A stretch of DNA of 53,874 nt, from contig JADFQV010000009.1 of assembly GCA_022561635.1 (NCBI GenBank), positions 1 through 53,874 on the forward strand, in the 5' to 3' direction. This DNA is from Chloroflexota bacterium (GTDB taxonomy: Bacteria > Chloroflexota > Dehalococcoidia > SM23-28-2 > RBG-16-64-32). How positions within the stretch are numbered: the first letter of the stretch is position 1; each line of letters starts with the position of its first letter. The notes under the pieces are model-generated. The model was not told the origin of the DNA, did not search any database, and saw only the letters and a list, made by a program, of their open reading frames with translations. The position numbers were made by a program, and so were the translations under genes. This document shows, one piece after another, positions 1-53,874 of this stretch.

Positions 1-125
1 GAGTACGGCTTGACGACGTAGGTCCTGGACTCTTCCCCGGCGAGCCTGGCGACTTCGGCGGCGGCTTCGCGACGGGTCAGACCCTGAAAGAGGACGCCGA
101 GGACATCAACAGGCTCAGCGGTCAC
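1..125 (-). CDS. WecG/TagA/CpsF-family glycosyltransferase, N-terminus only
   Basis: Only the first 41 codons are in the window; the gene runs off the left edge. The GTG start shares four bases (GTGA) with the stop of the upstream GT4 gene, so the two are probably translationally coupled. The visible protein reads VDVLGV, then LTRREAAAEVARLA, then TYVVKPY. This fits the usual opening of the WecG/TagA/CpsF family (a Val-Leu-Gly-Val strand, a helix containing a Glu-Ala pair, then a strand ending in a Pro-Tyr or Pro-Asn turn). Members transfer a sugar such as ManNAc or GlcA onto an undecaprenyl-PP-linked acceptor, which suits this locus. The family call rests on a short stretch and is tentative. 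Confidence 0.55.
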   Translation of the reverse strand, partial: MTAEPVDVLGVLFQGLTRREAAAEVARLAGEESRTYVVKPY

Positions 126-1399
126 GGCCGTCGCCGGCCGCGGCCACCACGCCGTCCCCGGCGTTGGCCACGGCGCTGCCCGCCGCCTCTGCCAGGGTGC
201 CCGTTCGGCGGCGGCTCGTCCTCAGCGAGGATACGGTCGAGCGACTGGAACGCCACCTCGGCGACGTACTTGCCGCGGACCAGCGCGCGCCCATTCTCGC
301 TGACGATGCGCCAGCGGTTCTCGTCTGTCAGCAGCAAGACGATCGCCGCCGCCAGGGCGTCGTCGTCGCGCGCCAGGAGGACGTGATCGCCGGCCAATAT
401 GTCGAGCCCCTGCGCCGCCGCGACGCTGGCCACGGTCGGCAGGCCACGGGCGAGAGCGTTCAGAATCTTCAGTCGCGTGCCGCCGCCGGTCTGTGTCACC
501 TCGGCGAAGACTCGGGCGCGCTGGTAAAGCGGCTCCGCGTCTTCCAGCGGCCCGACGTACTGGACGGAGGGCGTACGCTCGGCCAACTGGATCAGGCGAC
601 GGGGCGCGTCGCGGCCGGCGACGCTTAGCTTGACGTCGGGGATGCGCTCTCGCACGAGCGGCAGGATGCGCGTGATCAACCGCTCCAGGCCGTCGATGTT
701 CGGCTGCCAGCTGAGCGTGCCGAGATACATGATTTCGGACTCTGACTGGGCGAACGAGAGCGAGGGCAGATCGAGCAGCGCCGGGTCAGGGATGTTCGGC
801 AAAAGATGCACGCGATCTCGGTCGACACCGATCGAGACCAGCGCTCGGGCGTCATCGACCGAGACGGCGAAGACGGCGTTGAAGCGGGCCATGATCTTCG
901 CCTCGTACTTCCGCACACGCGAGGCCTCGCGGCCGGCCAGCCAGCGACTGGGGCTGACGCCGCGCTTGGCCGATTCGCGCTCCCAGAGGCGGTACTCGGC
1001 GTTGTGCTGGTGCAGCATCGTCAGGCCAGAGAACCACTGTGGCAGGTACTGCGCCACCAGCCAGCCATCGATGAAGACAGCGTCGGGCAGCCCGGCAGAG
1101 AGCTTCTCCTCAACCAGCGCTTTCATCTGACCAGAGCGGTTTCGCTCGACGCTCAGCGGCCGGCCGCCCAGGTAGCTGCGCACGAGGTTGACGGGGCTGC
1201 GGCCCCGGTTGATCAGCACCGTCTGCACGGCGTTCTCGGCAGCCCACATCTCCTGCGACTGCGTAAGCGGCGCCCGGATGATCGAGATTGCCGCGACGCT
1301 GTGGCGGCGGCTGAGATAGTCGAAGACGCTATACGTTTTCAGCGCAGCTCCGCTATGCGGCGGGAACGGGAAGTTGGCGGTGATGAAGAGAATGCGCAT
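122..1399 (-). CDS. GT4-like glycosyltransferase with Arg/Gly-rich tail
   Basis: A 425-residue GT-B fold glycosyltransferase (family 4-like, group 1). The N-terminus MRILFITANFPFPPHSG is the usual nucleotide-sugar transferase opening with a Gly-rich turn. The C-terminal half has the donor-binding pattern: YLGTLSWQPN, a VAGRDA strand, YVGPLEDAEPLY, and a GGGTRLKILNALA segment matching the conserved region preceding the donor-sugar site. Start ATG is followed directly by conserved sequence. It lies 9 bases after the phosphoglycosyl transferase gene and overlaps the next gene by four bases. The last 35 or so residues are an odd, almost pure Arg/Gly/Gln/Pro tail after EDEPPPNGH. It is likely cytoplasmic and adds a sugar to the lipid-linked glycan; donor and linkage cannot be read from sequence. 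Confidence 0.82.
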   Translation of the reverse strand: MRILFITANFPFPPHSGAALKTYSVFDYLSRRHSVAAISIIRAPLTQSQEMWAAENAVQTVLINRGRSPVNLVRSYLGGRPLSVERNRSGQMKALVEEKLSAGLPDAVFIDGWLVAQYLPQWFSGLTMLHQHNAEYRLWERESAKRGVSPSRWLAGREASRVRKYEAKIMARFNAVFAVSVDDARALVSIGVDRDRVHLLPNIPDPALLDLPSLSFAQSESEIMYLGTLSWQPNIDGLERLITRILPLVRERIPDVKLSVAGRDAPRRLIQLAERTPSVQYVGPLEDAEPLYQRARVFAEVTQTGGGTRLKILNALARGLPTVASVAAAQGLDILAGDHVLLARDDDALAAAIVLLLTDENRWRIVSENGRALVRGKYVAEVAFQSLDRILAEDEPPPNGHPGRGGGQRRGQRRGRRGGRGRRRP

Positions 1400-1408
1400 G
1401 CAGTCCGC

Positions 1409-2137
1409 TTACCGCGCGCCCTTCTTCGTCGTCACCAGCCGCAGCGTGCGGACGAGGATCATCAGGTCGATGGAGAGCGGGTGGCGGCGTACGTAGCGCA
1501 GGTCGTAGCGCACCTTTTCGTAGTGCGTGAGATCCGAGCGGCCGTTGACCTGCGCCAGGCCGGTCATGCCCGGCTTCACCTGGTGGCGCTGGCGGAAGTG
1601 CGGCGGCCAGGCCTCGACGATCTCCGGCAGGTCGGGGCGCGGGCCGACGAGGCTCATGTCGCCCTTGACGACGTTTACCAGCTGCGGCAGCTCGTCGACC
1701 GTGGTCTTGCGCAGACTCCAGCCGATGGCCGTGGCGTGGGGCGGGCGCCCCTTCGGGCTCAGAAGGCGGCGCATCAGGTCGCCCGTGGGCAGGCGCTCCG
1801 CGAGGTCGCTTCCACGGCGGTTGTGGTGCATCGTGCGGAACTTTAGGAAGCGGAAGGCGCCACCGTTCAGGCCGACGCGGTCTTGCTTGATGAGCACAGG
1901 CCCCGGCGACTCCATCTTGATCAGCAACGCCGCCAGCGCGAACACCGGCCAGAGGATGCCAATCATCAGCCCGCCCACAGTGATGTCGAGCAGACGCTTG
2001 AGCGGCGAAGTCTCGCCCGTCTCCACGCGGCCGATCCCGGGATAACGTCCTTCCGGCAGTGGCTCATCGGCCGGCCTTTGGCCGTTCGGGCCGGCCGGAC
2101 CGGTGCCACGCACTCGCCTGGCTTCCGGGTCTCTCAT
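1409..2137 (-). CDS. Monotopic phosphoglycosyl transferase (bacterial sugar transferase)
   Basis: A 242-residue enzyme of the small phosphoglycosyl transferase family, which moves a phospho-sugar from a nucleotide sugar to undecaprenyl phosphate and so starts glycan assembly. The long re-entrant helix is at residues 46-78 (LKRLLDITVGG onward) with the Ser-Pro break at 77-78. FRFLKFRTM follows. The catalytic Asp-Glu pair is in TTVDELPQL (148-149), then GDMSLVGPRPDLPE, and the C-terminal GMTGLAQVNGR block. The start is ATG at 2137, because that ATG overlaps the rmlD stop as ATGA; longer reading frames would run inside rmlD. It lacks the N-terminal membrane and Rossmann region of full-length WcaJ/WbaP proteins. 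WsaP-like initiators of S-layer glycans belong to the same superfamily. Confidence 0.9.
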   Translation of the reverse strand: MRDPEARRVRGTGPAGPNGQRPADEPLPEGRYPGIGRVETGETSPLKRLLDITVGGLMIGILWPVFALAALLIKMESPGPVLIKQDRVGLNGGAFRFLKFRTMHHNRRGSDLAERLPTGDLMRRLLSPKGRPPHATAIGWSLRKTTVDELPQLVNVVKGDMSLVGPRPDLPEIVEAWPPHFRQRHQVKPGMTGLAQVNGRSDLTHYEKVRYDLRYVRRHPLSIDLMILVRTLRLVTTKKGAR

Positions 2138-3003
2138 CGCTGGCCCGCCCGCGCCGCGATCAGCTCGGTTATTTGCGGCGTGCGCATGTGTTCGGCGAGC
2201 GCCTCCCGCCAGGGACGGAGCGTGATACCCAGCGCCGCCGCGCGGTGGTTGGCCAGCGTGGAGTCCACCGGCTTGCGATAGGGAAGGTCGAAGTCTGCCT
2301 GCAGCGCCGGTTTGACCGGCAGGCCGATGCCGGACAGGCGCATCACTTCTTCTGCCCACTCTTTGCGCGAGCAGCCGCCCTCGCCGGCGAGGTGATACAG
2401 GCCAAAGCGCCGCGTCGAGACCAGCGTCGAGAGCGCCGGGGCGAGGTCGCCCGTCCATGTCGGCGAGGCGATCTCATCGGTAACGCCGCGCAAGGCGCCG
2501 TCCGCTTGGGCGCGCTCGATGATCTTCTCCGGAAAGCTTGTGCGACCGGGCCCGTAGAGCCAGGAGGTGCGGATGATGTAGAAGTCGCCGCCTGCCTTCC
2601 TCACGGCCTCCTCGCCCGCGAGCTTGCCGCGCCCGTACTCGTTGATCGCCTGCGTGGGGTCGTCTTCGTCGTAGGGCGCGCCTTTTTCGCCGTCGAACAC
2701 TTCGTTCGAACTGACGTAGGCCATCGGAACGCCGGCGGCGGCGCAGGCCCGGGCGACGTTGCCGCTGCCCTCGCCGTTGACCGCCAGAGCCGCCGCCGGG
2801 TCGCGCTCGGCAGCCGCGGTGTCGGTCCAGGCCGCAGCGTGGATAACGACCTCCGGATGAAAGAGCTCGATCGCCTCACTTACCGCCGCGGCCGACGTGA
2901 CGTCGAGGTCTGCGTGGCCGAGGGCGCGGACTTCGTGCTCGGAGAGCGCGCGCTGGAGAGCGACTCCCAACTGCCCCTGGCCACCGGTTACGAGAATGCG
3001 CAT
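2134..3003 (-). CDS. rmlD: dTDP-4-dehydrorhamnose reductase RmlD
   Basis: A 289-residue short-chain dehydrogenase that performs the last NAD(P)H-dependent step to dTDP-L-rhamnose. The Rossmann motif is MRILVTGGQGQLG at the N-terminus. The catalytic Tyr-x3-Lys is in EYGRGKLAGEE, and the substrate-site IIRTSWLYGPG is present. The Ser of the active-site triad is kept, but the usual Ser-Thr-Asp-Tyr-Val-Phe-Asp-Gly block reads SSNEVFDG, so two positions differ from typical RmlD. Start ATG at 3003; the stop overlaps the next gene as ATGA. It sits 29 bases after the RmlC-like cupin gene in an intact rml set. Cytoplasmic. Confidence 0.92.
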   Translation of the reverse strand: MRILVTGGQGQLGVALQRALSEHEVRALGHADLDVTSAAAVSEAIELFHPEVVIHAAAWTDTAAAERDPAAALAVNGEGSGNVARACAAAGVPMAYVSSNEVFDGEKGAPYDEDDPTQAINEYGRGKLAGEEAVRKAGGDFYIIRTSWLYGPGRTSFPEKIIERAQADGALRGVTDEIASPTWTGDLAPALSTLVSTRRFGLYHLAGEGGCSRKEWAEEVMRLSGIGLPVKPALQADFDLPYRKPVDSTLANHRAAALGITLRPWREALAEHMRTPQITELIAARAGQR

Positions 3004-3032
3004 GTCGTCTACTGACGGTACAGGGCGCGGCG

Positions 3033-3482
3033 CTACTTGACTACGCCCCGCTCGAGTTCTTCGAGCGTGTATTCAACCTGTTCGTCCTTCAGGTTCGGGT
3101 CGTATGGAGGGTCGGGATAGTTGATGAGCCATGCTTCCTCGTCGCCGGTGTTCTTGAGGCCCGTGGCGACGTCCTTGGGAATGAAGAGCCGCTTGGGCTC
3201 GCGCGCGTCGAGAGCGTGCTCTTCGCGCTCCCACTTCGTCTTTCCACCCTCCTGCGTCTGGCGATAGAGGGTGATCAGCATCGATCCCTTGACGCACATG
3301 TAGCGGGCGGCGCGGACACGGTGCAGGTGGTAGCCCTTGAAGGCGCCGGGACTGGCGGCCGTCAGATAAACCTCCGTCTTGTCGCCAGCCTTGAACAGCT
3401 CGATCAAGAAGCCGTTCTCGTCTCCGCCGTGGTCGTACGTCAGGACCTTCTTGGCGGGCTCTTCGCTGATGTTGTCGATCAT
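3033..3482 (-). CDS. RmlC-like cupin, probable dTDP-4-dehydrorhamnose 3,5-epimerase
   Basis: A 149-residue single-domain cupin placed exactly where rmlC is expected, between rmlB (3-base gap) and rmlD. The cupin strands show FKGYHLHRVRAARYMCVKG, with a His in the position of the RmlC general-base His of the RGLH motif, then RLFIPKDVATGLKN and a WLINYPDPPYDP tail that resembles the shortened end of the epimerase family. It is about 30 residues shorter than typical RmlC proteins of around 180 residues, and the usual Arg-Gly-Leu-His motif is Lys-Gly-Tyr-His. Context strongly suggests the epimerase step. A sugar 3,4-ketoisomerase (FdtA-like) would be the alternative, which would make the final sugar something other than L-rhamnose. 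Confidence 0.72.
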   Translation of the reverse strand: MIDNISEEPAKKVLTYDHGGDENGFLIELFKAGDKTEVYLTAASPGAFKGYHLHRVRAARYMCVKGSMLITLYRQTQEGGKTKWEREEHALDAREPKRLFIPKDVATGLKNTGDEEAWLINYPDPPYDPNLKDEQVEYTLEELERGVVK

Positions 3483-3485
3483 CGG

Positions 3486-4523
3486 TCAGTCAGAGCGATC
3501 AGTCTTGGCCTCGGCCAGGCGCTTTCCATACTGCTTGTCGTAGTATTTCTGGAAGCTCTCATCGCGCACTTTCTCCCACCACCAGCGGTTCTGCAGGTAC
3601 CACTCGACCGCCTTCTGGATGCCCTCCGTGGCGTCGTGGCGGGGCGCCCAGCCGAGCGCGCGCAGCTTGTCCGAGTTGACGGCGTACCGGCGGTCGTGGC
3701 CGGCGCGGTCCTCGACGTGGGTGATCAGCGAGCGTGGCTTCTCCGTCAGGTCGAGGATCAGGTCTGCAACATCGATGTTGTAGCGGTGGTTGCCGCCGCC
3801 GACGTTGTAGACCTCGCCCGCCTCGCCTTCGTGGAGGATCAGGTCGAGCGCCTCGCAGTTGTCGTCGACGAAAAGCCAGTCGCGCTGCTGCCGGCCGTCG
3901 CCGTAGACCGGCAGCGGCTGGTCCTGCAGCGCGTTCGTGGTAAACAGCGGCACGAGCTTCTCGACGTGCTGACGCGGGCCAACGTTGTTCGCCGGCCGCG
4001 CGATGACGACGGGCAGGCCGTATGTCTCGATGTAGGCGCGGCATTGCATCTCAGCGCCGGCCTTGCTCGCCGCATACGGGCTGCGCGGGTTCAGGACGTC
4101 CGTCTCGAGCGACGTCTGGCCCTCGGGCACGTCACCGTACACCTCATCGGTGGACATGTGCAGAAATCGCTCTACGCGCGCCTGACGCGCCGCCTCAAGC
4201 AGCACATAGGTGCCGTAGACGTCCGTTTGAATGAAAGCGCCCGGCTCCATCAGCGAGCGGTCGACGTGCGTCTCGGCGGCGAAGTTGACGACGCAGTCCG
4301 CCCCCTCCATCAGTTCGCCCACTAGCGCCGCGTCTGTGATATCGCCCTGGACGAAGCGATATCGCGGATCGTCGGCGATGTCGCGCAGGTTGTCCTGGTT
4401 GCCGGCGTACGTCAGCTTGTCCAGGTTGATGACGTTGGCGTCCTCCCGCCGGCGCAGCAGGCGGAGGATGAAGTTGCTGCCGATGAAGCCGCAGCCGCCC
4501 GTGATCAGGTAGGTGCTAGCCAT
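3486..4523 (-). CDS. rmlB: dTDP-glucose 4,6-dehydratase RmlB
   Basis: A 345-residue extended short-chain dehydrogenase that converts dTDP-glucose to dTDP-4-keto-6-deoxyglucose with bound NAD. The sequence opens with YLITGGCGFIGSNF (NAD-binding Gly motif). The active-site segment MSTDEVYGD carries the Thr-Asp-Glu triad of dehydratases, and SPYAASKAGAE gives the catalytic Tyr-x3-Lys. RPANNVGPRQ and YNVGGGNHR are typical of RmlB. ATG at 4523 was chosen: it begins MASTYLITGG, and upstream residues of the open frame have no family match. The start overlaps the rmlA stop by 8 bases. Cytoplasmic; second enzyme of the rhamnose pathway. Confidence 0.95.
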   Translation of the reverse strand: MASTYLITGGCGFIGSNFILRLLRRREDANVINLDKLTYAGNQDNLRDIADDPRYRFVQGDITDAALVGELMEGADCVVNFAAETHVDRSLMEPGAFIQTDVYGTYVLLEAARQARVERFLHMSTDEVYGDVPEGQTSLETDVLNPRSPYAASKAGAEMQCRAYIETYGLPVVIARPANNVGPRQHVEKLVPLFTTNALQDQPLPVYGDGRQQRDWLFVDDNCEALDLILHEGEAGEVYNVGGGNHRYNIDVADLILDLTEKPRSLITHVEDRAGHDRRYAVNSDKLRALGWAPRHDATEGIQKAVEWYLQNRWWWEKVRDESFQKYYDKQYGKRLAEAKTDRSD

Positions 4524-5655
4524 CCGGCATCTCGATGCGGCTGTGGTCGCCCAGAGTGAGGCTGTAGCCGCCACCAGCGCCGTGGGCACCGCTGAGTTCG
4601 ACGTTGCGCCCGATCATGCTCTTCACTACGGGCCAGTGTATCTCCTCGATGCGGCTGTCCTCCATCACGACGCTGTTCTCGATGCGGCAGCCCTTGATCC
4701 GGCAACGCGCGTCGATCGATGTGTTGGGGCCGATGTAGGAGTCGATGATCTCCGTCTTCGCACCGATGATCAGCGGGCCGCGGAGGACGCTGTTCTCGAC
4801 CCGTGCTCCGGCCTCGATCACGACCGGATCGTAGACGCGTGTCTTCTCGTCGACGTCGCCGGCGTGACGGGCCTCGATCGTGGACAGGACCATGCGATTG
4901 GCGTTCAGTATGTCGTCCATCTTGCCCGTGTCGATCCAGTAGCGCTCCATGACCTCCGCGCGCACGCCCGCGCCGCCGTCGATCAAACCCTGGATCGCAT
5001 CAGTGATCTCGAGTTCGCCGCGCGCGGACGGTTGCAGGTTGGCGATGACGTCGTGGACGGCCGGCGCGAAGATGTAAACGCCGATGACGGCGAGGTTCGA
5101 GGCCGGCTCCCGCGGCTTCTCGACGATGCGGGTGACCACGCCGTCGGTGAGCTCTGCGATGCCAAAGGCCTGAGGGTTGTCCACCGGATGCAGCAGGATC
5201 TGCGTTGCGCCGTCGTTAGAACGGTACTTCTCTACATACGGCTGGATGCCGCCGAGCACGAAGTTGTCGCCAAGGTAGAGGACGAACGGTGAGTCGCCCA
5301 GGAAATCGTGCGCCGTCGCCACGGCGTGGGCGATGCCCAACGGCGCGTCCTGCTGGATGAACGTAACGGTGGCGCCGAACTGCGAGCCGTCGCCGACAGC
5401 CGCGCGCACCTGCTCCGCCGTGTCGCCGATGATGACGCCGATGTCAGTAATGCCGCACTCGACTAGCTGCTCGATCGCGTAGAAGAGCACGGGCTTGTTG
5501 GCGATCGGCACGAGCTGCTTGGCGTTGGTGTAGGTGAACGGCCGCAGGCGGCTACCCTTGCCGCCGCTGAGCACGAGGCCCTTCAGGCCACCGTTCTTGC
5601 CGCCCGCGGCGGGCGATGCCGGTTTCTCGCTCTTTTTCGTCGCTGTCGTTGCCAT
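4516..5655 (-). CDS. rmlA: Glucose-1-phosphate thymidylyltransferase, long form with beta-helix tail
   Basis: A 379-residue nucleotidyltransferase forming dTDP-glucose from dTTP and glucose-1-phosphate. After a Lys/Ala/Gly-rich N-terminal extension of about 25 residues comes GLVLSGGKGSRLRPFTYT, the nucleotide-binding signature, then KQLVPIANKPVLFYAIE and the metal-site LYLGDNF. VEKPREPASN and YWIDTGKMDDIL follow. From about residue 265 hexapeptide-type repeats (VENSVLRGP, IDSYIGPNT, IENSVVMED) form a left-handed beta-helix, as in the long RmlA subfamily rather than the roughly 290-residue enterobacterial RmlA. Start ATG at 5655; longer frames run into the upstream glycosyltransferase, whose stop is 2 bases away. 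First step of the dTDP-rhamnose set. Confidence 0.9.
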   Translation of the reverse strand: MATTATKKSEKPASPAAGGKNGGLKGLVLSGGKGSRLRPFTYTNAKQLVPIANKPVLFYAIEQLVECGITDIGVIIGDTAEQVRAAVGDGSQFGATVTFIQQDAPLGIAHAVATAHDFLGDSPFVLYLGDNFVLGGIQPYVEKYRSNDGATQILLHPVDNPQAFGIAELTDGVVTRIVEKPREPASNLAVIGVYIFAPAVHDVIANLQPSARGELEITDAIQGLIDGGAGVRAEVMERYWIDTGKMDDILNANRMVLSTIEARHAGDVDEKTRVYDPVVIEAGARVENSVLRGPLIIGAKTEIIDSYIGPNTSIDARCRIKGCRIENSVVMEDSRIEEIHWPVVKSMIGRNVELSGAHGAGGGYSLTLGDHSRIEMPDG

Positions 5656-5657
5656 CT

Positions 5658-6563
5658 CTAGTTTAACGGCCGTTCCTTCGGCTGGTTGCGCGTGTGCCAA
5701 AGAAGAGCCCGCAGCGCCGGCACGACCTGCGTTACGCGCCTCGGGTTGCGGAGGAGGTAGAGCGGTGCGTAGACGAACGCGTGCATCAGGAATGCGGTGA
5801 GGGCCTGCAGCGGCGTCCCGCGCTTGCGTACGAAGAGCAAAGCGTTGCGCCGGTAGAGGTAGTTGAATTGAGCGTCCGGCGACTGCGAGCGCTCTGCCTT
5901 GTGCCAGATGTGCGACTGCGGCACGTAGTAGCAGTGCAAGCCGAGCTCGGCAGCACGGACGCACCAATCTGTCTCCTCCCAATAGGCGAAGTACTGCTCA
6001 TCGAGAAGGCCCACTGTGGTCAGCGCTTCGGCAGGGATCAGCATGCAGACGCCGTCGGCGTATTGGCGGCGCTCCAGACGCTCGAATTGGCCGTGGTCGT
6101 CCTGGCCACGACCGACCTGAGTCGCCACACCGCGCCAGATGCTGACTTTTCCGCCCGTCGAGTAGATCATGCGCGGCCGGTCGTAGAAGTGAGTGCGCGG
6201 ACAGACAGCGGCGAGGTTGGGGATGTTGCCGGCGGCGTCCACCAGGGCGTCGAGAAACTCCGGCGCCACGACGGTGTCGTTGTTCAGGAGGAGGACGAAA
6301 TCGGTGCCGGCTTCGAGAGCGCGCCGGATACCAACGTTGGCGCCGGCGGCGAACCCGAGGTTCTCCGGCAGGCGCAGGACATCGATGAAGCTGCTGAACT
6401 CGCGCTCCAGCGTTGTCGCTTCGTCGCCTTTCGAACCGTTGTCGACGACGATGACGCGCATGGCAGAATAAGGGGCCGCCTGCAGGCTGTGCAAGCACTC
6501 ACGAGTATCGGCCAAGCCGTTCCAGTTGAGGATGATTATGGTAACAGCGGGTGCGTTCCCCAT
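5658..6563 (-). CDS. GT2 family glycosyltransferase, rhamnosyltransferase-like
   Basis: A 301-residue inverting GT-A enzyme. It begins VTIIILNWNG, continues VIVVDNGSKGDE and NLGFAAGANVGIRRAL, and has a LLNNDT metal/nucleotide motif. YADGVCMLIPAEAL and the acceptor-side YFAYWEETDWCVRAAELG follow, the arrangement seen in WbbL-type rhamnosyltransferases. The C-terminal 60 residues are amphipathic and may sit on the inner membrane face. ATG at 6563 was chosen because homology starts at once; earlier in-frame codons lie in the divergent promoter region. It is the first gene of the minus-strand rml/glycan operon and is divergent from the large fusion gene. dTDP-rhamnose as donor is inferred from the neighbouring rml genes. 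Confidence 0.85.
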   Translation of the reverse strand: MGNAPAVTIIILNWNGLADTRECLHSLQAAPYSAMRVIVVDNGSKGDEATTLEREFSSFIDVLRLPENLGFAAGANVGIRRALEAGTDFVLLLNNDTVVAPEFLDALVDAAGNIPNLAAVCPRTHFYDRPRMIYSTGGKVSIWRGVATQVGRGQDDHGQFERLERRQYADGVCMLIPAEALTTVGLLDEQYFAYWEETDWCVRAAELGLHCYYVPQSHIWHKAERSQSPDAQFNYLYRRNALLFVRKRGTPLQALTAFLMHAFVYAPLYLLRNPRRVTQVVPALRALLWHTRNQPKERPLN

Positions 6564-6711
6564 GCCTGACAAAGAATACCACCACCGACTCCTTAAGGCC
6601 GCCCCCCAGACGTTGGGAGGAATCGAGGATGAGGAGAGCCGCGTGCATAATCTGGCCCCGTCAGAGGCTGGGCCAGCGCCGCGGCGCGACGTATGCTTTG
6701 CGCACGTAGAG

Positions 6712-9700
6712 ATGACAGACACGCACGCCCGAACCGAAACCCCGGTCCGCCAGTCCGCCCGGCAACAGGTTGACGGCTGCTGGTTGCTGTCGGAAGCAGA
6801 GGTCGACTACCTCGACGGCAGTGAGGACCGCCTCCTCGAGATCCTCCGGGGCGCCGATGACCTGAGTTCGCTCAGCGATGAGCTAGAGAAGTCGGCCACC
6901 AATTGGCCGGAGCGGTACAGCCTCTCGCGAAGCCGCGCCAACATCCTGCGCTCGCTGGCCCTCACCAGCGAACAGACCGTGCTGGAGGTCGGCGCCGGCT
7001 GCGGGCCGATCACCCGCTACCTTGGCGAGACCTGCGGAACCGTGGACGCCGTCGAGCCCGTAAGGGCGCGGGCGCGCGTCGCCCGAGAGCGGACGCGGGA
7101 CCTGCCGAACGTCGACGTCTACATCGGCAGCGTCAGCGACATCCCCGCCGAGCCGGCGTACGACGTCATCGTGGTCGTCGGGGTACTAGAGTACGCAGGC
7201 AGAGGAGACCGCGAGGATAAGCCCTACGTCGACTTTCTGTCGCACCTGCGCTCGCTGTTGCGCCCCGGCGGCCAGATCGTCTGCGCCATTGAAAACCGGC
7301 TCGGCGTGAAGTATCTGGCCGGCGCGGCGGAGGATCACACGAACCGCGTATTCGACGGGATCGAAGGCTACCCACAGGGCGGCCGCGCGCGCACCTTCAG
7401 CCGGACCGAGCTGGCCTCGCTCTTTGCTTCTTCCAGCCTCGAGCCAAGCTTCTACGGCGCCTTCCCGGACTTCAAGATGACGCGGGCACTGTTTAGCGAC
7501 GAGCTGCTGCGAGCGCCAGACTGGCAGAACCTCGGCTGGCTGATCCCCTGGTTCCCGAGCCCGGACTGGCTCGATCCGCGTCCACACCTCGCCGATGAAC
7601 GCCGGCTCTGGCGGTCTCTCGTGGAGGACGGGATCGGCGCGCACTTCAGCAACTCCTTCCTCGTCATCGCCACGGCGACCACGCCATCCCAACTCTGGGG
7701 CGAGCGCGACATGGCCTTCTTCTTCAACACACAGCGGCGAGCAATCTTCGCCACGCAGACGCAGCTGAGGCAGGGCGACGGGTCGCTGACAATGCAACGC
7801 TCGCGTCTACTCGACTCCGCGAAAAGTGCCTCAAGCGGAGGGCTCACGCTCAAAGTTTCCGATCAGGGATTCGTCGAGGGGCGAGACTTCCTCGAACTGC
7901 TTGCCGAGAGCGACGACGAGGCGCTGGGCCGCTGGCTCCGCCAGTGGAGCGACCTGGTGCGGACGGGCGGGGACAGCGGTTGCATCGACATGGTTCCGCA
8001 CAACATGATTGCCGACGCTGACGGCGAACTTGTGGCCATCGACCAGGAGTGGTGGCTCGACGATTTCGGCGACGGTCAGATCATCGAGCGTGGAGTGTTC
8101 TGGCTCGGTATACACCTGGCCGACCGAACACCACCCGAGCGGTGGGGCAAAGAGACGGTTCGGGAGCTCACCGTCGCGCTAGGCGAACTCGTGGGGCTGG
8201 CGTCTGACGGCGGCTGGATTGAAGGCGCGCTCCGCCGGGAGTCAGAGATCCAGGCACGAGTCACCACCACAGACCCAGGCGCCTCCGACTGGAATTGGGC
8301 CGCGAACGCGCTGCAAGGACAACTCCTCGCGCAGACGAACCGCAGGCTTGCGGACACCGCACTGGGGATGCGCGAGCATGATCTGCGCGGCGCTGCGGAA
8401 GAGACGATCCAGCGGATCGCCAGCCAGCAGCGGGAGGACGAGCGAAGAGTGGCGCAGCTCAAATCGGAGCTCGGCGGGGCGTTAGACAAAGTTGAGGAAA
8501 CTGAGCAGCGATTGATAGAAGCGGAGCAGCACGCAGGCAACCTGGGACATGATCTGGCGCTGATCCGCGGCAGCATCGGCTATCGAATGCTGGAGAAAGC
8601 GCGCGCGCCGGTCCGAATCCTGGCGCCGCCAGGAAGCCCGCAGCGCCTTCCCCTGGTGGCGGCCCGACGGGCGGCCAGGCTGGCGCGGCGTCGTGGCCCT
8701 ATGGCGCTCGTAAAGAAAGCCATGCGGGTGAGTGAGTGGCCGGCTGTGGTGCGCAACCTCAAGCGCGCAGCGCCGCCGGCGATGGATCTGAACGCCCAGT
8801 ACGATATCTGGCTGAGCAGGCACAGCGTAACGCCTGCCCGTGCCGCACGCCTGCGCAGCCAGGCACTGGCGCTGAAATATCAACCGCTCGTCAGCATCGT
8901 CACGCCCGTTTACAACCCAGAGGTGAGCTGGCTACGCGACTCCATCGAGTCGGTGAGGGGGCAGGTCTACGCCAACTGGGAGCTTTGCCTCGCCGACGAC
9001 GGTTCGACGAAGCCCGGCGTGAGGGAGCTGATGGAGGAGTACTCGCGCCTGGACAGCCGCATTAAGGTCACGTTCGCCGAGCAGAACGGTGGCATCTCGG
9101 CCGCGTCAAACGCAGCGCTGTCGCTGGCGACCGGCGAGTTCGTTGGCCTGCTCGACCACGACGACGTTCTGACGCCGGACGCTCTCTTCGAGGTCGTGAA
9201 GCTGCTCAACGAGCGACCCGAGCTGGACTATGTTTACAGCGACGAGGACAAGATGGAGTTGGACGGCTCGCGGCTGGACCCGTTCTTCAAGCCGGACTGG
9301 GCGCCTGACCTGCTGAACTGCCTGAACTACGTGACCCACTTCAGCGTTTATCGGAAGTCGATCCTCGATGACGTGGGCGGATTCCGGATCGGGTTCGAAG
9401 GGAGCCAGGACTGGGATCTGACGCTGAGGGTGACCGAGAGAACACAGCGCATCGCCCACATCGCACGGCCGTTGTACTCCTGGCGCAAAGTCCCCGGCTC
9501 GGCAGCCGCATCGGACCGGGCTAAGGATTACGCGTCGGTGGCGGCAAAGAAGGCGCTGAGCGAGGCGCTGGACCGGCGGGGCCTGAAGGCGACGGTCCTG
9601 GACGGGCCCTATCGCGGCTACTACAGGGTGAAGTACGAGATCAGCGGTGCGCCGAAGGTAACGATCGTAATTCCCACGCGCGACCACGCTCCGATGCTTC

Positions 9701-10416
9701 GGCGCTGCGTCGACAGCATCCGCAGCCGCTCAACTTACGCGAACTACGAGATCATGATCATCAACAACGAGAGTCGCGAGGCCGAGACGCTTCGATACCT
9801 TGAGACGTTCGAGGGCCGGGTGATCGATTACCCTCACCAGTTCAATTACTCGGCCCAGATGAACCTCGGCGTGCAGGCGGCCGGAACCGACTACGTGATC
9901 CTGCTCAACAACGATACTGTGGTGATCTCGCCAGACTGGATCGAGGCGATGCTGGAGTACGGGCAGCGGCCGGACGTCGGGGCAGTCGGGGCGCGCTTGT
10001 TCTTCCCGGATGGACGAGTGCAGCACGAAGGCGTGCTCATCGGCTGTGGAGGAGGTCTGGCCGGGCACCTGGACCACGGTGGGTACTTTGGCCTCGGCGA
10101 GTGCGTGCGCAACGTCTCCGCCGTTACCGCAGCTTGCATGCTGGTGAAGACGAAAGCGTACGAGGATGTGGGCGGCCTCGACGAATCCCTGCGCGTCGCC
10201 TATAACGATGTGGACTTCTGCTTGAAGCTGCGGGAAAAGGGTTACGAAGTGATCTACACGCCGTACGCCCAGCTAGCACACCACGAAGGCGGCACTCGTG
10301 GCCACCGTCACCCGGAGAAGGACGAGCAGCTATTCCGCACACGCTGGCCCGACTACCGCGATCCCTACTACAACCCTCACTTCGACGTAGACCACCCGTT
10401 CAGCCTGAAGCTTTAG
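6712..10416 (+). CDS. Multidomain methyltransferase / kinase-like / coiled coil / double GT2 protein (WsaE-like)
   Basis: A 1234-residue fusion. Residues 85-250 are a class I SAM methyltransferase (VLEVGAGCG at 90-98, then VEPVRARA and VVVGVLEYAGRG). Residues about 340-470 look like a small kinase fold: a strand-rich N-lobe, then DMVPHNMIADADGELVAIDQ at 425-444, matching the catalytic-loop Asp...Asn and metal-binding Asp of aminoglycoside-kinase-like folds. Residues 555-620 are a heptad-rich coiled coil ending GSIGYRMLEKAR. Two GT-A domains follow: PLVSIVTPVYN (724), LLDHDDVLTPD (812), YSDEDK; and KVTIVIPTRD (981), LLNNDT (1063), YNDVDFCLKL (1163). ATG 6712 begins MTDTHAR; the 62 codons of open frame upstream lack homology and enter the divergent gene. 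Layout matches the chain-extending and chain-capping WsaE of Geobacillus S-layer glycans, plus a WbdD-like middle. Its end overlaps the convergent YfhO gene by 17 bases. Confidence 0.85.
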   Translation: MTDTHARTETPVRQSARQQVDGCWLLSEAEVDYLDGSEDRLLEILRGADDLSSLSDELEKSATNWPERYSLSRSRANILRSLALTSEQTVLEVGAGCGPITRYLGETCGTVDAVEPVRARARVARERTRDLPNVDVYIGSVSDIPAEPAYDVIVVVGVLEYAGRGDREDKPYVDFLSHLRSLLRPGGQIVCAIENRLGVKYLAGAAEDHTNRVFDGIEGYPQGGRARTFSRTELASLFASSSLEPSFYGAFPDFKMTRALFSDELLRAPDWQNLGWLIPWFPSPDWLDPRPHLADERRLWRSLVEDGIGAHFSNSFLVIATATTPSQLWGERDMAFFFNTQRRAIFATQTQLRQGDGSLTMQRSRLLDSAKSASSGGLTLKVSDQGFVEGRDFLELLAESDDEALGRWLRQWSDLVRTGGDSGCIDMVPHNMIADADGELVAIDQEWWLDDFGDGQIIERGVFWLGIHLADRTPPERWGKETVRELTVALGELVGLASDGGWIEGALRRESEIQARVTTTDPGASDWNWAANALQGQLLAQTNRRLADTALGMREHDLRGAAEETIQRIASQQREDERRVAQLKSELGGALDKVEETEQRLIEAEQHAGNLGHDLALIRGSIGYRMLEKARAPVRILAPPGSPQRLPLVAARRAARLARRRGPMALVKKAMRVSEWPAVVRNLKRAAPPAMDLNAQYDIWLSRHSVTPARAARLRSQALALKYQPLVSIVTPVYNPEVSWLRDSIESVRGQVYANWELCLADDGSTKPGVRELMEEYSRLDSRIKVTFAEQNGGISAASNAALSLATGEFVGLLDHDDVLTPDALFEVVKLLNERPELDYVYSDEDKMELDGSRLDPFFKPDWAPDLLNCLNYVTHFSVYRKSILDDVGGFRIGFEGSQDWDLTLRVTERTQRIAHIARPLYSWRKVPGSAAASDRAKDYASVAAKKALSEALDRRGLKATVLDGPYRGYYRVKYEISGAPKVTIVIPTRDHAPMLRRCVDSIRSRSTYANYEIMIINNESREAETLRYLETFEGRVIDYPHQFNYSAQMNLGVQAAGTDYVILLNNDTVVISPDWIEAMLEYGQRPDVGAVGARLFFPDGRVQHEGVLIGCGGGLAGHLDHGGYFGLGECVRNVSAVTAACMLVKTKAYEDVGGLDESLRVAYNDVDFCLKLREKGYEVIYTPYAQLAHHEGGTRGHRHPEKDEQLFRTRWPDYRDPYYNPHFDVDHPFSLKL

Positions 10417-13297
10417 CGCTCCGGCGACGCCAGACGAGGGCCACCGCAGAGCCGGCGATGAGCAGGAACACCGTAGCGAGGCTGACGCGCTGGCCCCAGA
10501 CGTACTCCCAAGGCCTGAACTCCAGCGTGACTTCGTGCTCACCCGCCGGTACGCGCACCACCTGCAGGTTATTGTCGCCGCGGAGGACCTCCGCACCCGT
10601 GCCATCAACTTCTGCCCGCCAGCCATCGTCGTAACGCTGACTGAGCACGAGCCAGCCGTCCGCTGCAAAGTTAGTCTGAACCGTCAGGCGATCGTTCGCG
10701 CTGTTCGTCACCTCGACTTCGAACACTCCACCGGGGGCGGATGCTGCCACGCCGGCGGGCGCGTCCTCGCGGGCGAAGACCACCGTCTCCGCCGGGTCGA
10801 AGTCATCACCAACGATGCGTTCCAGCGCTTCCTCCCTCGTCGGAAAAACCTCCGTCCCGCCGGCGCCCCAGGCCAGCGGCAGAGCCGTGGTCACCTCGTA
10901 GACGACGCCATCCAGGCCGTCGTAGACCGGCCGCGCCCAGTCCCCCGGCGCCTCCAACACCCGATAGGTGAGAGCCCCATCGACGGGCGCACCCGACTCG
11001 AAGCGGACCGTTGATGTCGAAGGCGACTCTACCGAACCCCAGACTATGAGCGGCCGCTCGGCCGTCGCCCCCGGTGCCTCGACCTCGACGTAGACCTGGC
11101 CACCGACGCCCGCGGGCAGTGGTATCGGCTGCCACCAGCTGTCTACGACTGCCCCGGTCTCAAGACGCACGATCGCAAGATCGGACTGGCCCGGTCCCTC
11201 CCTTACGTGTATCACCACCTCCGTTCCCGCCTCAAGACGGCCAGCCGTGCCGAGCATGATCTCGACGGCGTCAGCCTCCGGCGGGACGATGAGCGTAACA
11301 CCCTGCGTCAGGCCGTCGTAGGCGGCGTACGGCGCGTCGTTGACGACGTGCCTGTCCAGCGCAGACCAGAGGCCGGCCGGTGGCGTGACAACGTACCTGA
11401 CCGCGAGCAGCGAGAGAAGGTTGCGGTTCACCGAGCCCCTGTCCAGGGCCACGCGTTCGTAGCCGAAGGCGACCGCGCGCACTCGATCACTGTCCGTCAT
11501 CATCGGGTCGAGATAGTCAAGGTAGGCCTCGTTGCGATAGTGGTCGTAGCCGATGACCGTGTTGAGGCTGAAGACGTTTGGCGTGTTGCCGGGCATGACG
11601 TTCTCGTGCCCGTCGGAGGCGATCGGGGCGATCCGGAAGAATCCCTCCTGCTCCTGCAGGAACTCGATCAGAGGGGTGTCGGGGTAGACATCGTCCCTGG
11701 CGATGGTCGCGTTGTAATCTTGCCCGAAGGCAAACAGGTCGATGAAGGCGAGGACGCAGAGCGCGGCCGCGGCGGGGCGGGCCAGCACGGGCCGCAGGAA
11801 CGCCACAGCTACGAACCCGGCGCCGAGCACGATGAACAGCATCTGCCGGTGAAACGGCGTGCCGAGGCGTTCGATAAACGTCAACGGCTCGGCAACGAGG
11901 CCGTATCCTTCCGTGATCCGCTCCCAGGACTGGCCATCGCTGCGGTCGAGCCAGAGGATGAAGACGGCGACGAGAGCCACGAGGAGAACGCCGCCCACGA
12001 TGGCAGCGAGACGGCGTCGCTCGCCGGTGGACAGGTCCTGGTCGAGGAGGGCGGCGAGGCCTGCCGACGCCATCAGCGCCACGGCGAAATTGGTGAGGTA
12101 GAGCCAGCGGCCCACGACAATCTGCTTAATCCCGGGAAGGTTCGCCAGCTCCTTCAGGGGCGGGATACCGTACACCTGCGTGACCGTGAAGACAACGAGG
12201 AGGAGGCAGAACCAGCCGAGCCATTGGCGGCGCAGGTGCCAGAGGCCGGCGATGGCGAGCGGCACGACGGAGATGCCGACGTACCCCAACACCTCCGGCG
12301 GGTTACCGATGGGCCCGAACCAGAACGTGTCCGACCCCCAGTACGCCGGGAACAGGTTCGTCCAGGCGGCTTCCAGCGGGAAGTGGCCGAGGCCAACCGT
12401 GCGCCCCGTCTGGTAGCTGCTGTTGGCAGCGCTGGTGAACGAGGGCAGCAGCGAGTAGGCGGCAAGAAGAAGACCAACAGCGCCAGCGGCGGCGTATGCG
12501 GCGATCTCGGCCGCTGCCTCGCGCAGCCGCCGCGCATAGAGTGTCGGCGCCAGGCGGACGGCACCGTAGGCGATGAGAATGACGCCGGTCACGATCCAGG
12601 CCGGGGCGTAGCCCAGGTAGACCTCGATCGCGATACAGGCGGCGGGGATCAGCAGCCAAGCCGGCTGACGGGCCTCGCGAAAGCGCTCGAAACCGAACAG
12701 CATGAGGGGAATGACGCCGAGGCTCGCCGGAAGGTACGTATGCCCAAGCCAGACGATGAAGTGCCCGTTGAACGTGTAGAGGATAGCGCCAAGCATGCGC
12801 GCCAGCCATGGGTACTTGAGCTGCCACAGGAGCAAGTACATCGACAGGCCGGCGACGAGCAGGATCGTCAGCGTGTAGACCGTGTTCGCGATGTCGAAGG
12901 GTAACGCCTCGTAGACGTAGGCCGGCGGATAGAACTGGAGACCCAGGGAGTCAACGAAGAAGGAGTTGCGGTCGCTGGCGATGTAGTCGTTTTGCCACCA
13001 GGCGTCACCGGTGTCGTTGTAGAAGGCGTAGCGGCGCGGGTAGAAGATCTCGGCGTCGTCCGTCTGATACGGGTTCTCCGGCGTAAACCCTTCCGGCGCG
13101 TAGGCCTTCCAGGGGTAGTGGCCGTACATGAGGTCGGCGGATGAGATGACCTGCCCCTGGAGCGTGCTCTGCCAGAAGAAAGCGACGATGAGCAGGACGA
13201 GGACCGCAACAGCGGCGACGTGCGGTGAGCGGACGAAGCGGAGGCGGGCGAAGAGGCGGCTGAGCGCGGTGGAACTATCGCCGACCGGCGGCGTCAA
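10400..13297 (-). CDS. YfhO-family integral membrane protein
   Basis: A 965-residue polytopic membrane protein with at least ten hydrophobic segments between residues 25 and 480, then a long extracytoplasmic region rich in beta-type sequence, and one last membrane segment near the C-terminus (VSLATVFLLIAGSAVALVW) followed by Arg/Lys. The SSADLMYGHYPW and YFPRRYAFYNDT stretches near the N-terminus and the DRSDG-type loop fit the YfhO family. YfhO proteins are GT-C-like and take part in glycosylating lipoteichoic acid in Bacillus and Listeria from a polyprenyl-phosphate sugar. Start is TTG, with the Wzt stop overlapping as TTGA, implying coupled translation. In this operon it may decorate the exported glycan on the outer face; that role is inference. 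Confidence 0.82.
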   Translation of the reverse strand: MTPPVGDSSTALSRLFARLRFVRSPHVAAVAVLVLLIVAFFWQSTLQGQVISSADLMYGHYPWKAYAPEGFTPENPYQTDDAEIFYPRRYAFYNDTGDAWWQNDYIASDRNSFFVDSLGLQFYPPAYVYEALPFDIANTVYTLTILLVAGLSMYLLLWQLKYPWLARMLGAILYTFNGHFIVWLGHTYLPASLGVIPLMLFGFERFREARQPAWLLIPAACIAIEVYLGYAPAWIVTGVILIAYGAVRLAPTLYARRLREAAAEIAAYAAAGAVGLLLAAYSLLPSFTSAANSSYQTGRTVGLGHFPLEAAWTNLFPAYWGSDTFWFGPIGNPPEVLGYVGISVVPLAIAGLWHLRRQWLGWFCLLLVVFTVTQVYGIPPLKELANLPGIKQIVVGRWLYLTNFAVALMASAGLAALLDQDLSTGERRRLAAIVGGVLLVALVAVFILWLDRSDGQSWERITEGYGLVAEPLTFIERLGTPFHRQMLFIVLGAGFVAVAFLRPVLARPAAAALCVLAFIDLFAFGQDYNATIARDDVYPDTPLIEFLQEQEGFFRIAPIASDGHENVMPGNTPNVFSLNTVIGYDHYRNEAYLDYLDPMMTDSDRVRAVAFGYERVALDRGSVNRNLLSLLAVRYVVTPPAGLWSALDRHVVNDAPYAAYDGLTQGVTLIVPPEADAVEIMLGTAGRLEAGTEVVIHVREGPGQSDLAIVRLETGAVVDSWWQPIPLPAGVGGQVYVEVEAPGATAERPLIVWGSVESPSTSTVRFESGAPVDGALTYRVLEAPGDWARPVYDGLDGVVYEVTTALPLAWGAGGTEVFPTREEALERIVGDDFDPAETVVFAREDAPAGVAASAPGGVFEVEVTNSANDRLTVQTNFAADGWLVLSQRYDDGWRAEVDGTGAEVLRGDNNLQVVRVPAGEHEVTLEFRPWEYVWGQRVSLATVFLLIAGSAVALVWRRRSAKASG

Positions 13298-14049
13298 CTC
13301 GCCTCCACGTGGTGGGGTACGGTCGCCATGTAGTCGTCCACGACCTGCTTCGCGGGCCCATCCGCGACCAACACCCCGTGATCGAGCGACAGTGCACGGT
13401 CACAGAAGCTGGTGATCGTATCTGCGCTGTGGGAGACGAGGACGATCGTCACGCCCCGGTTCTTGAAGTCGTGCATCCGCTGCTGGCACTTGTCCTGAAA
13501 GAAAGCGTCGCCCACAGACAGCACTTCGTCCACCAGCAAGATCTCCGGATTGCTGTGGACGGCAACCGCGAACCCCAGTCGAACATACATGCCGGACGAG
13601 TACCGCTTCACCGGCATGTCGATGAACTCCTGCAGCTCTGCGAACTCCACGATCGACGAGAATTGGTCGTCGATCTCCCGGTCAGACAAGCCCAGGATCG
13701 AGCCGTTGAGGTGGACGTTCTCGCGGCCCGAAAGATCCGGGTGAAAGCCCGCCCCCAGTTCGATTAGAGGCGACACGCGCCCGCCGACGAGCACAGTGCC
13801 ATCTGTCGGCGCCATGACGCCGGCGATCAACTTCAGCGCCGTGCTCTTTCCACTGCCGTTGCGGCCGATGATGCCGACGGTCTCGCCGCGATTTAGCGTG
13901 AAGCTAACGTCCCGCAGGGCGTAGAAGGGCGGCGCCGCCTCGCGCTTGTCGAAGAATGACGGGAGGAACTCACGGAGACTGCTTTCGCGCAGCTGGAAGC
14001 GCTTGGTGACGTTATGAAACTCGATCGCAGAGTTAGATGCGGTCTGCAA
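13294..14049 (-). CDS. ABC exporter ATP-binding subunit, Wzt/TagH type
   Basis: A 251-residue ATPase of polysaccharide ABC exporters. Walker A is GRNGSGKST, the signature loop is the degenerate KRYSSGM typical of Wzt/TagH (instead of LSGGQ), Walker B is ILLVDEVLSVGD, and the H-loop is VLVSHSAD. FTLNRGETVGIIG precedes Walker A. It ends soon after the ATPase core, so it lacks the C-terminal carbohydrate-binding domain of O9a-type Wzt that reads terminal modifications. The start is TTG at 14049, 17 bases inside the permease gene, because no ATG or GTG lies before SAIEFHNVTKRF. With the permease it should export the lipid-linked glycan built by the neighbouring enzymes. Confidence 0.88.
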   Translation of the reverse strand: MQTASNSAIEFHNVTKRFQLRESSLREFLPSFFDKREAAPPFYALRDVSFTLNRGETVGIIGRNGSGKSTALKLIAGVMAPTDGTVLVGGRVSPLIELGAGFHPDLSGRENVHLNGSILGLSDREIDDQFSSIVEFAELQEFIDMPVKRYSSGMYVRLGFAVAVHSNPEILLVDEVLSVGDAFFQDKCQQRMHDFKNRGVTIVLVSHSADTITSFCDRALSLDHGVLVADGPAKQVVDDYMATVPHHVEAS

Positions 14050-14872
14050 AGCCCGCCTCCATCCGCTTGAAGAGAAAGTAGCCGACGACGAACGTGACGA
14101 CGGCGATGCCCAGGCCCAGCAGCAGGCGGTCCATCGCCGGGCTATCGTCGAGGAGGATCACGCGCCTGTAGGCGTTGACCAGGATCGCCATCGGGTTCAG
14201 GTCGAAAATGAACTGGTACTTCGACGGCACGATCTCGACCGGGTAGATCACGGGCGTCAGGTAGAACCACATCGTCAGCACCACACCGACGAGGTACCGA
14301 ACGTCGTGAAAGTACACGTTCAGGGCCGCCATTGGAAAGGCGAGACCGGCCGTGAAGATCAGCTGGATGCCGAACAGCAACGGCACCCAGAGCATCGTCT
14401 CAGTCGGCGGGTGATTGTATATCATCATCAGCCCGGCGAGGATGATCAGGCCGAAGAAGAGATCCACGATCTTCGTGTTGATCGCGGCCATGGGCAGGAT
14501 CTCGCGCGGGAAGTAGACCTTTGTCACCAGGTTCATCGCACCGGACACGGAGTCGGTCGCCGTGGTGAGGCCGTTGGCGAAGAACATCCAGGGAAGCAGG
14601 CCGACCAGCACAAAGAGCGCGTACGGAAGGCCCTGGCTCGGGAACCGCAGCAGCACAGAGAAGACGAAGCTAAGCGTCAGCAGAAGCGTGAGCGGATTGA
14701 GGAACGCCCACGCATAGCCAAGCACCGATTGCTTGTACTGGCCCCGCAGGTGCCGGACCGTCATGTGCCAGAGAAGGTCGCGGCGCCGCCAGAACTCTGC
14801 CAGGTGGCGCAGCAAATCCAACGGTCCGGTCGCGGTGGCAATGGGCTGTCGCAGTGGTGGTACTCGAGCCAT
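14033..14872 (-). CDS. ABC exporter permease, Wzm/TagG type
   Basis: A 279-residue ABC-2 permease with six predicted membrane helices. LLWHMTVRHLRGQYKQS at residues 35-51 is the cytoplasmic coupling region typical of Wzm/TagG, followed by LGYAWAFLNPL. Further conserved points are FVLVGLLPWMFFANGL, TKVYFPREILP and WFYLTPVIYPVEIVP. Start ATG at 14872. It is the first gene of a three-gene minus-strand operon (permease, ATPase, YfhO-like) and overlaps the ATPase gene by 17 bases. Function: membrane channel for flipping a polyprenyl-PP-linked polysaccharide to the outside. Confidence 0.9.
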   Translation of the reverse strand: MARVPPLRQPIATATGPLDLLRHLAEFWRRRDLLWHMTVRHLRGQYKQSVLGYAWAFLNPLTLLLTLSFVFSVLLRFPSQGLPYALFVLVGLLPWMFFANGLTTATDSVSGAMNLVTKVYFPREILPMAAINTKIVDLFFGLIILAGLMMIYNHPPTETMLWVPLLFGIQLIFTAGLAFPMAALNVYFHDVRYLVGVVLTMWFYLTPVIYPVEIVPSKYQFIFDLNPMAILVNAYRRVILLDDSPAMDRLLLGLGIAVVTFVVGYFLFKRMEAGFADRI

Positions 14873-14920
14873 AGCAAGCGCTGGCGGACCGCCTTCTAAG
14901 GACGACCCTCAGCTCGATTG

Positions 14921-14950
14921 ATGTTAGCGGCCCGCGACGACGTGAAGCAA
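14921..14950 (-). promoter_or_regulatory. Candidate promoter for the Wzm/Wzt/YfhO operon
   Basis: On the minus strand TTGCTT (14950-14945) and TAACAT (14926-14921) are separated by 18 bases, about 50 bases before the permease ATG. The -35 matches sigma-A consensus at 4 of 6 positions. Position fits; strength is uncertain. Confidence 0.4.
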
Positions 14951-14975
14951 GAAGCCGCCTGACGCAAGTGCGCAG

Positions 14976-16652
14976 CTATCCCGCGGCGATCATGATCGCC
15001 GCGCCCATCGCCGGACAGTCCGCTTCCTGGGAGAGTGGCAAACCGGCGTCGAAGATCAGAATCTTGAGCGCGTCCACCGGGTTCACCTCGCCGCTGCAGT
15101 CGACATCACCCCAGATGCGCTGCGACCCGCCGATGAGCTGCACCGTCCCGCCCATGCCGAAGCAATCGAATGTCTGCGTGTCGAGCCCAACGTCGTGCCG
15201 CATCGTTACCAGCGCGTCGACGGGATCGACGGAGCCCGAGCAATCGTCGTCCGCCCACGTCGCGGCGTTCGGACCCGGGGTTGGAGTTGGGTACGGCGTT
15301 GGTTTCGGCGAAGGCGTTGGCTCGCCACCGGCGATGACGAGATCGACGATGAACGTGTGTGGTGAGCCAGCGGCGTAGAGCGAGCTTATCGTCGCCCGGC
15401 CGACGTGCTGACCAGGCGCCAGGCCGGCGGTGTTGACGGTCAGCTGCACGGTCCCATCGTCGCCGCCGAGGTCATCGCCCAGCGCAACGCCCACAGACGT
15501 CGCCGCCTTCAGCCACGACACGTCGGTAAGCACCTGGAAGCTGAGCAGTCCGCTCTGAGTATTCAAGACGTCGAACGCAACTCCCGTCAAGGCTGCGTCC
15601 GATGGAAGCGCAAGGCTGACGCCCGCCGACGAGAGGCCTATCACCGGCTGCCCGATCACTTCTTCGCGCGTTACGGTAAGGACAGTCGGGTCCTTGTGCT
15701 TGCTGTTGGGTGTCGGCATGTCCATCGCCGCGCAGTCGAGGCTGTAGGCGCAAGCGTTCCAGTTGTCGACACTGAGCGGGCCGGCGAACGCCGGATCTGT
15801 GAGATCAGGCAGGTGCACTTCCTGCGGCTTCCACAGCTGCTGACCGAGGCGGACCGGCGGCCGTTGGACGCAGCCGAGCACGAGTTCCTGGTAGGGATAC
15901 TGCGACCGATCGTGGCCAAAGCCGTCGCCGGCAGGACCGCAGCTGAACCCCACACGGGATGGCTGGTAGGCCGGATTGAGCGGGTGGTTGGAGAAGGCAA
16001 AGCCGTTGTAGCCCCAGATCGCGTAGTACCAGTCTTCGATCAAGGTGGGGTCGCGGGCGCCGACGATGGGCCGTACTTCCGGCGAGAAGTTCCACTTATC
16101 GGCGAGAATGACCGCGCCGCGGGCGATGTTGAACCCGAAGTGAGAGCCGATCATCGCCTGGTCCAGGTTGGGCACGTTGGAGATGTTCTGCATCCCCGAC
16201 GTGATCTGCATCAGGCCGTAGCCGCAATCGTGCGACGAAAGCACCGGCCCGATCTCCCCGTATTGGACGAGCGGGATGTAACTCGCCTGCGCCCATCCGC
16301 TCTCCAGGAAGCCGATCGCCTTGAGGATCACCGGCGGGATGTAGGGAGCCAGTTTCTGGCCCGAGCCGGCAGCACGCCCGCCGGTCTCTAGCTCCGGTGT
16401 GGCGAAGCTGCCGTGCTCGGGGAAGAGCTGATTAAACGCCGCCAGCTCGAAGGTGCGCGCGTAGACGTCGCGGTAGTCGGCGGCTTCGTAGGACTCGATG
16501 TCGAAGGGGCCTAAGGGGCTGCCGGTGTTTGCGCAGTAGTTGCTGGCCACAACCGGGCCAGCGCCGGACAAGAGATGCAGCAGCACCGCCGCGCCAAGCG
16601 CGACGGCCACCGCGACGGGGCTCGCGGTCAGACTAAAGTACCGCATCCGCAT
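14976..16652 (-). CDS. Secreted lytic-transglycosylase-like protein with BACON-like and dockerin-like domains
   Basis: A 558-residue exported protein. The N-terminus MRMRYFSLTASPVAVAVALG is a signal peptide or membrane anchor. Residues 105-200 resemble an SLT-type muramidase core, with a catalytic-type Glu in AIGFLESGWAQ (117), CGYGLMQIT (143-151) and WYYAIWGYNGFAF. Around residues 340-430 is a BACON/Ig-like domain (LSFQVLTDVSWLKA, VNTAGLAPGQHVGRATIS). A Pro/Thr linker (EPTPSPKPTPYPTPTPGP) leads to a 95-residue C-terminus with two repeats, DDCSGSVDPVDALVTMRHDVG and GDVDCSGEVNPVDALKIL, which match calcium-binding dockerin type I half-repeats. ATG at 16652 has an AGGA 12 bases upstream; a TTG nine bases earlier is possible. 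Likely remodels or binds the envelope outside the cell. Confidence 0.75.
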   Translation of the reverse strand: MRMRYFSLTASPVAVAVALGAAVLLHLLSGAGPVVASNYCANTGSPLGPFDIESYEAADYRDVYARTFELAAFNQLFPEHGSFATPELETGGRAAGSGQKLAPYIPPVILKAIGFLESGWAQASYIPLVQYGEIGPVLSSHDCGYGLMQITSGMQNISNVPNLDQAMIGSHFGFNIARGAVILADKWNFSPEVRPIVGARDPTLIEDWYYAIWGYNGFAFSNHPLNPAYQPSRVGFSCGPAGDGFGHDRSQYPYQELVLGCVQRPPVRLGQQLWKPQEVHLPDLTDPAFAGPLSVDNWNACAYSLDCAAMDMPTPNSKHKDPTVLTVTREEVIGQPVIGLSSAGVSLALPSDAALTGVAFDVLNTQSGLLSFQVLTDVSWLKAATSVGVALGDDLGGDDGTVQLTVNTAGLAPGQHVGRATISSLYAAGSPHTFIVDLVIAGGEPTPSPKPTPYPTPTPGPNAATWADDDCSGSVDPVDALVTMRHDVGLDTQTFDCFGMGGTVQLIGGSQRIWGDVDCSGEVNPVDALKILIFDAGLPLSQEADCPAMGAAIMIAAG

Positions 16653-16802
16653 GCCAGCCAACGTTCCTCATAACGCCCAGGGGGCTCCTTCAGCTGTGAA
16701 GACGGAGAACCTGGAACGTTCGTAACAGTCATCAACCAGAACGTCGATGGCGGGCTATTGATACGCCAATGCATCTATACAGCATAGCGGATAAGCATTA
16801 AG

Positions 16803-16818
16803 GCCCCCGAGTGGGGGC
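16803..16818 (-). terminator. Hairpin downstream of the zinc-ribbon gene
   Basis: GCCCCC-GAGT-GGGGGC is a perfect 6-bp stem with a 4-base loop, 24 bases past the minus-strand stop at 16842. The U-tract after it is poor (CTTAATGCTTA), so termination may be weak. Confidence 0.45.
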
Positions 16819-16841
16819 TCGTTGTCGTCTTTGGGATTGCG

Positions 16842-17048
16842 TCAGGCGCGAATGCGCGGCTGGTGCATGGCGCCGTCGGTTATCGGCTCACCGATGTAAA
16901 GGTCGCCGTTGCGGATCTTGATGTTGAAGCCACATGTTGGGTTCGTGCACGCCCAGGCCTTGTAGTGGATCGCCGCCCCCTGGCTTCCGAAGTCGGATAG
17001 CGGCACCAGGTCGCCAACGTCACACTTCAGACACTTCGGAAAACCCAT
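16842..17048 (-). CDS. Small zinc-ribbon protein
   Basis: A 68-residue protein with paired cysteines: CLKC at residues 5-8 and CTNPTC near residues 34-39, a two-knuckle zinc ribbon. Between them lies DLVPLSDFGSQGAAIHYKAWA; after them FNIKIRNGDLYIGEPI. No transmembrane segment. ATG at 17048 is preceded by TAGGAGAG and lies about 40 bases after a strong promoter. That promoter overlaps the extra upstream codons of the open frame, so the longer 93-residue version is unlikely. A GTG four codons upstream is an alternative. The gene is divergent from uppP. I do not recognise a specific function; a small conserved regulator or metal-binding protein is possible. Confidence 0.7.
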   Translation of the reverse strand: MGFPKCLKCDVGDLVPLSDFGSQGAAIHYKAWACTNPTCGFNIKIRNGDLYIGEPITDGAMHQPRIRA

Positions 17049-17093
17049 CTCTCCTACCACTGCATTGTCCCCCTTCCGTGGGCCGTTTGCGGA

Positions 17094-17123
17094 AGTATAG
17101 CAGCGGCCCCCCGAGCGTGACAA
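17094..17123 (-). promoter_or_regulatory. Sigma-A-type promoter of the zinc-ribbon gene
   Basis: TTGTCA (17123-17118) and TATACT (17099-17094) on the minus strand with 18-base spacing; each box differs from consensus by one base. The start point should be near 17087, leaving a leader of about 40 bases. Confidence 0.7.
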
Positions 17124-17207
17124 GCAGCCGCGATCCCGGTCACCCTTGTGTCACAGCGGGCGCGAAATGGCTCTCAGACGGCGGCGGCGCTATGCTACAG
17201 GGGCTGC

Positions 17208-18032
17208 ATGGAAGACATTCTGCGCGCGATCGTCCTGGGCATCGTCCAGGGACTCACAGAGTTCCTTCCCATCTCTTCTTCCGGCCACCTGATAGCCGTG
17301 CGCGAGCTGTTCGACTGGCAGTTCGCAGACGATCTCACCTTCGACGTCTCACTGCACCTCGGGACTACGATCGCCATCCTCGTCTTTTTCTGGCGTGAGT
17401 GGGTACAGATGGCGAGCAGCGCCTTCCGACGCCTGACCGGCGAGCGCGGCGTGGAGCCCGCCGGCGTCTTCGACTACCGAATGCTGGTCTTCGTCGCCGT
17501 CGGCTCGGTGCCGGTTGCCATCGTCGGCCTCGCGTTCAACAGCTGGATCGAGGATGAGATCCGCTCGCCGATCGTCGTTGGAGTGATGCTGATCGTGTTT
17601 GGGCTGACGCTGGCCTTCGCGGACTGGGCCGGGCGGCGGCAGCGCACGCTCTCGGACCTGGGCCTGCGCGATGCACTGCTAATCGGCCTGGCGCAGGCGG
17701 TCTCGCTGGTCCCGGGCGCGTCGCGGGCCGGCGTCACGATCTCGGCGGGCCTCCTGCTCGGCTTTACTCGCGAGGCGGCAGCGCGCTTCTCGTTCGTGCT
17801 CTCGACGCCGGCCATCGTCGGCGCCGGGATATTGACGCTCGGCGAGGCGATCCGAGACGACGAGCTGTCCGGCAACCTGGACGTGATCATCGCCGGCACG
17901 CTCGTCGCGGCGGTCGTCGGCTGGCTGATCATCGGCGTCCTCCTGCGGTTTTTGCAGTCGCACAGCTTCTTGCCGTTCGTGATCTACCGGCTTGCCGTGG
18001 GGGCGTTTCTGATCGCCTACTTCGCGATCTGA
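17208..18032 (+). CDS. uppP: Undecaprenyl-diphosphatase UppP (BacA)
   Basis: A 274-residue polytopic membrane enzyme that dephosphorylates undecaprenyl pyrophosphate, recycling the carrier used for peptidoglycan and surface glycans. It begins MEDILRAIVLGIVQGLTEFLPISSSGHL in two parts: the helix, then EFLPISSSGHL, the Glu/Ser catalytic motif. The second catalytic motif SLVPGASRAG is at about residues 165-174, and DVSLHLGT carries the active-site His. Length is normal for BacA. ATG at 17208 is preceded by CAGGGG at good spacing; earlier codons have no homology. It converges with the HAD gene, 13 bases apart. Bacitracin tolerance is the classic overexpression phenotype. Confidence 0.95.
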   Translation: MEDILRAIVLGIVQGLTEFLPISSSGHLIAVRELFDWQFADDLTFDVSLHLGTTIAILVFFWREWVQMASSAFRRLTGERGVEPAGVFDYRMLVFVAVGSVPVAIVGLAFNSWIEDEIRSPIVVGVMLIVFGLTLAFADWAGRRQRTLSDLGLRDALLIGLAQAVSLVPGASRAGVTISAGLLLGFTREAAARFSFVLSTPAIVGAGILTLGEAIRDDELSGNLDVIIAGTLVAAVVGWLIIGVLLRFLQSHSFLPFVIYRLAVGAFLIAYFAI

Positions 18033-18045
18033 CCTTCGCGCGGGT

Positions 18046-18843
18046 TCAGATGACGAACTTTTGGATCGCCCAGGCGACCCCGTCTTCGTCGTTGGAAGGC
18101 GCGACGTGAAGGGCGTCCCGCTTCACCTCGTCGGGCGAGTTGCGAACGGCGATGCCCAGCCCAGCGAAGCGCAGCATCTCGATGTCCGACTCAGAGTCCC
18201 CCATCGCCACCGTCTCCTCCGGCGCGACGCCCAGCTCCTGGCAAACGCGGCGCAATGCGTTCGCTTTCTCCGCTTCCGGGTTGGCGAGCACGACGTAGTG
18301 CGGCAGTCCCACCGGCGCGTTGAACGAAAAACGAACGCGATCGGCGTACTTTGGCGCGAAACGCTCGCCCACTTCGCGCACGGCGTCCTCCTGCCAGATC
18401 TGGACGGTGATCGGCGTTCCCTCGTCGAGGTGATCGGACTGCCGTTCAGCAACGCGCAATCCGCCGGGCAGCCTTTCGGGAACGATGCCGGGGCGCATCT
18501 TCATGTAGGTCACGTCGCCCAGTGTGGTGAACATCTCCCAGCCGTGGTCGTCGCCCCAGGTCACGACCTCTCGCGCGGCCCCGGTGTCGAGCGGCAGATG
18601 CAGTATCGTGCTGCCATCCTGGTTGCGGACCTCGGCGCCGTTGGAGCAGATGATCGGCGTCGTCAGGCCCAGGCGGTCCGACGTGCGCTTGGCGAGTCCG
18701 AACCAGCGCGAGGTCGCCAGCACGACGGCGACTCCGGCGTCGCTGGCCCTGGCGATAGCCTCGGTGTTCCCTTTGGAGAGCTTCATCGCCGAATTGAGCA
18801 GCGTGCCGTCGAGATCAATGGCCAGGAGCTTGTATCGGGGCAT
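18046..18843 (-). CDS. HAD-family phosphatase, Cof type
   Basis: A 265-residue HAD hydrolase of the Cof/YidA subfamily (type IIB cap). Motif I is LLAIDLDGTLLNS (nucleophile Asp and second Asp), motif II is VVLATSRW, motif III Lys is in the NPEAEKANALR region, and motif IV is VAMGDSESDIEMLRFAG. The cap between motifs II and III (about residues 80-180) is typical of sugar-phosphate phosphatases. Start ATG at 18843. It lies 31 bases after radC on the same strand. Substrate is unknown; Cof members act on phosphosugars or flavin/pyridoxal phosphates. Confidence 0.88.
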   Translation of the reverse strand: MPRYKLLAIDLDGTLLNSAMKLSKGNTEAIARASDAGVAVVLATSRWFGLAKRTSDRLGLTTPIICSNGAEVRNQDGSTILHLPLDTGAAREVVTWGDDHGWEMFTTLGDVTYMKMRPGIVPERLPGGLRVAERQSDHLDEGTPITVQIWQEDAVREVGERFAPKYADRVRFSFNAPVGLPHYVVLANPEAEKANALRRVCQELGVAPEETVAMGDSESDIEMLRFAGLGIAVRNSPDEVKRDALHVAPSNDEDGVAWAIQKFVI

Positions 18844-18874
18844 GGCGTAAGGTTGGCCACTAACGCCCCTCGCG

Positions 18875-19585
18875 TCAAGTCTGCCCGAAGCCCAGCTTCA
18901 GGTCTTTCAGGCTCTTGTGCCCCTCGCGGGCGATGACGACATGGTCGAGGACCTCGACCCCGAGGAGCTTACCGGCGTCGATTAGCTGCTTCGTCAGCGC
19001 GACGTCCTCGGCGCTCGGCGTTGGGTCGCCCGACGGGTGATTGTGCACGATGATGATGCTGGGGCAGCCCTCGCGGACGGCGTCGCTGAAGACCTCCGCC
19101 ACGCGAACGAGTGCACTCGAAACGTTGCCCCGGTAGACCTCGCGCACGCTGAGCACTTCGTTGCGCGTGCTCAGGAGAACGACTCTCAGCTGCTCGCGGT
19201 CAAGGAGCGCCATCTCCGCAAAGAGGAGCGCGTAGACGTCCTCGGGCGAGCGGATGATGCGGCGCTCCGGTGGCCGGGCATGGACGGTGCGCTTGCCCAG
19301 CTCGACGGCGGCGATCAGCTGTGCGGCCTTTGCCTCGCCCATCGCGCGCTCGGCGCACAGCTCGCCGAAGCCGGCAGCGCCCAGCCCTCGCAGACCGTCG
19401 AACTTCGCCAGAATCCGCTGGGCGACGGCGACGACGTTCTCTCCGTTCGTCCCGGTGCGCAAGAGGATAGCGACGAGCTCGGCGTTGGTCAGCGATTCGG
19501 GGCCGCGCATGCGCAAACGCTCGCGGGGGCGCTCGTCGGCGGGCATGTCGCGGATGAGAGGGCGGTACTCGGCGGTCTGTGTCAC
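18875..19585 (-). CDS. radC: RadC-family JAB-domain protein
   Basis: A 236-residue protein with an N-terminal helix-hairpin-helix-like region (ESLTNAELVAILLRTGT, LRGLGAAGFGELC) and a C-terminal JAB1/MPN metalloprotease-like domain. The JAMM metal site is HNHPSGDPTPSAED (His-x-His-x7-Ser-x2-Asp), with Glu further upstream near FAEMALLDREQ. The start is GTG at 19585, since YRPLIRDMPADERPRERL is the conserved RadC opening. RadC was once assigned to DNA repair, but its biochemical role remains unclear. It shares a strand with the HAD gene downstream and the C69 gene upstream. Confidence 0.92.
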   Translation of the reverse strand: MTQTAEYRPLIRDMPADERPRERLRMRGPESLTNAELVAILLRTGTNGENVVAVAQRILAKFDGLRGLGAAGFGELCAERAMGEAKAAQLIAAVELGKRTVHARPPERRIIRSPEDVYALLFAEMALLDREQLRVVLLSTRNEVLSVREVYRGNVSSALVRVAEVFSDAVREGCPSIIIVHNHPSGDPTPSAEDVALTKQLIDAGKLLGVEVLDHVVIAREGHKSLKDLKLGFGQT

Positions 19586-19667
19586 GCTGCGAGCTTATGC
19601 GCGCCGCACGCCGAGCCGGAAGCTGCGAGTGGCACGGCATGAGGTCGCCCCGCCGCGGCCGCCGCCC

Positions 19668-20864
19668 TCAGGAAACAGGCGCCTGCAGCGAAGCGAGCAC
19701 CCCGGACACCCGCCGCCAGGCGCTTTCGGCGAAGGCGGCCCGGCGCTCAGGATGCGGTGCGACGTCGTCGGCCTCGCGCCAGAGCGCGGCCTCGAGCGGC
19801 GCGAAGGCGGCGCGGATGGGCGCGAGGGCGGAGGAGTCGGCCTCGACGCGATCGCGCAGGGCGGCGAAGGCGCGCCAGGCGGCGGGATCTGCGAGGGCGG
19901 CGGGGACGGCGTCCGGCGGAAAGACGGGAACGAAGACGCTGACACAGGGGTTGCCAGGCGCGACCCAGGCCCGCAGCGGCGCACCGGGGTCGGCAGGCAG
20001 GTCGGCGATGATGGAGGCGGTCGTGTTCTGGAAGCCCCGGATGTGCATGCAAACGCTCACGCCGGCGCCGTCGGGCCGGTACTCGCCGGGCAGCGCCGAG
20101 GAAGCGGCGTCCGGCTCGTCCGGCGCGCCCCAGGGGCCCTCGCCGTGATCGCGTAGGTGAGCGGCGAGACGCGCCGGTGTGAGATCGGCCAGCGGCGTGG
20201 CAGCGAGGCAGGCGCGGCTGGCGGCGAGTCGCACGTCGGCGTGGGCGGTAGGCGCGTCCGGGTGGCGGAAACTGTCCCAGTCGGTCCCGGCGGCGACGTC
20301 GGGCGACGAACGGGTCCACTCGGTGCGGAGGGTGAGGCGGTTCGAAATGGCGGCGGTCTCACTGACGGGAGCGGCGACCCAGCTGCGGCCGCTCGTCTCA
20401 AGCACCCAGGCCGCCTTCGGGTCGGCGATGATAAACGAGGAGAAGTACGACTCGCCAGTCGTGCGGTCGCAGACGCCGCCCTGACCGTGCTCTGCCAGCA
20501 GTGACGTCATCACGTCGAGCGCCTCGTCGGCCGTGGCACCGCGCTCCAGGCCCAGGCGCACGAGGTCCATGCCAATGAGCGCCTCCGGCTCCTTTGCCGG
20601 GTCGAGCGTCGTCCAGGTCTTCTCGTTGCCGATGGCGACGCGGTGCTCGTTGACGCCGTGCTCCAACCCCCAGAGCCAGTCGGGCCGCGATCCGGTGAGA
20701 GCGTAGGCGCCCGCATCCGGCATCTCGGCGTATTCGGTGCGCAGCGTGCCGCCGCCGGAACGAGGCGGCAGGGCTTCGATCAGCTGAGCTTCAGTGGACG
20801 GCCGGTCAGAGTTCTTGGCGAAGAGGGTGCCGGCGGGCCTGATGGCGCAGAGCGTGTCGCACAC
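19668..20864 (-). CDS. C69/secernin-type Ntn hydrolase
   Basis: A 398-residue member of the peptidase C69 / secernin / acyl-coenzyme A:6-aminopenicillanic-acid acyltransferase-like superfamily. The protein starts Met-Cys-Asp-Thr, so Cys2 becomes the N-terminal nucleophile once Met is removed, followed by LFAKNSDRP with the oxyanion-side Asn-Ser-Asp of the family. ALIGMDLVRLGLERGATADEAL and FIIADPKAAWVLETSGR are typical secernin blocks. Start is GTG at 20864, required for the Cys2 position. No signal peptide, so it is likely cytoplasmic. Substrate is unknown (dipeptides or amide bonds). Very rich in Ala/Pro toward the C-terminus. Confidence 0.83.
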   Translation of the reverse strand: MCDTLCAIRPAGTLFAKNSDRPSTEAQLIEALPPRSGGGTLRTEYAEMPDAGAYALTGSRPDWLWGLEHGVNEHRVAIGNEKTWTTLDPAKEPEALIGMDLVRLGLERGATADEALDVMTSLLAEHGQGGVCDRTTGESYFSSFIIADPKAAWVLETSGRSWVAAPVSETAAISNRLTLRTEWTRSSPDVAAGTDWDSFRHPDAPTAHADVRLAASRACLAATPLADLTPARLAAHLRDHGEGPWGAPDEPDAASSALPGEYRPDGAGVSVCMHIRGFQNTTASIIADLPADPGAPLRAWVAPGNPCVSVFVPVFPPDAVPAALADPAAWRAFAALRDRVEADSSALAPIRAAFAPLEAALWREADDVAPHPERRAAFAESAWRRVSGVLASLQAPVS

Positions 20865-20873
20865 GGCCGCAGC

Positions 20874-21422
20874 CTATTGAGGAATGATCAGCGTGACGCC
20901 GAGTGGCAGCACCTCGTCGACACTGTAGCCGTTGGACGAGGCCAGCGTCTCCGCATCGACATCGTACTGTTCCGCCACGCCGCTCCAGGTATCGCCGCTC
21001 ACGACGAGGTGCTCGATCGGCGCGGGCGTTGGCGTCACGGTCGGCACGGGGGTGGGTGCGGGCGTCTGATCGTCCGGGATCAGCGTCACTGTCGGTTGGG
21101 GCCCGCCGTCAGCGCTGCCCGTTGGCGTCAGCGTCTCGCCGGTGTCCGGCGTCAGGCCGGGCGTGAAGTCGGGCGTGGCGTCCGGCTCCAGAACGACGCC
21201 GCCGCCGCCGGGCAGGCTGGGCGGCCGCACCAGCAGCCAGAGTGCCAGAACGCTGACGCCGAGAAGGGCGAAGAGGGCGATGCGAAAGGCGGCGGAAGAA
21301 GGCGCGGCGACGACAGGGTCCAGGCAGGAAGAGCAGAGGTCAGCGCCATGATCGGGGCAGTAGTTCTTGCCGCAACGCGTGCACGGGGAAGTGTCCTGCC
21401 GTTCGCACGCGTAGCATCGCAT
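20874..21422 (-). CDS. Membrane-anchored LysM protein with N-terminal zinc-finger
   Basis: A 182-residue protein of three parts. Residues 1-38 have eight Cys and one His (CYACER, CTRCGKNYCPDHG, LCSSCLDP), a treble-clef or B-box-like zinc finger. Residues 45-68 are one membrane helix (FRIALFALLGVSVLALWLLV). A Pro/Thr-rich linker (residues 80-135, with TPAPTPVPTVTPTPAP) leads to a C-terminal LysM domain, HLVVSGDTWSGVAEQYDVDA through LPLGVTLIIPQ. Topology would put the zinc finger inside and the LysM outside, bound to peptidoglycan. ATG at 21422. The gene lies downstream of rplL and may share its transcript if the hairpin between them leaks. Confidence 0.8.
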   Translation of the reverse strand: MRCYACERQDTSPCTRCGKNYCPDHGADLCSSCLDPVVAAPSSAAFRIALFALLGVSVLALWLLVRPPSLPGGGGVVLEPDATPDFTPGLTPDTGETLTPTGSADGGPQPTVTLIPDDQTPAPTPVPTVTPTPAPIEHLVVSGDTWSGVAEQYDVDAETLASSNGYSVDEVLPLGVTLIIPQ

Positions 21423-21437
21423 TCCAGTTCCTAAACG

Positions 21438-21472
21438 CCGGACCGGGGCAAAGGGATTCTCCCCGCGCCCGG
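21438..21472 (-). terminator. Imperfect GC-rich hairpin downstream of rplL
   Basis: The arms CCGGGCGCGGGG and CCCCGGTCCGG pair with a small bulge around an 11-base loop, 17 bases past the rplL stop. Only a short CGTTTAGG follows, so the U-tract is weak. Probable end of the rplJ-rplL unit. Confidence 0.45.
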
Positions 21473-21488
21473 CCCAGCTATCTTATCG

Positions 21489-21893
21489 CTACTCGAGGTC
21501 GACAGTCGCGCCGGCTTCCTGAAGCTTCTTTTGCGCCGCTTCCGCGTCAGGCTTGCCGATGGCTTCCTTGACGGTAACCGGTGCGCTCTCGACCAGGTCC
21601 TTCGCCTCCTTGAGGCCCAGCGAGGTGACCTCGCGAACGGCCTTGATGACGTTGATCTTGTTGGCGCCGTGGTCCTTGAGAACGACGTCGAACTCGGTCT
21701 TCTCCTCCACTGGTGCGGCACCATCGCCGTCACCGCCAGCGGCAGCGCCCGGAGCGACAGCAACGGCGACCGGCGCGGCCGCCGTGATGCCAAACTCGTC
21801 CGTGATCTTCTCGTTGAGGTCGCGCAGCTCCAGGATCGTCATGTCCTTGATGATGTTCAGGACCTCGTCAATCTTGCTGTCAGCCTTGGCCAT
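21489..21893 (-). CDS. rplL: 50S ribosomal protein L7/L12
   Basis: A 134-residue stalk protein that recruits translational GTPases to the ribosome. The N-terminal dimerisation domain ([21 protein letters not shown]) is followed by an Ala/Gly/Val hinge ([20 protein letters not shown]) and the C-terminal domain [42 protein letters not shown] at 21893 has a strong GGAGGAACAATC ribosome site. It is 54 bases after rplJ and co-transcribed under L10-leader control. Confidence 0.97.
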
Positions 21894-21947
21894 GATGATT
21901 GTTCCTCCTTGCGTTAGTCGGGCCGGCCGGTGGCCGGGTGGTGGTCG

Positions 21948-22511
21948 TTATGCTGCTTCGCTCTCCAGCTGTCGCGCCCGAGCCTCGAGGAGGCCGGGCA
22001 GTTTCTGCAGAAGAGCCTGCAGGAGCTGTGAGAACTCCCGCGGGGGACTGTCCATGAGGGCGACGAAGTTCACCAGCGGGCTCTCGATCGTGGCCATGAA
22101 CTGGGCGATGAGCACCGGCCGCGGCGGGATCTTCGTCAGGGCTTTTACGTCATCTGCGGTGAGAAGGGCGCCGTCCAGGTAGCCTCCACCGACCTCGAAG
22201 GCGGCCGGCGCCTCGCGGGCGTACGCGGCGAGCGCCTTCGCCGCGTCGACGATGTCGTCGTAGGAGATGGCGAGCGCCGTCGGGCCGTCCGCCAGCTCGT
22301 ACAGCTCGGACGCGCCGGCTGCTTCGGCGGCCAGCTTGAGGAGCGAGTTCTTGATTACCCGAAGCTCAAGGCCGCCTTCGCTCAGCTTACGCCGCAGGAC
22401 CTGCATCTCCTGGACGGTGAGGCCACGGTAGCGGGTGCCGATAACGATCGTGGAACGCTCGATGCGATCCTTGATGTCGGCTACCTGATCGATCTTATGC
22501 TGTGTGGGCAA
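21948..22511 (-). CDS. rplJ: 50S ribosomal protein L10
   Basis: A 187-residue ribosomal stalk base protein that anchors L7/L12 dimers and autoregulates its own mRNA. The N-terminal rRNA-binding domain shows STIVIGTRYRGLTVQEMQVLRRKL and LRVIKNSLLKLAAEAAG; the C-terminal helix (EFSQLLQALLQKLPGLLEARARQLES) binds L7/L12. The start is TTG at 22511: it follows a good CGGAGGGCC ribosome site and begins the usual PTQHKIDQVADIKDRI. No ATG is available near the N-terminus. First gene of the rplJ-rplL unit. Confidence 0.95.
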   Translation of the reverse strand: MPTQHKIDQVADIKDRIERSTIVIGTRYRGLTVQEMQVLRRKLSEGGLELRVIKNSLLKLAAEAAGASELYELADGPTALAISYDDIVDAAKALAAYAREAPAAFEVGGGYLDGALLTADDVKALTKIPPRPVLIAQFMATIESPLVNFVALMDSPPREFSQLLQALLQKLPGLLEARARQLESEAA

Positions 22512-22554
22512 TAGGCCCTCCGTATTCCGCCGGGCGTCGCCGTCCGGGTTAACT

Positions 22555-22712
22555 CGCGCAAAGAAAAAGCCCCCCGCCGCAGCAAGGGACGTCGCCTGGA
22601 AGCGTCAGGCTCGTGACCTGACCCGGTGCGACCTCTCCTCGGCGGGCTCTCCCTGGGGAGACTTAACCCTTGCGGGACCTGCTGTCTGCGGTGAGACGTG
22701 CGCTATTCAGTT
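22555..22712 (-). ncRNA. L10 leader RNA with attenuator
   Basis: Between the promoter at about 22725-22753 and rplJ the minus strand carries the signature of the L10 leader: GTTAAGTCTCCCCAGGGAGAG, CCCGCCGAGGAGAGG and a GCAGACAGCAGG region, in the usual order, followed by CTTGCTGCGGCGGGGGGC and a TTTTTCTTT tract (22569-22561). In characterised bacteria L10-(L12)4 binds this structure and lowers rplJL expression. The poly-U tract indicates transcriptional attenuation here. Family and position are seen; the exact pairing should be folded. Confidence 0.75.
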
Positions 22713-22724
22713 GGCACGCGGAGC

Positions 22725-22753
22725 ATTGTACGGCGCTCCACGGTTTGGTTCAA
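22725..22753 (-). promoter_or_regulatory. Promoter of the L10 leader and rplJ-rplL
   Basis: TTGAAC (22753-22748) and TACAAT (22730-22725) on the minus strand with exactly 17 bases between. The -35 box overlaps the very end of rplA. Transcription should begin near 22718, at the start of the L10 leader. Confidence 0.75.
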
Positions 22754-22755
22754 GC

Positions 22756-23475
22756 TTAGTCATCATCCGCTGCGACCGCGCCGACCGCGCCGGGGTCCAT
22801 GCGGATGCCGGGGCTCATAGTGGTCGTCAGGGTGAGAGTGCGGATGTAGTGGCCCTTGGAGCCGGTTGGCTTCTCGCGCCGGATGGCGGAGAGCAGCGAG
22901 GACAGGTTCTCGCCGAGCGCTTCTTCCGAGAAGCTGATCTTGCCGACCGACACGTGAACGAGGTTGGTGCGGTCCGTGCGGAATTCGACGCGCCCCTGCT
23001 TGGCGTCCTTGATCGCCCGCGGCAGGTCCTCGCCGTTGACTACGGTGTTCGTGCGCGGGTTTGGCATCAGCCCCCGCGGGCCGAGGATGCGGCCGAGCTT
23101 ACCGACCTTGCCCATCATCTCTTTCGTGGCAAGAGCGACATCGAAGTCGAGGTAGCCGTCTCCCACCTTCTTGACGAGCGGGTCGCCGCCCACCTCGTCG
23201 GCGTCGGCGTCCTCCGCCAGGCGAGCGGCTTCACCCTCGGCGAAGACAAGAACGCGCTGGCTCTTACCGAGGCCGTTAGGCAGGACGATGGTCCCGCGCA
23301 GCTGCTGGTCGGCGTGGCGCGAGTCGAGACCGGTGCGGATGTGCAGTTCGACGGTCTCGTCGAACTTGGTGTACGCGATCTCCTTGAGGAGAGCGATCGC
23401 CTCGTTCGCGTCGTACTCTTTCTTTTCGTCGATCTTCTCGGCGGCGTCTCGATACTTCTTTCCGTGCTTAGCCAT
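22756..23475 (-). CDS. rplA: 50S ribosomal protein L1
   Basis: A 239-residue protein of the L1 stalk, which moves deacylated tRNA from the E site. [21 protein letters not shown] opens the protein (two blocks). [25 protein letters not shown] and [15 protein letters not shown] contain the conserved RNA-binding surface. [21 protein letters not shown] ends the fold, followed by an extra [10 protein letters not shown] tail. ATG at 23475; its start overlaps the rplK stop by 8 bases. It is in the usual nusG-rplK-rplA order. Confidence 0.97.
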
Positions 23476-23905
23476 TTGTCTGCTCCGGAAACTGGACGCC
23501 CATGCTGCGGCAGGTGCCTTCCACCATGCGCATGGCCGCCTCTACGTCGTTGGCGTTGAGGTCCTTCATCTTGGTCTCGGCGATCTGCCGAATCTGGTCG
23601 CTCGTGATCATGCCGACTTTCTCGCGCTTCTGCGTCGGGCTGCCCTTTTCGATGCCGATCGCCTTGCGAATCAGGTCGGAGGCGGGCGGCGTCTTGAGGA
23701 TGAACGTGAACGAGCGATCCTCGAAGACGCTGATCTCGACCGGAATGATGGCGCCGGCCTGGCTGGATGTGCGCTCGTTGTACTCCTTGACGAAGCCCAT
23801 GATGTTGGCGCCGTGTTGGCCCAGGGCGGGGCCGACCGGCGGCGCAGGCGTTGCCTGACCCGCTGGCAGCTGAAGCTTGATCACTGCGCGAATTTTCTTA
23901 GCCAT
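23468..23905 (-). CDS. rplK: 50S ribosomal protein L11
   Basis: A 145-residue protein of the GTPase-associated centre. The N-terminal domain has [20 protein letters not shown] and [17 protein letters not shown], with the Pro residues of the thiostrepton-binding face. The C-terminal rRNA-binding domain has [20 protein letters not shown] followed by [13 protein letters not shown] at 23905, preceded by a modest AGAAGAG. It follows nusG by 56 bases. Confidence 0.97.
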
Positions 23906-23961
23906 AACAGTACGCTCTTCTGGTCATGAGATAGTGTCGTATCCCGGCGCGGCGAGCTCTC

Positions 23962-24636
23962 CTACAGGCGCTCCACCTGCAGGAAGTCGAGCTCAACGGG
24001 CGTCTCCCTCCCAAAGATCGAGACGGAGACTTTCACTTTGCCCTTTTCCGGGTTGATCTCTTCCACAGTGCCCACGAAGTCGGAGAACGGGCCGTCGACG
24101 ACGCGAACGCTCTGTCCGACGCCGAATCCGACCTTAACCACCGGCTCCTCCGCCTTCATCTGGCGAATGATCGACTGCACTTCCGCCTTGGCGAGCGGCG
24201 TGGGCGCGGTGCCAGAGCCGACGAAGCCGGTGACACCCGGCGAATTGCGCACGACGGTCCAGGCCTTGCTGGAAAGCACTTTGTCGGCCTCGCTGGCCTT
24301 CGGGTTCTCTTGCTGCAAAGTAATCATCTGGACGAGGACGTAGCCGGGGAAGATCTTGCGGGGCACTGTCCGGCGCTGGCCGTCGCGGATCTCGATCTCC
24401 TCAACGGAGGGCACGATGACACGGTAGACGAGATCCTCGGCGTCCATGGACTTGATGCGCTGGTCAAGGTTCGTCTTGACCTTGTCTTCATAGCCGGAAT
24501 ACGTGTGGATGACGTACCAGGACTGGCCCTCCCGGAACATCTCCTCTTCGGTTATCTCCAGACGAGGCAGCTTGCTTTCCGGGGCGTCCTCATCCTCAAC
24601 GACGATTTGAACTGCGCTTTTTCGCTTCTTAGCCAT
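23962..24636 (-). CDS. nusG: Transcription termination/antitermination factor NusG
   Basis: A 224-residue factor binding RNA polymerase and, through its KOW domain, other partners (Rho or ribosomal S10 in E. coli). After a Lys-rich N-terminal extension of about 35 residues comes the NGN domain: QSWYVIHTYSGYEDKVKTNL, RKIFPGYVLVQM, WTVVRNSPGVTGFVG. The C-terminal KOW domain is FGVGQSVRVVDGPFSDFVG through NPEKGKVKVSVSIFGRETP. ATG at 24636. In the conserved secE-nusG-rplK order. Confidence 0.96.
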   Translation of the reverse strand: MAKKRKSAVQIVVEDEDAPESKLPRLEITEEEMFREGQSWYVIHTYSGYEDKVKTNLDQRIKSMDAEDLVYRVIVPSVEEIEIRDGQRRTVPRKIFPGYVLVQMITLQQENPKASEADKVLSSKAWTVVRNSPGVTGFVGSGTAPTPLAKAEVQSIIRQMKAEEPVVKVGFGVGQSVRVVDGPFSDFVGTVEEINPEKGKVKVSVSIFGRETPVELDFLQVERL

Positions 24637-24652
24637 TACTGCAACCTCAAAC

Positions 24653-24961
24653 CTAGTTGAGCAACGCCTCGTCGATGATATAGCCGAAGCCGATGTCGAT
24701 CGCGCCGAGGACTGCGCCGAGGATAAGAGTGACGATAACGACGACGACCGTCAGGTGGAGGACGTCCGGGCGGGACGGCCAAACCACTTTGCGCAGCTCA
24801 GTGATGACGTCCACCAGAATCTGTGGGCGCCAGGAAAGGATTCCGCCACTGCGAGACGGCGACGGCCGACTCGGCCCCGTGCTGGGAATCGCACGCTTGG
24901 CCGCGCCCTTCTTGGCCTTCGGCTCGCGCGTCTGCTGGCGCCGGAGCGCGCGGTTACTCAC
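24653..24961 (-). CDS. secE: Preprotein translocase subunit SecE
   Basis: A 102-residue, single-helix subunit of the SecYEG channel. The C-terminal part has the conserved amphipathic helix VDVITELRKVVWPSRPDVL followed by the membrane helix LTVVVVIVTLILGAVLGAID. The N-terminal 45 residues are basic and Ser/Pro rich, a common lineage-specific extension. Start is GTG at 24961, immediately after the rpmG stop. Conserved rpmG-secE-nusG order. Confidence 0.95.
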   Translation of the reverse strand: MSNRALRRQQTREPKAKKGAAKRAIPSTGPSRPSPSRSGGILSWRPQILVDVITELRKVVWPSRPDVLHLTVVVVIVTLILGAVLGAIDIGFGYIIDEALLN

Positions 24962-25126
24962 TTAGCGGGCCTCCTTGAACAGGCGGTGGCCACGGCAGCG
25001 CGGGCAGTATTTGCGCAACTCCAAGCGGTCCGGATCGTTGACCCGGTTCTTGGTCGTTGTATACGGACGCGACCGGCAGTCCGGGCACGCCATGTCGATC
25101 GGTAGGCGGTTATCCTTCTTGGCCAT
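24962..25126 (-). CDS. rpmG: 50S ribosomal protein L33
   Basis: A 54-residue ribosomal protein, too short for ordinary ORF cut-offs. It starts [17 protein letters not shown] and ends [15 protein letters not shown], with [17 protein letters not shown] between. The two CxxC pairs make this the zinc-binding (C+) form of L33. Codons run cleanly from ATG at 25126 to TAA at 24962, and a GGAG lies 6-10 bases before the ATG. It sits between tuf (11-base gap) and secE (no gap), its usual place. Confidence 0.96.
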
Positions 25127-25137
25127 CTATCTCCAGC

Positions 25138-26337
25138 TTACTTCAGAATCTTCGTCAGCACACCGGCGCCGACGGTGCGTCCACCTTCACGAATTGCGAA
25201 GTGCACGCCCTCTTCCAGCGCCACAGGTGTGATCAGGTCCACAATCATCTTGATGTTGTCGCCGGGCATCACCATCTCCACGCCTTCGGGGAGCTTGATG
25301 CTGCCGGTGACGTCAGTCGTGCGGATGTAGAACTGCGGGCGGTAGCCGTTGAAGAACGGCGTGTGCCGGCCGCCCTCTTCCTTGCTCAGGCAGTAGACCT
25401 CCGCCTCGAAGTCGGTGTGCGGCGTGATGGAGCCAGGATGCGCCAGCACCTGTCCGCGCTCGACGTCGTCACGCTCCATGCCCCGCAGGAGACAGCCAAC
25501 GTTGTCGCCGGCCTCGCCCTGGTCCAGCGTCTTCTGGAACATCTCAACGCCGGTGCAAACGGTCTTGCGGGTTTCCCCGAAGCCGACGATCTCGATCTCT
25601 TCGCCCGTCTTGACGATGCCACGCTCGACGCGGCCGGTGACGACGGTGCCACGGCCCTTGATGCCGAACACGTCCTCGACCGGCATCAGGAACGGCTTGT
25701 CCTTCGCCCGTTCCGGCTCCGGGATGAAGTTGTCGATCGCATCCATAAGATCCCAGATCGGCTTGTACTCCTCGGCGTCCGCGTCGGTGGACTCGCTCTC
25801 GAGGGCCTTGAGGGCGCTGCCGCGGATGATGGGCGTGTCATCGCCGGGGAAGTCGTACTTGTCCAGAAGCTCGCGGATCTCCAGCTCGACGAGGTCGAGG
25901 AGTTCCGGGTCTTCCATCATGTCCACCTTGTTGAGGAAGACGACCATAGCGGGCACTTCGACCTGGCGGGCCAGGAGGACGTGCTCTCGCGTCTGGGGCA
26001 TGGGGCCGTCGTTGGCCGCGACGACCAGGATGGCGCCGTCCATCTGGGCGGCGCCGGTGATCATGTTCTTGATGTAGTCGGCGTGGCCGGGACAGTCGAT
26101 GTGAGCGTAGTGTCGCTTGTCTGTCTCATACTCGACGTGCGCGATGGCAATGGTGATACCGCGCTCGCGCTCTTCCGGCGCCTTGTCGATGCTGAAGAAG
26201 TCACGATATTCAGCCTGCTGCTTCAGCGCCATCACTTTGGTCATGGCGGCGGTCAGCGTGGTCTTGCCGTGGTCGATGTGACCGATCGTCCCGACGTTAA
26301 GGTGTGGCTTCGTTCGTATGAATTTTTTCTTGGCCAT
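25138..26337 (-). CDS. tuf: Elongation factor Tu
   Basis: A 399-residue GTPase delivering aminoacyl-tRNA to the ribosome. GTP-binding motifs are GHIDHGKT (G1), RGITI (G2), DCPGH (G3), NKVD (G4) and GSALK (G5). The sequence has IDHGK where most EF-Tu have VDHGK. Domains 2 and 3 are complete, ending [23 protein letters not shown] at 26337 begins [20 protein letters not shown] (the usual opening) with an AGGAGG ten bases upstream; twelve earlier in-frame codons are leader. It lies downstream of tRNA-Tyr and tRNA-Thr and is probably co-transcribed with them. Confidence 0.98.
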
Positions 26338-26476
26338 CCTGTGGCTTCCTCCTATTGAATCGACTCGCGCCATCCTATCAACTCTTGGCCGACAAAACTA
26401 TGATAGCGCGGCGGTATGATACAGGAAACCAGCGCATTTCGCGCGGTTACCTTCGCTTATTTGATTTTCCGATCAC

Positions 26477-26552
26477 TGGAGCCCACGACCGGACTCGAAC
26501 CGGTGACCCCGTTCTTACCAAGAACGTGCTCTACCAACTGAGCTACGTGGGC
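26477..26552 (-). tRNA. tRNA-Thr(GGT)
   Basis: A full cloverleaf on the minus strand: acceptor GCCCACG/CGTGGGC, D arm GCTC-AGTTGGTA-GAGC, anticodon arm CGTTC-TTGGTAA-GAACG with anticodon GGT, T arm CCGGTTCGAGTCCGG, discriminator T, and an encoded CCA (26479-26477). It lies between tRNA-Tyr and tuf, as tRNA-Thr does in the tufB operon of E. coli. Confidence 0.97.
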
Positions 26553-26571
26553 CCGCAATCTCCCTCGTTAC

Positions 26572-26659
26572 TGGTGGCGGGGGCAGGATTCGAACCTGCG
26601 TAGCCCTTAAGGGCGCCGAGTTTACAGCCCGGTGCAATTGACCGCTCTGCCACCCCGCC
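26572..26659 (-). tRNA. tRNA-Tyr(GTA)
   Basis: A class II tRNA on the minus strand with acceptor GGCGGGG/CCCCGCC, an anticodon loop with GTA, a long variable arm (CGGCGCCCTTAAGGGCTACG region), T arm GCAGGTTCGAATCCTGC, discriminator A and encoded CCA. It is 19 bases upstream of tRNA-Thr. Confidence 0.96.
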
Positions 26660-26681
26660 GTTTCCGACGGATCATGGAGCC

Positions 26682-26746
26682 TGGAGCCGGAGGCATGGAA
26701 CCCACGTTCCTTCTTCCCGTTCCTTGTCCCATTGCGCCACTTCGGC
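26682..26746 (-). pseudogene. tRNA-Leu-like relic, truncated
   Basis: A 65-base minus-strand segment starts GCCGAAGTGGCGCAAT, close to the opening of bacterial tRNA-Leu, and ends GTTCCATGCCTCCGGCTCCA with a T-loop-like GTTCCAT and a CCA. The outer seven bases (GCCGAAG against CTCCGGC) pair at six of seven positions. The middle has no anticodon stem and the piece is about 20 bases too short. It sits in the transcribed leader upstream of tRNA-Tyr. Decayed tRNA is the best explanation, but chance similarity is possible. Confidence 0.4.
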
Positions 26747-26797
26747 CTACGCATCCGCCGGACGCCAAAAAAATTCGCCCCACAGGGAGGCATAATT

Positions 26798-26827
26798 AGT
26801 ATAGGCGTCCCCGTAGGGGGCAGTCAA
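26798..26827 (-). promoter_or_regulatory. Promoter of the tRNA-Tyr/tRNA-Thr/tuf unit
   Basis: TTGACT (26827-26822) and TATACT (26803-26798) on the minus strand with 18-base spacing, only a few bases past the ispF stop. The spacer holds the inverted repeat CCCCTACGGGG. One mismatch in each box suggests a strong promoter. Confidence 0.75.
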
Positions 26828-26831
26828 GGAT

Positions 26832-27305
26832 TCACGCCTCACGGAGGAGCGCGACGGCGACCGCCGCGATCGCCTCGCCGCGTCCTATTTCGCCGACTCC
26901 CTCGTTCGTCGTCGCCTTTACGCTGACCGCCGTCTCGGCGACGCCGATCAGCTTCGCCATTCGGGCGCGCAGCGCCGCCACGTGCGGCGCGAGGCGCGGC
27001 TTCTCGGCGATGACGGTAACATCGATGTTTTCGACGGCGTATGCGGAATCTCGCACGAGAACGAGCGTCCTCTCCAGCAGCAAGGAGCTCTGGGCGTCCT
27101 TCCACTCGGCCGCGTCGGCCGGGAAGTGCGTTCCGATGTCGCCCAGGGCAGCCGCACCGAGCAGCGCGTCGATGACGGCGTGCAGCACGACATCGGCGTC
27201 GGAGTGTCCCGCCAGGCCTGGCTCGCCGGGGAGTACGACGCCGCCGAGAACGAGCGTTCGTCCCGGGCCAAAGCGGTGGATGTCGTAGCCGATTCCGATT
27301 CGCAT
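26832..27305 (-). CDS. ispF: 2-C-methyl-D-erythritol 2,4-cyclodiphosphate synthase
   Basis: A 157-residue trimeric zinc enzyme of the MEP isoprenoid pathway; it cyclises CDP-methylerythritol 2-phosphate. The opening RIGIGYDIHRF holds the zinc ligands Asp and His, and GHSDADVVLHAVIDALLGA carries the third His and substrate loop. DIGTHFPAD is conserved, and the ATTNEGVGEIGRGE end is typical, although the usual TTxxLGFxG reads TTNEGVGEIG. ATG at 27305, four bases after the ispD stop. The pair ispD-ispF form one operon. Confidence 0.96.
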   Translation of the reverse strand: MRIGIGYDIHRFGPGRTLVLGGVVLPGEPGLAGHSDADVVLHAVIDALLGAAALGDIGTHFPADAAEWKDAQSSLLLERTLVLVRDSAYAVENIDVTVIAEKPRLAPHVAALRARMAKLIGVAETAVSVKATTNEGVGEIGRGEAIAAVAVALLREA

Positions 27306-27309
27306 GGCG

Positions 27310-27978
27310 CTAGTGCAGGTAAGCTTCCGCCAGCATCAGGTCCTCGGCCGTGGTGATCTTGACGTTGCGGCTGCTTCCTTCGAACGTCGCTACGGAACAG
27401 CCGAGCGATTCCACCATCGCCGCATCGTCGGTGACGTCGTCGGCAACTTCGTCGTGCGCCCGGACGAGGAGATCGTAACGAACAACCTGAGGCGTCTGGA
27501 CAGCGACGAGGCGTGACCGGTCCAGCGTGCGCGTGATGGCGCCCGTCTCATCGATCTCCTTGATCGTATCGGCCAGCGGCAAGACCGGTACGGCGGCCCC
27601 GGTTTCGCGGGCTGCTTCGAGCCCACGGGCGATCATGCCCGGCCGCACGAGCGGTCGGCCACCGTCGTGCACGGCTACCCAGTCGCACGGCCCCAGCGCC
27701 GCCAGCCCGCACTTCACAGAGTCCTGCCGCCGCTGCCCGCCGACGCAGACCGCGACTATTTTAGAGAAGCTCTCTTCGGCGACGAGGGCCCGCCCACGCT
27801 CCAGGTTCGCCTCGGAAACGACGAGCACGACACGATCGATCGGTTCGCAGCTCTCGAAGGCGGCGACAGTGTGCGCCAGCAGCGGCCGGCCGGCGACGAC
27901 TGAGAAGAGTTTGTCGGCACCGTGCATTCGCATCCCAGCGCCGGCGGCGACGATCACCCCTGCGCAGACTTCAGACAT
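27310..27978 (-). CDS. ispD: 2-C-methyl-D-erythritol 4-phosphate cytidylyltransferase
   Basis: A 222-residue nucleotidyltransferase that joins CTP to methylerythritol phosphate. GVIVAAGAGMRMHGADK is the CTP-binding loop, with the conserved Arg and Lys. GGQRRQDSVKCGL, VAVHDGGRPLVRP (metal-binding Asp) and ALVAVQTPQVVRYDLL are the other family blocks. ATG at 27978. It is upstream of and coupled with ispF. Cytoplasmic; third MEP-pathway step. Confidence 0.96.
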   Translation of the reverse strand: MSEVCAGVIVAAGAGMRMHGADKLFSVVAGRPLLAHTVAAFESCEPIDRVVLVVSEANLERGRALVAEESFSKIVAVCVGGQRRQDSVKCGLAALGPCDWVAVHDGGRPLVRPGMIARGLEAARETGAAVPVLPLADTIKEIDETGAITRTLDRSRLVAVQTPQVVRYDLLVRAHDEVADDVTDDAAMVESLGCSVATFEGSSRNVKITTAEDLMLAEAYLH

Positions 27979-28019
27979 ACGCCGCCACTATAGCGCAGCG
28001 CCCTTCGCGGGTGCCGAAC

Positions 28020-28673
28020 TTACGCCAGGCTGCTGAACACAGTGACACCGGCGCTCGCCAGGCCAGCAAGCCACATGTTCTTGATCGTCTTGCCGGCGAG
28101 GACGGAGAGGAAGAACCTCCGCATCGGCATCTGCACAGCGCCGGCGGTCAGTCCGACGAGGTCGAACGCCGGGTTGGGAATCGTGGACATGACGAAGAGC
28201 GTCAGCGCGCCGCGGCGCTCCATCCAACGCCGGATGCGAGCGTACGATGGCCGGTCTTCGATGAAGACGCGGCCGCCATAGCCCGCCGCATAGCCGGAGA
28301 ACTCACCGATCGCCTCGCCCAGGCCGGCCACGATGCCGACCCAGAACCAGGCCGGAACGCCGAGGAAGTCGTTGAGCAACGCACCGCCGCCGAGGACGCT
28401 GACCACGGCCGGCGACGGGAGCAGGATCGAAGCGGCGCCGACGAGGCTGATGACGAAAACGCCGAAGTAGCCATAGCTGGCCAGGTTGGAGACGTCGGTG
28501 CTGAAGTAGAAGAAGCCGATCGCGAACAGCGTGAGCATTAGGGCGACGCCCACCAGCAGTGTGTACTCCAGGCGCCAACGGAAGCGCCCCGCTACTTCCA
28601 GGACCTGGGACGGCTCGAGCTCCTCCTCGCCTTCGCGGACGATCACATGCCCGCGCCCGGCCTCGTCTGTCAT
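28020..28673 (-). CDS. VTT-domain (SNARE-associated/DedA-like) membrane protein
   Basis: A 217-residue membrane protein with about five hydrophobic segments. The N-terminal 30 residues are hydrophilic and acidic. The first helix is LEYTLLVGVALMLTLFAIGF; the re-entrant VTT/SNARE-associated region includes AASILLPSPAVVSVLGGG, GIVAGLGEAIGEFSGYAAG and FVMSTIPNPAFDLVGLTAG with the conserved Gly and Pro. ATG at 28673. Members of this superfamily (DedA, TMEM41/VMP1, YqaA) act in lipid scrambling or undecaprenyl-phosphate recycling. Such a role is possible but not shown here. Confidence 0.8.
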   Translation of the reverse strand: MTDEAGRGHVIVREGEEELEPSQVLEVAGRFRWRLEYTLLVGVALMLTLFAIGFFYFSTDVSNLASYGYFGVFVISLVGAASILLPSPAVVSVLGGGALLNDFLGVPAWFWVGIVAGLGEAIGEFSGYAAGYGGRVFIEDRPSYARIRRWMERRGALTLFVMSTIPNPAFDLVGLTAGAVQMPMRRFFLSVLAGKTIKNMWLAGLASAGVTVFSSLA

Positions 28674-28724
28674 CGCCTGACAGCCAAGGAGAGGGCGAGA
28701 GTGGGCACTCCCGCCCCGTATCGG

Positions 28725-28753
28725 GTCATAATCAACGCCTCTCCTATCGCCAA
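28725..28753 (-). promoter_or_regulatory. Weak candidate promoter for the VTT gene
   Basis: TTGGCG (28753-28748) and TATGAC (28730-28725) on the minus strand with 17-base spacing, about 50 bases before the VTT-gene ATG. Both boxes are imperfect. Confidence 0.35.
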
Positions 28754-28811
28754 CGCTTGTGAGCCCGCCGCAGCGGGGATACGGCGCTCATTCGAACGTC
28801 GCAGCGACGCC

Positions 28812-28829
28812 ACGAGCGCCGCCGCTCGT
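28812..28829 (-). terminator. Hairpin in the gdh-VTT interval
   Basis: ACGAGCG-CCGC-CGCTCGT is a perfect 7-bp stem, 65 bases past the dehydrogenase stop. No U-tract follows on the minus strand, so it is only a possible factor-dependent terminator. The remaining 220-base interval shows no gene. Confidence 0.3.
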
Positions 28830-28893
28830 CGTTTACCTATGTCAACGCCAGGCCGGCGTCATGGTTACGTGGCGGCGCGACGCGGTCCGTCAG

Positions 28894-30171
28894 CTAAGGG
28901 TAAATGCCGCGGATCAACGTCGCTTCGACGACGCGGCCTACACCGAGCGCCATCGCCGCTTTCCGCATCGTCACGCCGTCGCGCTCCGCCGCCGCCGCCA
29001 CTTCGCGATGCGCCCGCGTGATCACTTTTCTCAGGCGATCGTTGACCTCGTCCTCTTCCCAGAAATAGAACTGCAGATCCTGCACCCACTCGAAGTACGA
29101 AACGATGACGCCGCCGGCGTTGGCCAGGATATCCGGCACGATCGTCACTCCCCGCTCTTCCAGGATCCGGTCCGCCTCGGGAGTCGTGGGACCGTTAGCG
29201 CCTTCGACGATGAACCGCGCCCGAACGTCGCCGGCGTTCTGGGACGTGATCTGCCCTTCCAGCGCCGCCGGGATGAGGAAGTCGACCGGCAGTGCGAGAA
29301 CCTCCGCGTTCGTGATCTTGTCCACGTCGGCGCATTCGACAAGCGGCTTCGCCTTGCGGCATTCGATGAGCGCGTCGACGTCGAGGCCGTGGCCGTCGTA
29401 GACGCCGCCGGAGCGGTCGCTTACGGCGACGACCCTGGCACCGGCGCGCTGCAGCAAATTGGCTGCGACGCTGCCGACGTTTCCGAACCCCTGAATGGCC
29501 ACAGTCGCCCCCTCCAGGTTGATGCTCTTCTGTCTGCACAGCTCTTCGACGATGAAGAGGACGCCCCGGCCCGTCGCCTCAACTCGGCCCAGCGTCCCAC
29601 CCACGGCCACGGGCTTGCCGGTAACCACGCCGGTGACGGTGTAGCCCTTGTGCATGCTGATCGTGTCCATGATCCAGGCCATGATCTGCTGGTTCGTGCC
29701 CATGTCCGGCGCTGGAATGTCCTCTGACTGGCCGATGATGATGCTGATCTCCGTAGCGTAGCGGCGCGTCAGGTCTTCCAGCTCAGCAGCGGAGAGCGCG
29801 CGGGGGTCCACAATGACGCCGCCCTTGGCGCCACCGAAGGGTAGTTTGACGACGGCCGCCTTCCAGGTCATCCACATCGCCAGGGCGCGCACCTCGTCCA
29901 GCGAGACCCGCAGGCTGTAGCGGAGGCCACCCTTGGCGGGGCCGCGAGCGATGTTGTGCTGTACGCGATAACCGCAGAAGACCTGGATCGACCCGTCGTC
30001 CATGTTCACCGGGAAGTTGACCGAAAGCTCGCGCTTGCTGACGCGGAGGACACCGCGGATGTCGTCGTCCAGATGCAGGCGATCAGCCGCGTCGTCGAAC
30101 TGGGTGAGGGCTGTACTCAGCGCGCCATTTTCCGCCGTGGCAGCCTGAGTGTCCTTGTCTGATCTTGCCAT
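28894..30171 (-). CDS. Glutamate dehydrogenase (Glu/Leu/Phe/Val dehydrogenase family)
   Basis: A 425-residue NAD(P)-dependent enzyme interconverting glutamate and 2-oxoglutarate plus ammonia. The substrate domain has QHNIARGPAKGGLRY and KLPFGGAKGGVIVDP with the catalytic Lys, then PAPDMGTNQQIMAW. The Rossmann domain has VAIQGFGNVGS. EGANGPTTPEAD and DILANAGGVIVSYFEWVQ complete the family pattern. ATG at 30171 is preferred: an upstream in-frame ATG at 30192 overlaps a TATAAT box and has no ribosome site. The closely related leucine dehydrogenases are shorter, and the GPAKGG/GTNQQ pattern supports the glutamate enzyme. It follows rpoC on the same strand but across a hairpin. Confidence 0.9.
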   Translation of the reverse strand: MARSDKDTQAATAENGALSTALTQFDDAADRLHLDDDIRGVLRVSKRELSVNFPVNMDDGSIQVFCGYRVQHNIARGPAKGGLRYSLRVSLDEVRALAMWMTWKAAVVKLPFGGAKGGVIVDPRALSAAELEDLTRRYATEISIIIGQSEDIPAPDMGTNQQIMAWIMDTISMHKGYTVTGVVTGKPVAVGGTLGRVEATGRGVLFIVEELCRQKSINLEGATVAIQGFGNVGSVAANLLQRAGARVVAVSDRSGGVYDGHGLDVDALIECRKAKPLVECADVDKITNAEVLALPVDFLIPAALEGQITSQNAGDVRARFIVEGANGPTTPEADRILEERGVTIVPDILANAGGVIVSYFEWVQDLQFYFWEEDEVNDRLRKVITRAHREVAAAAERDGVTMRKAAMALGVGRVVEATLIRGIYP

Positions 30172-30223
30172 CCGGTTCGGCCTTGGGGACATTATAGGCC
30201 CGCCGGCGGCAGATGCGGACGCT

Positions 30224-30254
30224 GAGAAGCCCGACCGTAGAGGCCGGGCTTCTC
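30224..30254 (-). terminator. Intrinsic-type terminator after rpoC region
   Basis: A perfect 10-bp inverted repeat, GAGAAGCCCG and CGGGCTTCTC, encloses an 11-base loop, 26 bases past the rpoC stop on the minus strand. The 3' arm ends in CTTCTC rather than a pure U-run. It should end the rpoB-rpoC transcript just before the dehydrogenase promoter. Confidence 0.65.
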
Positions 30255-30279
30255 GGTCAGTTCGCCGGACAGTGGATCG

Positions 30280-38656
<8,377 letters not shown>

Positions 38657-38777
38657 GCAGGATTCTCCTCCCGAGAGGCTAGAAACGAAAGATTGGGCAG
38701 GCGGCAGGGGCTAAGGTCAAAGGCAAATAGATACAGGGAATAGAATCTGGGGGGATTCGACAGTCATCCAGTTAAAT

Positions 38778-38806
38778 ATTCTAGTGAGCGCCAAGCCAAA
38801 AGTCAA
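38778..38806 (-). promoter_or_regulatory. Promoter of rpoB-rpoC
   Basis: TTGACT (38806-38801) and TAGAAT (38783-38778) on the minus strand with 17-base spacing, in an AT-rich patch unlike the surrounding sequence. Transcription should begin near 38771, giving a leader of about 115 bases to rpoB. No known leader motif was recognised in it. Confidence 0.75.
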
Positions 38807-38839
38807 CTGTTTTTTTCCGCACGCTCAGATACGACTCCC

Positions 38840-39748
38840 CTACTCGCCAACGGCGGCCGGCGCCACCGGCTCCCGCTGGCGCTGGTTGGATGGCGTCTGG
38901 CCCCGCATCACCGTTGCTACGCCGGCGATGATCAGCAGGAAGCCGGCGATCGTGTTCACGCCGATGCTCTCATCGAGAATCAGCCAGCCCAGGAACAACG
39001 CGAGCACCGGCACGATGTACGTGACGAGCGACGCCCGCACGCTGCCGATGTTCTCGATCAGCCAGACGAACATTACGTAGCCAACGCCCGTGCCCAGCGT
39101 GCCCAGCGCGATTAGCGAGGCCCAGGCTTCGAGGCTGAGCGAGTAGCTCGGCGCTCCCGACACGACGATGAGCAAGGCGCCGGCGATGAGGACTGAGAGC
39201 ATCAGCTGCAGCATCGTCAGGCTGACGGCATCCTGCTCACGGAGGAGGCTGCGCATGTAGACCGCGCCCAAGCCATAGCAAAGCGCCGCGCCGACCACCG
39301 CCAGCTGCCCGGCGACGGCTGCGTCCGTGACGTCGAGCGATTCGGTGCCGGTGAGCACCGCCACGCCGACGAATCCGAGCAGCAGGCCGCCCAGACGCGC
39401 CGGCGTGAAGTGCTCTTCGTCGAGAGCGATGGCGGCGACAACGGCGGTAAAGATCGGCACCATCGCGTTGAGGACGGACGCTGTGCCGCTATCGATGTGC
39501 TGCTCTCCCCAGGAGATCAGCGCGAACGGCATGATATTGGCCAGAATCGCCAGGACGGAGACGCGCGCCACCAGGCTCGGCGTCACGATCATCTTGTGCC
39601 GGGTCACGAGCACGTAGGCGCCGACGGCCAGGCAACCGAAGAACACCCGCCCGAAAACGACCTCCAGCGGCCCCGTCTCATCGACGATGACCTTGATGAA
39701 GAGGAACGAACCACCCCAGATGGCGCCCAACGCGAACAGCGTCGGCAT
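38840..39748 (-). CDS. DMT-superfamily (EamA) transporter
   Basis: A 302-residue permease with ten hydrophobic helices in two EamA repeats. The first repeat starts PTLFALGAIWGGSFLFIKV, the conserved drug/metabolite-transporter opening, and ends before VTDAAVAGQL; the second has ALCYGLGAVYMRSLL and ends with GWLILDESIG, the typical second-repeat motif. ATG at 39748 is used here. An in-frame TTG at 39796 overlaps the ada stop as TTGA and would add 16 residues; either start is possible. It probably shares an mRNA with ada. Export of a metabolite or drug is the family role; the substrate is unknown. Confidence 0.82.
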   Translation of the reverse strand: MPTLFALGAIWGGSFLFIKVIVDETGPLEVVFGRVFFGCLAVGAYVLVTRHKMIVTPSLVARVSVLAILANIMPFALISWGEQHIDSGTASVLNAMVPIFTAVVAAIALDEEHFTPARLGGLLLGFVGVAVLTGTESLDVTDAAVAGQLAVVGAALCYGLGAVYMRSLLREQDAVSLTMLQLMLSVLIAGALLIVVSGAPSYSLSLEAWASLIALGTLGTGVGYVMFVWLIENIGSVRASLVTYIVPVLALFLGWLILDESIGVNTIAGFLLIIAGVATVMRGQTPSNQRQREPVAPAAVGE

Positions 39749-39792
39749 GGCCCTCGCCGAGGGTGCGTTGGACGCCGGGCGACCGGGGTTGC

Positions 39793-40863
39793 TCAACTGG
39801 GCGGCCGCTCGCCGCCGTCCGGCCCTGCCCGGCTCTCCATCGCCAGCAGGGCCTCCTTGCGCTTCACGCCGCCGCCGTAGCCGCCGAGGCTCCCATCGTG
39901 GCGCACGACGCGGTGGCAGGGGATGACGATACCGACGGGGTTCGTGGCGCAGGCGCGGGCGACGGCGCGGGCCGCCCGGGGCGACCCGATCTCCCGGGCG
40001 ACCTGCGAGTAGGACTTGGTATCGCCGCGGGCGATGCCGCGCAGGGCGCGCCAGACGCGCATCTGGAACGCCGTCGCCTGGATGTCCAGCGGCAGGTCGA
40101 GCCTCGTCGTCTCTCCGGCCAGGTAGCGAACGATCTCGCTGACCCAGGCGCGCAGGCCTTCGCTCTGGCGCTCCAGCTTGGCTCGCGGGAACTCCCGATC
40201 GAGCTTGCTTTCGAGCTGCGCCCTGTCGTCGCCGAGCTTGACGATGCAAACGCCGCGCTCCGTAGCGCCGACGAGCAGCTTGCCCAGCGCACAGTCAGTG
40301 ATCTCGTAGTGCACGGTCATTCCCGCACCGCCCCGGCCGTAGGTCGCCGGCGTCATACCAAGCACGTCGTCGGACTTCTCGTACAGCCGGGAGCCGCTGG
40401 GATAGCCGGCATCGTACAGCGCGCGGGTCACGCTTGCGCCCTCACGCAGGCCGTCCTTGAGGCGATTGGACCGCGTCGACGCCAGGTACTGGCGCGGCGA
40501 GACGCCAAGCTCGCGCCGAAAGAGCCTGCGCAGGTACTCGCTGCGCAGACCCAGCCGGCCGGCGACCGCCGCCAGAGATGGTTCGGCGTCCGGATCGTCG
40601 TCCAGGAAGGCGCAGGCCGCGGCCAGGTAGGCGGCGCGCGGATCGGGCGAGGGATCGAGCGGGCGACAGCGCTTGCAGGCGCGGAAGCCGGCCGTCTGCG
40701 CCTCTTCGGTCGTCCAGTAGAGCACGATGTTCTCCGGCTTTGGCGCCCTGGCGGGACAGCCGGGCCGGCAGAAGATCCCCGTACTGCGCACGGCGATGAT
40801 GAACGCCGGGCCGGCGGCGTCTGCGCTCCGCGGACGAGTGGTGACGTCGGTTGTGCTGTTCAT
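39793..40863 (-). CDS. ada: Ada: methylphosphotriester sensor and O6-alkylguanine-DNA alkyltransferase
   Basis: A 356-residue three-part protein. Residues 20-75 are the Ada zinc domain with four Cys (TGIFCRPGCPAR and FRACKRCRP); methyl transfer to one Cys makes it a transcription activator in E. coli. Residues about 85-180 are an AraC-type helix-turn-helix (SLAAVAGRLGLRSEYLRRLF, ALYDAGYPSGSRLYE). The C-terminal alkyltransferase has the acceptor-Cys motif IPCHRVVRHDGSLGGYGGG. ATG at 40863 follows GGAGGTAATCGAT, a very good ribosome site; upstream codons are non-coding. The first helix before the zinc domain is shorter than in E. coli Ada. A large inverted repeat lies just upstream. Confidence 0.92.
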   Translation of the reverse strand: MNSTTDVTTRPRSADAAGPAFIIAVRSTGIFCRPGCPARAPKPENIVLYWTTEEAQTAGFRACKRCRPLDPSPDPRAAYLAAACAFLDDDPDAEPSLAAVAGRLGLRSEYLRRLFRRELGVSPRQYLASTRSNRLKDGLREGASVTRALYDAGYPSGSRLYEKSDDVLGMTPATYGRGGAGMTVHYEITDCALGKLLVGATERGVCIVKLGDDRAQLESKLDREFPRAKLERQSEGLRAWVSEIVRYLAGETTRLDLPLDIQATAFQMRVWRALRGIARGDTKSYSQVAREIGSPRAARAVARACATNPVGIVIPCHRVVRHDGSLGGYGGGVKRKEALLAMESRAGPDGGERPPS

Positions 40864-40914
40864 ATCGATTACCTCCACCCGCACGATAGCGGCGGCGGAG
40901 GCGACTGGACTATC

Positions 40915-40942
40915 CGCTTTCGGCAACCGAATGCCGAAAGCG
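40915..40942. promoter_or_regulatory. Long inverted repeat in the ada-prs divergent region
   Basis: CGCTTTCGGCA and TGCCGAAAGCG are perfect 11-base arms around a 6-base spacer (ACCGAA), 52 bases before the ada ATG. Size, perfection and place fit a binding site for a dimeric regulator of ada. No U-tract follows on either strand, so a terminator is unlikely. Confidence 0.45.
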
Positions 40943-41052
40943 CAGCGAGTGTGGAAGCCACAACGTACATGCCTTTGTGGACTCGGTCAATCGGGGGGCG
41001 TTGGCCGGTTGCTAGGCCGTGGTCAGTATTGTATTTTGAGGCCGGTTCCACC

Positions 41053-42021
41053 GTGGCTGATTCACCCGTCTTCCAGGATCTCAAGGTCTTCTCCGGAAAC
41101 GCGCATCCGGAGCTGGCCCAGAATATCTGCTCGTACCTGGAAACCGAGATCGGCGACGTTGACGTGTTCGAGTTCTCCAACGAAAACATCTTCGTGCGCT
41201 TCAACGAGAACGTCCGCGCCCGCGACGTGTTCATCCTGCAACCGATGTGCTCGCCGGTGAACACACGGCTGATGGAGCTGTTCATCATGATCGACGCGGC
41301 GCGGCGTGCCTCGGCCGGCCGCATCACAGCGGTTCTCCCCTATTATCCGTATGCGCGCAGCGACAAGAAGGACCAGCCGCGCGTTCCGATCACCGCCCGC
41401 CTCGTCGCCAACTTCCTCGAGACCGCCGGCTCCGACCGCGTCCTGACGATCGACCTGCACGCCGGTCAGATCCAGGGCTTCTTCAACATTCCCGTCGATG
41501 AGCTGACCGCGCTCTCGCTGCTATCTAACTACATCGCCGAGAAGAAGCTCCCCGACCTCACCGTCGTCGCCACCGACGCCGGCGGTGCGAAGGGCGCCCG
41601 CCGCATGGCCGACCGCCTGAACGCCCCGCTGGCGATCGTCGAGAAGCGCCGGCTGGGCAACAACGAGAAGGTTCAGGCGACGACGTTGATCGGCGACGTC
41701 GACGGCCGTTCCGTCCTCATCGTCGACGACGAGGTCCTCACCGGCGGCACGCTCGTCGCCGCGGCGAACGTCGTCGTCGAGCAAGGCGCGACCTCCGTCT
41801 ACGTCGCCGCTACGCACGCGATCCTCTCCGGCGACGCCGTCACGAAGATCGAGAATTCGCCAATCAACGAGATCGTGTTCACGGACACGATCCCCATTCC
41901 GCCAGAGAAGCACCTGCCCAACATGACCGTGCTTTCGGTGGCCCCGCTGCTCGGCGAAGCGATCCGCCGCATCCACACCGGCCAGTCAGTCGGCGCGCTC
42001 TTCAACGGCGCCAGCCACTGA
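41053..42021 (+). CDS. prs: Ribose-phosphate pyrophosphokinase
   Basis: A 322-residue PRPP synthase making the precursor of nucleotides, His and Trp from ribose-5-phosphate and ATP. FSGNAHPELAQ opens the domain. YYPYARSDKKDQPRVPITARL is the ATP/flexible-loop region in two blocks, DLHAGQIQGFFNIPVDEL the signature His region, and SVLIVDDEVLTGGTLVAAA the PRPP-binding loop; the last differs from the usual VDDMIDTGGT. Start is GTG at 41053, where ADSPVFQDLKVFSG begins; the open frame upstream continues far but has no homology. It is divergent from ada. Confidence 0.93.
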   Translation: MADSPVFQDLKVFSGNAHPELAQNICSYLETEIGDVDVFEFSNENIFVRFNENVRARDVFILQPMCSPVNTRLMELFIMIDAARRASAGRITAVLPYYPYARSDKKDQPRVPITARLVANFLETAGSDRVLTIDLHAGQIQGFFNIPVDELTALSLLSNYIAEKKLPDLTVVATDAGGAKGARRMADRLNAPLAIVEKRRLGNNEKVQATTLIGDVDGRSVLIVDDEVLTGGTLVAAANVVVEQGATSVYVAATHAILSGDAVTKIENSPINEIVFTDTIPIPPEKHLPNMTVLSVAPLLGEAIRRIHTGQSVGALFNGASH

Positions 42022-42137
42022 CGCCGCGCCCCTTCTCCTGGGCCCGGCCCCGGCTGGTATCATTGATTCGTACGTCCATCGCCCGGCGCGTAACATCCGT
42101 GGAGCGCCAGCGATCGGAAGGAGCATAAGGACCTCGA

Positions 42138-44945
<2,808 letters not shown>

Positions 44946-44952
44946 GAACGGC

Positions 44953-45660
44953 ATGAGCCCACAGACCGATACCACCGGCGACATCCGTGTGGAGGCGCAA
45001 CGTCTCATCGGCGAGATGCGGGACTCCGTGGAGAGCGGCGATCAGCACTGGTTTCACGCGCTCCTCCATGCCGTCCGCAACTGGCCTCTCAGCGACGAGA
45101 CCAAGGGCGAGCGCCACTATCACTACCTCGTCGGCGGCGAGGCGTTCGACTGGCTTCTGCTGGCAGAGCGGCTTTGCGAAGAGATGACGGACCTCGTCCC
45201 CGAAGACGAGGCCGAGGCCCTGCTCTTCCACGAGCGGCTGCCGCTGCGGACGGGTGAGGCCGATTTCGAGGGGCTGCTGGGCGCCAAGTACAAGCCACAC
45301 CTCAACTTCGTCTACGGCGTGAGGGTCGAGGCGGCGCTCCAGATCGCGGTGCAAGAAGAGGTGCGCAAAGAACTCGCCGCCGGCCGCATCTGGGACAACA
45401 ACAATCATGTCGAAGACGAGGCGTTCCAGCGCATCTACGGCAAGTCATGCGCGGAACTGCTCGCTGCCTTTAAGGCGAGCGTCGGCGGCGACTCGGAATG
45501 GCTATCCCTCGCCGAGTTGTCGGAGTGGCACTACTGGCTGTTTCAGTACCGCGTCCAGAACAGCGACCCGGCCAAGGTTGCCAGCGACACGCGCAAGGGC
45601 CTGCTGATGTTACAAACGCTGGGCAGTCGGGCTCGCCTGGGTTCCAGCGCTCCCGCCTAG
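44953..45660 (+). CDS. Conserved-looking protein of unknown function
   Basis: A 235-residue soluble, mostly helical and acidic protein; I do not recognise its family. Visible features: SGDQHWFHALLHAVRNWPL and HYHYLVGGEAFDWLLLAERL near the N-terminus, rich in Trp/His, then VPEDEAEALLFHERLPL, and a Trp-rich end SEWLSLAELSEWHYWLFQYR. No signal peptide or membrane helix. ATG at 44953 begins 7 bases after secA, with GGAACGGC upstream, so the two are surely co-transcribed. The position suggests a lineage-specific partner or regulator of secretion, but this is guesswork. Confidence 0.75.
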   Translation: MSPQTDTTGDIRVEAQRLIGEMRDSVESGDQHWFHALLHAVRNWPLSDETKGERHYHYLVGGEAFDWLLLAERLCEEMTDLVPEDEAEALLFHERLPLRTGEADFEGLLGAKYKPHLNFVYGVRVEAALQIAVQEEVRKELAAGRIWDNNNHVEDEAFQRIYGKSCAELLAAFKASVGGDSEWLSLAELSEWHYWLFQYRVQNSDPAKVASDTRKGLLMLQTLGSRARLGSSAPA

Positions 45661-45682
45661 CCGAATCGACTGGCGGCGCCAT

Positions 45683-45712
45683 TTGCCCTGAATTCGCGTG
45701 CGTCCTTATAAT
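45683..45712 (+). promoter_or_regulatory. Promoter of ilvE
   Basis: TTGCCC (45683-45688) and a perfect TATAAT (45707-45712) are 18 bases apart, just past the upstream gene. Transcription should begin near 45719, leaving a leader of about 28 bases with an AGGAAGG ribosome site. Confidence 0.65.
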
Positions 45713-45746
45713 GTGGGCCTATCTCCGCAGGAAGGTGGTTCCCCCT

Positions 45747-46679
45747 ATGGCGACGCCGTACGCCTACTTTAAGAAAGAGATCGTCCCTCTATCCGAGGCG
45801 AAGATCGGCATCATGACGCACGCGTTCAACTATGGCACAGGCGTATTCGAGGGCATCCGCGGCAACTGGAACGAAGACGAGGACCAGATCTACGTCTTCC
45901 GCATCAAGGAGCACTTCGACCGGCTGCGCAAAAGCTGCAAGATCATGCAGATCGACTTCCAGTACGAGACGGAGGAACTGATCTCGCTAGTGACGAAGCT
46001 GGTGGAGATGTCCGACTACCACGAGGACGTCTACCTGCGGCCCCTGGCCTATAAAAGCGGCGAGGTGCTGGGCGTTCGGCTGCACGACCTGGAGGACGAC
46101 TTCCTGATCTTCATCGCCCCGTTCGGGCCCTACCTCGACATCGAGAAGGGCGCCCGCTGCCAAACCTCTAGCTGGCGGCGCGTGGCCGACACGGGCATCC
46201 CGGCGCGGGCCAAGATCACCGGCATCTACGCCAACTCCGCCCTCGCCAAGACCGAGGCCCAGCTCAACGGCTTCGACGAGGCGATCATGCTGGACGAGCG
46301 CGGCCACATCTCCGAAGGCTCCGGCGAGAACATCTTCGTCGTCATCGACGGCCGCATCATCACCCCGCCGCCCTCGTCCGACATCCTCGTCGGCATCACG
46401 CGGGACACGGTAATGACTCTGGCCCGTGACGAGCTCGGGCTGGAGGTCGTCGAGCGGGACATCGACCGCACGGAGGTATACACGGCCGACGAATGCTTCA
46501 TGACGGGAACGGCCGCGCACGTGACGCCTGTCGTCGAACTGGACCGGCGAGCGATCGGCAACGGTAAGATGGGCGCGGTGACCGCCGACCTCGTAAAGCT
46601 CTACTTCGAGATCATCACGGGCAAGAACGCCAAGTACGCTGACTGGTGCACCCCTTGCTACTCAAAGGTCAAGGCCTAA
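45747..46679 (+). CDS. ilvE: Branched-chain amino acid aminotransferase
   Basis: A 310-residue class IV PLP enzyme catalysing the last transamination of Ile, Leu and Val. HAFNYGTGVFEGIRG is the conserved opening, YLRPLAYKSGEVLG and the PLP-binding Lys segment GIYANSALAKTEAQL follow, and EAIMLDERGHISEGSGENIFV is the class-IV signature in two parts. CFMTGTAAHVTPV forms the phosphate-binding end. ATG at 45747 with GCAGGAAGG upstream; the open frame continues upstream into promoter sequence. Functionally linked to the ilvD-ilvB genes 5 kb away. Confidence 0.95.
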   Translation: MATPYAYFKKEIVPLSEAKIGIMTHAFNYGTGVFEGIRGNWNEDEDQIYVFRIKEHFDRLRKSCKIMQIDFQYETEELISLVTKLVEMSDYHEDVYLRPLAYKSGEVLGVRLHDLEDDFLIFIAPFGPYLDIEKGARCQTSSWRRVADTGIPARAKITGIYANSALAKTEAQLNGFDEAIMLDERGHISEGSGENIFVVIDGRIITPPPSSDILVGITRDTVMTLARDELGLEVVERDIDRTEVYTADECFMTGTAAHVTPVVELDRRAIGNGKMGAVTADLVKLYFEIITGKNAKYADWCTPCYSKVKA

Positions 46680-47578
46680 CGATCGAGCGGCCGTCCCGCG
46701 CCGCGGGAACGGCCATCGGCACCGCCCTCTTTACGGTCGCGCTGGTGCTCGCCGTCGCGCTGCTCGTGCGGGCGATCAGCTGGCCGGCCTCGTGGCCGGG
46801 CTTCCTGGCGTACCTGGGCGCGGGCGTCCTGGCCGTGCTGGCGGCGACGTTCGGGTTCTGGGCGTGGGCCTGTTCCAGCATGCGCTACCTGCTCGACCAC
46901 CAGGGGCTCTCCATCCGCTGGGGGCCCATCACGCACTTTCTGCCGATGTCGTCGATCACCGCCGTCACTCCCGGAAAGGCGGAGATGAAGCCGCGGATCA
47001 GCGGCATCGGCTGGTGGGGCTACCACATCGGCAGCGGCGAGGTAGAAGGCGTCGGGCCGGTCGTCTTCTTCTCCACGCACCGCTCCGCCCAGGAGCTTGT
47101 CTACGTGCGCACGGCGGCGGTCGCCTACGGGCTCAGTCCGCAGGACCCGGAGCGGTTCGCGGCGGAGATCAAGCGCTTCCAGAGCGCCAACGACAGCGCC
47201 GGACCAGCGGAGGCGACGATTCACCGTGAGCAGTTCGCTGCTCACCCGATCTGGGCGGACCGCATCGCCCAGTACCTGGCCCTGGCGGCGATCGCCGTCA
47301 ACGTCGCGCTATGGGGTTACGTGCTCGCCGTTTACCCCGACCTGAACAACGAGATCACGATCGAGTTCCCGCCGGTCGGCGACATCACGACGCTGCGGGC
47401 CCGCTCCGAGATCCTGACGATCCCGGCAACCGCCAGCGTGATCCTCGTCGTAAACCTGTTAGCGGGCCTGATATTCGAATGGAAGGAACGAGCGGCGACC
47501 TACCTCGTACTCAGCGCAACGCTGTTCTTCCAGCTGCTCTTCCTCATCGGCGCGATCGTCGCCGTCGTCAACGCCTAA
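46646..47578 (+). CDS. Membrane protein with bacterial PH-like domain
   Basis: A 310-residue protein. Two hydrophobic helices near residues 25-75 (LFTVALVLAVALLVRAI and LGAGVLAVLAATFGFWAWA), then a PH-like beta domain at about 80-185 starting YLLDHQGLSIRWGPITHFLPM and including SGIGWWGYHIGSGEVEG, then three more helices in residues 205-310. This order is like the YdbS/YdbT and DUF3093-type PH-domain membrane proteins of Gram-positives. GTG at 46646 overlaps ilvE by 34 bases; a TTG nine bases later is possible, and no strong ribosome site decides. Function is unknown. Confidence 0.65.
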   Translation: MHPLLLKGQGLTIERPSRAAGTAIGTALFTVALVLAVALLVRAISWPASWPGFLAYLGAGVLAVLAATFGFWAWACSSMRYLLDHQGLSIRWGPITHFLPMSSITAVTPGKAEMKPRISGIGWWGYHIGSGEVEGVGPVVFFSTHRSAQELVYVRTAAVAYGLSPQDPERFAAEIKRFQSANDSAGPAEATIHREQFAAHPIWADRIAQYLALAAIAVNVALWGYVLAVYPDLNNEITIEFPPVGDITTLRARSEILTIPATASVILVVNLLAGLIFEWKERAATYLVLSATLFFQLLFLIGAIVAVVNA

Positions 47579-47586
47579 CACGCCTC

Positions 47587-48486
47587 ATGCCTCGACTGAT
47601 CGCGGGCCTCATCGCCACCTCAGTGCTCCTCCTCGTGGCGTGCGGCGGCGGCAGCGACGACGGAGCATCAGGTTCGACGGCGACAGAACTCCCGACCGCC
47701 GCTCTGATCACGGAGTCACCGACCGCCACGCCGACGCCCAGACCGGCCGGGCCACGGCCGCTTTACATGGCGCTCGGCGACTCACTTTCGGTTGGCGTCG
47801 GCGCCTCGGACGAGCCAGGGCGAGGCTGGGTCGGCCTCGTCGGCGCAGCGCTGCCGGAATGGGACCTCTCCAACCTCGGTGTCTCCGGCGACGACAGCCG
47901 CGAGCTGCTGTTCGGCGGACCGCTGGACGAGGCCCTGCGGCTGATCGCTCTTCGGGCGGCTGACGACGAGCCCGGCAACGAGGTCGGCGCGATCACGCTG
48001 GAGATCGGCGGCAACGACCTGCTCGACATCTTCTTCGATCTCGTCATCCCCGGAGACTGCCCGAGCGTGGTCGAAGCGCTGCAGAGAGAAGCCTGCGTGC
48101 AAGCCCTGGAAAGCACTCTCACCGCCTACCGATCGAACCTGACGCAGACGCTGGAGCGCCTGATCGAAGCCGCGCCGGACACGCCGATCTTCCTGATGAC
48201 GATCTACAATCCGTTCTCCGGCGGCTCGTCCGTGCTTGACGAAATGGGCGTGCTGTCGCTCGAAGGGCAAGAGGGTACCGCGTTTCCGCAGGGCCTGAAC
48301 GACATCATCCGCGAGGCCGGCGACGAGGCCGGCGTTAGCGTCGTCGAGTGGTACGAGCTCTTTCTCGGCAAGCAGTCGGAGTACATCGCCCAGGACCTGA
48401 TCCACCCGAACGACGTAGGCCACGCCGTGATGGCTGGCGCCGTTACCGAAGCGATGGCGCTGGCCGGCCTGCCGGTCGTAGACTAG
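47587..48486 (+). CDS. SGNH-type GDSL lipase/esterase lipoprotein
   Basis: A 299-residue exported lipoprotein. The signal peptide ends in LLLVACGGG, a lipobox with Cys19 as lipidation site, followed by a Thr/Pro-rich tether (residues 25-55). The SGNH hydrolase fold starts YMALGDSLSVGVGAS (nucleophile Ser), continues NLGVSGDDSRELL (Gly block), LEIGGNDLLD (Asn block) and ends QDLIHPNDVGHAVMA with the catalytic Asp-x-x-His. ATG at 47587, nine bases after the previous gene. Likely acts on lipid or acetylated glycan at the outer face. Substrate unknown. Confidence 0.85.
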   Translation: MPRLIAGLIATSVLLLVACGGGSDDGASGSTATELPTAALITESPTATPTPRPAGPRPLYMALGDSLSVGVGASDEPGRGWVGLVGAALPEWDLSNLGVSGDDSRELLFGGPLDEALRLIALRAADDEPGNEVGAITLEIGGNDLLDIFFDLVIPGDCPSVVEALQREACVQALESTLTAYRSNLTQTLERLIEAAPDTPIFLMTIYNPFSGGSSVLDEMGVLSLEGQEGTAFPQGLNDIIREAGDEAGVSVVEWYELFLGKQSEYIAQDLIHPNDVGHAVMAGAVTEAMALAGLPVVD

Positions 48487-48490
48487 CGGC

Positions 48491-49711
48491 GTGAGTGCCT
48501 ACGATGTGATCGTCGCCGGGGCCGGCCCGGCCGGCAGTATGGCGGCACGCCTGCTCGCCAACCGCGGCGCGCGCGTGCTCCTGCTGGACAAGCAACGCTT
48601 CCCTAGAGACAAGCCTTGCGGCGGCGGCGTCACCCTGCGCGCGGCCGCCGTGCTGGACGTCGACCTCGCGCCGGTGATCGAACGCACGATCCACGGTGCG
48701 CGCTTCACGCTGCGGCTGGGCGAATCGTTCGACCGCCGCTTCGAGCAGCCGCTGACCTACATGACGCAGCGCAGCCGCCTCGACGCCTACCTGGCGGAGC
48801 GCGCTGCCGAAGCGGGCGCGGAGTTCCGCGACGGGGTGGCCTTGCGGGAGATCGACCCAGCCTTCAACGGAACGTCGTCGTTAAACCGCACCGTTCGCAC
48901 TGAAAGCGATACCTATACGGCGCAGATCCTCATCGGCGCGGACGGCGCCAACGGCCTCGTCGGGCGCACTCTCGGTCTGCGCCCGGAATACGAGGAGGCG
49001 GTAGCGCTCGAAGGGAACATCCCGTATTCGCCGGACATACCGGCGGACTGGCGCGACGTCTTCGGGCTGGACCTGGGGGGCATGGCCGGCGGCTATGGCT
49101 GGGTCTTCCCGAAGGGCGACCACCTGAACATCGGGGTCGGCGCCTGGAAGTACGCCGGCTTCACGCTGCGCCCGAAGCTCTTTGAGTTGGCGCGTCGGCA
49201 CGGCTTTCCGCAGTCGTCGGTGGAAAACCTGCGCGGCCACCACCTGCCGGTGCGCGTCCCCGGATCGCCGATCGCCCGCGGCGGGGTCGCCGTCGTCGGC
49301 GACGCGGCCGGCCTCGTCGATCCGCTCTCCGGCGAGGGTATCCACATGGCGTTCGCCAGCGGGCGGCTGGCCGCGGAGCAAGCCCTGCGAGTCCTCGCCG
49401 GCGAGGCGCCCGACATGAGCGGCTACGAGGCCGCCGTCGACCGCGAGTTGCAGGCAGAGCTGACGGTATCGCGACGTCTGCAGGAGCTCTTCACCTTCGC
49501 ACCGCCGCCATACCTGGCGATCATGCGCCGTAGCGACAAGTTCTGGCGCCTCTTCTGCCACCTGGCTCGCGGTGAGCTGACGTATCTCGACTTCATGCGC
49601 ATGATCGGACCGCTGCGCCTGGCGATGGAGTTCTTCGCCGGCGTTGCGGAGAAGCGCCGGCTGGGCCGGGTGCAATCCGGCCTGCGCCTGATGGCGGCCG
49701 CGGAACGCTAG
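48491..49711 (+). CDS. Geranylgeranyl reductase family flavoprotein
   Basis: A 406-residue FAD-dependent oxidoreductase. YDVIVAGAGPAGSMAARLLA is the dinucleotide-binding motif, RFPRDKPCGGGVTLRA the conserved Cys-Gly-Gly-Gly after it, ILIGADGANGLVGRTLG the second FAD motif, and VAVVGDAAGLVDPLSGEGIHMA the third. This matches the GGR family, which reduces isoprenoid chains of menaquinone side chains, phytyl or archaeal-type lipids. GTG at 48491 is four bases after the lipase gene, so they are co-transcribed. No membrane helices. Reduction of a polyprenyl tail is the likely role; the exact substrate is unknown. Confidence 0.85.
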   Translation: MSAYDVIVAGAGPAGSMAARLLANRGARVLLLDKQRFPRDKPCGGGVTLRAAAVLDVDLAPVIERTIHGARFTLRLGESFDRRFEQPLTYMTQRSRLDAYLAERAAEAGAEFRDGVALREIDPAFNGTSSLNRTVRTESDTYTAQILIGADGANGLVGRTLGLRPEYEEAVALEGNIPYSPDIPADWRDVFGLDLGGMAGGYGWVFPKGDHLNIGVGAWKYAGFTLRPKLFELARRHGFPQSSVENLRGHHLPVRVPGSPIARGGVAVVGDAAGLVDPLSGEGIHMAFASGRLAAEQALRVLAGEAPDMSGYEAAVDRELQAELTVSRRLQELFTFAPPPYLAIMRRSDKFWRLFCHLARGELTYLDFMRMIGPLRLAMEFFAGVAEKRRLGRVQSGLRLMAAAER

Positions 49712-49715
49712 GCGC

Positions 49716-50207
49716 GTGCGACTCACCTGCGCGCTGGCGCTGGGCCTGATCGCCGTTCTCGGGCTGGCGGCCGCTTGCGGAGACGACTCGGTCGAGACGG
49801 CAACCCCGCAGACCGAGACGGCGGGCCTGTACAGCGAAACGCTCCACTTCACGCGCGCCGGCAACGACGTGACGCTGAACGTCGAAGTGGCCGACGAACC
49901 AGAGGAACGAGCGCAGGGGCTGATGAACGTCCAGTCGCTGCCGGACGACGCCGGCGTTCTCTTTGTCTGGCCGGCGGACACGGAATCCGGCTTCTGGATG
50001 CGTGACACCGTAATCCCACTGTCGATCGGCTTCGTGACAGCGGGCGGCGTGCTGATCGACATCCAGGACATGGAGCCCCTGTCCGAGGAGCGCATCACGG
50101 CGCCGCGGCCATATCGCTTCGCCGTCGAGGTCAACCAGGGCTGGTTCGCCGGCAACGACGTGCGCGTGGACGACGTCGTGCAGCTGCCCGTCGGCGTCGG
50201 CTCGTAG
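49716..50207 (+). CDS. DUF192-family lipoprotein
   Basis: A 163-residue exported lipoprotein. GTG at 49716 is followed by a signal peptide with lipobox GLAAAC (Cys21), a short Thr/Glu tether, and a DUF192 domain: EVADEPEERAQGLMNVQSLP, AGVLFVWPADTESGFWMRD, TVIPLSIGFV and AVEVNQGWFAGNDVRVDD. The domain is a compact beta barrel found in many secreted proteins; its function is not established. It lies 4 bases after the reductase gene. A partial 10-base inverted repeat (50265-50274 with 50291-50300, one mismatch) may end the transcript. Confidence 0.83.
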   Translation: MRLTCALALGLIAVLGLAAACGDDSVETATPQTETAGLYSETLHFTRAGNDVTLNVEVADEPEERAQGLMNVQSLPDDAGVLFVWPADTESGFWMRDTVIPLSIGFVTAGGVLIDIQDMEPLSEERITAPRPYRFAVEVNQGWFAGNDVRVDDVVQLPVGVGS

Positions 50208-50336
50208 CCGGAGCGTGAAGCGGATCCAGACTGCGATCGCCTCACGTGCGTGAGAGGGAACGCCCTGCTACCTGAAACGGCTTGCCTGGTCAGGCAGCAG
50301 TCCACCCTCGACGTTAGGCGATCCGCAGTCCGCATC

Positions 50337-50366
50337 TTGACGAGCCGACTTATCAACACATACAAT
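50337..50366 (+). promoter_or_regulatory. Promoter of the T-box leader and ilvD operon
   Basis: TTGACG (50337-50342) and TACAAT (50361-50366) with 18-base spacing. The predicted start near 50373 lies about 30 bases before Stem I of the T-box, as expected. Confidence 0.75.
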
Positions 50367-50403
50367 TCGTTGCACGCCTGCTCTTAGCGGGTAGGCAAAA
50401 TAT

Positions 50404-50634
50404 CGGCTTCGATAGGGAGCTAGTAGCGGTAGTCGGCTCAAGAGAGCCGGGGTTAGGTGAGAGCCCGGTAGCGAAGACGCCGCGAAGTCGCCCTTGAGCC
50501 ACAGGGTCGAACCGGACCAGTAGGCCCCGTCGGGTGCGCCCGTTACAGCGTTCCGAGAGCCTCGATCTGATCGGGGAACAAGGGTGGTACCGCGAGACCT
50601 CAGTGTCCCGTCCCTTCCAGGGGACGGGATTTTT
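50404..50634 (+). ncRNA. T-box riboswitch, specifier GTC (Val)
   Basis: Stem I is legible: outer stem GGCT/AGCC, kink-turn, AGGG/CCCT, then a specifier bulge with loop-E AGTA (50422-50425) on one side and GAA (50484-50486) on the other, followed by triplet GTC at 50487-50489. Above it GCGG/CCGC, AGAGAG (50441-50446) and GGTGAGA follow. The T-box AGGGTGGTACCGCG is at 50581-50594. A terminator, CCCGTCCC/GGGACGGG (50607-50628), ends in TTTTT. Uncharged tRNA-Val should pair with GTC and the T-box and prevent termination. The triplet reading is my inference from the loop-E position; the class is certain. Confidence 0.92.
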
Positions 50635-50651
50635 AGTATAAGGACGAAGCG

Positions 50652-52361
50652 ATGGTCACAAATAACGCGCCGACTACGGAATCGAAGACCCGCCCGAGCG
50701 ACATCGTCTACCGGGCTGGATTCGCACGCGCACCGGCCCGCAGCTATATGCGCGCCATGGGCCTGACCGACGAGGACCTGGCGAAGCCGATCATCGGCGT
50801 CGTCAGCTCCTGGAACGAGGCCACGCCCTGCAACGTGCACCTCAACCGCCTCGCCGGCTGGGCCAAGGAAGGCGTGAGCGCCGGCGGCGGCACGCCACGC
50901 GAGTTCACCACGATCGCCGTGACCGACGGCATCGCGATGGGCTACGAAGGCATGAAGGCATCGCTCGTTAGCCGCGAGGTGATCGCCGACTCGATCGAAC
51001 TGATGGTCTTCGCCCACGGCTACGACGCGCTCGTCGGCGTCGCCGGCTGCGACAAGAGCCTGCCGGGGACGATCATGGCGATGGCGCGGCTGAACGTGCC
51101 CTCCGTGTTCGTTTACGGAGGCACGATCATGCCGGGCAGTTGGAACGGCAAGGACGTCACGATACAGGACGTCTTCGAGAGCGTCGGCGCCGTCGAGGCC
51201 GGGCGCATGACGGAGGCCGAGCAGAAAGAGTTGGAGAGCGTGGCCTGCCCGGGCGAAGGCTCGTGCGGCGGCATGTACACGGCGAATACCATGGCCTGCG
51301 CCAGCGAGGCGCTGGGCATAGCGCTGCCGTTCAGCGCTTCGATGCCCGCGATTGCCAGTGAGCGCACGGAGCTTTGCCGCTGGACCGGCAGCAGCGTGAT
51401 GTCGCTGCTGGAGCGCGACATCCGCCCGCGCGACATCCTGACCGCCGATGCGTTCGCGAACGCGGTCGCGGTCGTCGTCGCTATTGGCGGTTCGACGAAC
51501 GCCGCGCTGCACCTGCCAGCGATCGCCCACGAGGTCGGCATCGAGCTGACGCTGGACGACATCGACTCCATCGCCCGCCGCGTCCCGCACATCGCCGACA
51601 TGCGGCCTGGCGGACGATTCGTGCAGAGCGACCTGCACGCCGCCGGCGGCGCCCCGCGCGTGATGAAGGAACTGCTGGACGCCGGCCTCCTGCACGGCGA
51701 CTGTATCACCGTCACCGGCAAGACGCTGGCTGAGAACCTCAAAGACCTGGTCTTCGACGCGCCGCCCTCCGCCAACGGAGACGTCGTCGTGCCGGTGGAT
51801 AAGGCTCTCGAGCCCGTCGGTACGATGGTCGTGCTCAAGGGCAACCTGGCCCCGGAAGGCTCAGTGATGAAGACGAGCGGCATCAAGAAGACGCAGTACT
51901 CCGGACGGGCCCGCGTCTTCGACCGCGAAGAAGATGCCTTCGAGGCCGTCCGCCGCCGCGAGATTAAGGCCGGCGATGTCGTCGTCATCCGCCACGAGGG
52001 ACCGAAGGGCGGCCCCGGCATGCGCGAGATGCTCGCCGTTACGGCGGCGCTCTCCGGCCAGGGGATGGACGAAGACGTGGCGTTGATCACAGATGGGCGC
52101 TTCTCCGGCGCCACCCGCGGCTTCGCCGTCGGCCACATCTCGCCGGAGGCGGCCGTCGGTGGCCTGATCGCCGTCATCCAGGAAGGCGACACGATCAGCT
52201 TTGACATTCCCAACCGGAAAATACAGCTAGAGGTCGATGAAGAGGAGTTGAAGCGGCGTCTTAGCCAGTGGACCCCCCCGGAACCGAAGCACACGACGGG
52301 GGCCCTGGCCAAGTACGCCCGTCTCGTATCGTCCGCCGCCCGCGGAGCCGTCTGCAGCTAG
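50652..52361 (+). CDS. ilvD: Dihydroxy-acid dehydratase
   Basis: A 569-residue iron-sulfur dehydratase making 2-oxoisovalerate and 2-oxo-3-methylvalerate in Val and Ile synthesis. Cluster ligands are in [17 protein letters not shown] and [15 protein letters not shown] (Cys in each). [31 protein letters not shown] and [13 protein letters not shown] are the other family blocks; the last holds the active-site Ser region. ATG at 50652 with AAGGACGAAGC upstream. It is controlled by the T-box leader and followed 92 bases later by ilvB. Confidence 0.96.
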
Positions 52362-52453
52362 CGGCGGTTCGTATAACGGGCGGGATGCTACGAAAGCCAC
52401 CTTTACTACGTCTATAACCCCGAATAGGGAAGCCGATTGGAAGGAACCCAGGC

Positions 52454-53874
52454 ATGGCAAACGGAGACAAGAAACAATACACAGGAGCACAGATGGTGAT
52501 GGAGTCGTTTCTGCGCGTCGGCGTAGACACGATCTTCGGGCTGCCGGGCGGCGCCAACCTGCCGCTCTACGACGTGCTGCCCGAGTACTACCCTCGCATT
52601 AAGCACTACATGGTGAAGCACGAACAGGCCGCCGCGCACGCCGCCGACGCCTACGCCCGCATCAAGGGCCAGGCCGGCGTCTGCTACGGCACATCCGGCC
52701 CCGGCGCCACGAACCTGGTGACCGGCATCGCCAACGCCTTCATGGACTCGGTGCCGCTGGTCTGCGTCACCGGCCAGGTGATCCGGGCGTTGATCGGCCG
52801 CGACGGCTTCCAGGAGGCGGACATCCAGGGCATCACGATCCCGATCACCAAGCACAACGAGCTCGTGCTGGACGTCGATGACATCCCGCGCGCGATGCAG
52901 CAGGCGTTCCACATCGCCACGACCGGCAGGCCCGGCCCGGTGCTCGTCGACATTCCGCGGGACACCCTGCAGCAGAAAGGCGAGTTCTACTGGAGCGAGA
53001 ACCTGCAGCTGCGCGGTTACCGCCAGAACGACCTCACGCCTGACCCGAACGAGATCCAGAAGGCCGCCGATCTCATCGCGCAGGCCGAGCGACCCGTGAT
53101 CCTCGCCGGGCACGGCGTCATCATCTCCAGAGCCTACGAAGAGTTGCTGAAGCTGGCGGAGACGGCCAACATCCCGGTGATCACGACGCTGCTGGGCATC
53201 AGCGGCTTCCCGGGAACGCACCCGCTGTACCTGGGCATGCCGGGGATGCACGGCATGTACTGGAACAACCGCGCGATCAACGAGGCTGACCTTCTGATCG
53301 GCCTGGGCGTCCGCTTCGACGACCGCGTGACCGGCCGCCTCGCGGACTTCGCGCCCAAAGCGAAGATCATTCACATCGAGATCGACGCGGCAGAGATCGG
53401 CAAGAACGTGCGCCCGGCGGCGGCGATCCATTGCGATCTCAAGGCCGGCCTGACCGAGCTGAACAAGCACGTCAAGCCCAAGGATCGCAGCCCCTGGTTC
53501 CAGTGGATCGACGATATGCGCCGGAACCACCCATCGATCACCATCCGCGAGACGGACGATGTGCTGCCGCAGTACGTCATCGACAGCATCTACCGCGAGA
53601 CGAAGGGCGACTGCATCATCTGCACAGGCGTCGGCCAGCACCAGATGTGGGCGGCGCAATACTTCTGGTACGACAAGCCGAACAGCTTCGTGACGTCCGG
53701 CGGCCTGGGAACGATGGGCTTCGAAGTGCCGGCCGCGATGGGCGCGCAGGTCGCCGCTCCGGACGAGACCGTCTGGTCGATCTGCGGCGACGGCGGCTTC
53801 ATGATGACGCTGCAAGAGCTGGCAACGATCGCCGAGTACAACTGGCCGATCAAGTTCGCGATCATCAACAACGG
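52454..53874 (+). CDS. ilvB: Acetolactate synthase large subunit, 3' end cut off
   Basis: The first 473 codons of a ThDP enzyme condensing pyruvate to acetolactate. FGLPGGANLPLYDVL, HEQAAAHAADAYARI (ThDP-activating Glu) and GTSGPGATNLVTGIANAFMD are N-terminal blocks; LGVRFDDRVTGRL lies in the FAD-type middle domain; GGLGTMGFEVPAAMGA and ICGDGGFMMTLQELATI (ThDP/metal motif) are C-terminal, ending at IINNG on the window edge. ATG at 52454 after GGAAGGAA. The missing end is about 100 residues. It is likely co-transcribed with ilvD and thus under the T-box. Confidence 0.95.
   Translation, partial: MANGDKKQYTGAQMVMESFLRVGVDTIFGLPGGANLPLYDVLPEYYPRIKHYMVKHEQAAAHAADAYARIKGQAGVCYGTSGPGATNLVTGIANAFMDSVPLVCVTGQVIRALIGRDGFQEADIQGITIPITKHNELVLDVDDIPRAMQQAFHIATTGRPGPVLVDIPRDTLQQKGEFYWSENLQLRGYRQNDLTPDPNEIQKAADLIAQAERPVILAGHGVIISRAYEELLKLAETANIPVITTLLGISGFPGTHPLYLGMPGMHGMYWNNRAINEADLLIGLGVRFDDRVTGRLADFAPKAKIIHIEIDAAEIGKNVRPAAAIHCDLKAGLTELNKHVKPKDRSPWFQWIDDMRRNHPSITIRETDDVLPQYVIDSIYRETKGDCIICTGVGQHQMWAAQYFWYDKPNSFVTSGGLGTMGFEVPAAMGAQVAAPDETVWSICGDGGFMMTLQELATIAEYNWPIKFAIINN

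Follow-up and report, generated by a model that had tools for sequence, protein, structure and literature searches.

A predicted valine-reading T-box leader of ilvD and ilvB in Dehalococcoidia points to recurrent switching from a leucine specifier

We describe a leader upstream of ilvD and ilvB in a Chloroflexota bacterium (GenBank assembly GCA_022561635.1) that is very probably a class I transcriptional T-box sensing uncharged tRNA-Val(GAC), switched to this ligand from a leucine-reading ancestor. It lies on contig JADFQV010000009.1, of which positions 1 to 53,874 of the forward strand were analysed; this whole stretch of 53,874 nucleotides is called the window below. What adds interest is not the T-box itself, since the segment at 50400-50637 is, as judged by its sequence features, a complete class I transcriptional leader and ordinary in kind. 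It is the apparently recurrent change from Leu to Val, for which unswitched sister lineages are at hand.

A search with Rfam cmscan matched the full T-box model RF00230 (model positions 1-219) with 113.7 bits and an E value of 1.9e-24, above the gathering score of 93, and the loop-E flanks and the GUC lie where the preliminary description of this DNA had placed them. The elements collected in Table 1, together with a CCGUUA region, correspond to the feature set of class I transcriptional T-boxes, whose distal AGAGA/GGUGA region contacts the tRNA elbow (PMC10482949). A UGGU at 50585-50588, the complement of a tRNA ACCA end, lies in the antiterminator bulge, and a single unpaired G at 50490 separates the GUC from the lower stem. 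AGCU precedes the AGUA motif, so that the 5' strand of the specifier loop is one base longer than in leucine-type relatives, an addition seen in this genus. The terminator fold has a predicted energy of -20.7 kcal/mol (z -4.6). Because antiterminator and terminator overlap, the two would be mutually exclusive, as judged by sequence and fold only. The leader had earlier been drawn to end at 50634, which falls inside the T tail of this terminator. The promoter scan yielded one site, with 0.2 expected. When Stem I was folded alone, the minimum-energy structure did not reproduce the canonical Stem I, a misfold that non-canonical motifs could explain. This fold and the extra base in the specifier loop speak against the reading.

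Table 1. Predicted elements of the leader and the genes that follow it, in window coordinates.
Feature	Position	Strand	Basis and remarks
Sigma-70-like promoter, TTGACG-18-TACAAT	50337..50366	+	consensus scan, 10/12 positions; consensus match only
T-box leader, full RF00230 model	50400..50618	+	cmscan
Lower specifier helix, 5' strand AGGG	50414..50417	+	pairs with 50491-50494; RF00230 alignment, flanking helices in 95 T-boxes
AGUA, 5' half of loop-E motif	50422..50425	+	sequence, comparison
Distal Stem I region, AGAGA + GGUGA	50440..50466 (approximate bounds)	+	alignment to Rfam consensus
GAA, 3' half of loop-E motif	50484..50486	+	sequence, comparison
Specifier codon GUC (Val)	50487..50489	+	register from ileS, leuS, thrS, trp and valS leaders; identical valS box
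Lower specifier helix, 3' strand CCCU	50491..50494	+	RF00230 alignment, comparison
Stem II with GAA...AGUA internal-loop motif	50501..50535 (approximate bounds)	+	RF00230 alignment
Antiterminator	50580..50616	+	AAGGG 50580-50584 pairs with CCCUU 50612-50616; RF00230 alignment, sequence
Intrinsic terminator, stem 50605-50630 + T run	50605..50637	+	11-bp stem; overlaps antiterminator 3' strand
ilvD, dihydroxy-acid dehydratase	50652..52361	+	TIGR00110, NF002068 above curated NCBIfam cut-off
ilvB, acetolactate synthase large subunit, truncated at contig end	52454..53872	+	TIGR00118 above cut-off

From this anatomy we infer how the leader binds tRNA and regulates in the cell. When valine runs short, the anticodon of uncharged tRNA-Val would pair with the GUC of Stem I, while the ACCA end of the same tRNA would pair with the UGGU of the antiterminator bulge. 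This pairing would prevent formation of the terminator, and ilvD and ilvB, probably along with ilvH, ilvC and leuA, would be transcribed. Once tRNA-Val is charged, the terminator would form.

The valine reading depends on the register of the specifier. Since a spacer base may follow the GAA in other T-boxes, the register of GUC had to be tested. The search covered 61 genomes, that of the window and others related to it at class level or more closely. It gave about 95 T-boxes; the genes that follow them were assigned by tblastn and the specifier loop of each T-box was read. In the window, GUC occupies the internal loop of Stem I that AGUA and GAA flank, and the register test covered 95 leaders. 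The trpB, trpE and trpS leaders of the class carry GAA-UGG (22/22) and the leuS operons, with or without a leading MgtC-family gene, GAA-CUC (13/13). The valS and thrS leaders show GUC (4/4) and ACC (7/7), and all 21 ileS leaders have GAA-N-AUC. Thus, in every assignable case among roughly 100 T-boxes of the class the specifier reading matches the controlled gene, and a single unpaired base separates the codon from the lower helix. The upper helix, formed by the four bases after AGUA and the four before GAA, paired in 335 of 380 cells, compared with 195 +/- 8 when partners were shuffled among loci. The default frame of TBDB, which takes bases 2-4 counted from where the specifier bulge ends, likewise yields GUC in the window (PMC7778990). 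In a scan for the exact valine box over 393 genomes of the class, the GAA-GUC-G-CC of the window was found to precede valS in a distant family, f19. Taken with the register, valS as the controlled gene argues that GUC is read as Val. The earlier placement of the specifier by the loop-E flanks holds.

A matching tRNA is present. The window's own genome encodes a tRNA-Val(GAC). Its anticodon is exactly complementary to GUC, and its 3' end, ACCA with A73, complements the UGGU of the antiterminator. Within the class, the base that follows UGG is U, with few exceptions, in the leaders for Ile, Leu and Val, A in Thr leaders and C in Trp leaders, with one UGGU exception among the latter; the discriminator position thus tracks specificity. 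Together with the register and the valS leaders, this tRNA supports the original proposal of a valine-specific T-box before ilvD-ilvB.

Valine nonetheless appears to be a derived, lineage-specific state at the ilvD locus, and leucine the usual one in relatives. All 18 other ilvD leaders carry CUC, as do 6 of the 8 leaders in which ilvB comes first. The preliminary description had held ilv T-boxes to be commonly of the Ile or Leu kind; its leucine part is borne out at this locus, while no mixture of Ile and Leu was found. Across the 393 genomes, the Leu-type pattern occurs in 69 and the Val-type pattern in 13, with 10 of its 13 distinct places being T-boxes. Three matches to the Val pattern (L145, L146 and L157) have no T-box and were set aside as chance matches. 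On ilv genes, GUC is limited to the window's genus (3/3 readable leaders) and to one distant genus of family f35 (L152 and L153). A fourth member of the window's genus, G003, was not counted, as its ilvD is a fragment at a contig edge and its specifier is unreadable. The ilvD of this locus (L281; G003:C207:1-4611), cut by the contig start, stands beside ilvB and is 47-70% identical to the ilvD of the genus; ilvB and what follows it have a typical appearance, and a misassembly or a replaced ilvD is possible.

On a tree of IlvB, drawn with a midpoint root for display only, the GUC label needs two changes between CUC and GUC, both forced by well-supported branches, and at both of them the nearest sisters carry CUC. 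From this nesting we infer the direction from Leu (CUC) to Val (GUC). The leader of the window would then descend from a leucine T-box through a C-to-G change at the first specifier position in this genus, and the pattern suggests a recurrent switch with two independent origins in the class.

The gene content of the operon does not account for the switch. The claim that the T-box controls ilvD-ilvB stands insofar as both genes lie directly downstream, but the operon probably extends further, to ilvH-ilvC-leuA, as in a relative of the same genus (G002) with the order ilvD-ilvB-(ilvH)-ilvC-leuA; ilvH was confirmed at the corresponding place in genome G001. In this member of the genus, the last gene of the operon is still a leucine gene, leuA, so that gene content alone would have predicted a leucine leader. 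Leu-type relatives within the window's own family have leuA as well, and other Leu-type relatives add genes resembling leuC, leuD, leuB and that of citramalate synthase (by sequence reading, no profile scan). In family f35, the Val-type operon and its Leu-type sisters contain the same set of genes. Operon content was thus ruled out as the cause of the switch, which would alter what is sensed and not which genes are controlled. Among named genomes, a search with IlvD gave only relatives of 51-61% identity, spread over many phyla. Outside the operon, a branched-chain aminotransferase gene, ilvE, lies at 45735-46679, some 4 kb ahead of the T-box, and has no T-box of its own.

It is possible, though improbable, that the leader serves as a dual sensor, in which GUC accepts tRNA-Val(GAC) as well as tRNA-Ile(GAU) through a G-U wobble at its first position. 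The anticodons of these two tRNAs differ at position 36 only, and in the window's own genome they agree in the acceptor stem, in almost all of the D arm and in A73, so that tRNA-Ile(GAU) could pair with GUC at the cost of this single wobble. Both ilvD and ilvB serve the valine and the isoleucine pathways, and a single T-box would then respond to the two amino acids made by the shared ilvD-ilvB-ilvC pathway. If this were true, the recurrent change from CUC to GUC would mark selection for sensing valine and isoleucine over leucine. Against it, the Ile leaders of the class always carry AUC with a different spacer, and the same GUC box is found at valS, where sensing isoleucine makes no sense. Strict Watson-Crick pairing of the specifier is, moreover, reportedly preferred by T-boxes (PMC7778990).

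Less probable still is that the C-to-G change simply broke the recognition of tRNA-Leu and left a decayed leucine leader without regulation. While the leucine codon of the relatives and the retained leuA would fit such a history, the helices, the UGGU and the terminator are all intact and the score exceeds the family cut-off. In addition, GUC is conserved in three species of the genus, and the same change is seen in another lineage, the sister genera of which have kept the Leu reading. A specifier displaced by one base, giving AGU or UCG and hence a serine T-box, has next to no probability. Its one point of support is the spacer base of the ileS leaders, which would yield UCG if applied to the window, but such a register would make serine T-boxes of every leuS and valS leader in the class, and the genes downstream are not serine genes. 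The three tRNA-Ser found in the window's own genome have G73, a base that could face UGGU only through a wobble pair. Both serine frames are ruled out by this G73 and by the leuS, valS, thrS, trp and ileS controls. A valine T-box that arose from a leucine one remains the reading that best accounts for the locus.

Compared with the type case of class I in RF00230, Bacillus subtilis tyrS, the leader of the window shares the long Stem I, the distal double T-loop motif, the specifier in an internal loop, Stem II and the antiterminator/terminator switch, and differs only in its specifier and in the genes served. The leucine T-boxes of ilv-leu operons in the same class (L014, L018, L082, L037, L042 and others), among whose lineages the IlvB tree places the window's genus, resemble it in architecture, loop-E flanks, spacing, UGGU and downstream ilvD or ilvB. 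They read CUC, lack the extra specifier-loop base, and several of their operons continue to leuC-leuD-leuB. The valS T-boxes of family f19 (L148-L151) have the identical box, with UGGU in three of the four and UGGC in L151, but control valyl-tRNA synthetase, not biosynthesis. A parallel case is that of the f35 leaders, where GUC heads an ilvB-ilvH-ilvC-leuA-leuC-leuD-leuB operon with CUC in close sisters, although its origin on the tree is independent.

Both the occurrence of T-boxes in Chloroflexi and shifts in their specificity through the specifier have been documented before (PMC2494555, PMC3766115). For the Chloroflexi sampled at the time, a 2008 survey lists T-boxes at ileS and trp genes only (PMC2494555), and GUC makes up 29% of the Val specifiers in TBDB (PMC7778990). 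We found no earlier valine-reading ilv T-box in a literature search that did not take in the main surveys of 2008-2009; this absence is accordingly weak evidence, and an earlier description elsewhere is possible.

Other T-boxes of the window's own genome precede ileS (AUC), an MgtC-leuS operon (CUC), trpS (UGG) and thrS (ACC), a set that would fit a member of the Chloroflexota, possibly of the Dehalococcoidia. No valS T-box was seen there; a candidate valS begins about 146 bases from a contig start, so that one may still be present. The thrS T-box has, in two families of the order, a tRNA-Val(GAC) gene in front of it that runs in the same direction and stops just a few bases short of the leader (L005 on contig C51 of the own genome, L038, L070, L073 and L092). 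The tRNA that the window's T-box is predicted to sense may thus share a transcript with another T-box leader. At four leucine T-boxes (L003 on contig C4 of the own genome, L083, L087 and L094), the leader is preceded at a distance of about 12 bases by the end of a tRNA-Ala(GGC) gene, and the T-box is followed by an MgtC/SapB-family gene and then leuS; a membrane protein gene within a leuS T-box operon was unexpected. Three ilvD leaders of family f2 (L035, L037 and L021, from G021, G015 and G019, respectively) combine one Stem I with two consecutive antiterminator-like modules about 88-90 nt apart, the first with UGGC and the second with UGGU, each followed by a terminator-like hairpin. By these sequence features, they are partial tandem T-boxes.

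T-boxes outside the Firmicutes have been little studied, and the class-wide table of specifiers gives consistent readings for the other T-boxes of this group. Leaders with CUC and GUC on the same operon in sister lineages, apparently switched twice, constitute natural near-matched pairs. They allow a test of whether a single-base change suffices for a T-box to pass from a tRNA with a long variable arm (Leu) to one with a short arm (Val), and they also address what benefit there may be in sensing valine instead of leucine for a shared pathway.
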